From NCBI GenBank assembly GCA_017643685.1, contig JAEPMY010000011.1, positions 1 through 48,919 on the forward strand: a stretch of 48,919 bases of DNA, in the 5' to 3' direction. Below are positions 1 through 48,919 of this stretch, one piece after another (position 1 is the first letter of the stretch; the number at the start of each line of letters is the position of its first letter). A program made the position numbers and the translations under genes. The notes below the pieces were generated by a model, which worked only from the letters and a program-made list of their open reading frames with translations, was not told the DNA's origin and did not search any database. This DNA is from Sneathiella sp. GTDB lineage: Bacteria; Pseudomonadota; Alphaproteobacteria; Sneathiellales; Sneathiellaceae.

Positions 1-158
1 AGTTGACCCATAAGGGCATCTGCAGGCGGGCAGGAGGAGCAGCCTTGTGAGGTATATAGTTCAACCACCGTGGAGGGTTGGCGAATGTCCACAGCTTGCG
101 CGGAAGTCGCGGCCAGTAATGCGGACAGGGTAGCGGCTATGGCAATGTGTTTCATCAT
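1..158 (-). CDS. DUF1223 family exported protein, 5' end only
   Basis: The reverse strand from 158 reads MMKHIAIAATLSALLAATSA and then QA-VDIRQPSTVVELYTSQG, followed by CSSCPPADALMGQ, and runs off the left edge with no stop. The first 24 or so residues form a typical Sec signal peptide, with a likely cut after the SAQA stretch. The pattern VELYTSQGCSSCPPAD is the hallmark of DUF1223, a thioredoxin-like family of secreted or periplasmic proteins of unknown role; the CxxC pair is visible. Either of two adjacent ATG codons (158 or 155) could be the start. The rest of the protein lies outside the window, so nothing more can be said about function. The gene is downstream of acnA on the same strand, separated by a hairpin. 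Confidence 0.8.
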   Translation of the reverse strand, partial: MMKHIAIAATLSALLAATSAQAVDIRQPSTVVELYTSQGCSSCPPADALMGQ

Positions 159-214
159 GCTAAATAGCCTAGCGCCAAGGGTGTTCACAGGCAATTCAAG
201 CTTCGGTGAACACA

Positions 215-244
215 GAAAGCGGCCATCTTTTGATTGCCGCTTTC
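215..244 (-). terminator. Hairpin downstream of acnA
   Basis: A perfect 9-bp inverted repeat (gaaagcggc at 215-223, gccgctttc at 236-244) with a 12-base loop lies 20 bases past the acnA stop. On the minus strand it is followed by only a weak pyrimidine stretch, so it may be a weak intrinsic terminator between acnA and the DUF1223 gene. Confidence 0.5.
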
Positions 245-263
245 TTGTTGGTGGCTTTAAGCT

Positions 264-2957
264 TTAGGCGCTTGAAAGGTCTCTAAGCACATACTGCAAA
301 ATGCCTTCGTGCCTGTAATAATCGACCTCATCGACGGTATCGATACGGCAGAGGAGATCAATAGCCTCCGATGTGCCGTCAGCCCTTGTAATGGCGCAAG
401 GCACTGTCATTCGCGGGGTAATTCCATCCTTTAATCCAGAAATGCTAACCGTTTCAGAGCCATCGAGTTGCAAGGTTTTCCGGCTTACCCCTTCAGGAAA
501 TTGCAGGGGGATAATCCCCATCCCAACAAGATTGGAGCGGTGGATGCGTTCAAAGCTTTCCGCGATGACGGCCTTGATCCCAAGAAGGCGTGTGCCCTTC
601 GCCGCCCAGTCGCGGCTGGAGCCTGTGCCGTATTCTTTACCTGCAAAGACAACCAATGGGATGCCATCTTTCTGGTATTGCATCGAGGCGTCATAAATCC
701 ATTGTTGCTCTCCGTCCGGCATATGGCGGGTGACCCCGCCTTCGGTTCCGGGGGCTAGTTCGTTGCGAAGGCGGATGTTGGCAAATGTACCGCGCATCAT
801 GACTTCATGATTTCCACGCCGAGATCCATAGGAGTTAAAATCTCTTTTCTCGACGTCATGGCTTTTCAGATATTCACCAGCTGGACTGTCTTCTTTGATG
901 ACGCCAGCAGGGGAGATATGGTCTGTGGTAACAGAATCGCCTAAAAGCGCCAGAATACGGGCGCCTTCAATATCGCTAAAGCCACCGGCTTCTTTTTTCA
1001 TACCTTCAAAGTAGGGAGGATGCTGCACGTAAGTTGAGGCGCTGTTCCAGCTATATGTTTGCCCTTCTGCAGTTTTGATGGCCTGCCAGGCTTCATCCCC
1101 GGCGAACACATTTCCATATTGTTTGACGAACATGTCGCGGCTGACGGCTTGCCGAACAGTGTCCTGGATCTCCTGATTGGATGGCCAAATGTCTTTTAGA
1201 TATACAGGGTTTCCATCTCCATCTTCACCGATGGCGTCTTTTGTGATGTCAATGTTCATGGAGCCCGCAATGGCATAAGCGACCACTAATGGGGGCGATG
1301 CCAAGTAGTTCGCTTTGGCTTGTGGGCTCACGCGTCCTTCAAAATTACGGTTACCTGAGAGGACGGAGCAGGCGACCAGATCGCCGTCGACAATTGCGTT
1401 CGCAATTGGCTCCGCCACGGGTCCAGAGTTACCGATGCAGGTCGTGCATCCATAACCGACCAGATTAAAGCCAAGAGCATCCAAGTCGTCTTGAAGGCCT
1501 GCTGTAATCAAATAGTCTGTTACAACTTTGGATCCTGGGGCCAAAGATGTTTTAACCCATGGTTTAACTTTTAGGCCTTTAGCCCGGGCGTTGCGGGCCA
1601 CTAGCCCTGCTGCGAGCATAACACTTGGATTGGACGTGTTTGTACAGGATGTGATGGCTGCGATGATTACATCACCGCTACCGATGCTATAGTCGGTGCC
1701 TGCGACTGGAATTTTTTTATTGATGCCATCCGCATTGCCGGCAAGTGTCGGCAGCGCTTCTGCGAATTCTTTGGTAGCATTTGACAGAAGAACACGATCT
1801 TGCGGCCGTTTAGGACCCGCCAGGCTTGGCTCAACGGTGGAAATATCCAATGAGAGCGTATCGGTGAAAAATGGATCCGGAGTTGTTGCATCGCGCCACA
1901 TGCCTTGGGCTTTTGCATATGCCTCAACCAGTTTGACGCGGTCTTCATCACGGGCTGTAAAGTTGAGGTAATTGATAGTTTCCTGATCAATTGGGAAAAA
2001 ACCGCATGTGGCACCATATTCGGGTGCCATATTGGCGATGGTTGCACGGTCGGCGAGGGATAATTGATCCAGACCCGGTCCATAGAATTCCACAAATTTC
2101 CCAACAACGCCTTTAGCACGAAGCATTTGCGTCACAGTCAGAACGAGGTCCGTTGCTGTTGTCCCCTCTTTCAGTTTGCCTTCCAGCTTGAAGCCGACGA
2201 CCTCTGGAACTAGCATTGAAATGGGTTGGCCCAGCATGACGGCTTCTGCTTCGATGCCGCCTACGCCCCAGCCAAGGACCGCAAGGCCGTTGACCATCGT
2301 TGTGTGGCTATCTGTACCAACCAAGGTGTCAGGGTAGGCAACCTCCTTACCGTTTTGATCTTGAGTGGCCCAAACAGTCTGGGCCAGATACTCAAGATTA
2401 ACCTGGTGGCAGATGCCCGTTCCGGGAGGGACCACCCGGAAATTATCAAAGGCTTTCTGTCCCCAACGCAGGAAAGCATACCGCTCTCCATTGCGCTGCA
2501 TTTCGAGATCAACATTTTCCTTAAAAGCGGACGCATTTCCAAATTTGTCCACCATAACCGAGTGATCGATAACCAAATCGCACTGGGCAAGCGGATTAAT
2601 TTTTGCGGGGTCGCCGCCAAGCGCCACCATTGCATCGCGCATCGCTGCCAGATCCACCACGGCGGGAACACCCGTAAAATCCTGCATCAGAACGCGGGCA
2701 GGACGATATGCAATTTCGCGGTCTGCTTTTTTCTCTTTCAGCCAATTGGCAAGTGCGGATATGTCTTCAGAGGTAACGGTTCGGCCATCTTCATGCCGAA
2801 GCAGGTTCTCCAGCAAAACCTTTAGCGAGAAAGGTAGGCGAGACATGTCGCCAAGGCCTGCTTCTTCAGCGGCTGGAATGCTGTAATAGTCGTATGATTT
2901 ACCGTCAATTTCGAGAGAACGGCGTGTTTTGAGAGTGTCTTGACCTGTTGTCGTCAA
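264..2957 (-). CDS. acnA: Aconitate hydratase A
   Basis: Aconitase isomerises citrate to isocitrate in the TCA cycle, in the cytoplasm, using a [4Fe-4S] cluster. The 897-residue length is that of the AcnA/IRP-type enzyme. The cluster ligands are visible as SCTNTSNPS (Cys438) and [13 protein letters not shown] (Cys504 and Cys507); [12 protein letters not shown] and the swivel-domain [10 protein letters not shown] follow in the C-terminal part. The start codon is TTG, chosen because an AAGGAG Shine-Dalgarno sits about 7 bases upstream on the minus strand and the encoded N-terminus ([15 protein letters not shown]) fits the family. The gene stands alone, divergent from the acyl-CoA ligase operon, with a candidate promoter at 3066-3096. 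No frameshift or missing residue was noticed. Confidence 0.97.
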
Positions 2958-3065
2958 CGCTTCGCTCCTTGCTCAGGGTGGGGAACGTGATTTATCCCGT
3001 TTCCTCAATCATATATGTCTGATTATTGATCATTTTAGATCTGAACTGAAAAATTCACTTTTTGT

Positions 3066-3096
3066 ATTATAGATTAACTAAATCGGAATGAGTCAA
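3066..3096 (-). promoter_or_regulatory. Candidate acnA promoter
   Basis: On the minus strand TTGACT (3091-3096) is followed, after 19 bases, by a perfect TATAAT (3066-3071). The spacer is longer than ideal. It would give a 5' UTR of about 100 bases before the TTG start of acnA. Confidence 0.4.
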
Positions 3097-3270
3097 ATTT
3101 GTAGAAAGTGCATTATCCGACATCCGATTCATTTGCGCACAAACAGTAGCGGAAAGCTTAAGATTCGGATTTGTCGTGATGCGTTTATTGTCTGAGCTCA
3201 ATACCCGCCAGATACCAACCTAACAAACGTTTTATTTATATAATAGTTGCGCAACAATAGTGGTTTTCTG

Positions 3271-3296
3271 AAATTAAACTAACCATTGTTTAATTT
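3271..3296. repeat. 9-bp inverted repeat, possible operator
   Basis: aaattaaac (3271-3279) and gtttaattt (3288-3296) are perfect reverse complements around an 8-base spacer. The size and symmetry suit a dimeric regulator site, but the surroundings are so AT-rich that chance is possible. Confidence 0.35.
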
Positions 3297-3546
3297 AACA
3301 AATAATTTGAGATATTTCGTATCATGAATAATTAATATTAAGAAAAACTTCGTATAGTTTGTTTGTTAGAGTTATAAGTTCATAAATTTCATAATTCAGA
3401 AGATGGGTAATTGTCTATTAAAAGACTTCATTTTATATATTAAATACTCACCATTAAATGCTTTACTTTATATACAAACGCTTGTTTTTTTTATTTATTA
3501 CGATTTTGCCAGTTTTTTGGGGGTTTTAGGGGCGATTTAGCCAAAT

Positions 3547-3590
3547 GGTCAACTATTTTCACTTGACCTGCGTTATCTTATTTGATTAAT
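3547..3590 (+). promoter_or_regulatory. Candidate promoter of the acyl-CoA ligase/liv operon with overlapping inverted repeat
   Basis: TTGACC (3563-3568) is followed after 16 bases by ATTAAT (3585-3590), a modest sigma70-like match. The -35 box is also the right arm of a perfect 6-bp inverted repeat, ggtcaa (3547-3552) with ttgacc (3563-3568) and a 10-base spacer, so a repressor or activator bound there would contact the promoter. Transcription from here would leave a leader of about 190 bases. Confidence 0.35.
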
Positions 3591-3652
3591 GACGAGGTAA
3601 GGTTCGCAAAGAAACCGCCAAGAGGTCCCAAAAAAAGGGGCCCGATAATAAA

Positions 3653-3783
3653 CAGGGAGTAAACGTGTGTATTAGGCTTTGTCTCCATTTAACGGGAGAC
3701 GTGCGTCCTGTATCTGGCTAACCGAGCCCTCGTTATTCCCTGATGCTTAAAATAATTATGTGCTGTTTTGGGAATGCAGGGAG
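3653..3783 (+). promoter_or_regulatory. Duplicated Shine-Dalgarno with intervening anti-Shine-Dalgarno
   Basis: The same heptamer CAGGGAG occurs at 3653-3659, before the candidate leader ORF, and at 3777-3783, before the acyl-CoA ligase ATG. TTCCCTG at 3736-3742 can pair with either copy (six Watson-Crick pairs plus one G-U). Two local hairpins also occur, at 3624-3642 (ggtccc/ggggcc, loop of seven A) and 3681-3700 (gtctcc/ggagac). The layout resembles translational attenuation; this is inference from sequence only. Confidence 0.35.
3665..3721 (+). CDS. Candidate 18-codon leader peptide
   Basis: A short frame opens at GTG 3665, five bases after the Shine-Dalgarno-like AGGGAG (3654-3659), and ends at TAA 3719-3721. 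It would encode (V/M)CIRLCLHLTGDVRPVSG. It is too short to judge by codon use and matches no peptide I can name. Its position inside the leader of the acyl-CoA ligase operon, upstream of an anti-Shine-Dalgarno sequence, is the main reason to list it. It may be chance. Confidence 0.25.
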   Translation: MCIRLCLHLTGDVRPVSG

Positions 3784-3786
3784 CCT

Positions 3787-5742
3787 ATGACGAATAAAGA
3801 ACAGGAATTTGATACCTTTCCAAAGCTGATCCGACGTAACGCGGATGTCCGTCCGGATCGTCCTGCTTACCGAGAAAAGGAATATGGTATCTGGCAAACA
3901 TATACGTGGAAAGACGTGTATGAGAACTCACGCTCGCTTGCCCTTGGTCTAGTAGATCTTGGAATGCAGCGAGGCGATACGGTCGCCATTATCGGGTCCA
4001 ACCGCCCTCAGCTATACTGGGTATTCGCTGCGGCGCAGGCTGTTGGCGGGCTTCCTGTCCCGATTTATCAGGATGGTGTGGCTGACGAAATTCAGTTCGT
4101 TTTGGAACATGCTGAGGCGAAATTTGTTTTCTGTGAAGATCAGGAGCAAGTTGATAAGGTTTTGTCTGTCATCGACAAGTGTCCGAACATTCGCTACCTG
4201 ATCTATGAAGATGACCGGGGCATGCGCCACTACAAGCAGCCAAACGTTAAATCCTACAAAGATGTGCAGGCGCAAGGCGCGGCATATGATCAGAAAAACG
4301 CTGTTTTCTTTGATGCTGAGGTTAATAAAGGCAAGGCAGACGATATTGCGACGATCATGTACACATCTGGTACAACGGGCCGTCCGAAAGGCGTTATGCT
4401 CAGCTTCCGTAATATGGGTGAGGCTGGCCGTCTTTCCGTTGAATTCGAAAACCTGACTGAAAATGAGAAAGTTCTCTCTTACCTGCCAATGGCGTGGGTT
4501 GGTGATCATCTTTTCTCTTATTCTCAGGCTTCCACGGCAGGCTTCTCTGTGAACTGTCCGGAAAATGCGGAAACGGTTCTGACGGACTTGCGTGAGATTG
4601 GTCCAACCTATTATTTTGCTCCGCCAGCGATCTTCGAAAATTTGCTGACCCAGATGATGATCCGTATCGAGGATGCGAGCGCCATCAAGCAGAAAATGTT
4701 CCACTATTTTGTGGATGTGGCGAAAAAATGCGGTGTTGAGATTATGGAAGGAAAGCCAGTTTCTTTCATGGATCGCATTAAATACGCGATTGGAGATATT
4801 CTGGTTTATGGCCCGCTGAAAAACACACTTGGCTTCAGTCAGATTCGTGTTGCTTATACAGCTGGCGCGCCAATGGGTCCGGAAGTTTTCAAGTTTTACC
4901 GGTCTTTAGGCATCAACCTGAAGCAGCTATATGGTCAGACTGAAAGCTGCGCCTATGTCTGTATTCAGAACGACAGAGACGTGCGTCCTGACACAGTTGG
5001 TCCACCAGCTCCTGGGTGCGAGATCAAAATCGATGACGCAACAGGGGAAGTAATGTTCAAGAGCCCTGGCACATTTGTTGGCTACTACAAGAACGATGAA
5101 GCGACAAAAGAAACCAAGGATCCAGATGGATGGGTTCACACAGGTGACGCTGGCATTATGACGGATGATGGTCAGCTGAAAGTTATCGATCGTGCGAAAG
5201 ACGTTGGCAAATTGACTGACGGTACTTTGTTCGCGCCACAATATATTGAGAACAAGCTGAAATTCTTCCCGTTCATTTCCGAGGCTGTCTGTCATGGTCA
5301 TGAGCGTGATACGGTAACAGCTTTTATCAATATTGATCTTGAAGCTGTAGGTAACTGGGCAGAACGGCGCGGTATTTCCTATACAAGTTATCAGGATCTG
5401 GCGAACCGCGATGAAGTATACGCACAGATCAAAGAATGCGTTGAGCAGGTTAATAAAGACCTTGCCATTGATAGTGAATTGGCAGGTGCTCAGATAAGTC
5501 GTTTCCTAGTGCTGCCAAAAGCGCTGGATGCGGATGACGGTGAATTGACGCGGACACGTAAGGTGCGTCGTCGGATTATCGCTGAGCGTTATGAAACTCT
5601 TATCAACGCTTTGTTCAGCAACGTAGAGACAGTGGATATTGAATCACAGATGACTTTCGAGGATGGCCGTCAAGGTACTTTGAAAGCAACCGTGAAAGTC
5701 CGCGATGCCGATACTTATCCGGCAATGCGTGCCGCGTCTTAA
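3787..5742 (+). CDS. AMP-forming long-chain acyl-CoA synthetase-like ligase
   Basis: An adenylate-forming enzyme that would activate a carboxylic acid to its CoA thioester using ATP. The phosphate-loop motif IMYTSGTTGRPKGVML lies near residues 190-205; QLYGQTE (adenine-binding), GWVHTGDAG and the hinge KVIDRAKD follow in the usual order. At 651 residues it fits the FAA1/long-chain ligase group rather than shorter ligases. I place the start at ATG 3787, after CAGGGAG; an in-frame GTG at 3760 has no ribosome binding site. The liv genes follow at 21-64 base spacings, so the ligase probably activates what the transporter brings in. The substrate is not readable from sequence: a fatty, aromatic or branched acid are all possible. 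Confidence 0.88.
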   Translation: MTNKEQEFDTFPKLIRRNADVRPDRPAYREKEYGIWQTYTWKDVYENSRSLALGLVDLGMQRGDTVAIIGSNRPQLYWVFAAAQAVGGLPVPIYQDGVADEIQFVLEHAEAKFVFCEDQEQVDKVLSVIDKCPNIRYLIYEDDRGMRHYKQPNVKSYKDVQAQGAAYDQKNAVFFDAEVNKGKADDIATIMYTSGTTGRPKGVMLSFRNMGEAGRLSVEFENLTENEKVLSYLPMAWVGDHLFSYSQASTAGFSVNCPENAETVLTDLREIGPTYYFAPPAIFENLLTQMMIRIEDASAIKQKMFHYFVDVAKKCGVEIMEGKPVSFMDRIKYAIGDILVYGPLKNTLGFSQIRVAYTAGAPMGPEVFKFYRSLGINLKQLYGQTESCAYVCIQNDRDVRPDTVGPPAPGCEIKIDDATGEVMFKSPGTFVGYYKNDEATKETKDPDGWVHTGDAGIMTDDGQLKVIDRAKDVGKLTDGTLFAPQYIENKLKFFPFISEAVCHGHERDTVTAFINIDLEAVGNWAERRGISYTSYQDLANRDEVYAQIKECVEQVNKDLAIDSELAGAQISRFLVLPKALDADDGELTRTRKVRRRIIAERYETLINALFSNVETVDIESQMTFEDGRQGTLKATVKVRDADTYPAMRAAS

Positions 5743-5763
5743 TTTGCAGGGACTTAATACAGA

Positions 5764-6555
5764 ATGACATATCAAGATGTAAAACCGGGTGAAGTCCTTC
5801 TTGCAGTGGACAATATCAGCCTGTCTTTTGGAGCGGTTCGCGCCATTTCTGATGTTAGCTTTGACATCAATAAAGGTGAAATCCGCGCCATTATCGGCCC
5901 GAACGGTGCCGGTAAGACATCCATGCTGAACTGCATCAACGGCTTTTATCACCCCCAGCAGGGTACAATTACCTACAAAGGTCAGAAGCGTAGCGCTATG
6001 AAGCCGTATGAAGCTGCGGCGCAGGGCATCGCACGTACGTTCCAGAACGTGGCGCTCTTCAAGGGGATGTCTACGCTGGACAATATTATGACGGGGCGGA
6101 ACCTGAAAATGAAGTCAGGGATCTTCTCTTCCATGCTTTGGTATGGTGGCGCACAGAAAGAAGAGCTGGAGCACCGCCGTTACGTAGAAGACATTATCGA
6201 CTTCCTCGAAATTCAGGCGATCCGTAAAACGCCAGTTGGCCGTCTTCCATACGGTTTGCAAAAACGTGTGGAGCTGGGACGCGCCCTTGCCGCTGAACCA
6301 GAACTTCTACTTCTGGATGAGCCAATGGCTGGTATGAACCTCGAAGAGAAAGAGGATATGTGCCGCTTTATTCTGGATGTGAACGACGAATTTGGAACAA
6401 CAATCTGTCTGATTGAACATGACATGGGCGTGGTGATGGATATCTCCGACCGGGTTATGGTTCTCGATTATGGCGGGAAGATCGGCGACGGTGTCCCTGC
6501 AGAAGTTCGCGCTAATCAACAAGTTATCGACGCCTATCTGGGCGGCGGTCATTAA
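5764..6555 (+). CDS. livG: Branched-chain amino acid-type ABC transporter ATPase LivG
   Basis: Cytoplasmic ATP-hydrolysing subunit of a HAAT-type ABC importer. The Walker A is GPNGAGKTS, the signature region reads LPYGLQKRVELGRALA, and the Walker B is LLLLDEPMAGMN. Phe-Gln Q-loop (RTFQNVALF) and the H-loop (CLIEHDMGVVM) are present. At 263 residues it has the usual LivG length, and the insertion after the Q-loop is typical of LivG as against LivF. It follows the acyl-CoA ligase and is followed by the two permeases and a second ATPase, so the complex is complete. The substrate may be an organic acid rather than an amino acid, given the two ligases in the operon. Confidence 0.92.
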   Translation: MTYQDVKPGEVLLAVDNISLSFGAVRAISDVSFDINKGEIRAIIGPNGAGKTSMLNCINGFYHPQQGTITYKGQKRSAMKPYEAAAQGIARTFQNVALFKGMSTLDNIMTGRNLKMKSGIFSSMLWYGGAQKEELEHRRYVEDIIDFLEIQAIRKTPVGRLPYGLQKRVELGRALAAEPELLLLDEPMAGMNLEEKEDMCRFILDVNDEFGTTICLIEHDMGVVMDISDRVMVLDYGGKIGDGVPAEVRANQQVIDAYLGGGH

Positions 6556-6576
6556 TCCGGAAACAGGAGATATCCA

Positions 6577-7482
6577 ATGGAAGACATGATGTATGAACTT
6601 TTGTTCTTCTTAGAGGTCCTGTTCAGCGGTTTGTTGACAGGTACTCTTTACTCACTCGTTGCGCTTGGCTTTGTGCTGATCTTTAAAGCCTCTGGCGTAT
6701 TTAACTTTGCGCAAGGCGCGATGATGCTCTTTGCAGCCCTCAGCCTGGTAGGTTTCCAGGAAATGCTGGGTGTTCACTGGACGATTGCCTTTGTTCTGAC
6801 CGTTGCTTTGATGGTGGTGGTTGCCTGGTGTATTGAGAAGTTTGTCCTTGGAAAGCTGGTCAATCAGGAGGGGATTATCCTCTTTATGGCGACGATCGGT
6901 ATTACCTTCTTCCTGGATGGTTTTGGACAGACAATCTGGGGCAGTGACATTAAGACGCTCGATATTGGACTGCCAACTGGTTCTATTGACTTGGGCGGCA
7001 TTTTTGTCGATCGGCTTGAACTGGTCGCTGGATTGACAGCTGCAGCCCTTGTTGTAAGCCTCGCAATCTTCTTCAACAAAACAAAAATTGGCCGAGCTCT
7101 TCGGGCGGTGGCGGATGACCACCAGGCAGCGATGTCCGTGGGTATTTCCCTTCGGACTATCTGGATCATTGTTTGGTCTGTTGCGGGTGTTGTTGGTCTT
7201 GTTGCCGGTATTATGTGGGGCTCCAAGCTTGGTGTGCAGTTCAGTCTGACATTGCTGGCTTTGAAAGCTCTTCCTGTTCTGATGTTGGGTGGCTTTACCT
7301 CTATCCCAGGCGCGATCATTGGTGGTCTGATCATCGGTGCAGGTGAAAAACTTGCCGAGATTTACATTGGCCCATTTGTTGGCGGCGCTATTGAAAACTG
7401 GTTCGCTTACATGCTCGCAATGGCCTTCCTGCTGGTTCGTCCGCAGGGTCTGTTCGGTGAAAAGATTATTGAGAGGGTTTAA
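6577..7482 (+). CDS. livH: ABC transporter permease LivH
   Basis: Inner-membrane permease of the same importer. The 301 residues are almost wholly hydrophobic segments, beginning with LFSGLLTGTLYSLVALGFVL and including the LivH-typical GVFNFAQGAMM near residue 45, plus the EAA-like cytoplasmic loop GRALRAVADDHQAA. A CAGGAGA ribosome binding site lies 7 bases before the ATG. It is followed by livM after 5 bases, so the two permeases are probably translated together. It pairs with LivM to form the membrane channel. Confidence 0.92.
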   Translation: MEDMMYELLFFLEVLFSGLLTGTLYSLVALGFVLIFKASGVFNFAQGAMMLFAALSLVGFQEMLGVHWTIAFVLTVALMVVVAWCIEKFVLGKLVNQEGIILFMATIGITFFLDGFGQTIWGSDIKTLDIGLPTGSIDLGGIFVDRLELVAGLTAAALVVSLAIFFNKTKIGRALRAVADDHQAAMSVGISLRTIWIIVWSVAGVVGLVAGIMWGSKLGVQFSLTLLALKALPVLMLGGFTSIPGAIIGGLIIGAGEKLAEIYIGPFVGGAIENWFAYMLAMAFLLVRPQGLFGEKIIERV

Positions 7483-7487
7483 GGTCA

Positions 7488-8573
7488 ATGTTTTATCGTG
7501 AAGCTGGACAGTTTAAGTCCTCTTATAAAGAAGATCAGGCTATTTTCCCGATCCTGCAGGATCGGGTCGGAATTGCAGCGATCCTTCTGTTTGCTTATAT
7601 CGCCATTCCATTTGTAATGAGTGATTACCTGATCGGTGCGATTATGACACCGTTCCTGATCCTCGCGTTGGCGGCAATTGGTCTGAACATTCTAACCGGA
7701 TATGCCGGTCAGATTTCACTAGGTACTGGTGCCTTTATGGCGGTTGGTGCGTTCTCTGCTTATAAGTTCGCAACTTTCTCCATTATGTTAGGGGGTGCCG
7801 AGGCAACATTGCCGCTGGTGGTTACAATCCTGCTAGCAGGTGTTGTAACAGCGATCGTCGGTATCATGTTCGGTATTCCAAGTCTCCGCATTAAAGGGTT
7901 TTATCTTGCGGTAGCAACCCTTGCGGCTCAGTTCTTTATTGAGTGGCTACTGGTTAAAGTGGGTTGGTTCACAAACTACAGCCCATCCGGTGTGATTACG
8001 GCACCGCCACTGGTGATCCTCGGTTTCGAATTTAATACACCAGCAGAGAAATACCTGTTCACATTGACTTTTGTGGCTGCGATGGCGTTGCTGGCGAAGA
8101 ACTTGGTTCGTAGTCATATTGGACGTGGTTGGATGGCGATCCGGGACATGGACATTGCCGCCGAGATTATTGGCTTCCGTCCATTGCAGACAAAACTTTC
8201 CGCCTTTGCGGTCAGCTCTTTCTTCTGTGGTGTCGCGGGTGCGCTCTGGGCGTTTGTCCACCTTGGTACGGTTGAGCCAGAAGCGTTTGGTATTAACCGC
8301 TCTTTTGCCATCCTGTTCATGGTGATCATTGGTGGTATGGGCAGTATCCTTGGGTCCTTCATTGGGGCTGCCTTCATCACACTGCTGCCAATTTTCTTGA
8401 ATAACGTACCACCACTGATCGGTTGGAACATCGGCGTGGATATGATTGCCCACCTAGAATTTATGATCTTTGGTGTGCTGATCATCTTCTTCTTGATTGT
8501 AGAGCCACATGGCCTTGCAAGATTGTGGACTATCGGTAAGGAAAAACTGAGATCCTGGCCGTTTCCATATTGA
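7488..8573 (+). CDS. livM: ABC transporter permease LivM
   Basis: Second inner-membrane permease of the importer, 361 residues with about ten hydrophobic segments. LivM features include LNILTGYAGQISLGTGAFMA and GRGWMAIRDMDIAAEIIG, the latter being the loop that meets the ATPase. The N-terminal 30 residues are hydrophilic and precede the first membrane segment, as is common in LivM. An AAGG element just before the ATG serves as ribosome binding site. The gene is followed by a 115-base gap with a hairpin before the binding-protein gene. Confidence 0.92.
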   Translation: MFYREAGQFKSSYKEDQAIFPILQDRVGIAAILLFAYIAIPFVMSDYLIGAIMTPFLILALAAIGLNILTGYAGQISLGTGAFMAVGAFSAYKFATFSIMLGGAEATLPLVVTILLAGVVTAIVGIMFGIPSLRIKGFYLAVATLAAQFFIEWLLVKVGWFTNYSPSGVITAPPLVILGFEFNTPAEKYLFTLTFVAAMALLAKNLVRSHIGRGWMAIRDMDIAAEIIGFRPLQTKLSAFAVSSFFCGVAGALWAFVHLGTVEPEAFGINRSFAILFMVIIGGMGSILGSFIGAAFITLLPIFLNNVPPLIGWNIGVDMIAHLEFMIFGVLIIFFLIVEPHGLARLWTIGKEKLRSWPFPY

Positions 8574-8586
8574 TCTGTCGCCCGAA

Positions 8587-8613
8587 GACGGTCAGAGTAA
8601 ATATCTGGCCGTC
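8587..8613 (+). promoter_or_regulatory. Intercistronic hairpin before the binding-protein gene
   Basis: gacggtcaga (8587-8596) pairs with tctggccgtc (8604-8613) over 10 bp, with one G-U and a 7-base loop. No T-run follows, so it is more likely an mRNA processing or stabilising element than a terminator; binding proteins are usually made in excess over their permeases. Confidence 0.4.
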
Positions 8614-8688
8614 ATAAGGGAGACGGCACTTCATCTCTTGGCGATTGGGATATCGCGCTTAAACAAGGGTAACTCTGGGAGGAAAAAT

Positions 8689-10008
8689 ATGAGTTTGAAG
8701 AAATTTGTACTCGGTGTTGTAGGAGCAGCAGTTCTGGCAGCTCCGTTCACAACGGCAGCACCAGCCATGGCAGAAGATACACTGTATCTGCCAAAACTGG
8801 TTTATCGTACTGGCCCATTTGCGCCAGGTGGTATTCCAACAGCTAACGGTGCAGCTGACTACTGGGCGATGATTAACGAGCGCGATGGCGGCGTTGGCGG
8901 TGCTCGCGTTATTCACGAAGAGTGTGAGTTCGGTTACAACACAGACCGTGGCGTTGAGTGTTACGAGCGGACTAAAGGCAACCACAATGGTGCGCTGATT
9001 TATCAGCCATATTCCACAGGTGTAACTTACGCGCTTGCAGACCGGACTCGGACTGACAAAATTCCTCTGATGACTATGGGGTATGGTCGTGCGGATGCTG
9101 GTATTGGTACTGCGTTCCCATGGGTGTTCCCGCTGATGACCAACTACTGGGGTCAGGGCACAGGCATCATGAAATACATTGCCAAGCAAGAAGGTGGTCT
9201 TGACAGCGTTAAAGACAAAACTATCGCACTTGTTTACCTGGATATCGCTTATGGTAAGGAATCTCTGCCGATTTTCCGCACTATGTCTGAAAAGTTCGGC
9301 TTCAAGCTGAAAGAGTATCCTGTAACATTCCCAGGCATCGAGCAGAAAGCGACTTGGCTTCAGGTTCGCCGTGCACGTCCAGACTACATTGTAATGTGGG
9401 GTTGGGGTGCAATGAACGCATCAGCGATCAAAGAAGCTGCTAACATTCGCTTCGATATGAGCAAGTTTATCGGTAACTGGTGGGCCGGTGCTGAGCAGGA
9501 CACAATTCCAGCTGGTGCAGCCGCAGAAGGTTACAAGAGTGCAACTTTCGCTAATGCGGGTTTTGACTATCCGGTTATCAAAGACATTATGAAGCATGTG
9601 TATAAGGGTGATGCCGATGCCGCTTCTGAGAAGAATATCGGTCAGGTGTTGTATAACCGCTCTGTGCTGACACAGGTCTTTATTCACGCAGGTATCCTGA
9701 AAGCTCAGGAAAAATTCGGTGTGAAAGCGATTAACGGCGAGCAGCTGCGTTGGGGTCTTGAGAACATCAAGATGGACGCAGCCATGAATGAGAAAATGGG
9801 CATCGGTGGTATGGGCCCAGAAATCTCTCCAACATGTGCTGACCACGTTGGTGGCGGTGGCTTCTTCATTCAGCAGTGGAAGGACGGCAAATTCGAAGTT
9901 GTATCCGACGTCCTGACACCAATGGATGATCTGGTTCTGCCAGCAATGCAGGAAGCTGCTGATAAATACCTGAAGGATAAAGGCCTAGAGCCAGTATCCT
10001 GTAACTAA
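8689..10008 (+). CDS. Periplasmic substrate-binding protein of the liv-type transporter
   Basis: Would capture the transported compound in the periplasm and hand it to LivHM. The start is ATG 8689, supported by GGGAGG 6 bases upstream; an upstream in-frame codon would add 17 hydrophilic residues before the signal peptide. MSLKKFVLGVVGAAVLAAP leads a Sec signal peptide, with a likely cut at APAMA-E. The 439-residue protein fits the Leu/Ile/Val-binding type 1 periplasmic fold (Peripla_BP_6): LPKLVYRTGPFAPGG at the mature N-terminus and KTIALVYLDIAYGKE in the hinge region. It belongs to the longer branch of the family often found with aromatic or fatty acid ligases, but the ligand is unknown. 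Confidence 0.85.
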   Translation: MSLKKFVLGVVGAAVLAAPFTTAAPAMAEDTLYLPKLVYRTGPFAPGGIPTANGAADYWAMINERDGGVGGARVIHEECEFGYNTDRGVECYERTKGNHNGALIYQPYSTGVTYALADRTRTDKIPLMTMGYGRADAGIGTAFPWVFPLMTNYWGQGTGIMKYIAKQEGGLDSVKDKTIALVYLDIAYGKESLPIFRTMSEKFGFKLKEYPVTFPGIEQKATWLQVRRARPDYIVMWGWGAMNASAIKEAANIRFDMSKFIGNWWAGAEQDTIPAGAAAEGYKSATFANAGFDYPVIKDIMKHVYKGDADAASEKNIGQVLYNRSVLTQVFIHAGILKAQEKFGVKAINGEQLRWGLENIKMDAAMNEKMGIGGMGPEISPTCADHVGGGGFFIQQWKDGKFEVVSDVLTPMDDLVLPAMQEAADKYLKDKGLEPVSCN

Positions 10009-10046
10009 GCTGTAATTGGTAACCTGAAAAAGAGCGAGTCTTGTCT

Positions 10047-10862
10047 ATGAACGCGTCAAGCAATCCCCTTCTTAGGGTCAACAATATCGAGGTCATCTAC
10101 GACCATGTTATCTTGGTACTGAAAGGGGTCTCGCTCGAGGTTCCTGAGGGTAAAATTGTTTCTATCCTCGGGGCCAACGGCGCTGGCAAGACGACCACTT
10201 TGAAAGCCATTTCTAACCTCCTCCGCTCTGAGCGCGGGGAGGTTACGAAAGGCTCCATCGAGTATCGTGGCAATAACATTACTGACAAATCTCCTGCCGA
10301 ATTGGTGATGGATGGTGTTGTTCAGGTGATGGAAGGCCGCCACTGTTTTGAACATTTGACCGTGGAAGAAAACCTTCTCACTGGCGCCTACACCCGTAAA
10401 GGCGGCCGGGCCATGATCAATGAAGAGTTGGAGAAGGTGTATCACTATTTCCCTCGCTTGAAAGAGCGTCGGACATCACAAGCCGGTTACGTCTCCGGTG
10501 GTGAGCAGCAGATGGTTGCCGTGGGCCGTGCCCTGATGGCGAAACCAAATCTTATTCTGCTGGATGAGCCATCCATGGGTCTTGCACCTCAGCTTGTGGA
10601 AGAGATTTTTGAAATTGTTAAGCGTCTGAATATTGAAACCGGGGTTAGCTTCCTGGTGGCTGAGCAGAACGCGACAGTTGCGTTGAAATATGCACATTAC
10701 GGCTACATTCTGGAAAATGGTCGCGTCGTGATGGACGGTGAGGCTGAAAGTCTCTCCAACAACGAAGACGTGAAAGAATTCTACCTTGGCCTTGGCGGAG
10801 ACGGCCGTAAGAGCTTTAAAGAGGTGAAGCATTATCGTCGCCGTAAACGTTGGTTGGCATAA
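10047..10862 (+). CDS. livF: Branched-chain amino acid-type ABC transporter ATPase LivF
   Basis: Second ATPase of the importer, partner of LivG. Walker A is GANGAGKTT, the signature is [16 protein letters not shown], and Walker B is [13 protein letters not shown], all in typical LivF form. I prefer ATG 10047 (271 residues) over the in-frame TTG at 10041, because AGAGCGAG then lies 8 bases upstream. The C-terminus ends in a basic tail ([11 protein letters not shown]) somewhat longer than in classic LivF. It completes the five-gene transporter and is followed after 46 bases by the PaaK-like gene. Confidence 0.9.
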
Positions 10863-10908
10863 AGTCATCTGATCCTGAAAAGACAAAAATAATCCGAGTG
10901 AGATCAAA

Positions 10909-12156
10909 ATGACTGATGCACGCAAATATTATGATGATCTGGAAACTCGCTCTGCGGAGCAGAGGACGTCAGATCAAATTGCGAACCTGCAGGCTCAAAT
11001 CGTCCATGCGAAAGCAAATTCCGATTATTTCGGAGAGCTTTTCAAAGATGTGGACCCAGCCTCCATCGATAGTATGGAGGCGCTGGCCACATTGCCGGTT
11101 ACTCGCAAATCCGACTTAATTGGAAAACAAAATGAAAACCCGCCTCTTGGAGGATTGAACGCTGAGCCTGTTGGTGACGTGTCCAATGTCTTTATGTCTC
11201 CGGGTCCGATTTTCGAGCCGGGTCAGGATATTAAAGATTATTTCCGGATGGGCCGGGCAATGTGGGCCGCCGGTTTCCGCCCAGGTGATCTGGTCTATAA
11301 TACATTTTCGTACCACATGACCCCAGCAGGTCACATGATGGAAAGCGGCGCACGCGCGGTGGGCTGCCCTGTGTTTCCGGCCGGTATTGGTAATACTGAA
11401 ATGCAGCTGCAGGCTGTTTCTACGTTGAAGCCACGGGCTTATGTAGGCACACCGTCCTTCCTCAAAATTCTTCTGGAGAAGGGTAAAGAGGCGGGCATGG
11501 ATATGTCCTCCATTAAAGTTGCCAGTGTTGGCGGTGAAGCATTGCCACCATCTTTGCGTCAGGCGTTGAGAGATCTGGGTGTTGAAACTGTTATTCAGTC
11601 ATATGGGACAGCTGATCTTGGTTTGATCGCTTATGAAACTGACGCGATGGAAGGCATGACAATCGACGAAAACGTCATTGTTGAGATTGTCCGTCCGGGG
11701 ACTGGCGATCCAGTTGCGCCGGGTGAGGTTGGTGAAGTTGTCGTGACAACTTTCAACAAAACTTATCCACTTATCCGTTTTGGAACTGGCGACATGTCTG
11801 CCTTGATGGAAGATGGCAGCGCGTGTGGCCGAACTGGACCACGGATCAAAGGCTGGATGGGTCGTGCTGACCAGACTGCTAAAATCAAAGGTATGTTTGT
11901 GCACCCTGGGCAAGTTGTGGATGTTCAAAAAGCCCATAGCGAGATCAAGAAAATCCGGCTTGTTGTTACCAGTGAAGATAACGTGGACATCATGACGGCC
12001 CATTGTGAAGTCGCAGACGGTAACGATGCGCTTAAGGCGAACGTTGAAAAGTCGGTTCAGGCGAAATGTAAACTGCGCGGCAATGTGGAATTCGTAGAGC
12101 CCGGTAGTCTGCCAAATGACGGTAAAGTGATCGACGATCAGCGTACCTACGAATAA
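10909..12156 (+). CDS. PaaK-like (phenylacetate-CoA ligase family) adenylate-forming protein with atypical phosphate loop
   Basis: Resembles phenylacetate-CoA ligases across its 415 residues: the start with ARKYYDDLETRS, VASVGGEALP, the aromatic-acid motif SYGTADLGLIAYET, the RFGTGDMSAL motif, and a C-terminal lid beginning GRADQTAKIKGMFVHPGQV. The Ser/Gly/Thr phosphate loop (SSGTTG in PaaK) is replaced by MSPGPIFEPG at residues 96-105, so ATP handling may differ or be lost. It is the last gene of the liv operon, before a strong terminator. The family points to an aromatic or small organic acid; I cannot assign the substrate, and a non-catalytic role is possible. Confidence 0.75.
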   Translation: MTDARKYYDDLETRSAEQRTSDQIANLQAQIVHAKANSDYFGELFKDVDPASIDSMEALATLPVTRKSDLIGKQNENPPLGGLNAEPVGDVSNVFMSPGPIFEPGQDIKDYFRMGRAMWAAGFRPGDLVYNTFSYHMTPAGHMMESGARAVGCPVFPAGIGNTEMQLQAVSTLKPRAYVGTPSFLKILLEKGKEAGMDMSSIKVASVGGEALPPSLRQALRDLGVETVIQSYGTADLGLIAYETDAMEGMTIDENVIVEIVRPGTGDPVAPGEVGEVVVTTFNKTYPLIRFGTGDMSALMEDGSACGRTGPRIKGWMGRADQTAKIKGMFVHPGQVVDVQKAHSEIKKIRLVVTSEDNVDIMTAHCEVADGNDALKANVEKSVQAKCKLRGNVEFVEPGSLPNDGKVIDDQRTYE

Positions 12157-12224
12157 AATCAGGATTATTTGGCATCAATTTGCAAGAATTGATCTCTGCC
12201 AATGACCCGAAGAGTTGCTTGATA

Positions 12225-12259
12225 AAGAACATTCCTGTAGCAAGGGATGTTCTTTTTTT
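12225..12259 (+). terminator. Rho-independent terminator of the acyl-CoA ligase/liv operon
   Basis: aagaacattcc (12225-12235) pairs with gggatgttctt (12244-12254) over 11 positions, one of them G-U, with an 8-base loop, and runs into a stretch of seven T. A smaller 7-bp hairpin (12174-12193) precedes it. Confidence 0.88.
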
Positions 12260-12277
12260 ATGGGGTGATGGAACCGC

Positions 12278-12901
12278 ATGTCATTGGCAGCACATGATCT
12301 GTCCTGCATTCGGCAGGAGCGGCAGATTTTTTCAAATCTGTCCTTCACCTTGTCGAAGGGGGAACTGTTATGGGTAAAAGGCCGTAATGGCGCAGGTAAA
12401 TCCTCTCTTCTCAGAATTATGGCGCAGCTTCTGTCATCCCCCACCGGGCGAATTGAATGGGCGGGTCAAGATATCTCAGAAGATCCATCTGAGTATTTAC
12501 AGAATATCCGATATATAGGTCATCAGGACGGCTTGAAGAGTGTTTTTACACCGCGTGAAAATCTGCAGTTTTGGATCGATTATTTGGGCACAGGTGCTAT
12601 CAAGCCTGCCTTGAGCGCTCTGGAGTTGGACGCGATCGCAGACAGCCCTGTGCGCATTTTGTCCGCAGGACAAAAAAAGCGAACCCAACTTGCAAAACTC
12701 TTAGCGGTTCCGGCACCTGTTTGGGTTCTGGACGAGCCAGTAAGTTCATTGGATGTCCATTTTATTGATTTATTCCGTGATATTCTGAAAGGCCATATTG
12801 CATCCGGAGGAATGGCGCTTCTTGCGACCCATCAGGATTTGGGTATTGCGGGTACACGCATCCTTAATTTGGACCAGTTAGTGGTGGAGGGGGGCGAATG
12901 A
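12278..12901 (+). CDS. ccmA: Heme exporter ATPase CcmA
   Basis: ATPase of the CcmABCD complex, which releases holo-CcmE for cytochrome c maturation. The 207-residue protein has Walker A GRNGAGKSS, signature LSAGQKKRTQLAKLL (the short spacing and LSAGQKKR form are typical of CcmA) and Walker B VWVLDEPVSSLD. It is the first of nine ccm genes in a tight row. The stop overlaps the ccmB start by four bases (ATGA), which points to coupled translation. The Shine-Dalgarno is weak. Confidence 0.95.
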   Translation: MSLAAHDLSCIRQERQIFSNLSFTLSKGELLWVKGRNGAGKSSLLRIMAQLLSSPTGRIEWAGQDISEDPSEYLQNIRYIGHQDGLKSVFTPRENLQFWIDYLGTGAIKPALSALELDAIADSPVRILSAGQKKRTQLAKLLAVPAPVWVLDEPVSSLDVHFIDLFRDILKGHIASGGMALLATHQDLGIAGTRILNLDQLVVEGGE

Positions 12902-13563
12902 AGCCCTTTCTAACCCTTGTTCAGCGGGATATCCAATTAGCCATCCGGCAAGGCAGTGCGTTAACTCTGACCCTGTCATTTTTTGTGATAGCAGTGACGT
13001 TGTTTCCGCTTGGTGTTGGACCGGAGCTGAATATCTTGGCGCGGATTGGGCCAGGGGTACTCTGGGTAGGGGCCTTACTTTCTTGTATGCTGACACTGGA
13101 TCGTATTTTTCAGGCAGATTTTGAAGATGGTAGTTTGGAGCAGCTGTTGATCGGTCCCCTGCCTGCGTTGTTTATGGTATTGGCAAAAATTCTGGCCCAT
13201 TGGGTGACGTCAGTTCTACCCCTGATCCTGATCACACCGATCCTTGCCATTTCTTTGAATATGCCGATAGATGGTGTTGTTGCGATGGTCGGGGCATTGT
13301 TGGTCGGGACACCGGTTCTGAGCCTTATTGGTGGCGTTGGGGCGGCACTTACCGTGGCAATGCGTCGCGGGGGCGTGCTGTTGTCTATTCTGGTGCTTCC
13401 ATTGTATATACCAGTTCTAATTTTCGGGGTTGCGGCGGTTGAAGCGGCTATTGCGCTTCTGCCAGTGGCACCCCATATCATGCTACTTGGGGGGCTTGCG
13501 CTTGGCGCGCTTGTAATCTGTCCTGTTGCTGCGGCGGCTGCACTCCGTCTGGCAACTGAGTAG
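12898..13563 (+). CDS. ccmB: Heme exporter membrane protein CcmB
   Basis: Membrane partner of CcmA. 221 residues with about six hydrophobic segments; the N-terminus MKPFLTLVQRDIQLAIRQGS and the stretch LDRIFQADFEDGSLEQLL are typical of CcmB. Together with CcmA, CcmC and CcmD it forms the ATP-driven release complex for heme-loaded CcmE. Its start overlaps the ccmA stop. The downstream ccmC start is 31 bases away. Confidence 0.95.
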   Translation: MKPFLTLVQRDIQLAIRQGSALTLTLSFFVIAVTLFPLGVGPELNILARIGPGVLWVGALLSCMLTLDRIFQADFEDGSLEQLLIGPLPALFMVLAKILAHWVTSVLPLILITPILAISLNMPIDGVVAMVGALLVGTPVLSLIGGVGAALTVAMRRGGVLLSILVLPLYIPVLIFGVAAVEAAIALLPVAPHIMLLGGLALGALVICPVAAAAALRLATE

Positions 13564-13594
13564 TGGGCGAGAGTTGAAGGCGGGAATTAGCCGA

Positions 13595-14326
13595 ATGGCA
13601 GTTGATCTTCATAAATATGCGAACCCGAAACGGTTTTTGAGCATCATTGGGGCAATCTACCCTTGGGCAGCTTTGTTGACCGTTGGGCTATTGGTGACCG
13701 GCTTGTATCTTGGCCTTTTTGTTGCGCCAGAGGATTACCAGCAGGGCGATACCGTTCGGATCATGTTTGTTCATGTGCCGGCCGCATGGATGGGGCTTAG
13801 CATTTATACCATGATGGCAATTTCATCCGCGGTGGGATTGATTTGGAAGCATCCGGTTGCTGATTTGTCTGCTAAATCCATGGCTCCAATCGGGGCAGCT
13901 TTTACCTTTCTATCGTTGGTAACAGGCGCCCTTTGGGGGCAGCCGATGTGGGGCACTTACTGGGTATGGGATGCTCGCCTGACCAGTATGCTGATCCTTC
14001 TTTTTCTTTATCTTGGATATATGGCGATCTGGGAAAGCTTTGATGATTATTCCAAGGCAGCGAAAGCGGCGGCTATTCTGGTGCTTGTCGGAGTCATTAA
14101 TATTCCAGTGATTAAATTCTCGGTGGATTGGTGGAATACTCTGCATCAACCGGCAAGTGTTGCGACAATGGAAGGCCCGAAAATCCATAGCTCTATCCTG
14201 ACGCCACTTTTGGTCATGGGTGCCGCATATATGGCCCTTTTCACCACTATTTATTGTGTCCGTGTGAAAGCAGAAATTCTAGGGCGGCGTCTGCGGATGC
14301 TGCAAATTAACCAGATTCAGGAATAA
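13595..14326 (+). CDS. ccmC: Heme lyase/transfer protein CcmC
   Basis: Inner-membrane protein of the heme-handling family that binds heme and loads it on CcmE. The tryptophan-rich WWD-type segment is visible as GALWGQPMWGTYWVWDARLT, and the flanking histidines lie in MFVHVPAAWMG and WWNTLHQPA. I chose ATG 13595 (243 residues, six membrane segments), the usual CcmC length; an in-frame TTG at 13574 is a possible alternative. A 114-base gap with no clear feature separates it from ccmD, the only sizeable break in the cluster. Confidence 0.95.
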   Translation: MAVDLHKYANPKRFLSIIGAIYPWAALLTVGLLVTGLYLGLFVAPEDYQQGDTVRIMFVHVPAAWMGLSIYTMMAISSAVGLIWKHPVADLSAKSMAPIGAAFTFLSLVTGALWGQPMWGTYWVWDARLTSMLILLFLYLGYMAIWESFDDYSKAAKAAAILVLVGVINIPVIKFSVDWWNTLHQPASVATMEGPKIHSSILTPLLVMGAAYMALFTTIYCVRVKAEILGRRLRMLQINQIQE

Positions 14327-14440
14327 TGCCTCTAAATCTCGCGGCATTGTGACGCATGTGTGAAGGCTGTTTCTGGAAGTTTAAGACTGAGTGCCTATAC
14401 TATTTGGTTAGGTGGGTGATGTGTAACGGGAGTAACATCA

Positions 14441-14632
14441 GTGTCTGAGTTTTTTGCGATGGGTGGTTATGCTGCCTTTGTCTGGTCTTCTTATGCGATT
14501 TCAGCATTGATTCTGATATCGCTTGTGGTTTTTAGTGTTCGCCGTTTGAAACGGATTGAGCGAGAACTTGAGCCATTAGAAGCTGCAAGACAGGAACGCC
14601 GCGCTCGCCGTAGAAAAGGGGGCGTTCAATGA
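14441..14632 (+). CDS. ccmD: Small heme exporter subunit CcmD
   Basis: 63-residue membrane protein that holds CcmC and CcmE in the CcmABCD complex. MGGYAAFVWSSYAISALIL gives the family motif and single membrane span, followed by a basic charged tail (RRLKRIERELEP) in the cytoplasm. The start is GTG 14441, so that the MSEFFAMGGYA form common in the family is read, with a GGGAG element upstream. It overlaps ccmE by four bases. Confidence 0.92.
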   Translation: MSEFFAMGGYAAFVWSSYAISALILISLVVFSVRRLKRIERELEPLEAARQERRARRRKGGVQ

Positions 14633-15069
14633 CCCGGAAGAAACGTCGTCTGTATATTGTCCTGTCAGGTGTAGCGGTGCTCGGACTTGCTGCTGCACTC
14701 ATTCTGTCTTCGTTTCAGGATAGTCTCGTCTTTTTTCATAGCCCTACGGACCTTGCGGAGAAACCGGTGCCGGCTGGCCGCACCTTCCGCCTTGGTGGTC
14801 TTGTTGAAGAAGGCAGTTATGTCAAAGAAGGCATTGATATTAAATTCAGCGTTACAGATACGGCAAATAGCGTGAAGGTGACATTTCAGGGCCTGGTCCC
14901 TGATCTATTTCGCGAGGGGCAGGGTGTGGTTGCTGAAGGGCAGCTGAACGAAGACGGTGTTTTTGTTGCCTCTAACGTACTAGCCAAGCACGATGAGAAT
15001 TACATGCCGCCCGAAGTGGCGGACAGCCTTAAAAAAGCAGGCACATGGCAAGGGAAGGAAGCTGACTAA
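14629..15069 (+). CDS. ccmE: Periplasmic heme chaperone CcmE
   Basis: Carries heme covalently to the CcmF/CcmH ligase in the periplasm. The 146-residue protein has an N-terminal membrane anchor (YIVLSGVAVLGLAAALILSS), a beta-barrel OB domain, and the heme motif LAKHDENYMPP with the heme-binding His121 and the coordinating Tyr125. Start overlaps the ccmD stop (ATGA) and its own stop overlaps the ccmF start (TAATGA). Confidence 0.96.
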   Translation: MTRKKRRLYIVLSGVAVLGLAAALILSSFQDSLVFFHSPTDLAEKPVPAGRTFRLGGLVEEGSYVKEGIDIKFSVTDTANSVKVTFQGLVPDLFREGQGVVAEGQLNEDGVFVASNVLAKHDENYMPPEVADSLKKAGTWQGKEAD

Positions 15070-17060
15070 TGATCGGTGAAATAGGTCAGTTCACACTCAT
15101 TATTGCGTTAGTTGTTTCCTGTTTGCAGGGGATTATCCCGCTTTATGGTGCCCATAAAGGGGCGTTGCCTCAGATGCGGTTTGGATCCCATGCGGCTCTT
15201 GTGCAGTTTTTGGCACTCACTGTTGCCTTTGTAGCGCTGACCATTGGTTATGTGATCAGTGATTTTACCATTGCCAACGTGGCAAAGAATAGCCATTCCC
15301 TGAAACCAATGCTGTATAAAATCAGCGGGGTTTGGGGTAATCATGAAGGCTCGCTACTTTTGTGGGCGTGGATTTTGGCTTTGTTCGGATTTGCCGTTGC
15401 GGCCTTTGGCCGGAATTTGCCAACTTCACTGCGGGCAAGGGTTCTGGCTGTTCAGGGGCTGATTGGTATCGGTTTCCTGATGTTTATTATTTTCACTAGT
15501 AACCCGTTCGATCGAATTGATCCCGCTCCCTTTGATGGCAATGGTCTGAACCCACTCCTGCAAGATCCGGGGCTGGCGTTCCACCCTCCATTTTTGTACC
15601 TGGGATATGTGGGACTATCCGTTACTTTTTCTTTTGCGATTGCGGCACTGATTGAAGGAAAGGTTGATCCAGCCTGGGCCCGTTGGGTTCGGCCATGGAC
15701 ATTGACAGCCTGGGGATTTCTGACCCTTGGGATCGCTCTTGGCTCTTGGTGGGCTTATTACGAATTAGGCTGGGGTGGCTGGTGGTTCTGGGACCCCGTT
15801 GAGAATGCATCCTTCATGCCCTGGCTTGCGGCAACTGCATTGCTGCACTCGGCAATTGTTGTCGAAAAGCGTGACGCCCTCAAAAATTGGACTATTCTTC
15901 TTGCAATTATAGCTTTCAGCTTTTCGCTTCTCGGGACATTTTTGGTTCGTTCAGGCGTTTTGAACTCTGTCCACGCCTTTGCGACCGACCCAACTCGGGG
16001 CTTGTTTGTATTGGGCTTCTTTGTTGCGGTTGTTGGCTCTTCCTTGACACTTTACGCTTTCCGGGCGCCGGCCATGAAAGGCGGCGGGCTTTTCTCTCCC
16101 ATCAGCCGGGAAGGGGCGTTGGTGCTGAATAACCTTCTGTTGTCTACGGCACTTGGAACGGTGTTGGTCGGTACGCTTTATCCTATTTTCCTCGATGCAA
16201 TTGCAGAAGCTAAGGTCTCCGTCGGGCCGCCATATTTTAATTCGACATTTATTCCGATTATTGTGCCGCTGATTATAGCACTTGCCATGGGACCTTTCAT
16301 GCCATGGAAACGGGCAGATTTGGCTGGTGTGTTGTCGCGGTTGAAACTGGCACTGGTAGCTGTTTTGGTGATTACCGGGTTGGTCTGGTGGCTGGCTGCA
16401 GATGCCCCAATCCTTGCCTATGTGGGGATGGCCTTATTTGCGTGGCTGACTATTGGCATCTTGGTGGAATGGGCTGACCGTTTAAAATTATTCAGGACTT
16501 CTTTTGTCAATAGCTGGAACCGCTTTAAGAACCTGCCCCGAAGTGCACATGGGATGACTGTTGCGCACCTTGGTGTCGCCTTTATGATTTTGGGGATTAC
16601 CGCATCTGAGGCGTGGCAGTCAGAACATCTGGGTGTTATGGCGCCGGGTGAAAGCATCAATGTTGGCGGTTATGATTTCCGTTTCGATGGGGCCCGTGAA
16701 GGCCAAGGGCCGAACTATGGGTATCTGGAAGGGACATTTTCTGTTTCTAAAGAGGGCGAATACGTTACTGTTCTCACCCCATCCCAGCGGGAATATACAT
16801 CACCGCCGATGGAGACAACCGAAGCCGCTATTTGGCCGATGATTACGGCTGATTTATATGCGGTGGTTGGTGAAGAAGACGGTAAGGGTGGTTATGCAAC
16901 CCGTATCTATCATAAGCCGTTTGTTTCCTGGATTTGGGGCGGCGCTATTGTGATGTTTTTGGGAGGCTGCTTGAGCCTTAGTGATCGTCGCTTCCGGATT
17001 GCGGCTGCCAGCAAATCTAAAAAGTCTATCCCTGCTAACAGTTCTGTCGCTGGAGCCTGA
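15069..17060 (+). CDS. ccmF: Cytochrome c heme lyase subunit CcmF
   Basis: Large inner-membrane protein that takes heme from CcmE and attaches it to apocytochrome c. 663 residues with about fifteen hydrophobic segments. The WWD domain is clear (WGGWWFWDPVENASFMPWL), with the preceding KISGVWGNHEGSLLLW and the following LLGTFLVRSGVLNSVHAF. A periplasmic domain lies near the C-terminus, before the last span (GGAIVMFLGGCLSL). It starts within the ccmE stop codon. Length and motifs are normal. Confidence 0.96.
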   Translation: MIGEIGQFTLIIALVVSCLQGIIPLYGAHKGALPQMRFGSHAALVQFLALTVAFVALTIGYVISDFTIANVAKNSHSLKPMLYKISGVWGNHEGSLLLWAWILALFGFAVAAFGRNLPTSLRARVLAVQGLIGIGFLMFIIFTSNPFDRIDPAPFDGNGLNPLLQDPGLAFHPPFLYLGYVGLSVTFSFAIAALIEGKVDPAWARWVRPWTLTAWGFLTLGIALGSWWAYYELGWGGWWFWDPVENASFMPWLAATALLHSAIVVEKRDALKNWTILLAIIAFSFSLLGTFLVRSGVLNSVHAFATDPTRGLFVLGFFVAVVGSSLTLYAFRAPAMKGGGLFSPISREGALVLNNLLLSTALGTVLVGTLYPIFLDAIAEAKVSVGPPYFNSTFIPIIVPLIIALAMGPFMPWKRADLAGVLSRLKLALVAVLVITGLVWWLAADAPILAYVGMALFAWLTIGILVEWADRLKLFRTSFVNSWNRFKNLPRSAHGMTVAHLGVAFMILGITASEAWQSEHLGVMAPGESINVGGYDFRFDGAREGQGPNYGYLEGTFSVSKEGEYVTVLTPSQREYTSPPMETTEAAIWPMITADLYAVVGEEDGKGGYATRIYHKPFVSWIWGGAIVMFLGGCLSLSDRRFRIAAASKSKKSIPANSSVAGA

Positions 17061-17063
17061 TGA

Positions 17064-17603
17064 ATGCGTTTTGGTTTTCTTGCCCCAATAGGTGTTTTTC
17101 TGCTGATCGCGGCGGTTATGTTTTATGCGCTGTTTTATCTAAATCCGAAGGAAATACCGTCGGAATTGGTGAATAAAACGGCCCCTGAATTTTCACTGGA
17201 GCCTGTCCCGGGATACGGGGAACCTCTGTCCTCAGAGCATGTCAAACAGGGAAAAATGACTTTGTTGAATGTGTTTGCATCATGGTGTGTTGCTTGTCTA
17301 GCAGAGCATCCGACACTGATGGATCTGAAAAAACAGGGGAAGGTTGAGATTTTTGGTCTGAACTATAAGGACAAGCCAGATGCCGCAGCTAAATGGCTCG
17401 GCCGTCACGGCAATCCTTATACCCGAACTGGGATGGACCAAAAAGGTCGCGTTGGGATCGATTTCGGCGTCTATGGTGTGCCGGAGACATTTATTATGGG
17501 GCCGGACGGGACCATTTTGGATAAAATCATTGGTCCGATCACTGAGAAAGATCTTGAGACCAGAATTCTGCCTCGCATTGCTGAATTTAACGCGGGGAGC
17601 TGA
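17064..17603 (+). CDS. ccmG: Thiol:disulfide interchange protein CcmG/DsbE
   Basis: Periplasmic, membrane-anchored thioredoxin-like reductant that keeps apocytochrome CxxCH cysteines reduced. One N-terminal span (FLAPIGVFLLIAAVMFYALF) is followed by a thioredoxin fold with FASWCVACLAEHP, where Cys75 and Cys78 are the redox pair. YGVPETFIMGPDG carries the cis-proline region. 179 residues, normal for the family. Three bases separate it from both neighbours. Confidence 0.95.
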   Translation: MRFGFLAPIGVFLLIAAVMFYALFYLNPKEIPSELVNKTAPEFSLEPVPGYGEPLSSEHVKQGKMTLLNVFASWCVACLAEHPTLMDLKKQGKVEIFGLNYKDKPDAAAKWLGRHGNPYTRTGMDQKGRVGIDFGVYGVPETFIMGPDGTILDKIIGPITEKDLETRILPRIAEFNAGS

Positions 17604-17606
17604 TTT

Positions 17607-18113
17607 ATGCGCTTAGTTTCCGCAAATCTGTTGGGAATGCTGCTGGCGGCATTGTTCTTTGTATCTCCTGTTGGGGCGGTCTTTAACGATGAGCGTCTTA
17701 AAGATCCTGCTCAAGAAGAGAAAGCACGGGAAATTTCAGACAATATCCGCTGTTTGGTATGCCAGAACCAATCCATCATGGATAGTAATGCCGATCTTGC
17801 AAAAGATCTGCGGAGCATCGTGAGGGAGCAGGTCGCTGCGGGTAAGAGCGAAGCGGAAATTCATGAATTTCTGGTGAGCCGCTATGGCGATTGGGTGTTG
17901 TTGAACCCGCCTTTTAAGGCGCGGACCTTTATCCTTTGGGTAAGCCCTGCCTTTGTGTTTTTGCTGGGCGGTTATTTTATGTTTCTGTTTTTACGCCGTA
18001 AGAATGACAAATCTGCAGAAGCCGATAGGAAATCCGCTCCTTTAACTGAGGAGGAGCAGGTGGAGTTGAATAAATTGTTGAGTGAAGGGGAACGCCCCGG
18101 AGAACCTAAATGA
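17607..18113 (+). CDS. ccmH: Cytochrome c maturation protein CcmH (CcmL/NrfF type)
   Basis: Periplasmic thiol oxidoreductase subunit of the heme ligase. A signal peptide is followed by the conserved IRCLVCQNQSI with the redox pair Cys49 and Cys52, then a C-terminal membrane span (FILWVSPAFVFLLGGYFMFL). The 168-residue length is that of the short form without the TPR domain; that domain is encoded separately as ccmI. The stop overlaps the ccmI start by four bases. Confidence 0.95.
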   Translation: MRLVSANLLGMLLAALFFVSPVGAVFNDERLKDPAQEEKAREISDNIRCLVCQNQSIMDSNADLAKDLRSIVREQVAAGKSEAEIHEFLVSRYGDWVLLNPPFKARTFILWVSPAFVFLLGGYFMFLFLRRKNDKSAEADRKSAPLTEEEQVELNKLLSEGERPGEPK

Positions 18114-19498
18114 TTTGGTTTGTTTTTGGTCTGATCCTTCTGATCTCAGCGGCGATCCTTCTATACCCGTTCTTTTTTGGAAACAAAGAAGAGGCGAACG
18201 AAAATGAACTGGGACTGAGCCTTTATAAGTCGCAGCTTGAAGAGTTGGAGCGAGATGTTGCCAACGGGGTAACAACCGAAGAAGCAGCGCAGCAGATACG
18301 CCTGGAAATTCAGCGACGTATCCTGAAAACATCTCGCCAAGGAACAGAAGAGAAGCGCAGAAGCATTGGCCTTTCAAAGCTGACTTTGGTTGCGATTTTG
18401 GTGACGCTGGTTGGTGGTAGTGCTGCGCTTTATCTAGAGCTAGGTTCTCCAGATTTGCCAGCCAAACCCCTCGCGCTTCGAGATATTGAGGCTGAAAAGC
18501 GGGAAATGGCCGGGAATACGGAAAATCTGGAGAATCTGGTCAAACGCCTCGCGGAGCGGTTGCAGGAGCAGCCTGAAAATGTCGATGGATGGGTTCTGCT
18601 CGGCCGAACGTTGAACCGGATGGGCCGTTTTGAAGCAGCTGCAAATACCTTCTTGCAAGCGACCAAAATTGAACCCGATGATGTGGATCTGTACGTAGGG
18701 GCCGGGGAGAGCTTTTATTACCATGCGAAAGGGAATGTCAGCGCAGATTCCCTGGCTGCCTTTAAAAAAGCGGAGGATTTGGCACCTGATCATCCGGGTG
18801 TCCGTTTCTATCTTGCTTTGCATAAGGCCGAAAGTGGAGATGAAAAAGGTGCCTTAGAGGGCTGGTTATCCCTTTATGCGGATAGCGAGCCGACTGAGCC
18901 TTATATGCCAACTTTACGTGAGCGCATTTCTTTGCTGGCAGAAAAATTGGAAATGGATGTGGAAGCTCAACTGGCTGGAAAAGAACTTCCAGAAGACAGT
19001 ATGCGAGGGCCAAGCCGTGAAGATCGGGAAGCTGCCGCAGAGATGAGCGCAGCAGATCGTCAAGAGATGATTGAAGGCATGGTTGCAGGGCTTGCTGAGC
19101 GGATGGCCGAAAGTCCTGAATTTGATGGTTTGATGAGACTTGGACAGTCTTATAGTACGATGGGCCAGTACGAGAAGTCTGCCGATGCATATGGCCGTGC
19201 AGCTGAGCTAAAGCCCGATGCGTCTATGCCGTTGATTATGCAGGCGTTGGCGATTGTTCAGGGCGCACCCGAAGAGAGCCCGCCGCCAAAACCAGCTATC
19301 GAAATCTATAAGAAGGTTCTCACGCTTGATGACAGTGTGGCAGAAGCGCATTGGTATGTCGGTTTGGACGCAGCCATTGCAAAGGACAAAGAAACAGCAT
19401 TACGGCATTGGCGACAGATTTTGGCCCTTGTGCCACCGGAAAGCCCTCTATACCGCAATGTGGAAGAGGCAATCAAATCCCTTTCCGCAACTGAATAG
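18110..19498 (+). CDS. ccmI: Cytochrome c apoprotein chaperone CcmI (CycH)
   Basis: Presents apocytochrome c to the CcmF/CcmH ligase. The N-terminus spans the membrane twice (MIWFVFGLILLISAAILLYP and LTLVAILVTLVGGSAALYLE) around a short cytoplasmic loop with a leucine-rich SLYKSQLEELERDV segment. The rest is periplasmic TPR repeats, for example VLLGRTLNRMGRFEAAANTF and RLGQSYSTMGQYEKSADAYG. 462 residues. It is the last gene of the ccm row; only 54 bases separate it from the next small ORF. Confidence 0.93.
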   Translation: MIWFVFGLILLISAAILLYPFFFGNKEEANENELGLSLYKSQLEELERDVANGVTTEEAAQQIRLEIQRRILKTSRQGTEEKRRSIGLSKLTLVAILVTLVGGSAALYLELGSPDLPAKPLALRDIEAEKREMAGNTENLENLVKRLAERLQEQPENVDGWVLLGRTLNRMGRFEAAANTFLQATKIEPDDVDLYVGAGESFYYHAKGNVSADSLAAFKKAEDLAPDHPGVRFYLALHKAESGDEKGALEGWLSLYADSEPTEPYMPTLRERISLLAEKLEMDVEAQLAGKELPEDSMRGPSREDREAAAEMSAADRQEMIEGMVAGLAERMAESPEFDGLMRLGQSYSTMGQYEKSADAYGRAAELKPDASMPLIMQALAIVQGAPEESPPPKPAIEIYKKVLTLDDSVAEAHWYVGLDAAIAKDKETALRHWRQILALVPPESPLYRNVEEAIKSLSATE

Positions 19499-19552
19499 AC
19501 TTGCTATCCTATGGGCCTAGGGTAGAAACCCAAAGCCGCGAGAAAAACGGAA

Positions 19553-19741
19553 ATGGTTAAGATATCAGGCACTTTGTCCAGTAATGTGTCCCTGTCTGGC
19601 AGGTTGCTGGGCGGGCAAGGAGATGCATCCGGGCATCTGGCGCAGCAGGTAAAAGCGCCTGAAAAACCTGCGGCGATTAAAGATGAGCGTCCGGATATGA
19701 CCTTTAGTGGTCTGGGCCGCCGCATCGATATCAGCGTTTAA
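19553..19741 (+). CDS. Hypothetical 62-residue protein
   Basis: A short frame from ATG 19553 to TAA, between ccmI and the NUDIX gene on the same strand, 20 bases before the latter. It would encode a soluble, basic protein rich in Ser and Gly at the N-terminus (MVKISGTLSSNVSLSGRLLG) with a charged middle (KAPEKPAAIKDERPDM) and a hydrophobic end (GLGRRIDISV). Codon use is like that of its neighbours. No signal peptide, membrane span or known motif is seen, and the ribosome binding site is poor. I do not recognise it. It could also be untranslated. Confidence 0.4.
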   Translation: MVKISGTLSSNVSLSGRLLGGQGDASGHLAQQVKAPEKPAAIKDERPDMTFSGLGRRIDISV

Positions 19742-19761
19742 GGCTTAACGAGAGTAGTTTC

Positions 19762-20325
19762 GTGACTTCCACTAATCCAGATGATTTCGGTTTTGAGAAG
19801 CGCGTTCCTGATGGGGATGATCTGGAACGGCACGTATGCCGTGATTGTGGGTGGATCCACTACGATAACCCGAAAATTGTCGTGGGCTCTGTTGTCACCT
19901 ATGAGGACAAATTTCTACTATGTCGCCGAGCTATCGAGCCAAGGAGAGGTTTCTGGACGTTACCGGCAGGTTATATGGAAAACCAGGAAACGACTGAAGA
20001 CGGTGCCCGCAGGGAGGCATGGGAAGAAGCAAAGGCGGAGATAAAAATCCGTGACTTGCTCGCCATTTATAATGTGACCCATATCAGTCAGGTGCAGATT
20101 ATGTACCGGGCCTACTTAGAAAAGCCGGAATTTTCAGCTGGAATCGAAAGCCTCGAAGTTGCGCTTTTTAGTTGGGATGAGATCCCTTGGAATGACCTTG
20201 CCTTTCCAACAGTGATATGGGCTTTGCATCAGTTTCGAGAAGTATCAGACCGCAACCTGATAACCCCGTTCAGCAATGCAACGGGTGAACTGCTGAAGCA
20301 ATCATTTAGTACTTTAAGGCGGTAG
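19762..20325 (+). CDS. NUDIX hydrolase with N-terminal CxxC
   Basis: Would hydrolyse a nucleoside diphosphate linked to another group. The NUDIX box runs from Gly70 to Ala92 (GYMENQETTEDGARREAWEE, then AKA); the REUXEE core is intact, but the usual Gly before the last position is Lys91. A single zinc-ribbon-like CRDCGWIHYDNPKIVVG lies at residues 26-42; the partner CxxC found in NudC-like proteins is absent. 187 residues. GTG start with GAGAG upstream. The substrate is not predictable from sequence. Confidence 0.85.
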   Translation: MTSTNPDDFGFEKRVPDGDDLERHVCRDCGWIHYDNPKIVVGSVVTYEDKFLLCRRAIEPRRGFWTLPAGYMENQETTEDGARREAWEEAKAEIKIRDLLAIYNVTHISQVQIMYRAYLEKPEFSAGIESLEVALFSWDEIPWNDLAFPTVIWALHQFREVSDRNLITPFSNATGELLKQSFSTLRR

Positions 20326-20328
20326 CGA

Positions 20329-20357
20329 TTTTCAAAAGCCCCTGTCTGCTGTATAAT
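20329..20357 (+). promoter_or_regulatory. Promoter of the hydrolase lipoprotein gene
   Basis: TTTTCA (20329-20334) and a perfect TATAAT (20352-20357) are separated by 17 bases, followed 30 bases on by a GGAG ribosome binding site and the ATG at 20388. Confidence 0.55.
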
Positions 20358-20387
20358 AAAATAATTATATAAAAGCGGAGAATTGGT

Positions 20388-21929
20388 ATGAGGGGTCTTG
20401 CCATATTAGGTGCCGCCTGCTTTTTAGCAGCCTGTAGCGGTCCTACGTCTTATCTATATAAAACTGAAAAAGCACTGGGCACAGAAGCTCAAGCCACGAA
20501 GATCATGCATTCTGGTGTTGATTTTCCAAGGGGTCTCTCGCTTTCGATGCCGGGTTACGTAATTGGCATTGAAAAGGCACCACGAAAGCTTGTTACAACA
20601 GAGCGCTGGCAAACGTCTCCTCGCGCAAAAGGAGAGGCGCATCCCCGCATTCCAGAAGGGGAGCGCCGTACCAACATTTTGGCCGATAGCTTATATACAG
20701 ATTCCAAGGCGCATATTGTCACGCATATAATGAAATACGACGTGACCAAGAGCCCTATATCTGCCTATCAGCGTGTTAAAGGATGCGCGCTTTATAACCT
20801 CTATGAGCAGGATTTGGCGGACGCCAAGATTCAGTGTGAACGCTACTTACCGGCGTTACCCGAGGGCCAATATACCAAAGCGTTTGATTATAGCTGGAAT
20901 GCTTTAGATCAGTTCAAATCTTCATTGCTGGAGACTTTAAGCGGACCTGATGCCCCGACCCATGTGGTTGTTTATGTCATGGGATGGAATACGCCGCAGA
21001 TTGAGGCCTATCGGAACTTTAACTCACTTGCCGGGCATATGCTGGATGCCGCTGAGGCAGATGCCTCAAACGGAAGAGTTGAATTTCGGCCATTAGTTGT
21101 AGGGGTTACCTGGCCGTCACTTTGGCGCAATCTTAAATTTGTTCCTGATCTGATTGCCCATCCGATTAGTTATCGAAACAAGGCTAATGACGCTGACGAG
21201 GTGGGAATGTCTTGGCTTGGGGTCCTGTTGCATGACGTATTGGTTGGTGTTCGTAATCAGGTGGATCGGGAGCAAGGCCGATACATCCCAATCATTGCAG
21301 TTGGACACAGCTTTGGTGCCCGTGCAGTTACCCGCGGTGTTTTCACCGGTCCGGCAATAGCCCCTAATCCAGAGACTGCGCCGATAGATAACTATAACCG
21401 TGTGGCTGATCTGGTTATTGGCTTGCAAGGAGCGTTTAGTAAAAACCGCTTTCATCCAAAAGGGGGTAAAGGGGAGGAGGACCAACCCTATGATCATTTC
21501 CGCGATCAGGCTGGGCAAACCCTTCTGACAGCTTCTCGGCATGACTCTGTCATTGGTCTGAGCTTTTGGTCAGAGACGGCAGGAAATGACGATAGTTGGA
21601 ATGATGAGTGTAAAGCGGGCGCTGTATCCGATAACCCCTTATTTAACTGCCAGAATGTGGCGGAAAAATCTGAATTTTTAACCACTTTAAGAAATCTGCC
21701 TCGAAAGGCCTGTATTGGAAATGATCCGACCAGTTGCCGCATTCAATATGTGAGAATGGATCCAATTGTCAGATTTAATGCCGCAGAAACAGGCGGTGGT
21801 GCCCATAGTGATATCTACCGTGCGCCCATCGGACAGTTGACATGGGAGATGATTAAGAAATATGCGCCGGGCGGCGGCATACAGCGTCCACCAACAGCCT
21901 CACGCTTGCTTAAGGTAACGGAAAAGTAA
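20388..21929 (+). CDS. Alpha/beta-hydrolase-like lipoprotein of unknown substrate
   Basis: 513 residues. The N-terminus MRGLAILGAACFLAACSG is a lipoprotein signal with lipobox LAAC, so the mature protein is probably lipidated at Cys16 and anchored in a membrane. A hydrolase fold is suggested by VVYVMGWNTPQIEAYRNF (oxyanion strand) and the nucleophile elbow VGHSFGARA, with Ser308 as likely nucleophile; a late His in the GGGAHSDIYR stretch could complete the triad. It has its own promoter and lies apart from the ccm cluster. The last 30 bases overlap the convergent DUF3445 gene. I cannot name a substrate; esterase or lipase-like activity is the default guess. Confidence 0.75.
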   Translation: MRGLAILGAACFLAACSGPTSYLYKTEKALGTEAQATKIMHSGVDFPRGLSLSMPGYVIGIEKAPRKLVTTERWQTSPRAKGEAHPRIPEGERRTNILADSLYTDSKAHIVTHIMKYDVTKSPISAYQRVKGCALYNLYEQDLADAKIQCERYLPALPEGQYTKAFDYSWNALDQFKSSLLETLSGPDAPTHVVVYVMGWNTPQIEAYRNFNSLAGHMLDAAEADASNGRVEFRPLVVGVTWPSLWRNLKFVPDLIAHPISYRNKANDADEVGMSWLGVLLHDVLVGVRNQVDREQGRYIPIIAVGHSFGARAVTRGVFTGPAIAPNPETAPIDNYNRVADLVIGLQGAFSKNRFHPKGGKGEEDQPYDHFRDQAGQTLLTASRHDSVIGLSFWSETAGNDDSWNDECKAGAVSDNPLFNCQNVAEKSEFLTTLRNLPRKACIGNDPTSCRIQYVRMDPIVRFNAAETGGGAHSDIYRAPIGQLTWEMIKKYAPGGGIQRPPTASRLLKVTEK

Positions 21930-22733
21930 ATCCTCGTACCGTGCGACGGTCTTGTAACGTCGCATCGCATCGGGCATTGTTGATAGCGAGCGGAGTAAGG
22001 TCTCTTTTCGGGCTAGGTCTTGAACAACTTCCCCAAGTGGAGTGTTGAAGATACGTATTGTGAAAAGAGCGCTATCAGGCGTTTTCAGGCGTTGCAAAGT
22101 CTGACGTTCAATCCGAAAGAAAAACTTCTCGCCAATTGTCTCCAGCGTAATTTCTGGTTTCTTCGGTTGCTGGTCCCGCCACCAATTGGGTTGGAACAAG
22201 GCGTCATCGTCATAAAGGCCCCAGTTAAAGCGCTCTACGATTTTGCCAGGCTTCATATTCTGGAAAAACTTATCAATGGAGTTACCAATAGCAGGGTTTA
22301 GATCCGGTACAGGATTATGTATTTCCCACATAGGCCGCCCAATTTTTTCAGATAAGTTCCAGCCGGTCGGAAAGGACACAGAAGCTGCCGTTAAATCATA
22401 TCCGCCCCCTTCTCCTTGTTGCATCAGGACAAGGTCCTCTTGAACCATTAATGCTGCTTTAAGAAGTGGATTTCCCTCCTCACAAGGAGGAGGGGTGACA
22501 TGTGGATGGGCGGCGGCAAGCTCTTCAGTTACGATCTGCAGGATATCCTCTGCGGCTGCTTCTGTATGCGGGTTTTCTGCAAAAACTGCGTCTTTATACC
22601 GTTCTAAAAGCTCTGTTTTCAGTTTTATATCGGAAGCGTAATGATCGTCTGTGTCCAGCCAAGATCGGTTCCGAACAGGCTTTAATCCCATGGAAAACCG
22701 AAAATCACCATTTTCTACCGGAAAATAGCGCAT
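21900..22733 (-). CDS. DUF3445 family protein (heme-dependent oxidative N-demethylase-like)
   Basis: The 277-residue protein matches the DUF3445 pattern: N-terminal FRFSMGLKPV, SVSFPTGWNLSEKIG in the middle and the highly typical ERFNWGLYDDDALFQP. Studied relatives are PAS-fold, heme-binding oxidases that remove N-methyl groups from dimethylamine-like compounds; whether this one does is inference. It starts 3 bases after the yciB/ispZ stop, so it is probably the last gene of the dapF-mtaB-ftsY-yciB unit. Its 3' end overlaps the hydrolase lipoprotein gene on the other strand by 30 bases. Confidence 0.8.
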   Translation of the reverse strand: MRYFPVENGDFRFSMGLKPVRNRSWLDTDDHYASDIKLKTELLERYKDAVFAENPHTEAAAEDILQIVTEELAAAHPHVTPPPCEEGNPLLKAALMVQEDLVLMQQGEGGGYDLTAASVSFPTGWNLSEKIGRPMWEIHNPVPDLNPAIGNSIDKFFQNMKPGKIVERFNWGLYDDDALFQPNWWRDQQPKKPEITLETIGEKFFFRIERQTLQRLKTPDSALFTIRIFNTPLGEVVQDLARKETLLRSLSTMPDAMRRYKTVARYEDLLFRYLKQA

Positions 22734-22736
22734 AAA

Positions 22737-23303
22737 TCAGCTTTCGCTGTCGCTTTCTAGGCCGTGCTTTTTGAAAAGAGGCATTTGCATCAGGAAGAAA
22801 ACAAATGTGGCGGCTGTAAAGCCAAAGACTTTGATATTTACCCAAAGCTCTGTTGAGAACTGCCGCCACACGATTTCATTGACCACAGCCATTGCCAGGA
22901 AAAATACGACAAGGCGCCATGTCAGTTTGCTCCAGCCATCTTCGTCCAGCTTCCATACATTACCGAAAATCACTTGAACAAAGTTTTTCTTCAGCAGAAG
23001 GCCTGCAACGAGTGCTGTGGCAAAAAGGAAATAGATGATGGTTGGCTTCATCTTGATGAAGGTTTCATCTTGAAGGTAAAGGGTCAGTCCGCCGAAGATG
23101 GTTACGATCACAGCGGTTACCACAGGCATTAAAGGGAGCTTGCGCTCATAGTAATAGGAAATCGCGAGTCCAATCAGGGTGGTTACGATAATAACGCCCG
23201 TCGCAACATAAAGATCATATAAATAATAAGCCCCGAAAAAGAGACCAATTGGCCCGAGCTCAGTTGCGGTTTTAATTCCTTGTGGCATTTGGCGCTGTGA
23301 CAT
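22737..23303 (-). CDS. yciB: Septation protein A / inner-membrane protein YciB
   Basis: 188-residue inner-membrane protein with about five hydrophobic segments. LGPIGLFFGAYYLYDLYVAT near the N-terminus and KMKPTIIYFLFATALVAG are typical of the YciB/IspZ family, followed by WKLDEDGWSKLTWRLVVFF and NEIVWRQFSTELWVNIKVFG. The family has been linked to cell envelope organisation and septation; in several alphaproteobacteria it sits next to ftsY as here. It follows ftsY by 33 bases on the same strand. Confidence 0.92.
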   Translation of the reverse strand: MSQRQMPQGIKTATELGPIGLFFGAYYLYDLYVATGVIIVTTLIGLAISYYYERKLPLMPVVTAVIVTIFGGLTLYLQDETFIKMKPTIIYFLFATALVAGLLLKKNFVQVIFGNVWKLDEDGWSKLTWRLVVFFLAMAVVNEIVWRQFSTELWVNIKVFGFTAATFVFFLMQMPLFKKHGLESDSES

Positions 23304-23336
23304 GATGATCCCCCTGAAGCTACTTAAATACGATAC

Positions 23337-24287
23337 TTAGTTATTTTTATCTGCGCCGCTAAGGGCACGGGCGAAATCACGAGCCTCAAAAGGTTGTAGA
23401 TCATCAATGCCCTCTCCAACACCAATGGCATGAACAGGCAGACCGAATTTATCGGCTATCGCCACCAGAACGCCGCCGCGCGCAGTGCCATCCAGTTTGG
23501 TCATGACAAGCCCGGTGACATCACAGGTTTTGCCGAAAATCTCTACCTGATTGAGGGCATTTTGACCTGTTGTGGCATCTAGAACCAAAATGCTGGAATG
23601 CGGACCATCTGGATCCAGTTTGCGAATAACGAGCAGGATTTTCTCCAACTCCGCCATAAGTCCCGCTTTATTCTGTAGACGTCCTGCCGTATCAATCAGT
23701 AACAGGTCAACATTTTCATGTTTTGCTTCTTCCATTGCTGTGTAGGCGAGGCCCGCGGCATCACCGCCAACTTTTGTGGTGATTACACGCGCGCCGGTTC
23801 GTTCTCCCCAGATAGAAAGCTGTTCAACTGCAGCAGCGCGAAATGTGTCGCCGGCAGCCAGCATAACTTTCTTACCTGCATCAGCATGTTGCTTGGCAAG
23901 TTTACCGATTGTGGTCGTTTTACCTGATCCATTTACGCCAACGACGAGAACCACGTGCGGTTTGACGTCCGTTTTCAGCTCAAACGGATGGGCGACGGGT
24001 TCCAGAATGGCTGTAACCTCATCAGCGAGTGCTTCGCTGATTTCCTCCGGGGAAATTTCTTTATCGTAACGAGATTTGGCAATGTTGCTGGAGATGCGAG
24101 CCGCCGTTGTTACCCCGAGGTCTGAGGTGATCAGGAGCTCTTCCAACTCTTCCACGACATCATCATCAAGTTTTCGCTTGGTGAAGATTTCAGTGATGCC
24201 GGATGTCAGCGCATTCGAGGAGCGTTTAAGACCGTCCGTTAATTTGCGAAACCAGCCTTTTTTCTCTTTTTTGTCGCTGTCACTCAT
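23337..24287 (-). CDS. ftsY: Signal recognition particle receptor FtsY
   Basis: GTPase that docks the SRP-ribosome complex at the inner membrane. The 316-residue protein lacks the long acidic A domain of E. coli and begins with a short basic-charged stretch, as is usual in this class. An N domain is followed by the G domain: GVNGSGKTTTIGKL at residues 117-130, DTAGRLQNKAGLM, and TKLDGTARGG. The start codon overlaps the mtaB stop by four bases (ATGA). Its partner Ffh is encoded only 2.3 kb away on the other strand. Confidence 0.96.
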   Translation of the reverse strand: MSDSDKKEKKGWFRKLTDGLKRSSNALTSGITEIFTKRKLDDDVVEELEELLITSDLGVTTAARISSNIAKSRYDKEISPEEISEALADEVTAILEPVAHPFELKTDVKPHVVLVVGVNGSGKTTTIGKLAKQHADAGKKVMLAAGDTFRAAAVEQLSIWGERTGARVITTKVGGDAAGLAYTAMEEAKHENVDLLLIDTAGRLQNKAGLMAELEKILLVIRKLDPDGPHSSILVLDATTGQNALNQVEIFGKTCDVTGLVMTKLDGTARGGVLVAIADKFGLPVHAIGVGEGIDDLQPFEARDFARALSGADKNN

Positions 24288-25555
24288 TCGCTTGTTGCCT
24301 TTTCGCTCGCGTAAAGTTTTTTGCCGTCGGTGTGGGTGATTTGAACGAAGACGATGTTACCGGGTTCTGTTTCAAAATCAAACTGAACCGGAGCATATTG
24401 CTCTGTTCGACCCGTCGTTTCATTTTCAGCCAGTACATTTAGTTTTCGGCCCACTTGTTCTCCAAGATGGCGTGCCAGATTTGCGGCGCCTACAGCCCGT
24501 AGGTTTGCTGCTCGCTCTTTGCGTTTGTCTCCGCGAACCTGCGGCATCTTTGCGGCGGGTGTTCCCGGGCGCTCAGAGTAGGGAAAAACGTGAGCGTAAG
24601 TGATATTGCACTCTTCCAGCAGTAAGCGGCTATTTTCAGCCATCTCATCAGTTTCAGTTGGAAAGCCTGCAATGATATCAGCGCCAAAAACAACATCGGG
24701 GCGTAATTGACGCGCTTTATTGCAGAAGTCATACACATCCTGCCGCAGATGACGTCGTTTCATTCGTTTCAGAACCATGTCGTCACCAGCTTGCAAGCTG
24801 ATATGCAAATGCGGCATCAAGCGGGACTCATGTTCAATCAGACCCCAGAGATCCTCATCCACCTCAACTGGGTCAAGAGAGGATAACCGCAAGCGCTCAA
24901 TCCCCGGGACAAGAGCCAGAAGACGGCGGCACATCTGCCCAAGAGTGGGAGAGCCGGGCAGGTCCTCACCATAAGCGGTGATATCCACTCCGGTTAGAAC
25001 AAATTCTTTGTAGCCATTTTCAACGAGGGAATTGGCTTGATCGACGATGTCACCCAAAGGAACCGAACGGCTGTTTCCGCGGCCATAAGGGATGATGCAG
25101 AAGGTACAGCGATGGTCACAGCCATTTTGAATTTGCAGGAAAGCACGGGCGCGACCTTCGAAGCCTTCAAGTAGATGACTTGCCGTTTCTTCGGCTGACA
25201 TGATGTCATTCACCTGGACCCGTTCAGATGCTTCCAACCCAAACGAGGACGCTTCCAGCTTCTCAAGATTGCCGAGGATTTGATCGACTTCGCCCATTTT
25301 CTGGAATTGATCAGGGTTTGTCTGGGCTGCGCAGCCGGTCACAATGATGCGAGCATCTGGGTGATCTCGGCGCGCTTTGCGAATGGCTTGGCGGGCCTGC
25401 CGCTCGGCTTCATTTGTGACCGCACAGGTGTTAATGATAACCGCATTATTCAAACCTGCCGCAGTGGCGTGACCGCGCATCACCTCAGATTCATAGGAAT
25501 TGAGGCGGCAGCCGAAGGTCACGATTTCAGGTGCGTCGAGGGGTTTTTTTGACAT
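24284..25555 (-). CDS. mtaB: tRNA threonylcarbamoyladenosine methylthiotransferase MtaB
   Basis: Radical SAM enzyme that adds a methylthio group to t6A37 of tRNAs. The UPF0004 domain cluster ligands are Cys16 (TFGCRLN), Cys44 (INTCAVTNEA) and Cys75 (VTGCAAQ); the radical SAM cluster is NGCDHRCTFCIIPYGRG with Cys146, Cys150 and Cys153. A C-terminal TRAM-like domain ends the protein. The order of motifs and the 423-residue length fit MtaB rather than MiaB or RimO. Its start overlaps the dapF stop by one base. Confidence 0.93.
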   Translation of the reverse strand: MSKKPLDAPEIVTFGCRLNSYESEVMRGHATAAGLNNAVIINTCAVTNEAERQARQAIRKARRDHPDARIIVTGCAAQTNPDQFQKMGEVDQILGNLEKLEASSFGLEASERVQVNDIMSAEETASHLLEGFEGRARAFLQIQNGCDHRCTFCIIPYGRGNSRSVPLGDIVDQANSLVENGYKEFVLTGVDITAYGEDLPGSPTLGQMCRRLLALVPGIERLRLSSLDPVEVDEDLWGLIEHESRLMPHLHISLQAGDDMVLKRMKRRHLRQDVYDFCNKARQLRPDVVFGADIIAGFPTETDEMAENSRLLLEECNITYAHVFPYSERPGTPAAKMPQVRGDKRKERAANLRAVGAANLARHLGEQVGRKLNVLAENETTGRTEQYAPVQFDFETEPGNIVFVQITHTDGKKLYASEKATSE

Positions 25556-26391
25556 TACTTGTTACCGGATAAAAGTTCCTGTGACAGGATTCCATCAAAA
25601 GAATAAGCAACTGCACCCCCCATTAGCACAGTTCCATCAGGCTGCCACTCCATGTAAAGAGGGCCGCCGTTCAAATGCAAAGTGGCTTTGTGATCTACAA
25701 GCCCCCGAATTGTAGCCGCGACAATAGTTGCGCAAGCCGCAGATCCGCAAGCCAGCGTAATACCAACGCCGCGCTCCCACACTCGAAGTCGGAGACTGCC
25801 ATCACCATTCAGGCTGGCAACGCTGATATTGGCTTTTGCCGGTAGGAGTGGATCATGTTCCAGAATGGGCCCCCATTTCTCTACGTCGATTGCTTCCGCG
25901 TCATCGACAAAGAAAACCAGATGCGGATTGCCCATATTAACAGCGACAGGGTTGGAAAGTGGTCCGGCACTGATCGTGACGTGATCGGTATCTTCAGCGC
26001 GGGCGAGGGGAATATCCTGCCACTCTCGGCGGGGAGTGCCCATATTGATGGTGATGGCATCCTCACCACGACGTGTCCCGCCCAACAAGCCAGCGACTGT
26101 TTCAATAACGATTTCATCGGATGCCTTTTCAGCCATCATCAAATGGGCCACGCAGCGCGTGGCATTGCCGCAGGCTTCTGCCTCGGTCCCATCTGAATTA
26201 TAGATGCGCATAAAGACGTCCGCCTTTTTTGTTGGCTCCAGCACGACAAGCTGATCATAACCAACACCCCGATGACGATCCCCAATTGCGCGTAACTGCG
26301 CTGGGGTTAGGTTCGGGTTCTCAGCGCGTCCATCAATGACAACAAAGTCATTGCCAAGTCCATGCATCTTTTTGAATGAAATCTGTTCCAT
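25555..26391 (-). CDS. dapF: Diaminopimelate epimerase
   Basis: Interconverts LL- and meso-diaminopimelate for lysine and peptidoglycan synthesis in the cytoplasm. The two catalytic cysteines are visible: Cys74 in EACGNATRC and Cys215 in LACGSAAC. The N-terminus KMHGLGNDFVVID is standard, and 278 residues is normal. It is the first gene of the minus-strand unit dapF-mtaB-ftsY-yciB-DUF3445 and is divergent from ffh. Confidence 0.96.
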   Translation of the reverse strand: MEQISFKKMHGLGNDFVVIDGRAENPNLTPAQLRAIGDRHRGVGYDQLVVLEPTKKADVFMRIYNSDGTEAEACGNATRCVAHLMMAEKASDEIVIETVAGLLGGTRRGEDAITINMGTPRREWQDIPLARAEDTDHVTISAGPLSNPVAVNMGNPHLVFFVDDAEAIDVEKWGPILEHDPLLPAKANISVASLNGDGSLRLRVWERGVGITLACGSAACATIVAATIRGLVDHKATLHLNGGPLYMEWQPDGTVLMGGAVAYSFDGILSQELLSGNK

Positions 26392-26458
26392 ATGCCGCGA
26401 TATAGGGGTTAATTGGGGATTGGTCCAGAAATAATGTATCTGGGGCAGGCGTGCAGAC

Positions 26459-26487
26459 TTGACAGAATGGCAGGTTTGTGGCTATTT
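26459..26487 (+). promoter_or_regulatory. Candidate ffh promoter
   Basis: A perfect TTGACA (26459-26464) is followed after 17 bases by CTATTT (26482-26487). A short GC-rich hairpin tgcccc-aa-ggggca (26523-26536) lies in the resulting 5' UTR of about 145 bases. The 246-base gap between dapF and ffh holds nothing else I can support. Confidence 0.45.
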
Positions 26488-26637
26488 CACCCCACTCTTT
26501 CAACAGAGCGACATATTTTGCATGCCCCAAGGGGCACCGTCAGTCCGCGAGTTTCGCGCACTGGCGTTTTTTGCGTTGAGTCGTATTTGGCCGATTGGGT
26601 GATGTGAAACTAGCAGTTTTGAACGGGTTTTGACCAT

Positions 26638-27999
26638 ATGTTCGAAAATTTGACCGGCAGACTGGGCGATGTACTTGGTAAACTAACCAAGCGAGGCGCT
26701 CTTACAGAATCGGATGTCAATGAAGTGATGCGCGAAGTGCGTGTTGCACTTCTTGAGGCCGATGTTGCTTTGCCTGTTGTCAAAAGCTTCATCAAAAAGG
26801 CCAAGGAAAAAGCCATTGGCACTGAGGTTCTGAAATCCATCAACCCAGGCCAAATGGTTATCAAGGTGGTTCATGACCAGCTTGTTGAAACTCTCGGATC
26901 CGAGCAGCAGGAGCTAAACCTGCTTGCAGTGCCACCTGTCGTCTACATGATGGTCGGTCTGCAGGGATCTGGTAAGACGACATCGACGGCAAAAATCTCT
27001 AAATACCTGACCGAGAAACACGGCAAAAAGGTGATGATGGCGTCCTTGGACGTGCGTCGCCCAGCGGCTCAAGAGCAGCTTAAAATTCTCGGTGAACAAC
27101 TTGATATTAAAACACTGCCGATCATTGAAGGTCAGCAGCCAGTTGATATCACCAAACGCGCCATCGAAGCTGCGAAGCTGCAGGGTTTTGATGTCATTAT
27201 GCTCGATACGGCAGGTCGCCTGCATGTGGATGAAGAGCTGATGATGGAGATGAAGGCTGTTCATGATGTCTCCACTCCGACAGAAACGCTTCTGGTTGTC
27301 GATAGCTTGACCGGTCAGGACGCGGTCAATGTGGCGGAACAGTTTAAGTCCCGTGTGGATGTGACTGGTATCGTTATGACCCGTATCGATGGTGATGGTC
27401 GCGGCGGTGCTGCCCTCTCCATGCGACAGGTCACAGGCTGTCCAATTAAGCTTTTGGGTACTGGTGAGAAACTGGATGAGCTCGAAGCTTTCCATCCTGA
27501 CCGTATCGCAAACCGTATCCTTGGCATGGGGGATGTTGTCTCCCTTGTTGAAAAGGCTGCAGAAGTTATCGAAAAAGACGAGGCTGAAAAGCTCGCCCTG
27601 AAAATGCAGCAGGGTGTTTTCGATCTCGATGACTTGGCAAGCCAGCTTCGTCAGATGCTGAAAATGGGGGGGATGAGCAGCCTTGTTGGTATGCTTCCCG
27701 GTGTCGGCAAAATGAAGAAGCAACTTGATAACGCAAATCTGGACGACAAGCTTATCCGTCGTCAGATCGCGATTATTGAGAGTATGACGCCGAAAGAGCG
27801 CCGTAATCCGAAGATCATTGCCGCGTCCCGTAAAAAGCGTATCGCAACGGGTGCTGGCATGTCCGTACAGGATGTCAACCGCCTGCTAAAACAGCATAAG
27901 CAGATGGCATCTATGATGAAAAAGGTGAAGAAACTTGGCAACAAAGGCGTCATGCGTGGCGGCCTGCAGGGCCTTCTTCCGCCTGGTATGAAATTTTAA
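26638..27999 (+). CDS. ffh: Signal recognition particle protein Ffh
   Basis: SRP54 GTPase that binds signal peptides of nascent membrane proteins together with 4.5S RNA. N domain MFENLTGRLGDVLGKLTKRG; G domain with GLQGSGKTTSTAKI (residues 107-120), DTAGRLHVDEELM and TRIDGDGRGGAAL; methionine-rich M domain with MLPGVGKMKKQL and SMTPKERRNPKIIAASRKKR, which contacts SRP RNA. 453 residues. It begins the ffh-rpsP-rimM-trmD-rplS row, a conserved order in proteobacteria. Confidence 0.97.
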   Translation: MFENLTGRLGDVLGKLTKRGALTESDVNEVMREVRVALLEADVALPVVKSFIKKAKEKAIGTEVLKSINPGQMVIKVVHDQLVETLGSEQQELNLLAVPPVVYMMVGLQGSGKTTSTAKISKYLTEKHGKKVMMASLDVRRPAAQEQLKILGEQLDIKTLPIIEGQQPVDITKRAIEAAKLQGFDVIMLDTAGRLHVDEELMMEMKAVHDVSTPTETLLVVDSLTGQDAVNVAEQFKSRVDVTGIVMTRIDGDGRGGAALSMRQVTGCPIKLLGTGEKLDELEAFHPDRIANRILGMGDVVSLVEKAAEVIEKDEAEKLALKMQQGVFDLDDLASQLRQMLKMGGMSSLVGMLPGVGKMKKQLDNANLDDKLIRRQIAIIESMTPKERRNPKIIAASRKKRIATGAGMSVQDVNRLLKQHKQMASMMKKVKKLGNKGVMRGGLQGLLPPGMKF

Positions 28000-28032
28000 T
28001 TTGAGTTTTGACTGAAGAGAAAGAACGTAACT

Positions 28033-28440
28033 ATGGCAATTAAAATCCGCCTCACTCGTCAGGGTGCAAAAAAACGTCCCTTCTACCGCATTGTAGTTGC
28101 TGACGTTCGCAGCCCACGCGATGGTCGTTACATCGAGCGTGTTGGTACATACAACCCAATGCTCGCAAAAGACGACGCGAACCGTGTGACTTTGGACGAA
28201 GAGCGCATCAAGCATTGGATCGGCAATGGCGCACAGCCAACTGACCGTGTTGCTCGTTTCCTCGCAGAAGCTGGCATGATGGACAAACCTGTTCGTAACA
28301 ACCCAGAAAAAGCGAAGCCAAAAGCGAAAGCTCAGGAGCGTCTGCGTGAAGCTGAAGAAGCTGCTGCCGCTGCTGCAGAAGCTGCCGCTGAAGCCGCTGC
28401 TGAAGCTGAAGCGCCAGCTGAGGAAGCTGCAGAAGCTTAA
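28033..28440 (+). CDS. rpsP: 30S ribosomal protein S16 with Ala/Glu-rich tail
   Basis: Small-subunit assembly protein. The core ([20 protein letters not shown], then [17 protein letters not shown]) ends near residue 80. It is followed by a basic linker and a C-terminal tail of about 35 residues made almost only of Ala and Glu, giving 135 residues against about 80 in E. coli. Such tails are common in alphaproteobacterial S16. The tail DNA is a run of GCT/GCC/GAA-type codons. rimM starts 11 bases downstream. Confidence 0.97.
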
Positions 28441-28451
28441 GGGTTTCAAGT

Positions 28452-29033
28452 ATGTCACAGTCGGACCGACTGCTAATGGGTGTGGTGACTGGCTCGCGGG
28501 GTATCCGCGGGGAGGTTAAGGTGAAAAGTTTCACCGAATATCCAGAGGATATCGCCTCATATGGCCCTCTTACCGATAAAACCGGCGACAAGGTGTTTCA
28601 CCTGAAGCTGGTTGCGATGGCAAAGGGGCAGCCGGTTTTGAAGTTCAAAGGGGTGAATGACCGAAATACAGCAGATACGCTGAAAGGTCAGGAGCTTTAT
28701 ATAGAGCGGGATAAATTACCTGCCCCTGAGGAAGAAGACGCGTTTTATCATACGGACCTGATTGGTCTGGATGTAAAAACAGCAGACGGTGACAAATTTG
28801 GTGACATCCTTCGCGTTTTTGATTTTGGCGCGGGGGATATGCTGGAAATCCGGCCTGAAGGGAAAGGCGCCAAGGCGGCGATATTTGTTCCCTTTACGAT
28901 TGAAATGGTGCCTACCGTGGATATCAAAGCCGGGTTTGTAGAAATAGATTTGCCGGATGATTTCTTCGCTGTTCCTGCAAAAGAGCAGTCGGAGAGTAAA
29001 TCCGGTGGCGAAAAAGGGAGTGCTGACGCATGA
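28452..29033 (+). CDS. rimM: 16S rRNA processing protein RimM
   Basis: Assembly factor for the 30S head that binds S19. [20 protein letters not shown] is the standard N-terminal RimM domain motif; the C-terminal PRC-barrel domain begins near [13 protein letters not shown] and includes [14 protein letters not shown] charged tail ([16 protein letters not shown]) closes the 193-residue protein. The stop overlaps trmD by four bases. Confidence 0.94.
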
Positions 29034-29779
29034 CGGGCAGCGCAACCGATGAAAAAGAGATCGGACGGAATGCGGCTTGGTCCGCCCATGTTCTTACTCT
29101 CTTTCCGGAGATGTTTCCGGGACCTGTTGGTCAGTCCCTCGCGGGGCGTGGCTTGAAAGATGGGGTCTGGAATTTACAAGTGACACAAATCCGGGATCAT
29201 GCGGTTGGCAAGCATCAGAATGTGGATGACAGTCCCTTTGGCGGCGGTGCAGGAATGGTGATGCGACCCGATGTGTTGGGAAGTGCCATCGATCAGGCTA
29301 AAGCCGTATCCGGTGAGGATAAGAGGCTGATTTACTTTAGCCCACGGGGGCGAGTTCTGGACCAGAAGATGGTTCGGGAATTGTCTGAAGAGCCAGGCGT
29401 TATTCTGGTCTGTGGGCGCTTTGAAGGGGTGGATCAGCGGGTTCTCGATGCTCGGAACGTGGAAGAGGTTTCTCTAGGAGATTTCATCCTGTCAGGCGGA
29501 GAGGTTGCAGCCCTAGCCCTTTTGGATGCGGTGGTTCGATTGCTTCCCGGTGTGACCGGAAACGTTGAGTCGCTAGAAGATGAGAGTTTTGAGACCGGGC
29601 TTTTGGAATACCCCCATTACACCCGGCCAGCGGTCTGGGAAGACCGCGAAGTCCCGGAAGTTCTGCTTTCTGGACACCATGAGAAGATTAAGGACTGGCG
29701 GAAACGACAGTCCATGGAATTGACGAAACAAAGACGGGCAGACCTTTGGGAAAGCTGGTCGGCGGAAAATTTGAAATAA
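29030..29779 (+). CDS. trmD: tRNA (guanine-N1)-methyltransferase TrmD
   Basis: Methylates G37 of tRNAs to prevent frameshifting; cytoplasmic SPOUT enzyme with a trefoil knot. [19 protein letters not shown] opens the domain (after an N-terminal extension of about 15 residues); the SAM-binding knot reads [18 protein letters not shown] and [15 protein letters not shown], and the C-terminal helix has [17 protein letters not shown]. 249 residues. rplS follows after 11 bases. Confidence 0.96.
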
Positions 29780-29790
29780 AGGTGAAAGCT

Positions 29791-30177
29791 ATGGATACTA
29801 TTCAAAAGCTAGAAAAGGAACAGATTGAGAAGCTCGTTGCTGAGCGTCCAGTTCCTGAATTCCGTGCAGGTGACACCCTTCGCGTTCACGTGAAAGTTGT
29901 TGAAGGTACACGCGAGCGTATTCAGGTGTTCGAAGGCGTTTGTATCGCCCGCAACTCCGGTGGTATCAATGCGAACTTCACAGTTCGTAAGATCTCCTAC
30001 GGTGAAGGCGTTGAGCGTGTGTTCCCACTCTACTCCCCACGTATCGACAAAATCGAACTGGTTCGTCAGGGTGTTGTTCGCCGCGCGAAACTTTACTACC
30101 TGCGTGAGCGTCGTGGTAAATCTGCTCGTATCGCCGAGCGTCGTGACGACCGTTACGCAAAGAAATCTGCTGAATAA
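29791..30177 (+). CDS. rplS: 50S ribosomal protein L19
   Basis: Large-subunit protein at the subunit interface. I place the start at ATG 29791, six bases after AAAGGTG; the frame stays open further upstream into trmD, but that would add residues foreign to L19. The 128-residue product holds [20 protein letters not shown], the typical [20 protein letters not shown] and a basic C-terminus. Last gene of the ffh block. Confidence 0.96.
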
Positions 30178-30211
30178 ATTTTATTCGGCTCGATTTTGCT
30201 AATCTGATACT

Positions 30212-30239
30212 CACCGGCGCGGGTTTTCTCGCGCCGGTG
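30212..30239 (+). terminator. Strong GC-rich hairpin after rplS
   Basis: caccggcgcg (30212-30221) and cgcgccggtg (30230-30239) form a perfect 10-bp stem with an 8-base loop. No T-run follows; instead TATAAT occurs at 30244-30249, which could serve as a -10 for leuC. The hairpin probably ends or stabilises the rplS transcript. Confidence 0.55.
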
Positions 30240-30282
30240 CACCTATAATAATGTCAATAACCCGGCTTTGAGAGGAATAGTC

Positions 30283-31689
30283 ATGGGCGAGCCAACGACC
30301 CTTTACGATAAAATTTGGGATAGCCATCTTGTGGATGTGCAAGATGACGGAGCCAGCCTTCTATACATTGATCGTCACCTAGTTCATGAAGTGACAAGCC
30401 CACAGGCTTTTGAAGGTCTTCGTGTGGCGGGTCGTAAAGTACGCCGCCCAGATGCAACATTTGCTGTTGCGGACCACAACGTTCCAACCAAAGACCTTGA
30501 TAAAGGCATCACCGATCCGGAAAGTAAACTGCAGGTGGAAACACTTGAAGCTAACGTTAAAGAGTTTGGCGTGAATTACTTCTCCATGACCGATGATCGC
30601 CGCGGTATCGTTCACATTATTGGTCCAGAGCAGGGTTTGACATTGCCAGGCATGACCATTGTTTGCGGCGATAGCCATACTTCAACTCATGGTGCATTTG
30701 GCGCTCTGGCTCATGGTATCGGTACATCTGAGGTTGAGCATGTTCTGGCTACTCAGACATTGATCCAGAAAAAAGCCAAAAACATGCGCGTGCTGGTCAA
30801 TGGTAAATTGCCCGCGGGCACAACAGCGAAAGACCTTGCCCTCGCGATTATCGGTAAAATCGGCACTGGCGGTGGTACTGGCTGTGTAATTGAATATGCC
30901 GGTGAAGCGGTTCGTGATCTTTCCATGGAAGGCCGTATGACCTTGTGTAACCTGACAATTGAAGCAGGTGCGCGCGCTGGTCTGGTTGCGCCGGATGAGA
31001 CTACTTTTGAGTATGTGAAGGGTCGTCCATATGGTCCAAAAGCAGGCGCTTACGAGCAGGCTGTTGCTTACTGGAAGACACTGAAAACTGACGAAGGTGC
31101 GGTTTTCGATGAAGAGGTTGTTCTGGAAGCTTCTGAAATTGTTCCTTATGTCACTTGGGGAACGAGTCCGGAAGATGCCCTGCCGATTACTGGCAATGTT
31201 CCTTTCCCGAAAGATTTCAAAGATGCCGGTAAGCAGGTTGCTGCTGAACGTGCGCTGAAATACATGGGGCTCGACGCTGGCATGAAGCTGACAGACATCG
31301 AAGTCGATCATGTATTTGTCGGTTCATGTACAAATGGCCGTATTGAAGACATGCGTGCAGTTGCTGCTGTCGTTGAAGGCAAGCAGGTTAAAGACAGCGT
31401 TACCGCGATCATCGTGCCGGGCTCCGGCCTTGTGAAAATTCAGGCTGAAGAAGAAGGTCTGGATAAGATCTTTACTGCTGCCGGTTTTGAATGGCGTGAG
31501 CCGGGTTGTTCCATGTGCCTTGCCATGAACGCGGACCGTCTTGATGAGGGTGATCGCTGCGCATCTACTTCAAACCGTAACTTTGAAGGTCGTCAGGGCC
31601 GTGGTGGTCGGACACATCTGGTGAGCCCAGCGATGGCTGCAGCAGCGGCGTTGACAGGTCGCCTGACAGACGTCCGTGAATTGGATTAA
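30283..31689 (+). CDS. leuC: 3-isopropylmalate dehydratase large subunit
   Basis: With LeuD converts 2-isopropylmalate to 3-isopropylmalate in leucine synthesis. The [4Fe-4S] ligands are visible in [13 protein letters not shown] and in [27 protein letters not shown] and [20 protein letters not shown] are the usual N-terminal motifs. Start set at ATG 30283 with AGAGGA upstream; 468 residues. leuD follows after 12 bases. Confidence 0.97.
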
Positions 31690-31701
31690 GGGAGGGTAAC
31701 A

Positions 31702-32313
31702 ATGGAAAAATTTGTAAAACTTGACGGTGTTGCCGCTCCAATGCCTTTGGTAAATATCGATACAGATATGATCATTCCAAAGCAGTATTTGAAAACCATT
31801 CAGCGTGCGGGCTTGGGCAAAAACCTGTTTGCTGAGATGCGTTACGATAACGACGGGAATGAGCTGGAGGAATTCGTTTTGAACCAGCCGCAGTATCGTT
31901 CCGCTCAGATTTTGGTTGCAGGTGATAACTTTGGTTGTGGTTCCAGCCGTGAGCATGCACCTTGGGCGCTTGCTGATTTTGGTATTCGCTGTGTAATCTC
32001 CACAAGCTTTGCTGACATCTTTTATAACAACTGCTTCAAAAACGGCATCCTTCCGATTCGTGTGTCGCAGGAAGAGTTGGATAAACTGATGGATGATGCA
32101 GGCCGTGGTTCAAACGCAGTTCTGTCTGTTGATCTGGAAGCTCAGGAAATCAAAGGTCCTGATGGAGGCACAATTTCTTTCGAAATTGACCCATTCCGTA
32201 AGCATTGCCTGCTGAACGGTTTGGATGAGGTTGGACTTACAATGCAAAAGGCTGACAAAGTTGATAACTTTGAAGCGATGCAGAAACTGTCTCAGCCTTG
32301 GCTGCAGTCCTGA
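31702..32313 (+). CDS. leuD: 3-isopropylmalate dehydratase small subunit
   Basis: Swivel-domain partner of Leu[20 protein letters not shown] at the N-terminus and [15 protein letters not shown] in the middle are diagnostic. 203 residues, normal for the bacterial LeuD type. It sits between leuC and leuB in one direction, so the three are probably one transcript. A ribosome binding site (GGGAGG) precedes the ATG. Confidence 0.96.
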
Positions 32314-32337
32314 TTTAAATTCAAGTCGCAGAATATT

Positions 32338-32358
32338 GGGGTGTCTCCCCGGCACCCC
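32338..32358 (+). promoter_or_regulatory. Hairpin between leuD and leuB
   Basis: ggggtg (32338-32343) pairs with cacccc (32353-32358), 9-base loop; the gggg can instead pair with the cccc inside the loop (32347-32350). No T-run follows. It may affect mRNA stability; the leuB ribosome binding site AAGGAATA lies downstream. Confidence 0.3.
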
Positions 32359-32381
32359 GCAAGAAAAGGAAATAAGGAATA

Positions 32382-33494
32382 ATGGCGTCTAATAAATCCC
32401 TTCTTATCCTGCCTGGTGACGGTATCGGTCCGGAAGCCATGACAGAAGTTCGTCGTATTGTTGACTGGATGGGCGATCGCCGTGCCGTCAAGTTTGACGT
32501 TGATGAGGATCTGGTCGGTGGTTCTTCCATCGACAAACACGGTATCCCAATCACTGACGAAGTTGTGGATAAGGCCCAGAATGTAGACGCCGTTCTTCTT
32601 GGGGCCGTTGGCGGTCCAAAATGGGATAACCTCGACTTTTCAATTAAGCCAGAGCGTGGTTTGCTGCGCCTTCGTAAAGATCTTGAGCTTTTTGCGAACT
32701 TGCGCCCAGCGATTTGCTTTGACGCACTTGTTGAGGCATCCAGCCTGAAGCCTGAACTGGTAGCAGGTCTGGATATCATGATTGTTCGCGAGCTGACCGG
32801 CGGTGTTTACTTTGGCGAGCCGCGGGGCATTGAAGATCTGGGCGGCGGCGTTCGCCGGGGTATCAATACTCAGGTTTATACAACACCAGAAATTCACCGT
32901 GTTGCTCGCGTTGCGTTTGAACTGGCTCAGAAACGTGATGGTCGCGTTACTTCCAGTGAAAAAGCGAATGTGATGGAATCAGGTCTTCTGTGGCGTGAGG
33001 AAGTGACGAAAATCGGTCAGGAAGAATTCCCTGATGTAGAATTGTCACATATGTATGCAGATAACGCAGCTATGCAGCTAGTTCGCGCACCAAAACAGTT
33101 TGATGTGATTGTCACCGACAACCTGTTCGGCGATATTCTCTCTGACTGTGCGGCGATGCTGACCGGTTCTCTGGGCATGCTGCCATCTGCTTCCTTGGGC
33201 GGCGTGGACGAGCATGGTCGCCGCAAAGCGCTTTATGAGCCAGTACATGGCTCGGCACCAGACATTGCGGGTGAAAATAAAGCAAACCCGATTGCGACAA
33301 TTCTGTCTTACGCTATGGCGCTTCGCTATAGCTTCGATATGTCTGACGAAGCTGATCTGGTTGAAAAGGCCGTTCAGAACGTCTTGGCAAGTGGCGTGCG
33401 TACCGGCGATATTATGGCCGAAGGCATGACACAGGTATCAACCACTGAAATGGGTGATGCTATCTTGAAAGAGCTTGATAATCTGAACGCGTAG
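32382..33494 (+). CDS. leuB: 3-isopropylmalate dehydrogenase
   Basis: NAD-dependent oxidative decarboxylation of 3-isopropylmalate in leucine synthesis. [20 protein letters not shown] begins the fold; [27 protein letters not shown] and [20 protein letters not shown] carry substrate and metal contacts; [20 protein letters not shown] is the NAD-binding region. 370 residues. It follows leuD after 68 bases with a small hairpin. Confidence 0.97.
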
Positions 33495-33522
33495 TTCATA
33501 TACAGCTCGTAAGCTTAAACTG

Positions 33523-33548
33523 CTTTGGCGGCAATAACGCCGCCAAAG
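33523..33548 (+). terminator. Perfect 10-bp hairpin between leuB and asd
   Basis: ctttggcggc (33523-33532) and gccgccaaag (33539-33548) flank a 6-base loop, starting 28 bases past the leuB stop. There is no T-run, so termination is probably partial or Rho-assisted, or the hairpin protects the upstream leu mRNA. asd starts 22 bases later. Confidence 0.45.
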
Positions 33549-33570
33549 GTAACCTTAAAAGAGATCAAAA

Positions 33571-34593
33571 ATGGGATATAATGTTGCTGTTGTCGGCGCT
33601 ACAGGTAATGTAGGGCGCGAAATGCTGAAAATTCTGGATGAACGTCAATTCCCGGTGGCCGAAGTGACGGCACTGGCGTCTAAACGTTCTGCAGGTAAAC
33701 AGGTTTCTTTCGGCGACAAGACACTCACGGTTAAGTCCCTCGAAGATTTCAATTTCACGGGAACGGACATTGCGCTGTTCTCCGCCGGCGGTTCTGTAGC
33801 TGCTAAATATGCGCCGATTGCTGCGTCTCAAGGCTGTATTGTCATCGATAACTCCTCCCACTACCGGATGGATCCCGATGTGCCTTTGATCGTGCCTGAA
33901 GTGAACGCGGCTGCGGCAGCGGGCTACACAAAGAAAAACATCATTGCAAATCCAAACTGTTCAACTGCTCAGTTGGTCGTGGCGTTGAAGCCTTTGCATG
34001 ATGCGGCGAAAATCAAACGTGTTGTTGTCTCCACTTACCAGTCAACATCTGGTGGTGGCATGGATGCCATGGATGAGCTGTTTAATCAGACTAAAGGCAT
34101 CTATGTAAATGACGCACCGACACCGGAAAAATTTACAAAGCAGATTGCTTTTAACGTTATTCCGCATATCGATGTGTTCATGGATGATAACTACACCAAA
34201 GAAGAATGGAAAATGATCGTTGAGACAAAGAAAATTGTCGATAAATCGATCAAGCTGACCGCTACTTGCGTTCGCGTACCGACATTCATTGGCCACGCTG
34301 AAAGCGTTAATGTGGAGTTCGAGGATGAACTATCCGCTGCAGATGCACGCGAGATTTTGCGGGCGGCGCCGGGTATCCTGATTGTGGATAACCCAGAAGA
34401 AAATGGATATGTCACACCTGTTGAATGTGCCGGCGAAGACGCGACTTACATCTCAAGATTGCGGGATGATAGCACTGTCGATAATGGTATCAACTTCTGG
34501 TGTGTTTCTGACAACCTGCGGAAGGGGGCAGCGCTGAATGCCATCCAGATTGCAGAGTTGGTCGGCCGTGAGTTTCTGAAAAAAGCTGCTTAA
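33571..34593 (+). CDS. asd: Aspartate-semialdehyde dehydrogenase
   Basis: NADPH-dependent reduction of aspartyl phosphate to the semialdehyde, the branch point for lysine, methionine, threonine and diaminopimelate. NVAVVGATGNVGREML binds the nucleotide; the active-site cysteine is Cys130 in ANPNCSTAQL; later motifs include STYQSTSGGG and ATCVRVPTFIGHAESVNVEF. 340 residues. It supplies the precursor used by DapF, encoded elsewhere in this window. A clear terminator follows. Confidence 0.96.
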   Translation: MGYNVAVVGATGNVGREMLKILDERQFPVAEVTALASKRSAGKQVSFGDKTLTVKSLEDFNFTGTDIALFSAGGSVAAKYAPIAASQGCIVIDNSSHYRMDPDVPLIVPEVNAAAAAGYTKKNIIANPNCSTAQLVVALKPLHDAAKIKRVVVSTYQSTSGGGMDAMDELFNQTKGIYVNDAPTPEKFTKQIAFNVIPHIDVFMDDNYTKEEWKMIVETKKIVDKSIKLTATCVRVPTFIGHAESVNVEFEDELSAADAREILRAAPGILIVDNPEENGYVTPVECAGEDATYISRLRDDSTVDNGINFWCVSDNLRKGAALNAIQIAELVGREFLKKAA

Positions 34594-34620
34594 TTCAGCG
34601 TTTTTCAAGTCAAAGAAACA

Positions 34621-34654
34621 AAAAAGCCACCGGAGAGATCCGGTGGCTTTTTTT
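34621..34654 (+). terminator. Rho-independent terminator after asd
   Basis: gccaccgga (34626-34634) pairs perfectly with tccggtggc (34639-34647) around GAGA; the flanking A-run and seven T (34648-34654) extend the stem. It closes the leuCDB-asd region. Confidence 0.93.
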
Positions 34655-34739
34655 ATCGATGACCCCATTACTTTAGGCACTTCGAGCATATTTGGATGAG
34701 GTTGGAAGTTTCTTATTGCGAGGAGCTTTCGTAACATTG

Positions 34740-34767
34740 TTGCGTTGCAGCAAAAATAGCGTATGAT
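34740..34767 (+). promoter_or_regulatory. Candidate promoter of the CoA-ester lyase gene
   Basis: TTGCGT (34740-34745) and TATGAT (34762-34767) are 16 bases apart, downstream of the asd terminator and 55 bases before the ATG at 34822. Confidence 0.4.
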
Positions 34768-34821
34768 GCTCCGCAAAAAAATGAAAAGTGGGCAAGTGCC
34801 CCACAACAGCGGAGAAGTAAC

Positions 34822-35697
34822 ATGGCCTCATCCATTCGCCCTCGTCGTTCAGTACTTTACATGCCTGGCTCCAATGCGCGGGCGCAGGAAAAAGCTAAAT
34901 CCCTGGCGGCTGATGGACTTATTCTGGATTTGGAAGATGCGGTTGCACCAGATGCGAAAGCAGAAGCCCGCAAAATCGTATGCGGCAATGCAGCGTCCGG
35001 TGAATATGGAAAGCGCGAGATTATTATTCGGGTTAATGGGTTTGATACTCCTTGGGGGCGTGATGATGTCATCGCTGCGTCAAAGGCAGGGCCAGATGCA
35101 ATCCTTCTTCCAAAGGTGGAAAGCGCCGCACAGGTGCATGAGCTTGAAGAGTTGATGAATAGTTCAGGCGCACCTGAAGCAACAAAGATTTGGTGCATGA
35201 TGGAAACGCCGCTGGGTATTCTGAAGGCGGAAGAAATCGCTAGCTCCAGCCCTCGCGTTGAATGCTTCGTGATGGGCACATCAGACCTGGTGAAGGAATT
35301 ACAAGCGCAGCATACACCAATGCGTCTTCCTGTTATTACCTCTCTTGGGCTTTGCTTGTTGGCAGGCAGAGCCTATGGCTTAACTGTTCTTGATGGGGTT
35401 TATCTGCACCTTGCAGATGAAGAGGGTTTTCGTGGTTCCTGTATTCAAGGTCTGGAACTTGGATTTGATGGAAAAACTCTCATTCATCCCAAGCAGCTTG
35501 CAGATACTAATGAAGTATTTGCCCCGTCTGATGACGAGGTTGAATTCTCTCGCCGGGTGATTGAGGCATTTGAGGCTGCGGAAAAAGAGGGTAAAGGTGT
35601 CGTCGTCGTGGACGGTAAACTAATTGAAAATCTCCACGTAGAAATTGCTAAGGCCAAAGTCGCTTTGGCGGATGCCATCGCCGAAATGGTGGAATGA
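34822..35697 (+). CDS. HpcH/HpaI-type CoA-ester lyase (malyl-CoA lyase-like)
   Basis: Mg-dependent aldolase of the CitE family that cleaves or forms malyl-CoA-type esters. RRSVLYMPGSNARAQEKA is the CoA-side N-terminus; DGLILDLEDAVAPDAK provides the acidic metal ligand; IIRVNGFDTPWG, LPKVESAAQV and MMETPLGILKAEEI follow as in L-malyl-CoA/beta-methylmalyl-CoA lyases. GSCIQGLELGFDGKTLIHPK ends the barrel. 291 residues. The adjacent MaoC gene (9 bases on) suggests a joint role in malyl/mesaconyl-CoA chemistry; malyl-CoA thioesterase or citramalyl-CoA lyase are alternatives. Confidence 0.85.
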   Translation: MASSIRPRRSVLYMPGSNARAQEKAKSLAADGLILDLEDAVAPDAKAEARKIVCGNAASGEYGKREIIIRVNGFDTPWGRDDVIAASKAGPDAILLPKVESAAQVHELEELMNSSGAPEATKIWCMMETPLGILKAEEIASSSPRVECFVMGTSDLVKELQAQHTPMRLPVITSLGLCLLAGRAYGLTVLDGVYLHLADEEGFRGSCIQGLELGFDGKTLIHPKQLADTNEVFAPSDDEVEFSRRVIEAFEAAEKEGKGVVVVDGKLIENLHVEIAKAKVALADAIAEMVE

Positions 35698-35706
35698 GGA
35701 TTGAGT

Positions 35707-36771
35707 ATGGGATCTACAAAAACAAACGCTGGAAATTATTTCGAGGATTTTAAGCTGGGTCAGGTGCTTCACCATGCGACTCCGCGAACCATTACTGAGG
35801 GAGATGTCTCTCTTTACACAGCGTTGTATGGTGGCCGCTTTGCCCTTCAATCTGCTGATAGTTTTGCCATCGATTGTGGCCTTCAAGCCGCACCGGTGGA
35901 TGATCTGTTGGTATTTCATGTGGTATTTGGGAAGACGGTTCCGGACATTTCATTGAATGCTGTGGCGAATCTTGGGTATGCGGACGTGCGTTTTTTGGCG
36001 CCAGTTTTGCCGGGTGACAGTGTTCAGACAAGTTCCGAAGTCATCGGGCTTAAGGAAAATTCTAACGGTAAAACCGGTGTCGTTTATGTGCGCTCTACCG
36101 GCACAAATCAGATGGGCGAAGTTGTTCTGGATTATGTGCGTTGGGTAATGGTCCATAAAAAGGATAAGGATGCTCCAGCTCCTAAGCCTGTTGTACCAGA
36201 CCTCCCTGGCGTTGTTGATCCGGCCACTTTTGCCCTGCCAATGGATCTAAACTTTGGTAATTTTGATGCTACTCTGTCCGGATCACCTCATTTCTTCGAG
36301 GATTATGAGGTCGGAGAGAAGATCGATCATGTCGATGGAATGACCATTGAAGAAGCCGAGCATATGATGGCGACACGTCTCTATCAAAATACCGCGAAAG
36401 TTCACTTTAATGCCCATATGATGAAAGATGATCGCATGGGGCGCCGCCTAATCTATGGCGGCCATATTATCAGCCTTGTTCGCAGCCTTTCCTTTAACGG
36501 GCTTGGCAATGCGATGCTGATTGCTGGGATTAACGGCGGTTCGCACACGGCGCCAACATTTGCGGGCGATACCATTTATGCCTGGAGTGAGGTTCTGGAC
36601 AAATCGGATCTGTTGGGACGAAATGACGCAGGTGCGCTCCGAATCCGAACTGTTGGCGTAAAAAATAAAAATGGATCTGATTTCCCTGATACGGGAGAAG
36701 ATGGGAAGCGGGATCCAAATGTTGTTCTTGACTTGGATTACTGGGTGATATTGCCAAAATCCACAGTTTAG
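35707..36771 (+). CDS. Double-hotdog MaoC family hydratase (mesaconyl-CoA hydratase-like)
   Basis: 354-residue protein with two hotdog modules: YFEDFKLGQVLHHATPRTIT begins the first, and HFFEDYEVGEKIDHVDGMTI the second. The catalytic-type Asp/His stretch appears in VHFNAHMMKDDRMGRRLIYG GH-like context and LFxxG equivalents. This arrangement fits beta-methylmalyl-CoA dehydratase (Mch) of the ethylmalonyl-CoA pathway. ATG 35707 is chosen over the in-frame TTG at 35701. Its neighbour is the malyl-CoA lyase-like gene; the sdh operon follows. Whether the full pathway exists (Ccr, Ecm, Mcd) cannot be seen here. Confidence 0.8.
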   Translation: MGSTKTNAGNYFEDFKLGQVLHHATPRTITEGDVSLYTALYGGRFALQSADSFAIDCGLQAAPVDDLLVFHVVFGKTVPDISLNAVANLGYADVRFLAPVLPGDSVQTSSEVIGLKENSNGKTGVVYVRSTGTNQMGEVVLDYVRWVMVHKKDKDAPAPKPVVPDLPGVVDPATFALPMDLNFGNFDATLSGSPHFFEDYEVGEKIDHVDGMTIEEAEHMMATRLYQNTAKVHFNAHMMKDDRMGRRLIYGGHIISLVRSLSFNGLGNAMLIAGINGGSHTAPTFAGDTIYAWSEVLDKSDLLGRNDAGALRIRTVGVKNKNGSDFPDTGEDGKRDPNVVLDLDYWVILPKSTV

Positions 36772-36803
36772 GTATAAAGGGCGGGTAATTTCGTAGGGTT
36801 TTG

Positions 36804-36834
36804 TTGACTTCGGATTTCCCCGCCTTAAAATCCG
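36804..36834 (+). promoter_or_regulatory. sdhCDAB promoter with overlapping inverted repeat
   Basis: TTGACT (36804-36809) and TAAAAT (36826-36831) are 16 bases apart, each one base off consensus. A perfect 7-bp inverted repeat, cggattt (36811-36817) and aaatccg (36828-36834), covers the spacer and the -10, a good place for a repressor. The ATG of sdhC is 57 bases past the -10. Confidence 0.6.
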
Positions 36835-36887
36835 ACTGAAAAAACAAGCTGTTCAGTAACTATTGATAGCCTAGCTAGAGAGATATC

Positions 36888-37277
36888 ATGGCGAATATAG
36901 AAAGACCCCTATCGCCGCATCTGCAGATCTACAAACCGCAGATCACGATGGTAACCTCCATCACCCACCGCATCACCGGGATTGCGATGGCTGTTGGAAC
37001 ACTCCTGCTGGCCTGGTGGCTTATTGCCGCTGCGACCGGACCAGAAGCCTTTGCAACTGTTAGTGCCTTTATTACATCGTGGTTCGGCCGCCTTGTGATG
37101 TTTGGTTTTTCATGGGCATTGTTTTACCACCTTTGCAACGGTATCCGGCACCTGTTCTGGGACGCGGGTAAAGGCTTTGAATTGCCGACCATGCGCAAAT
37201 CTGGCATGGCTGCGATTATCGGCTCCGTCGTTCTGACCCTGCTGACTTGGGTCATCGCATATGGAATGGGGGCTTAA
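36888..37277 (+). CDS. sdhC: Succinate dehydrogenase cytochrome b556 subunit
   Basis: Membrane anchor of complex II that binds heme b and quinone. RPLSPHLQIYKPQITMVTSI and then THRITG is the family signature near the N-terminus; three hydrophobic spans follow, and LFYHLCNGIRHLFWDAG holds the heme-ligand histidine. 129 residues. AGAGAG precedes the ATG. First gene of sdhCDAB. Confidence 0.95.
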   Translation: MANIERPLSPHLQIYKPQITMVTSITHRITGIAMAVGTLLLAWWLIAAATGPEAFATVSAFITSWFGRLVMFGFSWALFYHLCNGIRHLFWDAGKGFELPTMRKSGMAAIIGSVVLTLLTWVIAYGMGA

Positions 37278-37279
37278 TC

Positions 37280-37660
37280 ATGAGTATGAGAACTCCTCTT
37301 AAAAATGTTCGCAGTCTTGGCTCAGCCAAAAACGGAACCTCTCATTACTGGCATCAGCGCGTTACAGCGATTGCCATGATCCCATTATTCGTGATTGCGA
37401 TTGCATATGTGGTCTCACTTGTCGGGGCTGATTACGATCGTGTTCGCTATGTTCTCAGCCTGCCATTTACATCTTTGGTATTGCTGCTGCTGATCGGTGC
37501 GGTTTTCTATCACATGAAACTCGGCCTGCAGGTGGTGATCGAAGATTACATTCACACTGAAGGCACAAAGATGGTTCTGCTGTTGCTGAACACATTCTTC
37601 TGTACAATTGTTGGTCTTGCCTCTGCGCTGGCCGTTTTGAAGCTGGCCTTCGGAGGATAA
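37280..37660 (+). CDS. sdhD: Succinate dehydrogenase membrane anchor subunit
   Basis: Second membrane anchor of complex II. Start at ATG 37280, three bases after the sdhC stop, with a G-rich stretch upstream; the frame is open further back, but only inside sdhC. GTSHYWHQRVTAIAMIPLF is the usual N-terminal motif; three spans follow and FYHMKLGLQVVIEDYIH carries the conserved heme-side histidine. 126 residues. Confidence 0.94.
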   Translation: MSMRTPLKNVRSLGSAKNGTSHYWHQRVTAIAMIPLFVIAIAYVVSLVGADYDRVRYVLSLPFTSLVLLLLIGAVFYHMKLGLQVVIEDYIHTEGTKMVLLLLNTFFCTIVGLASALAVLKLAFGG

Positions 37661-37666
37661 CGTATA

Positions 37667-39460
37667 ATGTCTGAAGCATATCCTATTATTGAACATAAAT
37701 ATGACGTGGTTGTCGTCGGTGCCGGTGGTGCTGGCCTTCGGGCGACCATGGGCATGGCCCAGGCTGGTCTGAAAACCGCTGCGGTCACAAAAGTATTCCC
37801 AACGCGTTCTCACACAGTTGCGGCGCAGGGCGGTATCTCTGCATCTCTCGGTAACATGGGTGAAGATAACTGGCAGTGGCACATGTATGACACTGTGAAA
37901 GGGTCTGACTGGCTTGGTGACCAAGACGCGATTGAGTATATGTGCCGTGAGGCCCCGCAGGCGGTTCTGGAACTGGAACAGTTCGGTATGCCGTTCAGCC
38001 GGACCGAAGAGGGTAAAATCTATCAGCGTGCTTTCGGTGGTATGACCACCCAGTTTGGTGAAGGCCCTGCCGCGCAGCGGACATGTGCCGCGGCTGACCG
38101 TACTGGTCACGCGATGCTGCACACGCTTTACTCTCAGTCGCTCAAATATGACACCGATTTCTACATCGAATATTTTGCTCTCGACTTGATCATGGATAAA
38201 GACGGTGCCTGTAAAGGTGTTCTTTGTCTGTGTCTGGAAGATGGTACTCTGCACCTGTTCCGCTCCCACATGGTAGTACTGGCAACCGGTGGTTTTGGCC
38301 GTGCATATTTCAGCTGTACATCTGCCCACACTTGTACAGGTGATGGCGGCGGTATGGTTCTGCGTGCAGGCTTGCCATTGCAGGATATGGAATTCACACA
38401 GTTCCACCCAACTGGAATTTACGGCGCAGGTTGTTTGATTACAGAAGGTGTGCGCGGTGAGGGTGGTTATCTTGTAAACGGTGAAGGCGAGCGTTTCATG
38501 GAACGTTACGCACCGAGTGCGAAAGACCTTGCCAGCCGTGATGTTGTTAGCCGCTCCATGACTATGGAAATCCGCGAAGGCCGCGGTGTCGGTAGTCGCG
38601 GTGACCACATCTACCTGCATCTGGATCACCTTGACAGTGCAATGATCGATGAACGTCTGCCGGGTATTTCTGAAAGTGCTCGCATCTTTGCCGGTGTTGA
38701 CGTGACGAAAGAGCCAATTCCGGTGATTCCAACTGTTCACTACAACATGGGCGGCATTCCAACCAACTATCATGGTGAAGTTGTGGATCTTAAAGATGGC
38801 AACCCTGATGCGGTTGTTCCGGGTCTGATGGCAGTTGGTGAGGCAGCTTGCGTGTCCGTTCACGGTGCGAACCGTCTGGGCTCTAACTCCCTGATCGACC
38901 TTGTTGTGTTCGGTCGTGCAGCAGCGCTTCGTGCGAAAGACATCATCAAATCTGGTGAGGCTCATTCTCCGCTAGCAGCGGATGCTTGTGACGCGGCAGT
39001 TGCTCGCCTCGATAAGTTCCGTCATGCAAAAGGCGACACATCTACAGCGCAGATCCGCGACGACATGCAGCGTGTGATGCAGGATGATTGTGCGGTGTTC
39101 CGTACAGGTGAAAGTCTGCAAGCTGGTGTTAAGAAGATCGGTGAAGTTGAGAAGACAATGGCAGATATCAAAACAACGGATCGCTCCCTTGTTTGGAACT
39201 CTGACCTGGTCGAGACACTTGAGCTGGATAACCTGATCCGTCAGGCCGTTGTCTCTATGACAGCTGCTGAAAACCGGAAAGAGAGCCGCGGTGCACATGC
39301 CCGTGAAGACTTCCCGGATCGTGATGATGAAAACTGGATGAAGCACACACTTACCTATCACAGTGATGGGGAAGGTGTTCGCCTTGATTACCGTCCAGTT
39401 CACACATACACGCTGACTGACGAAATTGATTACATCAAACCCAAAGCCCGGGTTTACTAA
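37667..39460 (+). CDS. sdhA: Succinate dehydrogenase flavoprotein subunit
   Basis: Catalytic subunit oxidising succinate to fumarate on the cytoplasmic side. [15 protein letters not shown] binds [22 protein letters not shown] holds the FAD-linking His49; the substrate-site motif [20 protein letters not shown] and the catalytic Arg region [15 protein letters not shown] follow. 597 residues, normal. Six bases after sdhD. Confidence 0.97.
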
Positions 39461-39478
39461 GAGCTAGGGAAGACAGAT

Positions 39479-40261
39479 ATGGTAGAACTGGCATTACCTA
39501 AAAAATCAAAAGTAGGCACGGGGAAGACGCATCCGAAACCGGAAGGGGCCACAAACCTCAAGACCTTCAACGTTTATCGTTGGTCTCCGGATGATGGGGA
39601 AAACCCGCACATTGATACATACTATGTGAATCTGGATGACTGTGGTCCGATGATTCTCGATGGATTGATCAAGATTAAAAATGAAATCGATCCGGGTCTG
39701 ACATTCCGTCGCTCCTGCCGTGAAGGGATTTGCGGCTCTTGTGCGATGAATATCAACGGAACAAACACACTGGCATGTACAAAAGGCATGAGCGAAGTTG
39801 ATGGTGACATCAACATCTATCCATTGCCACACCAGCCTGTTGTGAAAGATCTTGTTCCGGATCTGACAAATTTCTATGCGCAATACGCGTCCATCAAGCC
39901 TTGGATGCAGACACAAACTCCTCCGCCACCGGATCGGGAGCGGCTGCAGTCCAAAGAAGATCGGGCAAAACTGGATGGCTTGTATGAGTGTATTCTCTGC
40001 GCCTGCTGCTCTACTTCCTGCCCAAGTTACTGGTGGAACTCAGACCGCTTCCTCGGCCCTGCTATTTTGCTGCAGGCATACCGTTGGCTGGCGGATAGTC
40101 GTGACGAATTCACGGGTGAGCGTTTGGATAACCTTGAAGATCCATTCCGCTTGTATCGTTGCCACACCATTATGAACTGTGCAAATACCTGTCCGAAAGG
40201 CCTGAACCCGGCCAAGGCGATTGCAGAGATCAAGAAAATGATGGTTGAGCGCCAAGGGTAA
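39479..40261 (+). CDS. sdhB: Succinate dehydrogenase iron-sulfur subunit
   Basis: Electron-transfer subunit with three clusters. [2Fe-2S]: Cys80, Cys85, Cys88, Cys100 ([20 protein letters not shown], then LAC). [4Fe-4S] and [3Fe-4S]: [16 protein letters not shown] from Cys171 and [17 protein letters not shown] from Cys228. 260 residues. Last gene of the operon, with a terminator 20 bases after its stop. Confidence 0.97.
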
Positions 40262-40280
40262 AGTGACTGAAATAGAATTG

Positions 40281-40311
40281 AAAAAGGCTGCCTTTTCGGG
40301 CAGCCTTTTTT
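40281..40311 (+). terminator. Rho-independent terminator of sdhCDAB
   Basis: aaaaaggctgcc (40281-40292) pairs perfectly with ggcagccttttt (40299-40310) around a 6-base loop and ends in six T. Confidence 0.93.
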
Positions 40312-40336
40312 GTATCTGGCCTATAGGGGGTAGGGG

Positions 40337-41059
40337 ATGTTCAGTTATGCGATGGAATATTTATCTGATGGATTTAATCTTCCATCGGTTTTGTTGGCGG
40401 CCTTGGTTATCACAGGGCTTTTACTGATTACAGGAAGATTTCATCGGCTGTTTCGGGTGCTTTTGGTTTGCTTTCTATTGATGAGTTTCCCCGCTGTTCC
40501 CAAATGGTTATTCACTCCGCTGGATATTGGTGTTCACAACGTTGACTTTTCCGCTTTAGATGATGTTGATGCCTTTGTTGTGCTAACCGACGGAGTACGA
40601 ACGGAGAGGGCAAGTGATTATTCTGCCCTTTCGAACAGCACTGAAATAAGATTGTCTCATGCGTTAAATTTGGCGCGCTATGATCAAATTCCTCTCTTTG
40701 TGTCCATTACGGATGAGGCCGAGCAGGAACTGGTAAAAGAATTTGTCGGAGAGGAAGCCCCCCTTATCGTGTTTGGCCCTTCCGCAACGACAAGAGCCCA
40801 TATTACTAATGTTATAGAGACTGCGAGGCCTTTGGGCGTTAATTCCGTTGTCCTCTTTACAACGGGCAGCCATGCGTATCGTCAGCGCGCGCTGCTGCAA
40901 TCAAACGGTCTGGAAGTACTTCACGTAAGGGTTGGGGTGAAAGATGGCTCTATAGATTTTCGTGATTTTCTACCGTCTTTTAAAGGCTATTTGTACTGGC
41001 AGTTGATGCTGAAGGAATATTGGGCGTTGATTTATTATGATCTCACAAACGAGCTTTAG
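40337..41059 (+). CDS. Divergent DUF218 (YdcF/ElyC-like) membrane protein
   Basis: 240 residues with two N-terminal hydrophobic spans (VLLAALVITGLLLITG and LFRVLLVCFLLMSFPAV) and a soluble domain. DAFVVLTDGVRTERASDYSA stands where DUF218 proteins have the VVLGGG loop; GPSATTRAHITNVIETA, GVNSVVLFTTGSHAYRQRAL and the terminal LKEYWALIYYDLTNEL match the rest of the fold. The changed glycine loop suggests altered or lost binding at the usual site. DUF218 proteins act in envelope processes, but no activity can be assigned here. GGGGG lies 6 bases upstream of the ATG; the gene has the sdh terminator before it. Confidence 0.6.
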   Translation: MFSYAMEYLSDGFNLPSVLLAALVITGLLLITGRFHRLFRVLLVCFLLMSFPAVPKWLFTPLDIGVHNVDFSALDDVDAFVVLTDGVRTERASDYSALSNSTEIRLSHALNLARYDQIPLFVSITDEAEQELVKEFVGEEAPLIVFGPSATTRAHITNVIETARPLGVNSVVLFTTGSHAYRQRALLQSNGLEVLHVRVGVKDGSIDFRDFLPSFKGYLYWQLMLKEYWALIYYDLTNEL

Positions 41060-41140
41060 GGCTGGCTCTTCTTCTTTTTAAAAACTGGTACTGGTCAGTT
41101 GGGCGATACTGTTCAAAAAGACAGGAAAAGGAGTCGTTAC

Positions 41141-41722
41141 ATGTATATACCACCGCATTTTAAAGCCTCTGAAGTTGACACCCTGCGAAAGCTCTTGCCG
41201 ATGGCGAGCTTTGCAACACTGGTCAGTACAGATGATGACGGCCTTCCTTATGCCACGCATTTGCCAGTGAGTTTTGATGCAGCAGCTGGCGGTGAGTGTG
41301 GTGTGATTTATGGTCATGTTTCGAGGGCGAACAGCCATCATCATTTTTTTCATAAGCCAGCTTTGATAATTTTTAGTGGCCCGCATGCGTATGTTAGTCC
41401 AAGAGATTATGCTTCGGACATTAATGTGCCGACGTGGAATTATATTGCTGTTCATGCCTATGGTTCGCTCACCCCTATTGACGATGCAGATCGGGTAAAA
41501 GAAGTTTTAGCGACGTTAACTCGAGAGAATGAGGGGGATAACCCTTGGACGATGGCGGAAGTTGATGAAAAGCGTATCCAGGGGCTATTGAAAGGGATTG
41601 TGGCGTTCGAGATGAAAATTGAACGCTTGGAAGCAAAAGCAAAGCTTGGACAGAATAAATCTGCTGAAGATCGTCGCGCCTTACACAATGCCCTTAAAGA
41701 AACTGACATTGGTTCGTGGTAG
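41141..41722 (+). CDS. PaiB-like FMN-binding protein
   Basis: 193 residues from ATG 41141, set by AAGGAG 8 bases upstream; the open frame further upstream has no ribosome binding site. MYIPPHFKASEVDTLRKLL and ASFATLVSTDDDGLPYATHL, HVSRANSHHHFF, SPRDYASDINVPTWNYIAVH fit the FMN-binding split-barrel family typified by PaiB of Bacillus, described as a negative regulator of sporulation and protease genes. In proteobacteria the role is unknown; pyridoxamine oxidase-like flavin binding is plausible. It ends 14 bases before the convergent zapE. Confidence 0.85.
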   Translation: MYIPPHFKASEVDTLRKLLPMASFATLVSTDDDGLPYATHLPVSFDAAAGGECGVIYGHVSRANSHHHFFHKPALIIFSGPHAYVSPRDYASDINVPTWNYIAVHAYGSLTPIDDADRVKEVLATLTRENEGDNPWTMAEVDEKRIQGLLKGIVAFEMKIERLEAKAKLGQNKSAEDRRALHNALKETDIGSW

Positions 41723-41736
41723 GCGACTATTCTGGA

Positions 41737-42858
41737 TTAACCGATTGCACCTTTTAGGTAATCTTCTGAGCGCATTTCCATCAGGCGAGAGACGGTACGG
41801 GCAAATTCAAAATGTCCGTGCCCTTCCTCATAGAGATGCTCTGCATCTATATCTGCACTGATAATCAAATTGGCCCTGGCTTCATAAAGAACGTCGACCA
41901 AAGTGACAAAGCGTTTGGCCTCATTTCGGTTATGGGGACCTAGCTTTGGCACATTCTCCAGAACCAGTGTGTGGAAGGTTTCAGTTAGTAGCAGATAATC
42001 GATAGCTCCAAGGGGGCGGGCGCATAGCTCCTCAAAAGTGCAGCGGGCAACACCTCTTGCCGTTCGGTCAATCTCAATTTTCCGCCCTTTGTGGGATAAG
42101 GTTTTGTGTTCGATATCTGCACCTTCGGTGAGCATCTCGAACAGGCGATCGAGTTCTTTGTTTGCGTTCTCATCAAGTGGTGCAAAATAGACAGGGCTTT
42201 TTGAAAGACGATCCAGTCGATAGTCGGTTCCCCCAGACAAATGAAGGATATCCAACTGTTCTTTAATCAGGTCGATAAAGGGCAAGAAAAGTTCCCTGTT
42301 CAAGCCGTCTTTATACAGATCCTCAGGCACCCTATTTGAGGTGGCTATTACAACGACCCCTTTTTTGAACAGAAGCTCAAATAACCGGCCTAATATCATT
42401 GCGTCGGCCACATCAGTTACCTGAAACTCGTCAAAGCAAAGTAGCCATGCTTCTTTTTCAATTTTTTCAGCGAGCGGCACCAAAGGGTCATCACCTTTAC
42501 GGTTCGAACTTTGACGCCAATCATGAATAAAGGCGTGTGCCTCTAGCATGAAGGAGTGGAAATGTACGCGGCGTTTGGCGGTTACTGGAGCTGTGTCGAA
42601 AAACAAATCCATCAACATGGATTTTCCGCGCCCGACATCCCCATACATATAAATGCCTTGGGGAGGCTCCACCCTTGGTTTGCGAGCGCCTAGTTTGAAA
42701 ATATCAGTCCAATGAGCGCTGGTGCGTGGATCATAGGATTGCAGGCGCTTATGCAGCATCTGCAATTTCTCCACGGCCAGTTCCTGAATGGGGTCATGGC
42801 GAATGGCGTCTGAGTGACGCAATTGCCGATATTTTTCCAGAGGGCCAAGCGATGTCAT
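41737..42858 (-). CDS. zapE: Cell division ATPase ZapE (AFG1-like)
   Basis: 373-residue AAA-type ATPase; the E. coli relative acts at the Z-ring and the yeast relative Afg1 in mitochondrial quality control. PQGIYMYGDVGRGKSMLMDL gives the Walker A (Gly73 to Ser80), WLLCFDEFQVTDVADAMIL the Walker B, and VVIATSNRVPEDLYKDGLNR the sensor 1 region. It lies downstream of the unknown lipoprotein gene on the same strand and near mdh, a common neighbourhood in alphaproteobacteria. Confidence 0.93.
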   Translation of the reverse strand: MTSLGPLEKYRQLRHSDAIRHDPIQELAVEKLQMLHKRLQSYDPRTSAHWTDIFKLGARKPRVEPPQGIYMYGDVGRGKSMLMDLFFDTAPVTAKRRVHFHSFMLEAHAFIHDWRQSSNRKGDDPLVPLAEKIEKEAWLLCFDEFQVTDVADAMILGRLFELLFKKGVVVIATSNRVPEDLYKDGLNRELFLPFIDLIKEQLDILHLSGGTDYRLDRLSKSPVYFAPLDENANKELDRLFEMLTEGADIEHKTLSHKGRKIEIDRTARGVARCTFEELCARPLGAIDYLLLTETFHTLVLENVPKLGPHNRNEAKRFVTLVDVLYEARANLIISADIDAEHLYEEGHGHFEFARTVSRLMEMRSEDYLKGAIG

Positions 42859-42911
42859 GTTGGCTTTAAAACAATGTTGGGGAAACTTGTAAAGAATTAT
42901 TGCGTGTGATC

Positions 42912-43511
42912 TTAGAACAAACCGCGTGCCAAACGCGCTCTCAAGTCTGATTTATCAACCGGCGTGACATCGGCAACAACTTCGCGTGAGGTCGCTTTTT
43001 CTGTGTATTCAGATGTCGCGCTGGTTAAATGGATCAGGCGCTTGCTGTCATCCCGGCTGCGCGCGATGGTGGCTGGAACCAGATTACGATCTGTTAAATC
43101 AGCAAGAATTTTCGGGGCTTGTTTCAACGCAACAGGATTAACCGTTGGGAATTGGTCTTGGCCCATTGGAATATCTGCAAGCTGGATCTGATCCCGGCCG
43201 GCATCATCAATGAGCGCAATCAGACCTTTAAAGTCGTCTTTTGTGGCTTGGGAGTCTCGCGGCTCACAAATAGCGCGATTTTCGCGAAATATAGCATCCA
43301 GAATACGGCAATCTTGACCGGTTGCCACATCAAGAGCATGCTCGCCAAGACCTTTACCACTGACAATGGACGAGACTATCGATCCTGCGGTGAGCAGTTC
43401 GCTGATCGTAAGGCCTGCAATGATTGTCTCAGCACAACCGGTCAGGGCTAGGGTAAGCCCTCCGCACACGGCCATGTTTCTGACGAATCGTGCTGCCTTG
43501 TTTTTGCGCAT
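42912..43511 (-). CDS. Lipoprotein of unknown function
   Basis: 199 residues from ATG 43511, with GAAGG just upstream; the open frame further upstream is hydrophilic and would bury the signal. MRKNKAARFVRNMAVCGGLT followed by LALTGC is a lipoprotein signal with lipobox LTGC. A Gly/Ser/Ile-rich segment follows (ETIIAGLTISELLTAGSIVS), then GQDCRILDAIFRENRAICEP with two cysteines that might pair, and a charged C-terminus. The stretch ATGQDCRILDAIFREN is shared by other small alphaproteobacterial lipoproteins as far as I recall, but I cannot name the family. It is upstream of zapE and divergent from mdh. Confidence 0.7.
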   Translation of the reverse strand: MRKNKAARFVRNMAVCGGLTLALTGCAETIIAGLTISELLTAGSIVSSIVSGKGLGEHALDVATGQDCRILDAIFRENRAICEPRDSQATKDDFKGLIALIDDAGRDQIQLADIPMGQDQFPTVNPVALKQAPKILADLTDRNLVPATIARSRDDSKRLIHLTSATSEYTEKATSREVVADVTPVDKSDLRARLARGLF

Positions 43512-43652
43512 GCTGCCTTCAAAGTGATCTTTGGTAGAAAATATTAGTCTGAAAGCTAGCAAAGAATTCTTACTAACAGGTTACCCGAAAGCCTGAAATT
43601 TTATGAAAATCTGTCTGAGGGAGAGTTCGTGACACAGAATTTGGCGTTTACG

Positions 43653-43675
43653 ACGAAAAATTGGTTAATTTTCGT
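43653..43675. repeat. Inverted repeat in the lipoprotein-mdh divergent gap
   Basis: acgaaaaatt (43653-43662) and aattttcgt (43667-43675) are complementary over 9 bp with one bulged A, around ggtt. Lying between two divergent genes, it could be an operator; as RNA it would be a weak hairpin. Confidence 0.35.
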
Positions 43676-43725
43676 GCGGTGATCTTGCCCTTGGTTCGAA
43701 AAGGGAGTAGTACCCTCGGGTGTAA

Positions 43726-44748
<1,023 letters not shown>

Positions 44749-44758
44749 GAGTTGAAAA

Positions 44759-44790
44759 GGGCGCAACTTAACGGTTGTGCCCCTTTTTTT
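44759..44790 (+). terminator. Terminator between mdh and sucC
   Basis: gggcgcaac (44759-44767) pairs with gttgtgccc (44774-44782), 9 bp with one G-U, 6-base loop, then a C and seven T. mdh can thus be transcribed separately from the suc genes. Confidence 0.85.
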
Positions 44791-44816
44791 GACTGTTATA
44801 GTCTCTTTTGTATTTG
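44789..44816 (+). promoter_or_regulatory. Candidate sucC promoter
   Basis: TTGACT (44789-44794), overlapping the terminator T-run, is followed after 16 bases by TATTTG (44811-44816). It would restart transcription for sucCD and sucA about 45 bases before the sucC ATG. Confidence 0.4.
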
Positions 44817-44862
44817 ATAACTTCGGCCAATGACGGTCACAAATTGCAAATAGCGAATTACT

Positions 44863-46032
44863 ATGAATATCCATGAATATCAGGCCAAGGGCCTACTCGG
44901 AAAATATGGCGTTACCGTGCCGAAAGGCGGGGTGGCGTATACTGCTGAAGAAGCAAAAACAGTAGCGCAGGAACTGGGCGGCCCTGTTTGGGTTGTAAAG
45001 GCACAGATCCACGCAGGTGGTCGTGGTAAAGGCGGCGGTGTTAAAGTTGTCAAATCTGTCGAGGAAGTTGCAGAAACTGCAAAATCCATGCTCGGCATGC
45101 AGCTGGTAACACACCAGACCGGACCAGAAGGTAAAGAAGTTAAGCGTATTTATGTCGAAGATGGTTGCGACATTGCCCGCGAACTCTACCTTGGTGCGAT
45201 TATCGATCGTGCGCAGGACTGCGTTACGTTTATGGCGTCCACTGAGGGCGGCATGGAAATTGAGGAAGTTGCGGCTGAAACTCCTGAAAAAATTCACATG
45301 GTCAGCATTGATCCAGCAACTGGTATCATGCCTTTCCATGCCCGCAAGATTGCTTTTGCGCTTGGTCTTGAAGGTAAGCAAGTTGGTGCGGCTGTTAAAT
45401 TCATCGTCGCGCTCTACAACTCCATCATTGATACAGACGCCAGCCTGGTTGAGATCAACCCATTGGTTGTGACAGGTTCTGGTGAGGTGATTGCGCTTGA
45501 TGCGAAAATGAATTTTGACGACAACGCACTGTTCCGTCAGAAAGAGATCGCAGAGCTGCGTGACCCGGATGAAGAAGATCCAGCAGAACTTGAAGCTGCT
45601 CAACACGAACTGAACTACATCAAGCTCGATGGTAATATCGGTTGCATGGTGAACGGTGCCGGCCTTGCCATGGCGACTATGGACATCATCAAACTGAATG
45701 GTGGCGACCCTGCCAACTTCCTAGACGTTGGCGGCGGGGCAACCAAAGAGCGTGTTACAGAAGCGTTCAAAATCATTCTGAAAGATAAAAATGTTGAGGG
45801 TATCCTCGTGAACATTTTCGGCGGTATCATGCGCTGTGATGTGATCGCGGAAGGCGTTGTTGCTGCGGCTAAAGAAGTTGCACTGAGCGTTCCTCTTGTT
45901 GTTCGTCTGGAAGGCACTAACGTGGAGCTCGGTAAAGAGATCCTTGCAAATTCCGGCATCAACATTACCTCCGCAAGTAACCTCGGTGAGGCTGCGGAAT
46001 TGATTGTTAAAGAAGTGAAGGGAGGGCAGTAA
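44863..46032 (+). CDS. sucC: Succinyl-CoA synthetase beta subunit
   Basis: ADP/GDP-binding subunit that makes succinate and a nucleoside triphosphate from succinyl-CoA. [20 protein letters not shown] is the standard start; the ATP-grasp domain shows [19 protein letters not shown]; the C-terminal CoA-ligase domain has [18 protein letters not shown] and [17 protein letters not shown]. 389 residues. The ribosome binding site is weak. sucD follows after 2 bases. Confidence 0.97.
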
Positions 46033-46034
46033 AC

Positions 46035-46910
46035 ATGGCCGTTCTCGTTAATAAGGACACCAAAGTTATCTGTCAGGGCTTCACTGGTTCTCAGGGTACA
46101 TTCCACTCAGAGCAGGCGATTGCTTATGGCACCAAAATGGTTGGTGGCGTGACGCCTGGTAAGGGCGGTGAAAGCCACCTTGATCTGCCGATTTTCAACA
46201 CAGTTGATGAAGCCGTTCACACAACTGGTGCAAATGCCAGTGTGATTTACGTGCCGCCTCCGTTCGCAGCAGACGCTATCTTGGAAGCTGTTGATGCAGG
46301 TGTTGAACTGGTTGTTTGTATCACTGAAGGCATTCCTGTTCTGGACATGGTTCGTGTTAAACGCGCCCTGAAAGACAGCAAAACGCGCCTGATCGGCCCT
46401 AACTGCCCAGGTGTAATCACTCCAGATGAGTGTAAAATTGGTATTATGCCAGGTCACATTCACCGCCGTGGTAATGTCGGTATTGTTTCCCGCTCAGGTA
46501 CACTTACATACGAAGCTGTTGCACAGACAACTGCCGCCGATCTGGGGCAGTCCACATGTATTGGTATTGGTGGTGATCCAGTAAACGGCACCAACTTCAT
46601 CGATTGCCTGGACATGTTCCTGAAAGATGATGAAACAGAATCCATCATCATGATTGGTGAAATTGGGGGTTCTGCAGAAGAAGAAGCTGCTGAATTCCTG
46701 AAAGCATCCAAAGTGAAAAAGCCTGTTGTTGGCTTTATCGCGGGTGTTACTGCACCTCCAGGCCGCCGCATGGGTCACGCTGGCGCGATCATTTCCGGTG
46801 GTAAAGGTGGTGCCGAAGATAAAATGGAAGCTATGCGCAGTGCCGGCATTACCATTGCTGACAGCCCATCTGCGCTTGGCTCAACTTTGGTAAGAGTTTT
46901 GAAAGGTTAG
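46035..46910 (+). CDS. sucD: Succinyl-CoA synthetase alpha subunit
   Basis: CoA-binding, phosphohistidine-bearing subunit. [19 protein letters not shown] binds Co[21 protein letters not shown] and [14 protein letters not shown] follow; the phosphorylated His248 lies in [15 protein letters not shown]. 291 residues. A GGAGGG ribosome binding site lies at the end of sucC. An inter-gene hairpin precedes sucA. Confidence 0.97.
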
Positions 46911-46953
46911 TAGTTTAAGGCTGCTAGATTAGAAACTCTAAATTTACTTTTGG

Positions 46954-46975
46954 GGGCGGGCCTAAGTGCCCGCCC
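46954..46975 (+). promoter_or_regulatory. GC-rich hairpin between sucD and sucA
   Basis: gggcgggc (46954-46961) and gcccgccc (46968-46975) form a perfect 8-bp stem with loop ctaagt, ending 11 bases before the sucA ATG. No T-run follows, so read-through is expected; it may protect the sucCD mRNA or influence sucA initiation. Confidence 0.45.
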
Positions 46976-46986
46976 AATGACCGGAA

Positions 46987-48919
46987 ATGGCTCAACAAGT
47001 GGACAATTCTTCCTTTCTTTCCGGCTCCAACGCCGGATTTCTCGAAGATCTCTATCTTCGCTATCAGAATGACCCAACTTCAGTAGACGCAAGTTGGCAA
47101 ACTTATTTCCAGGCCCTCGGTGATGACGCTGAAACAGTAGTCGCCGAAGTGAATGGCGCTCCCTGGACCCCAGCAAATGGCACGACGGTAGAAGACGAAT
47201 ATGGCATCCTCGGCGATGCGGCCTACCGTGCGATTGAAAAAGCAGAGAAAAAGGGCCTGCCTCAGCAGGATGTGCGCGCGGCGGCGATCGACACGATCCG
47301 CGCCCTTATGCTGATCCGTTCCTATCGGGTTCGCGGCCACTTGAAGGCTCACCTTGACCCGCTAGGGCTTGAAATTCCAAAAGAACACCCAGAACTGGAT
47401 CCTCGTAGCTACGGCTTTGATGAGGCAGATTGGGATCGTGAAATTTTCATTGATAATGTTCTCGGTCTTGAGACCGCCAGCATTCGTGAAATTCTCGAAA
47501 TTGTACAGCGCACGTATTGTAGCACCATCGGTGTTGAGTTCATGCATATTCAGGAGCCAGACCAAAAGGCCTGGATTCAGGAACGTATTGAAGGTCGCCA
47601 CAAGGAAGTGACTTTCACGCCGGAGGGTAAAGTTGCGATCTTGCGCAAGCTGATTGAAACCGAAGGTTTCGAACATTTCCTCAACGTGAAATACACAGGC
47701 ACAAAACGCTTTGGCCTTGATGGCGGTGAAGCTTTGATCCCTGCGATGGAAGGTGTGATCAAGCGCGGTGGTCAGCTTGGCGTGAAAGAAATCGTATTGG
47801 GGATGCCGCACCGCGGACGTTTGAACGTTTTGACAAATGTGATGGCAAAGCCGTTCCGGGCCGTTTTCTCTGAGTTTCAGGGTAATCCTGCACACCCAGA
47901 GGATGTTGAAGGTTCAGGTGATGTGAAGTATCACTTGGGAACTTCATCCGACCGCGAGTTTGACGGCAACAATGTTCATATGTCATTGACTGCGAATCCG
48001 TCTCACCTTGAAGCCGTGAACCCAGTTGTTCTGGGTAAGGCCCGTGCCAAACAGTCACAGATCGGCAGCGATGTTGGTGGTCAGGTTATGCCACTTCTGC
48101 TGCACGGTGATGCAGCCTTTGCCGGTCAAGGTATCGTTGCAGAATGCTTCGGTCTTTCTGAACTGAAAGGCTACCGGACTTCTGGTACGATCCATTTTGT
48201 GGTCAATAACCAGATCGGCTTTACAACAAGCCCTAAATACTCTCGCTCCAGCCCGTATCCATCTGACGTGGGTAAAATGGTGCAGGCGCCTATTTTCCAT
48301 GTGAACGGTGATGACCCTGAAGCGGTCTGCCATGTTGCTAAGATCGCAACTGAATTCCGTCAGCAGTTCCAGATCGATGTTGTTATAGACATGTTCTGTT
48401 ACCGTCGTCATGGTCACAACGAAGGCGATGAGCCAGCTTTCACTCAGCCACTGATGTATCGCACGATTGCGCAGCATCCTACGACGATGCAGATTTACGC
48501 CAAGAAACTGATTGAAGAAGGTGTCGCCACCGAAGATCAGGTTGAAGGCTGGATCAAGGAATTCCGCGATTACCTAGAGAAACAGTTCGAAACAGCAAAC
48601 AGCTTCAAGCCAAATAAAGCTGACTGGTTTGAAGGTCGCTGGCAGGGTTTTGAACGTGCTGATCAGGGCGCCCGCCGTGGTACAACCGCTGTTGAAGTTG
48701 ATACTCTTCGTGAGATTGGTGACAAGCTCTGCACAGTACCAGAGGGGCACAATGTTCACCGGACGTTGCAGCGTGTTCTGAAAAACAAGCGGAAAATGAT
48801 TGATACCGGTAAGGGTATTGATTGGGCAACTGCTGAAGCACTTGCATTTGGTAGCTTGTTGAAAGAGCAGTATCCAGTGCGCTTGTCTGGTCAGGACTGT
48901 GGCCGTGGTACCTTCTCTC
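46987..48919 (+). CDS. sucA: 2-oxoglutarate dehydrogenase E1 component, 3' end missing
   Basis: Thiamine diphosphate-dependent E1 subunit that decarboxylates 2-oxoglutarate and passes the succinyl group to E2. The frame opens at ATG 46987 (MAQQVDNSSFLSGSNAGFLE, then DLYLRYQNDPTSVDASWQTY, the E2-interacting N-terminus) and stays open to the window end, 644 codons of a usual 930-990. Visible motifs are GMPHRGRLNVL near residue 275, MSLTANPSHLEAVNPVVLGK, LHGDAAFAGQGIVAE, VNNQIGFTTSPKYSRSS and CYRRHGHNEGDEPAFTQP. It starts 76 bases after sucD. The ribosome binding site is weak. Confidence 0.96.
   Translation, partial: MAQQVDNSSFLSGSNAGFLEDLYLRYQNDPTSVDASWQTYFQALGDDAETVVAEVNGAPWTPANGTTVEDEYGILGDAAYRAIEKAEKKGLPQQDVRAAAIDTIRALMLIRSYRVRGHLKAHLDPLGLEIPKEHPELDPRSYGFDEADWDREIFIDNVLGLETASIREILEIVQRTYCSTIGVEFMHIQEPDQKAWIQERIEGRHKEVTFTPEGKVAILRKLIETEGFEHFLNVKYTGTKRFGLDGGEALIPAMEGVIKRGGQLGVKEIVLGMPHRGRLNVLTNVMAKPFRAVFSEFQGNPAHPEDVEGSGDVKYHLGTSSDREFDGNNVHMSLTANPSHLEAVNPVVLGKARAKQSQIGSDVGGQVMPLLLHGDAAFAGQGIVAECFGLSELKGYRTSGTIHFVVNNQIGFTTSPKYSRSSPYPSDVGKMVQAPIFHVNGDDPEAVCHVAKIATEFRQQFQIDVVIDMFCYRRHGHNEGDEPAFTQPLMYRTIAQHPTTMQIYAKKLIEEGVATEDQVEGWIKEFRDYLEKQFETANSFKPNKADWFEGRWQGFERADQGARRGTTAVEVDTLREIGDKLCTVPEGHNVHRTLQRVLKNKRKMIDTGKGIDWATAEALAFGSLLKEQYPVRLSGQDCGRGTFS

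Follow-up and report, generated by a model that had tools for sequence, protein, structure and literature searches.

In the window, i.e. the whole stretch of 48,919 nucleotides analysed here, an operon headed by an acyl-CoA ligase gene is preceded by a leader whose predicted fold is conserved within the genus. We propose, on evidence that leaves us evenly poised between belief and doubt, that this structured 5' leader controls ligase translation through two competing pairings of its middle strand (R), one with an upstream arm (L) and one with the ribosome binding site (RBS) of the ligase. Comparison among relatives supports the existence of the leader and of its L:R helix as well as the absence of a conserved upstream open reading frame (ORF); the switching by R is what we infer.

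According to the proposal, the ligase-liv mRNA would begin with a structured 5' leader of ~190 nt, in which two small hairpins would be followed by a domain with variable hairpins, closed by the pairing of L (3653-3665) with R (3731-3742), then by hairpin hpC and the RBS. With L:R formed, the RBS CAGGGAG (3777-3783) would be free and the ligase translated; with L occupied or unfolded, R would pair with the RBS and close it. Since L, R and the RBS are transcribed in this order, L:R should form first and the default state would be ON, despite the R:RBS fold of the window being predicted as more stable by ~7 kcal/mol. Candidate signals would be temperature, an RNA-binding protein, an RNA acting in trans or ribosome traffic. 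An aptamer for a small molecule is disfavoured, as the interior of the domain has no conserved nucleotides. Possible, if rather doubtful, is the more specific idea of a genus-specific bistable leader in which one strand chooses between a Shine-Dalgarno (SD)-like decoy and the real SD with neither ligand core nor leader peptide, selection keeps the fold and not the sequence, and either a physical cue (temperature) or ribosome traffic may act as trigger.

Locus, promoter and leader segments

Downstream of the ligase gene come livG-, livH- and livM-like genes, one that likely encodes a substrate-binding protein, a livF-like gene and a gene for a PaaK-like ligase, several of these names being presumed from gene order. 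This ligase-liv-PaaK operon (3787-12156) lies between acnA, from which it is separated by an intergenic region of 829 bases, and ccmA, the next gene after the operon in the window. The ligase together with the leader was found in 10 of 24 genomes of the genus (own genome included; ligase identity 72-100%), with livG directly 3' of the ligase in all nine loci whose contig reaches that far (the contig of L012 ends earlier); in G017 just the 3' end of the ligase is present, without the leader. In the seven ligase-less genomes of the genus that were checked, acnA is directly divergent from the neighbouring ccmA, which suggests that operon and leader were gained or lost together. In G024, from the other genus of the family, the ligase likewise adjoins acnA. 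Relatives of the ligase are found across proteobacteria, and the named ones among them make Alphaproteobacteria the probable class of the window.

Features of the acnA-ligase intergenic region and its flanks (positions in the window; hp, hairpin)
Feature	Position	Strand	Remarks
acnA	start at 2957	minus	divergent from the ligase operon
Palindrome ACAAACGCTTGT (longer form TACAAACGCTTGTTT)	3474..3485 (3473-3487)	.	kept in relatives as ACAAAYGYTTGT
Promoter candidate: TTGACC, 18-nt spacer, TAATGA	3563..3592	+	boxes conserved in genus leaders
hp1 (GGUU/AACC, A-rich loop)	3601..3616	+	paired in 90% of cells; one pair with a C-G/U-A change
hp2 (GGUCCC/GGGGCC, A loop)	3624..3642	+	predicted for most leaders, the window included
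L arm CAGGGAGUAAACG, first CAGGGAG copy	3653..3665	+	GGGAG invariant in 10/10
18-codon GTG ORF VCIRLCLHLTGDVRPVSG	3665..3721	+	present in the window; not conserved
hpA, variable inner hairpin	3680..3702 (approximate limits)	+	predicted fold
hpB, variable inner hairpin	3716..3728 (approximate limits)	+	predicted fold
R arm CGUUAUUCCCUG, candidate switching strand	3731..3742	+	pairs with L or with 3777-3783
hpC, between R and RBS	3746..3772	+	predicted fold
Ligase SD, second CAGGGAG copy	3777..3783	+	CAGGGAG in 8/10; CAGGGAA in L006; CCGGGCAG in L010
AMP-binding acyl-CoA ligase, operon gene 1	3787..5742 (ATG at 3787)	+	FadD11-like NCBIfam match below the model's cut-off

All ten leaders of the genus have a CTTGAC box in a comparable position, 81-92 nt upstream of GGGAG, and nine of them carry a TANNNA hexamer (TATTGA, TAATGA, TATTCA, TAATCA or TATGCA) 18 nt after it; a generic consensus promoter scan of the window did not report the candidate at 3563..3592. 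We infer a transcription start site (TSS) near 3598, upstream of all the leader elements discussed. The leader, preceded by these conserved promoter-like boxes, may be transcribed within the ligase mRNA. Furthermore, ACAAAYGYTTGT starts 77-88 nt upstream of CTTGAC in nine of the ten same-genus promoters (it is degenerate in L010), and perfect copies of the palindrome occur only at ligase promoters among the 24 genomes of the genus. The palindrome is probably the operator of a regulator, placed upstream of the promoter.

The segments on which the preliminary description was built were all found where it placed them: CAGGGAG at 3653-3659 (in L) and at 3777-3783 (the ligase RBS), TTCCCTG at 3736-3742 (in R) and complementary to both, ATTCCC at 3735-3740 and GGGAAT at 3770-3775. 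A lone CAGGGAG occurs in the window at chance frequency (6 found, 5.26 expected). The window has a single instance of the arrangement CAGGGAG-N60-88-TTCCCTG and none of 100 shuffles has any, a flattering figure because the pattern was written after the site had been seen.

Conserved L:R helix and unconserved short ORF

In the ten leaders of the genus, R lies 69-95 nt downstream of L and pairs with it. Carrying more weight than the pattern count is the test among relatives: when L was compared with the downstream sequence, its pairing was better than in shuffles (combined P 4e-5; singly, P >0.1 in four of the ten), and its best partner fell at R, not placed by hand, in every leader except L004. 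Covariation was scored on alignments of these ten leaders of one genus, to which neither L011 and L013, from other genera, nor the more distant ligase loci contributed, with R placed by eye for the L:R alignment. Here 82.7% of cells are paired and four pairs have changes on both sides, the cells so changed numbering nine as against 4.1 in shuffles; the covariation score of 0.331 compares with 0.207 (sd 0.031) in shuffles, of which 1 in 500 reached it. As kin sequences can exceed shuffles without any structure, the safer figures are those from slid registers, where the score is at most 0.178, and from the swapping of partners between leaders (own versus swapped L:R, only P 0.036). Taken jointly, hp1, hp2 and L:R score 0.302 against 0.211; hp2 itself has 62.5% of cells paired and both-side changes at two pairs, the alignment being poor here in several rows. 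All P values ignore kinship, and all these leaders come from one genus.

The domain from L to R folds better than its shuffles in all ten leaders (single P 0.003-0.056, combined P 2e-9), and its interior shows no sequence conservation among them (mean pairwise identity 0.50, shuffled 0.48); thus the fold has been kept and the sequence has not. Combined over the ten leaders, the stretch from the TSS to L likewise outdoes its shuffles (P 1e-4), with single P <0.05 in three of them and 0.05 in one more. Ten leaders of one genus could be suspected of owing their complementarity to chance around segments that are purine-rich and resemble an RBS, preserved by common descent, the more so as the statistics ignore kinship and some single tests are weak (the L pairing in the four leaders mentioned); we nevertheless regard it as very improbable, given that covariation is lost in shifted registers and that the fold persists in 10/10 leaders whose L-R interior has diverged to shuffled-level identity. 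Judged from these alignments, the compensatory changes expected of structured cis-regulatory leaders in general are present here, within one genus. The marks of a metabolite riboswitch were looked for and not found: this interior has no conserved aptamer core, and neither the window nor 20 related loci gave a relevant match to a described class.

The preliminary description had assigned the regulatory role to the short ORF at 3665-3721, the translation of which would direct R either to L or to the RBS of the ligase, as in a translational attenuator. L does resemble an SD sequence, and a GTG follows GGGAG by 4-6 nt in five of the ten leaders (L002, L003, L004, L005 and L007); moreover, ATG ORFs of 26-43 codons stand upstream of the ligase in L037, L058, L060 and L067. 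The ORFs in those five leaders, however, have 18, 8, 5, 3 and 6 codons and encode unrelated peptides (VCNGALLR, VCWFE, VTV and VCARPV as the counterparts of VCIRLCLHLTGDVRPVSG), the remaining five have no start codon at this place after L, and L would lie buried in the conserved L:R helix. Some leaders have other starts: in L012 a GTG further on opens a frame of 40 codons that resembles none of the rest, in L007 a second GTG opens 44 codons, and L004 has two more starts giving 7 and 8 codons. The lack of a conserved ORF, together with the unconserved L-R interior, is a strong argument against a leader-peptide attenuator, which we rejected for the genus and consider very unlikely as an explanation of the leader.

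What the preliminary description had noticed was nevertheless a real conserved structured leader, conserved in its fold and not in its peptide. The alignment of relatives that it proposed returned covariation of L:R, but neither covariation of R:RBS nor conservation of the short ORF; of the two losses that, occurring together, it had named as telling against it, that of the ORF was observed, whereas compensatory changes are present.

Predicted pairing of R with the ligase RBS

R was also supposed to pair alternatively with either copy of CAGGGAG, and this part stands in so far as L:R covaries and R (3736-3742) is able, in predicted folds, to cover the RBS copy at 3777-3783; R:RBS is without covariation. 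Across the ten leaders no R:RBS pair is changed on both sides, the score is 0.165 against 0.152, and the RBS hardly varies. R pairs no better with its own RBS than with a swapped one (P 0.24). In the window R:RBS is the predicted optimum (-63.6 as against -56.2 kcal/mol for L:R), and the forced L:R and R:RBS folds differ by at most 7.4 kcal/mol at 37 C in all ten leaders, the favoured state at this temperature being L:R in seven (in two by only 0.2-0.3 kcal/mol) and R:RBS in three including the window. On these predictions, competing L:R and R:RBS folds are physically plausible; no sign of selection for their competition emerged from the ten leaders. A thermosensor was rejected since the predicted temperature shift is small and uneven.

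To the competition of L and the RBS for R, which we take as the likeliest mechanism, the main rival is a static role of the L:R structure, e.g. in mRNA stability, processing by RNase III or another enzyme, 5' insulation or ribosome standby, with R:RBS as a by-product of the GGGAG-like sequence of both L and the RBS. Covariation that supports L:R alone, the null result of the own-versus-swapped test for R:RBS and a balance of the two states that is not conserved between species are all in keeping with such a role. Against it, the folds from R to the RBS, taken together, outdo their shuffles (P 1e-3; <0.06 singly in three of the ten), and GGGAG of L is invariant while R varies, a pattern to be expected were R also constrained by the RBS. 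On balance we hold the static role to be unlikely, but a serious contender.

Termination of transcription ahead of the ligase, at hpC or at some other hairpin followed by Us, would make the leader a transcriptional attenuator or the source of a small RNA. This idea could draw on a terminator-like hairpin at the hpC position in L005 and on others inside the leader of L008. We found no such hairpin in the window, L007, L009 or L012, and the sequence from R to the RBS is hardly conserved (identity 0.45, shuffled 0.41), so that this reading seems to us very unlikely; an intrinsic terminator as a shared element was rejected as not conserved among the six leaders scanned (the window, L005, L007, L008, L009 and L012).

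Distribution and likeness to known systems

No relevant Rfam match to the leader was obtained in the window or in 20 related loci, matches to suhB (minus strand, E 2.7) and snoR136 (E 8) being taken as chance, and our literature search found no description of this leader. The hp1 pattern without mismatch occurs at six places in the 24 genomes of the genus, five of them at the ligase; the sixth lies in G017, in what appears to be coding sequence. A covariance model of hp1-hp2-L-R (R1), which recovers the ten leaders from which it was built, gave nine matches with E <0.01 in these genomes, all of them ligase leaders, the tenth leader (G011) having E 0.057. Two other places in ligase genomes score comparably (G007, E 0.031; G019, E 0.052), and in the 14 genomes without the full ligase the best E is 0.079. 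A multi-gene regulon was rejected, as both searches point to ligase leaders and to no convincing other place in the genus. Among 385 genomes of the class, R1 yielded 11 weak matches in 10 genomes of other genera, mostly small ones (best E 0.0018), which is fewer than expected by chance at E 0.05 each.

The L:R pairing was also sought in 11 leaders of other genera and families. The duplex reached P <=0.05 only in the near-identical L036 (0.02) and L142 (0.016), where AGGGAGACCGG and CCGGTCTCCTG form a predicted pairing of 9 bp just before the ligase RBS, in a similar setting; L141 gave P 0.088. It was not significant in L011, L013, L044, L060, L110, L140 and L143, and the two nearest outside leaders, L011 and L013, have no L:R helix (P 0.91 and 0.71). 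The whole fold reached P <=0.05 in L036, L060, L078 (0.005), L141 and L143. On these results the leader does not qualify as a wider family.

Translational riboswitches and other RBS-sequestering leaders share with this leader mutually exclusive helices in which a strand either closes an upstream domain or covers the SD; the present leader differs from them in having no conserved aptamer core, no covariation of R:RBS and no Rfam match. Translational attenuators of the ermC and cat type have repeated SD-like segments with a complementary segment between them and a short ORF, all of which the window has, but here ORF and peptide are not conserved. Thermosensing leaders of the cspA type resemble the present leader in two competing folds that need no ligand core; the latter differs in its small and uneven predicted temperature shift. 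If real, the switch would represent an SD-decoy leader of which only the structure is conserved, a type that would escape searches by sequence, and would place under post-transcriptional control an acyl-CoA ligase/liv ABC operon for which regulation is otherwise suggested only by the upstream palindrome.

PMC10272879 reports a conserved upstream ORF before ilvBNC of Corynebacterium, which emerged from a search for structured RNAs. In both cases something conserved precedes an operon related to branched-chain compounds, and they differ in that the ORF is conserved there and the structure, not the ORF, here.

In leaders L037, L058, L060 and L067, which belong to other families, the ATG ORF of 26-43 codons follows an SD of the GGGAG/GGAGG type and ends near the start of the ligase; L058 and L067 encode peptides with similar beginnings (MAKETSMIDTRSVS and MSEETLMTHARRVS). 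Elsewhere in the window, positions 26523-26573 match the Rfam family RF01793 (ffh sRNA) with 35.2 bits, the cut-off being 35.
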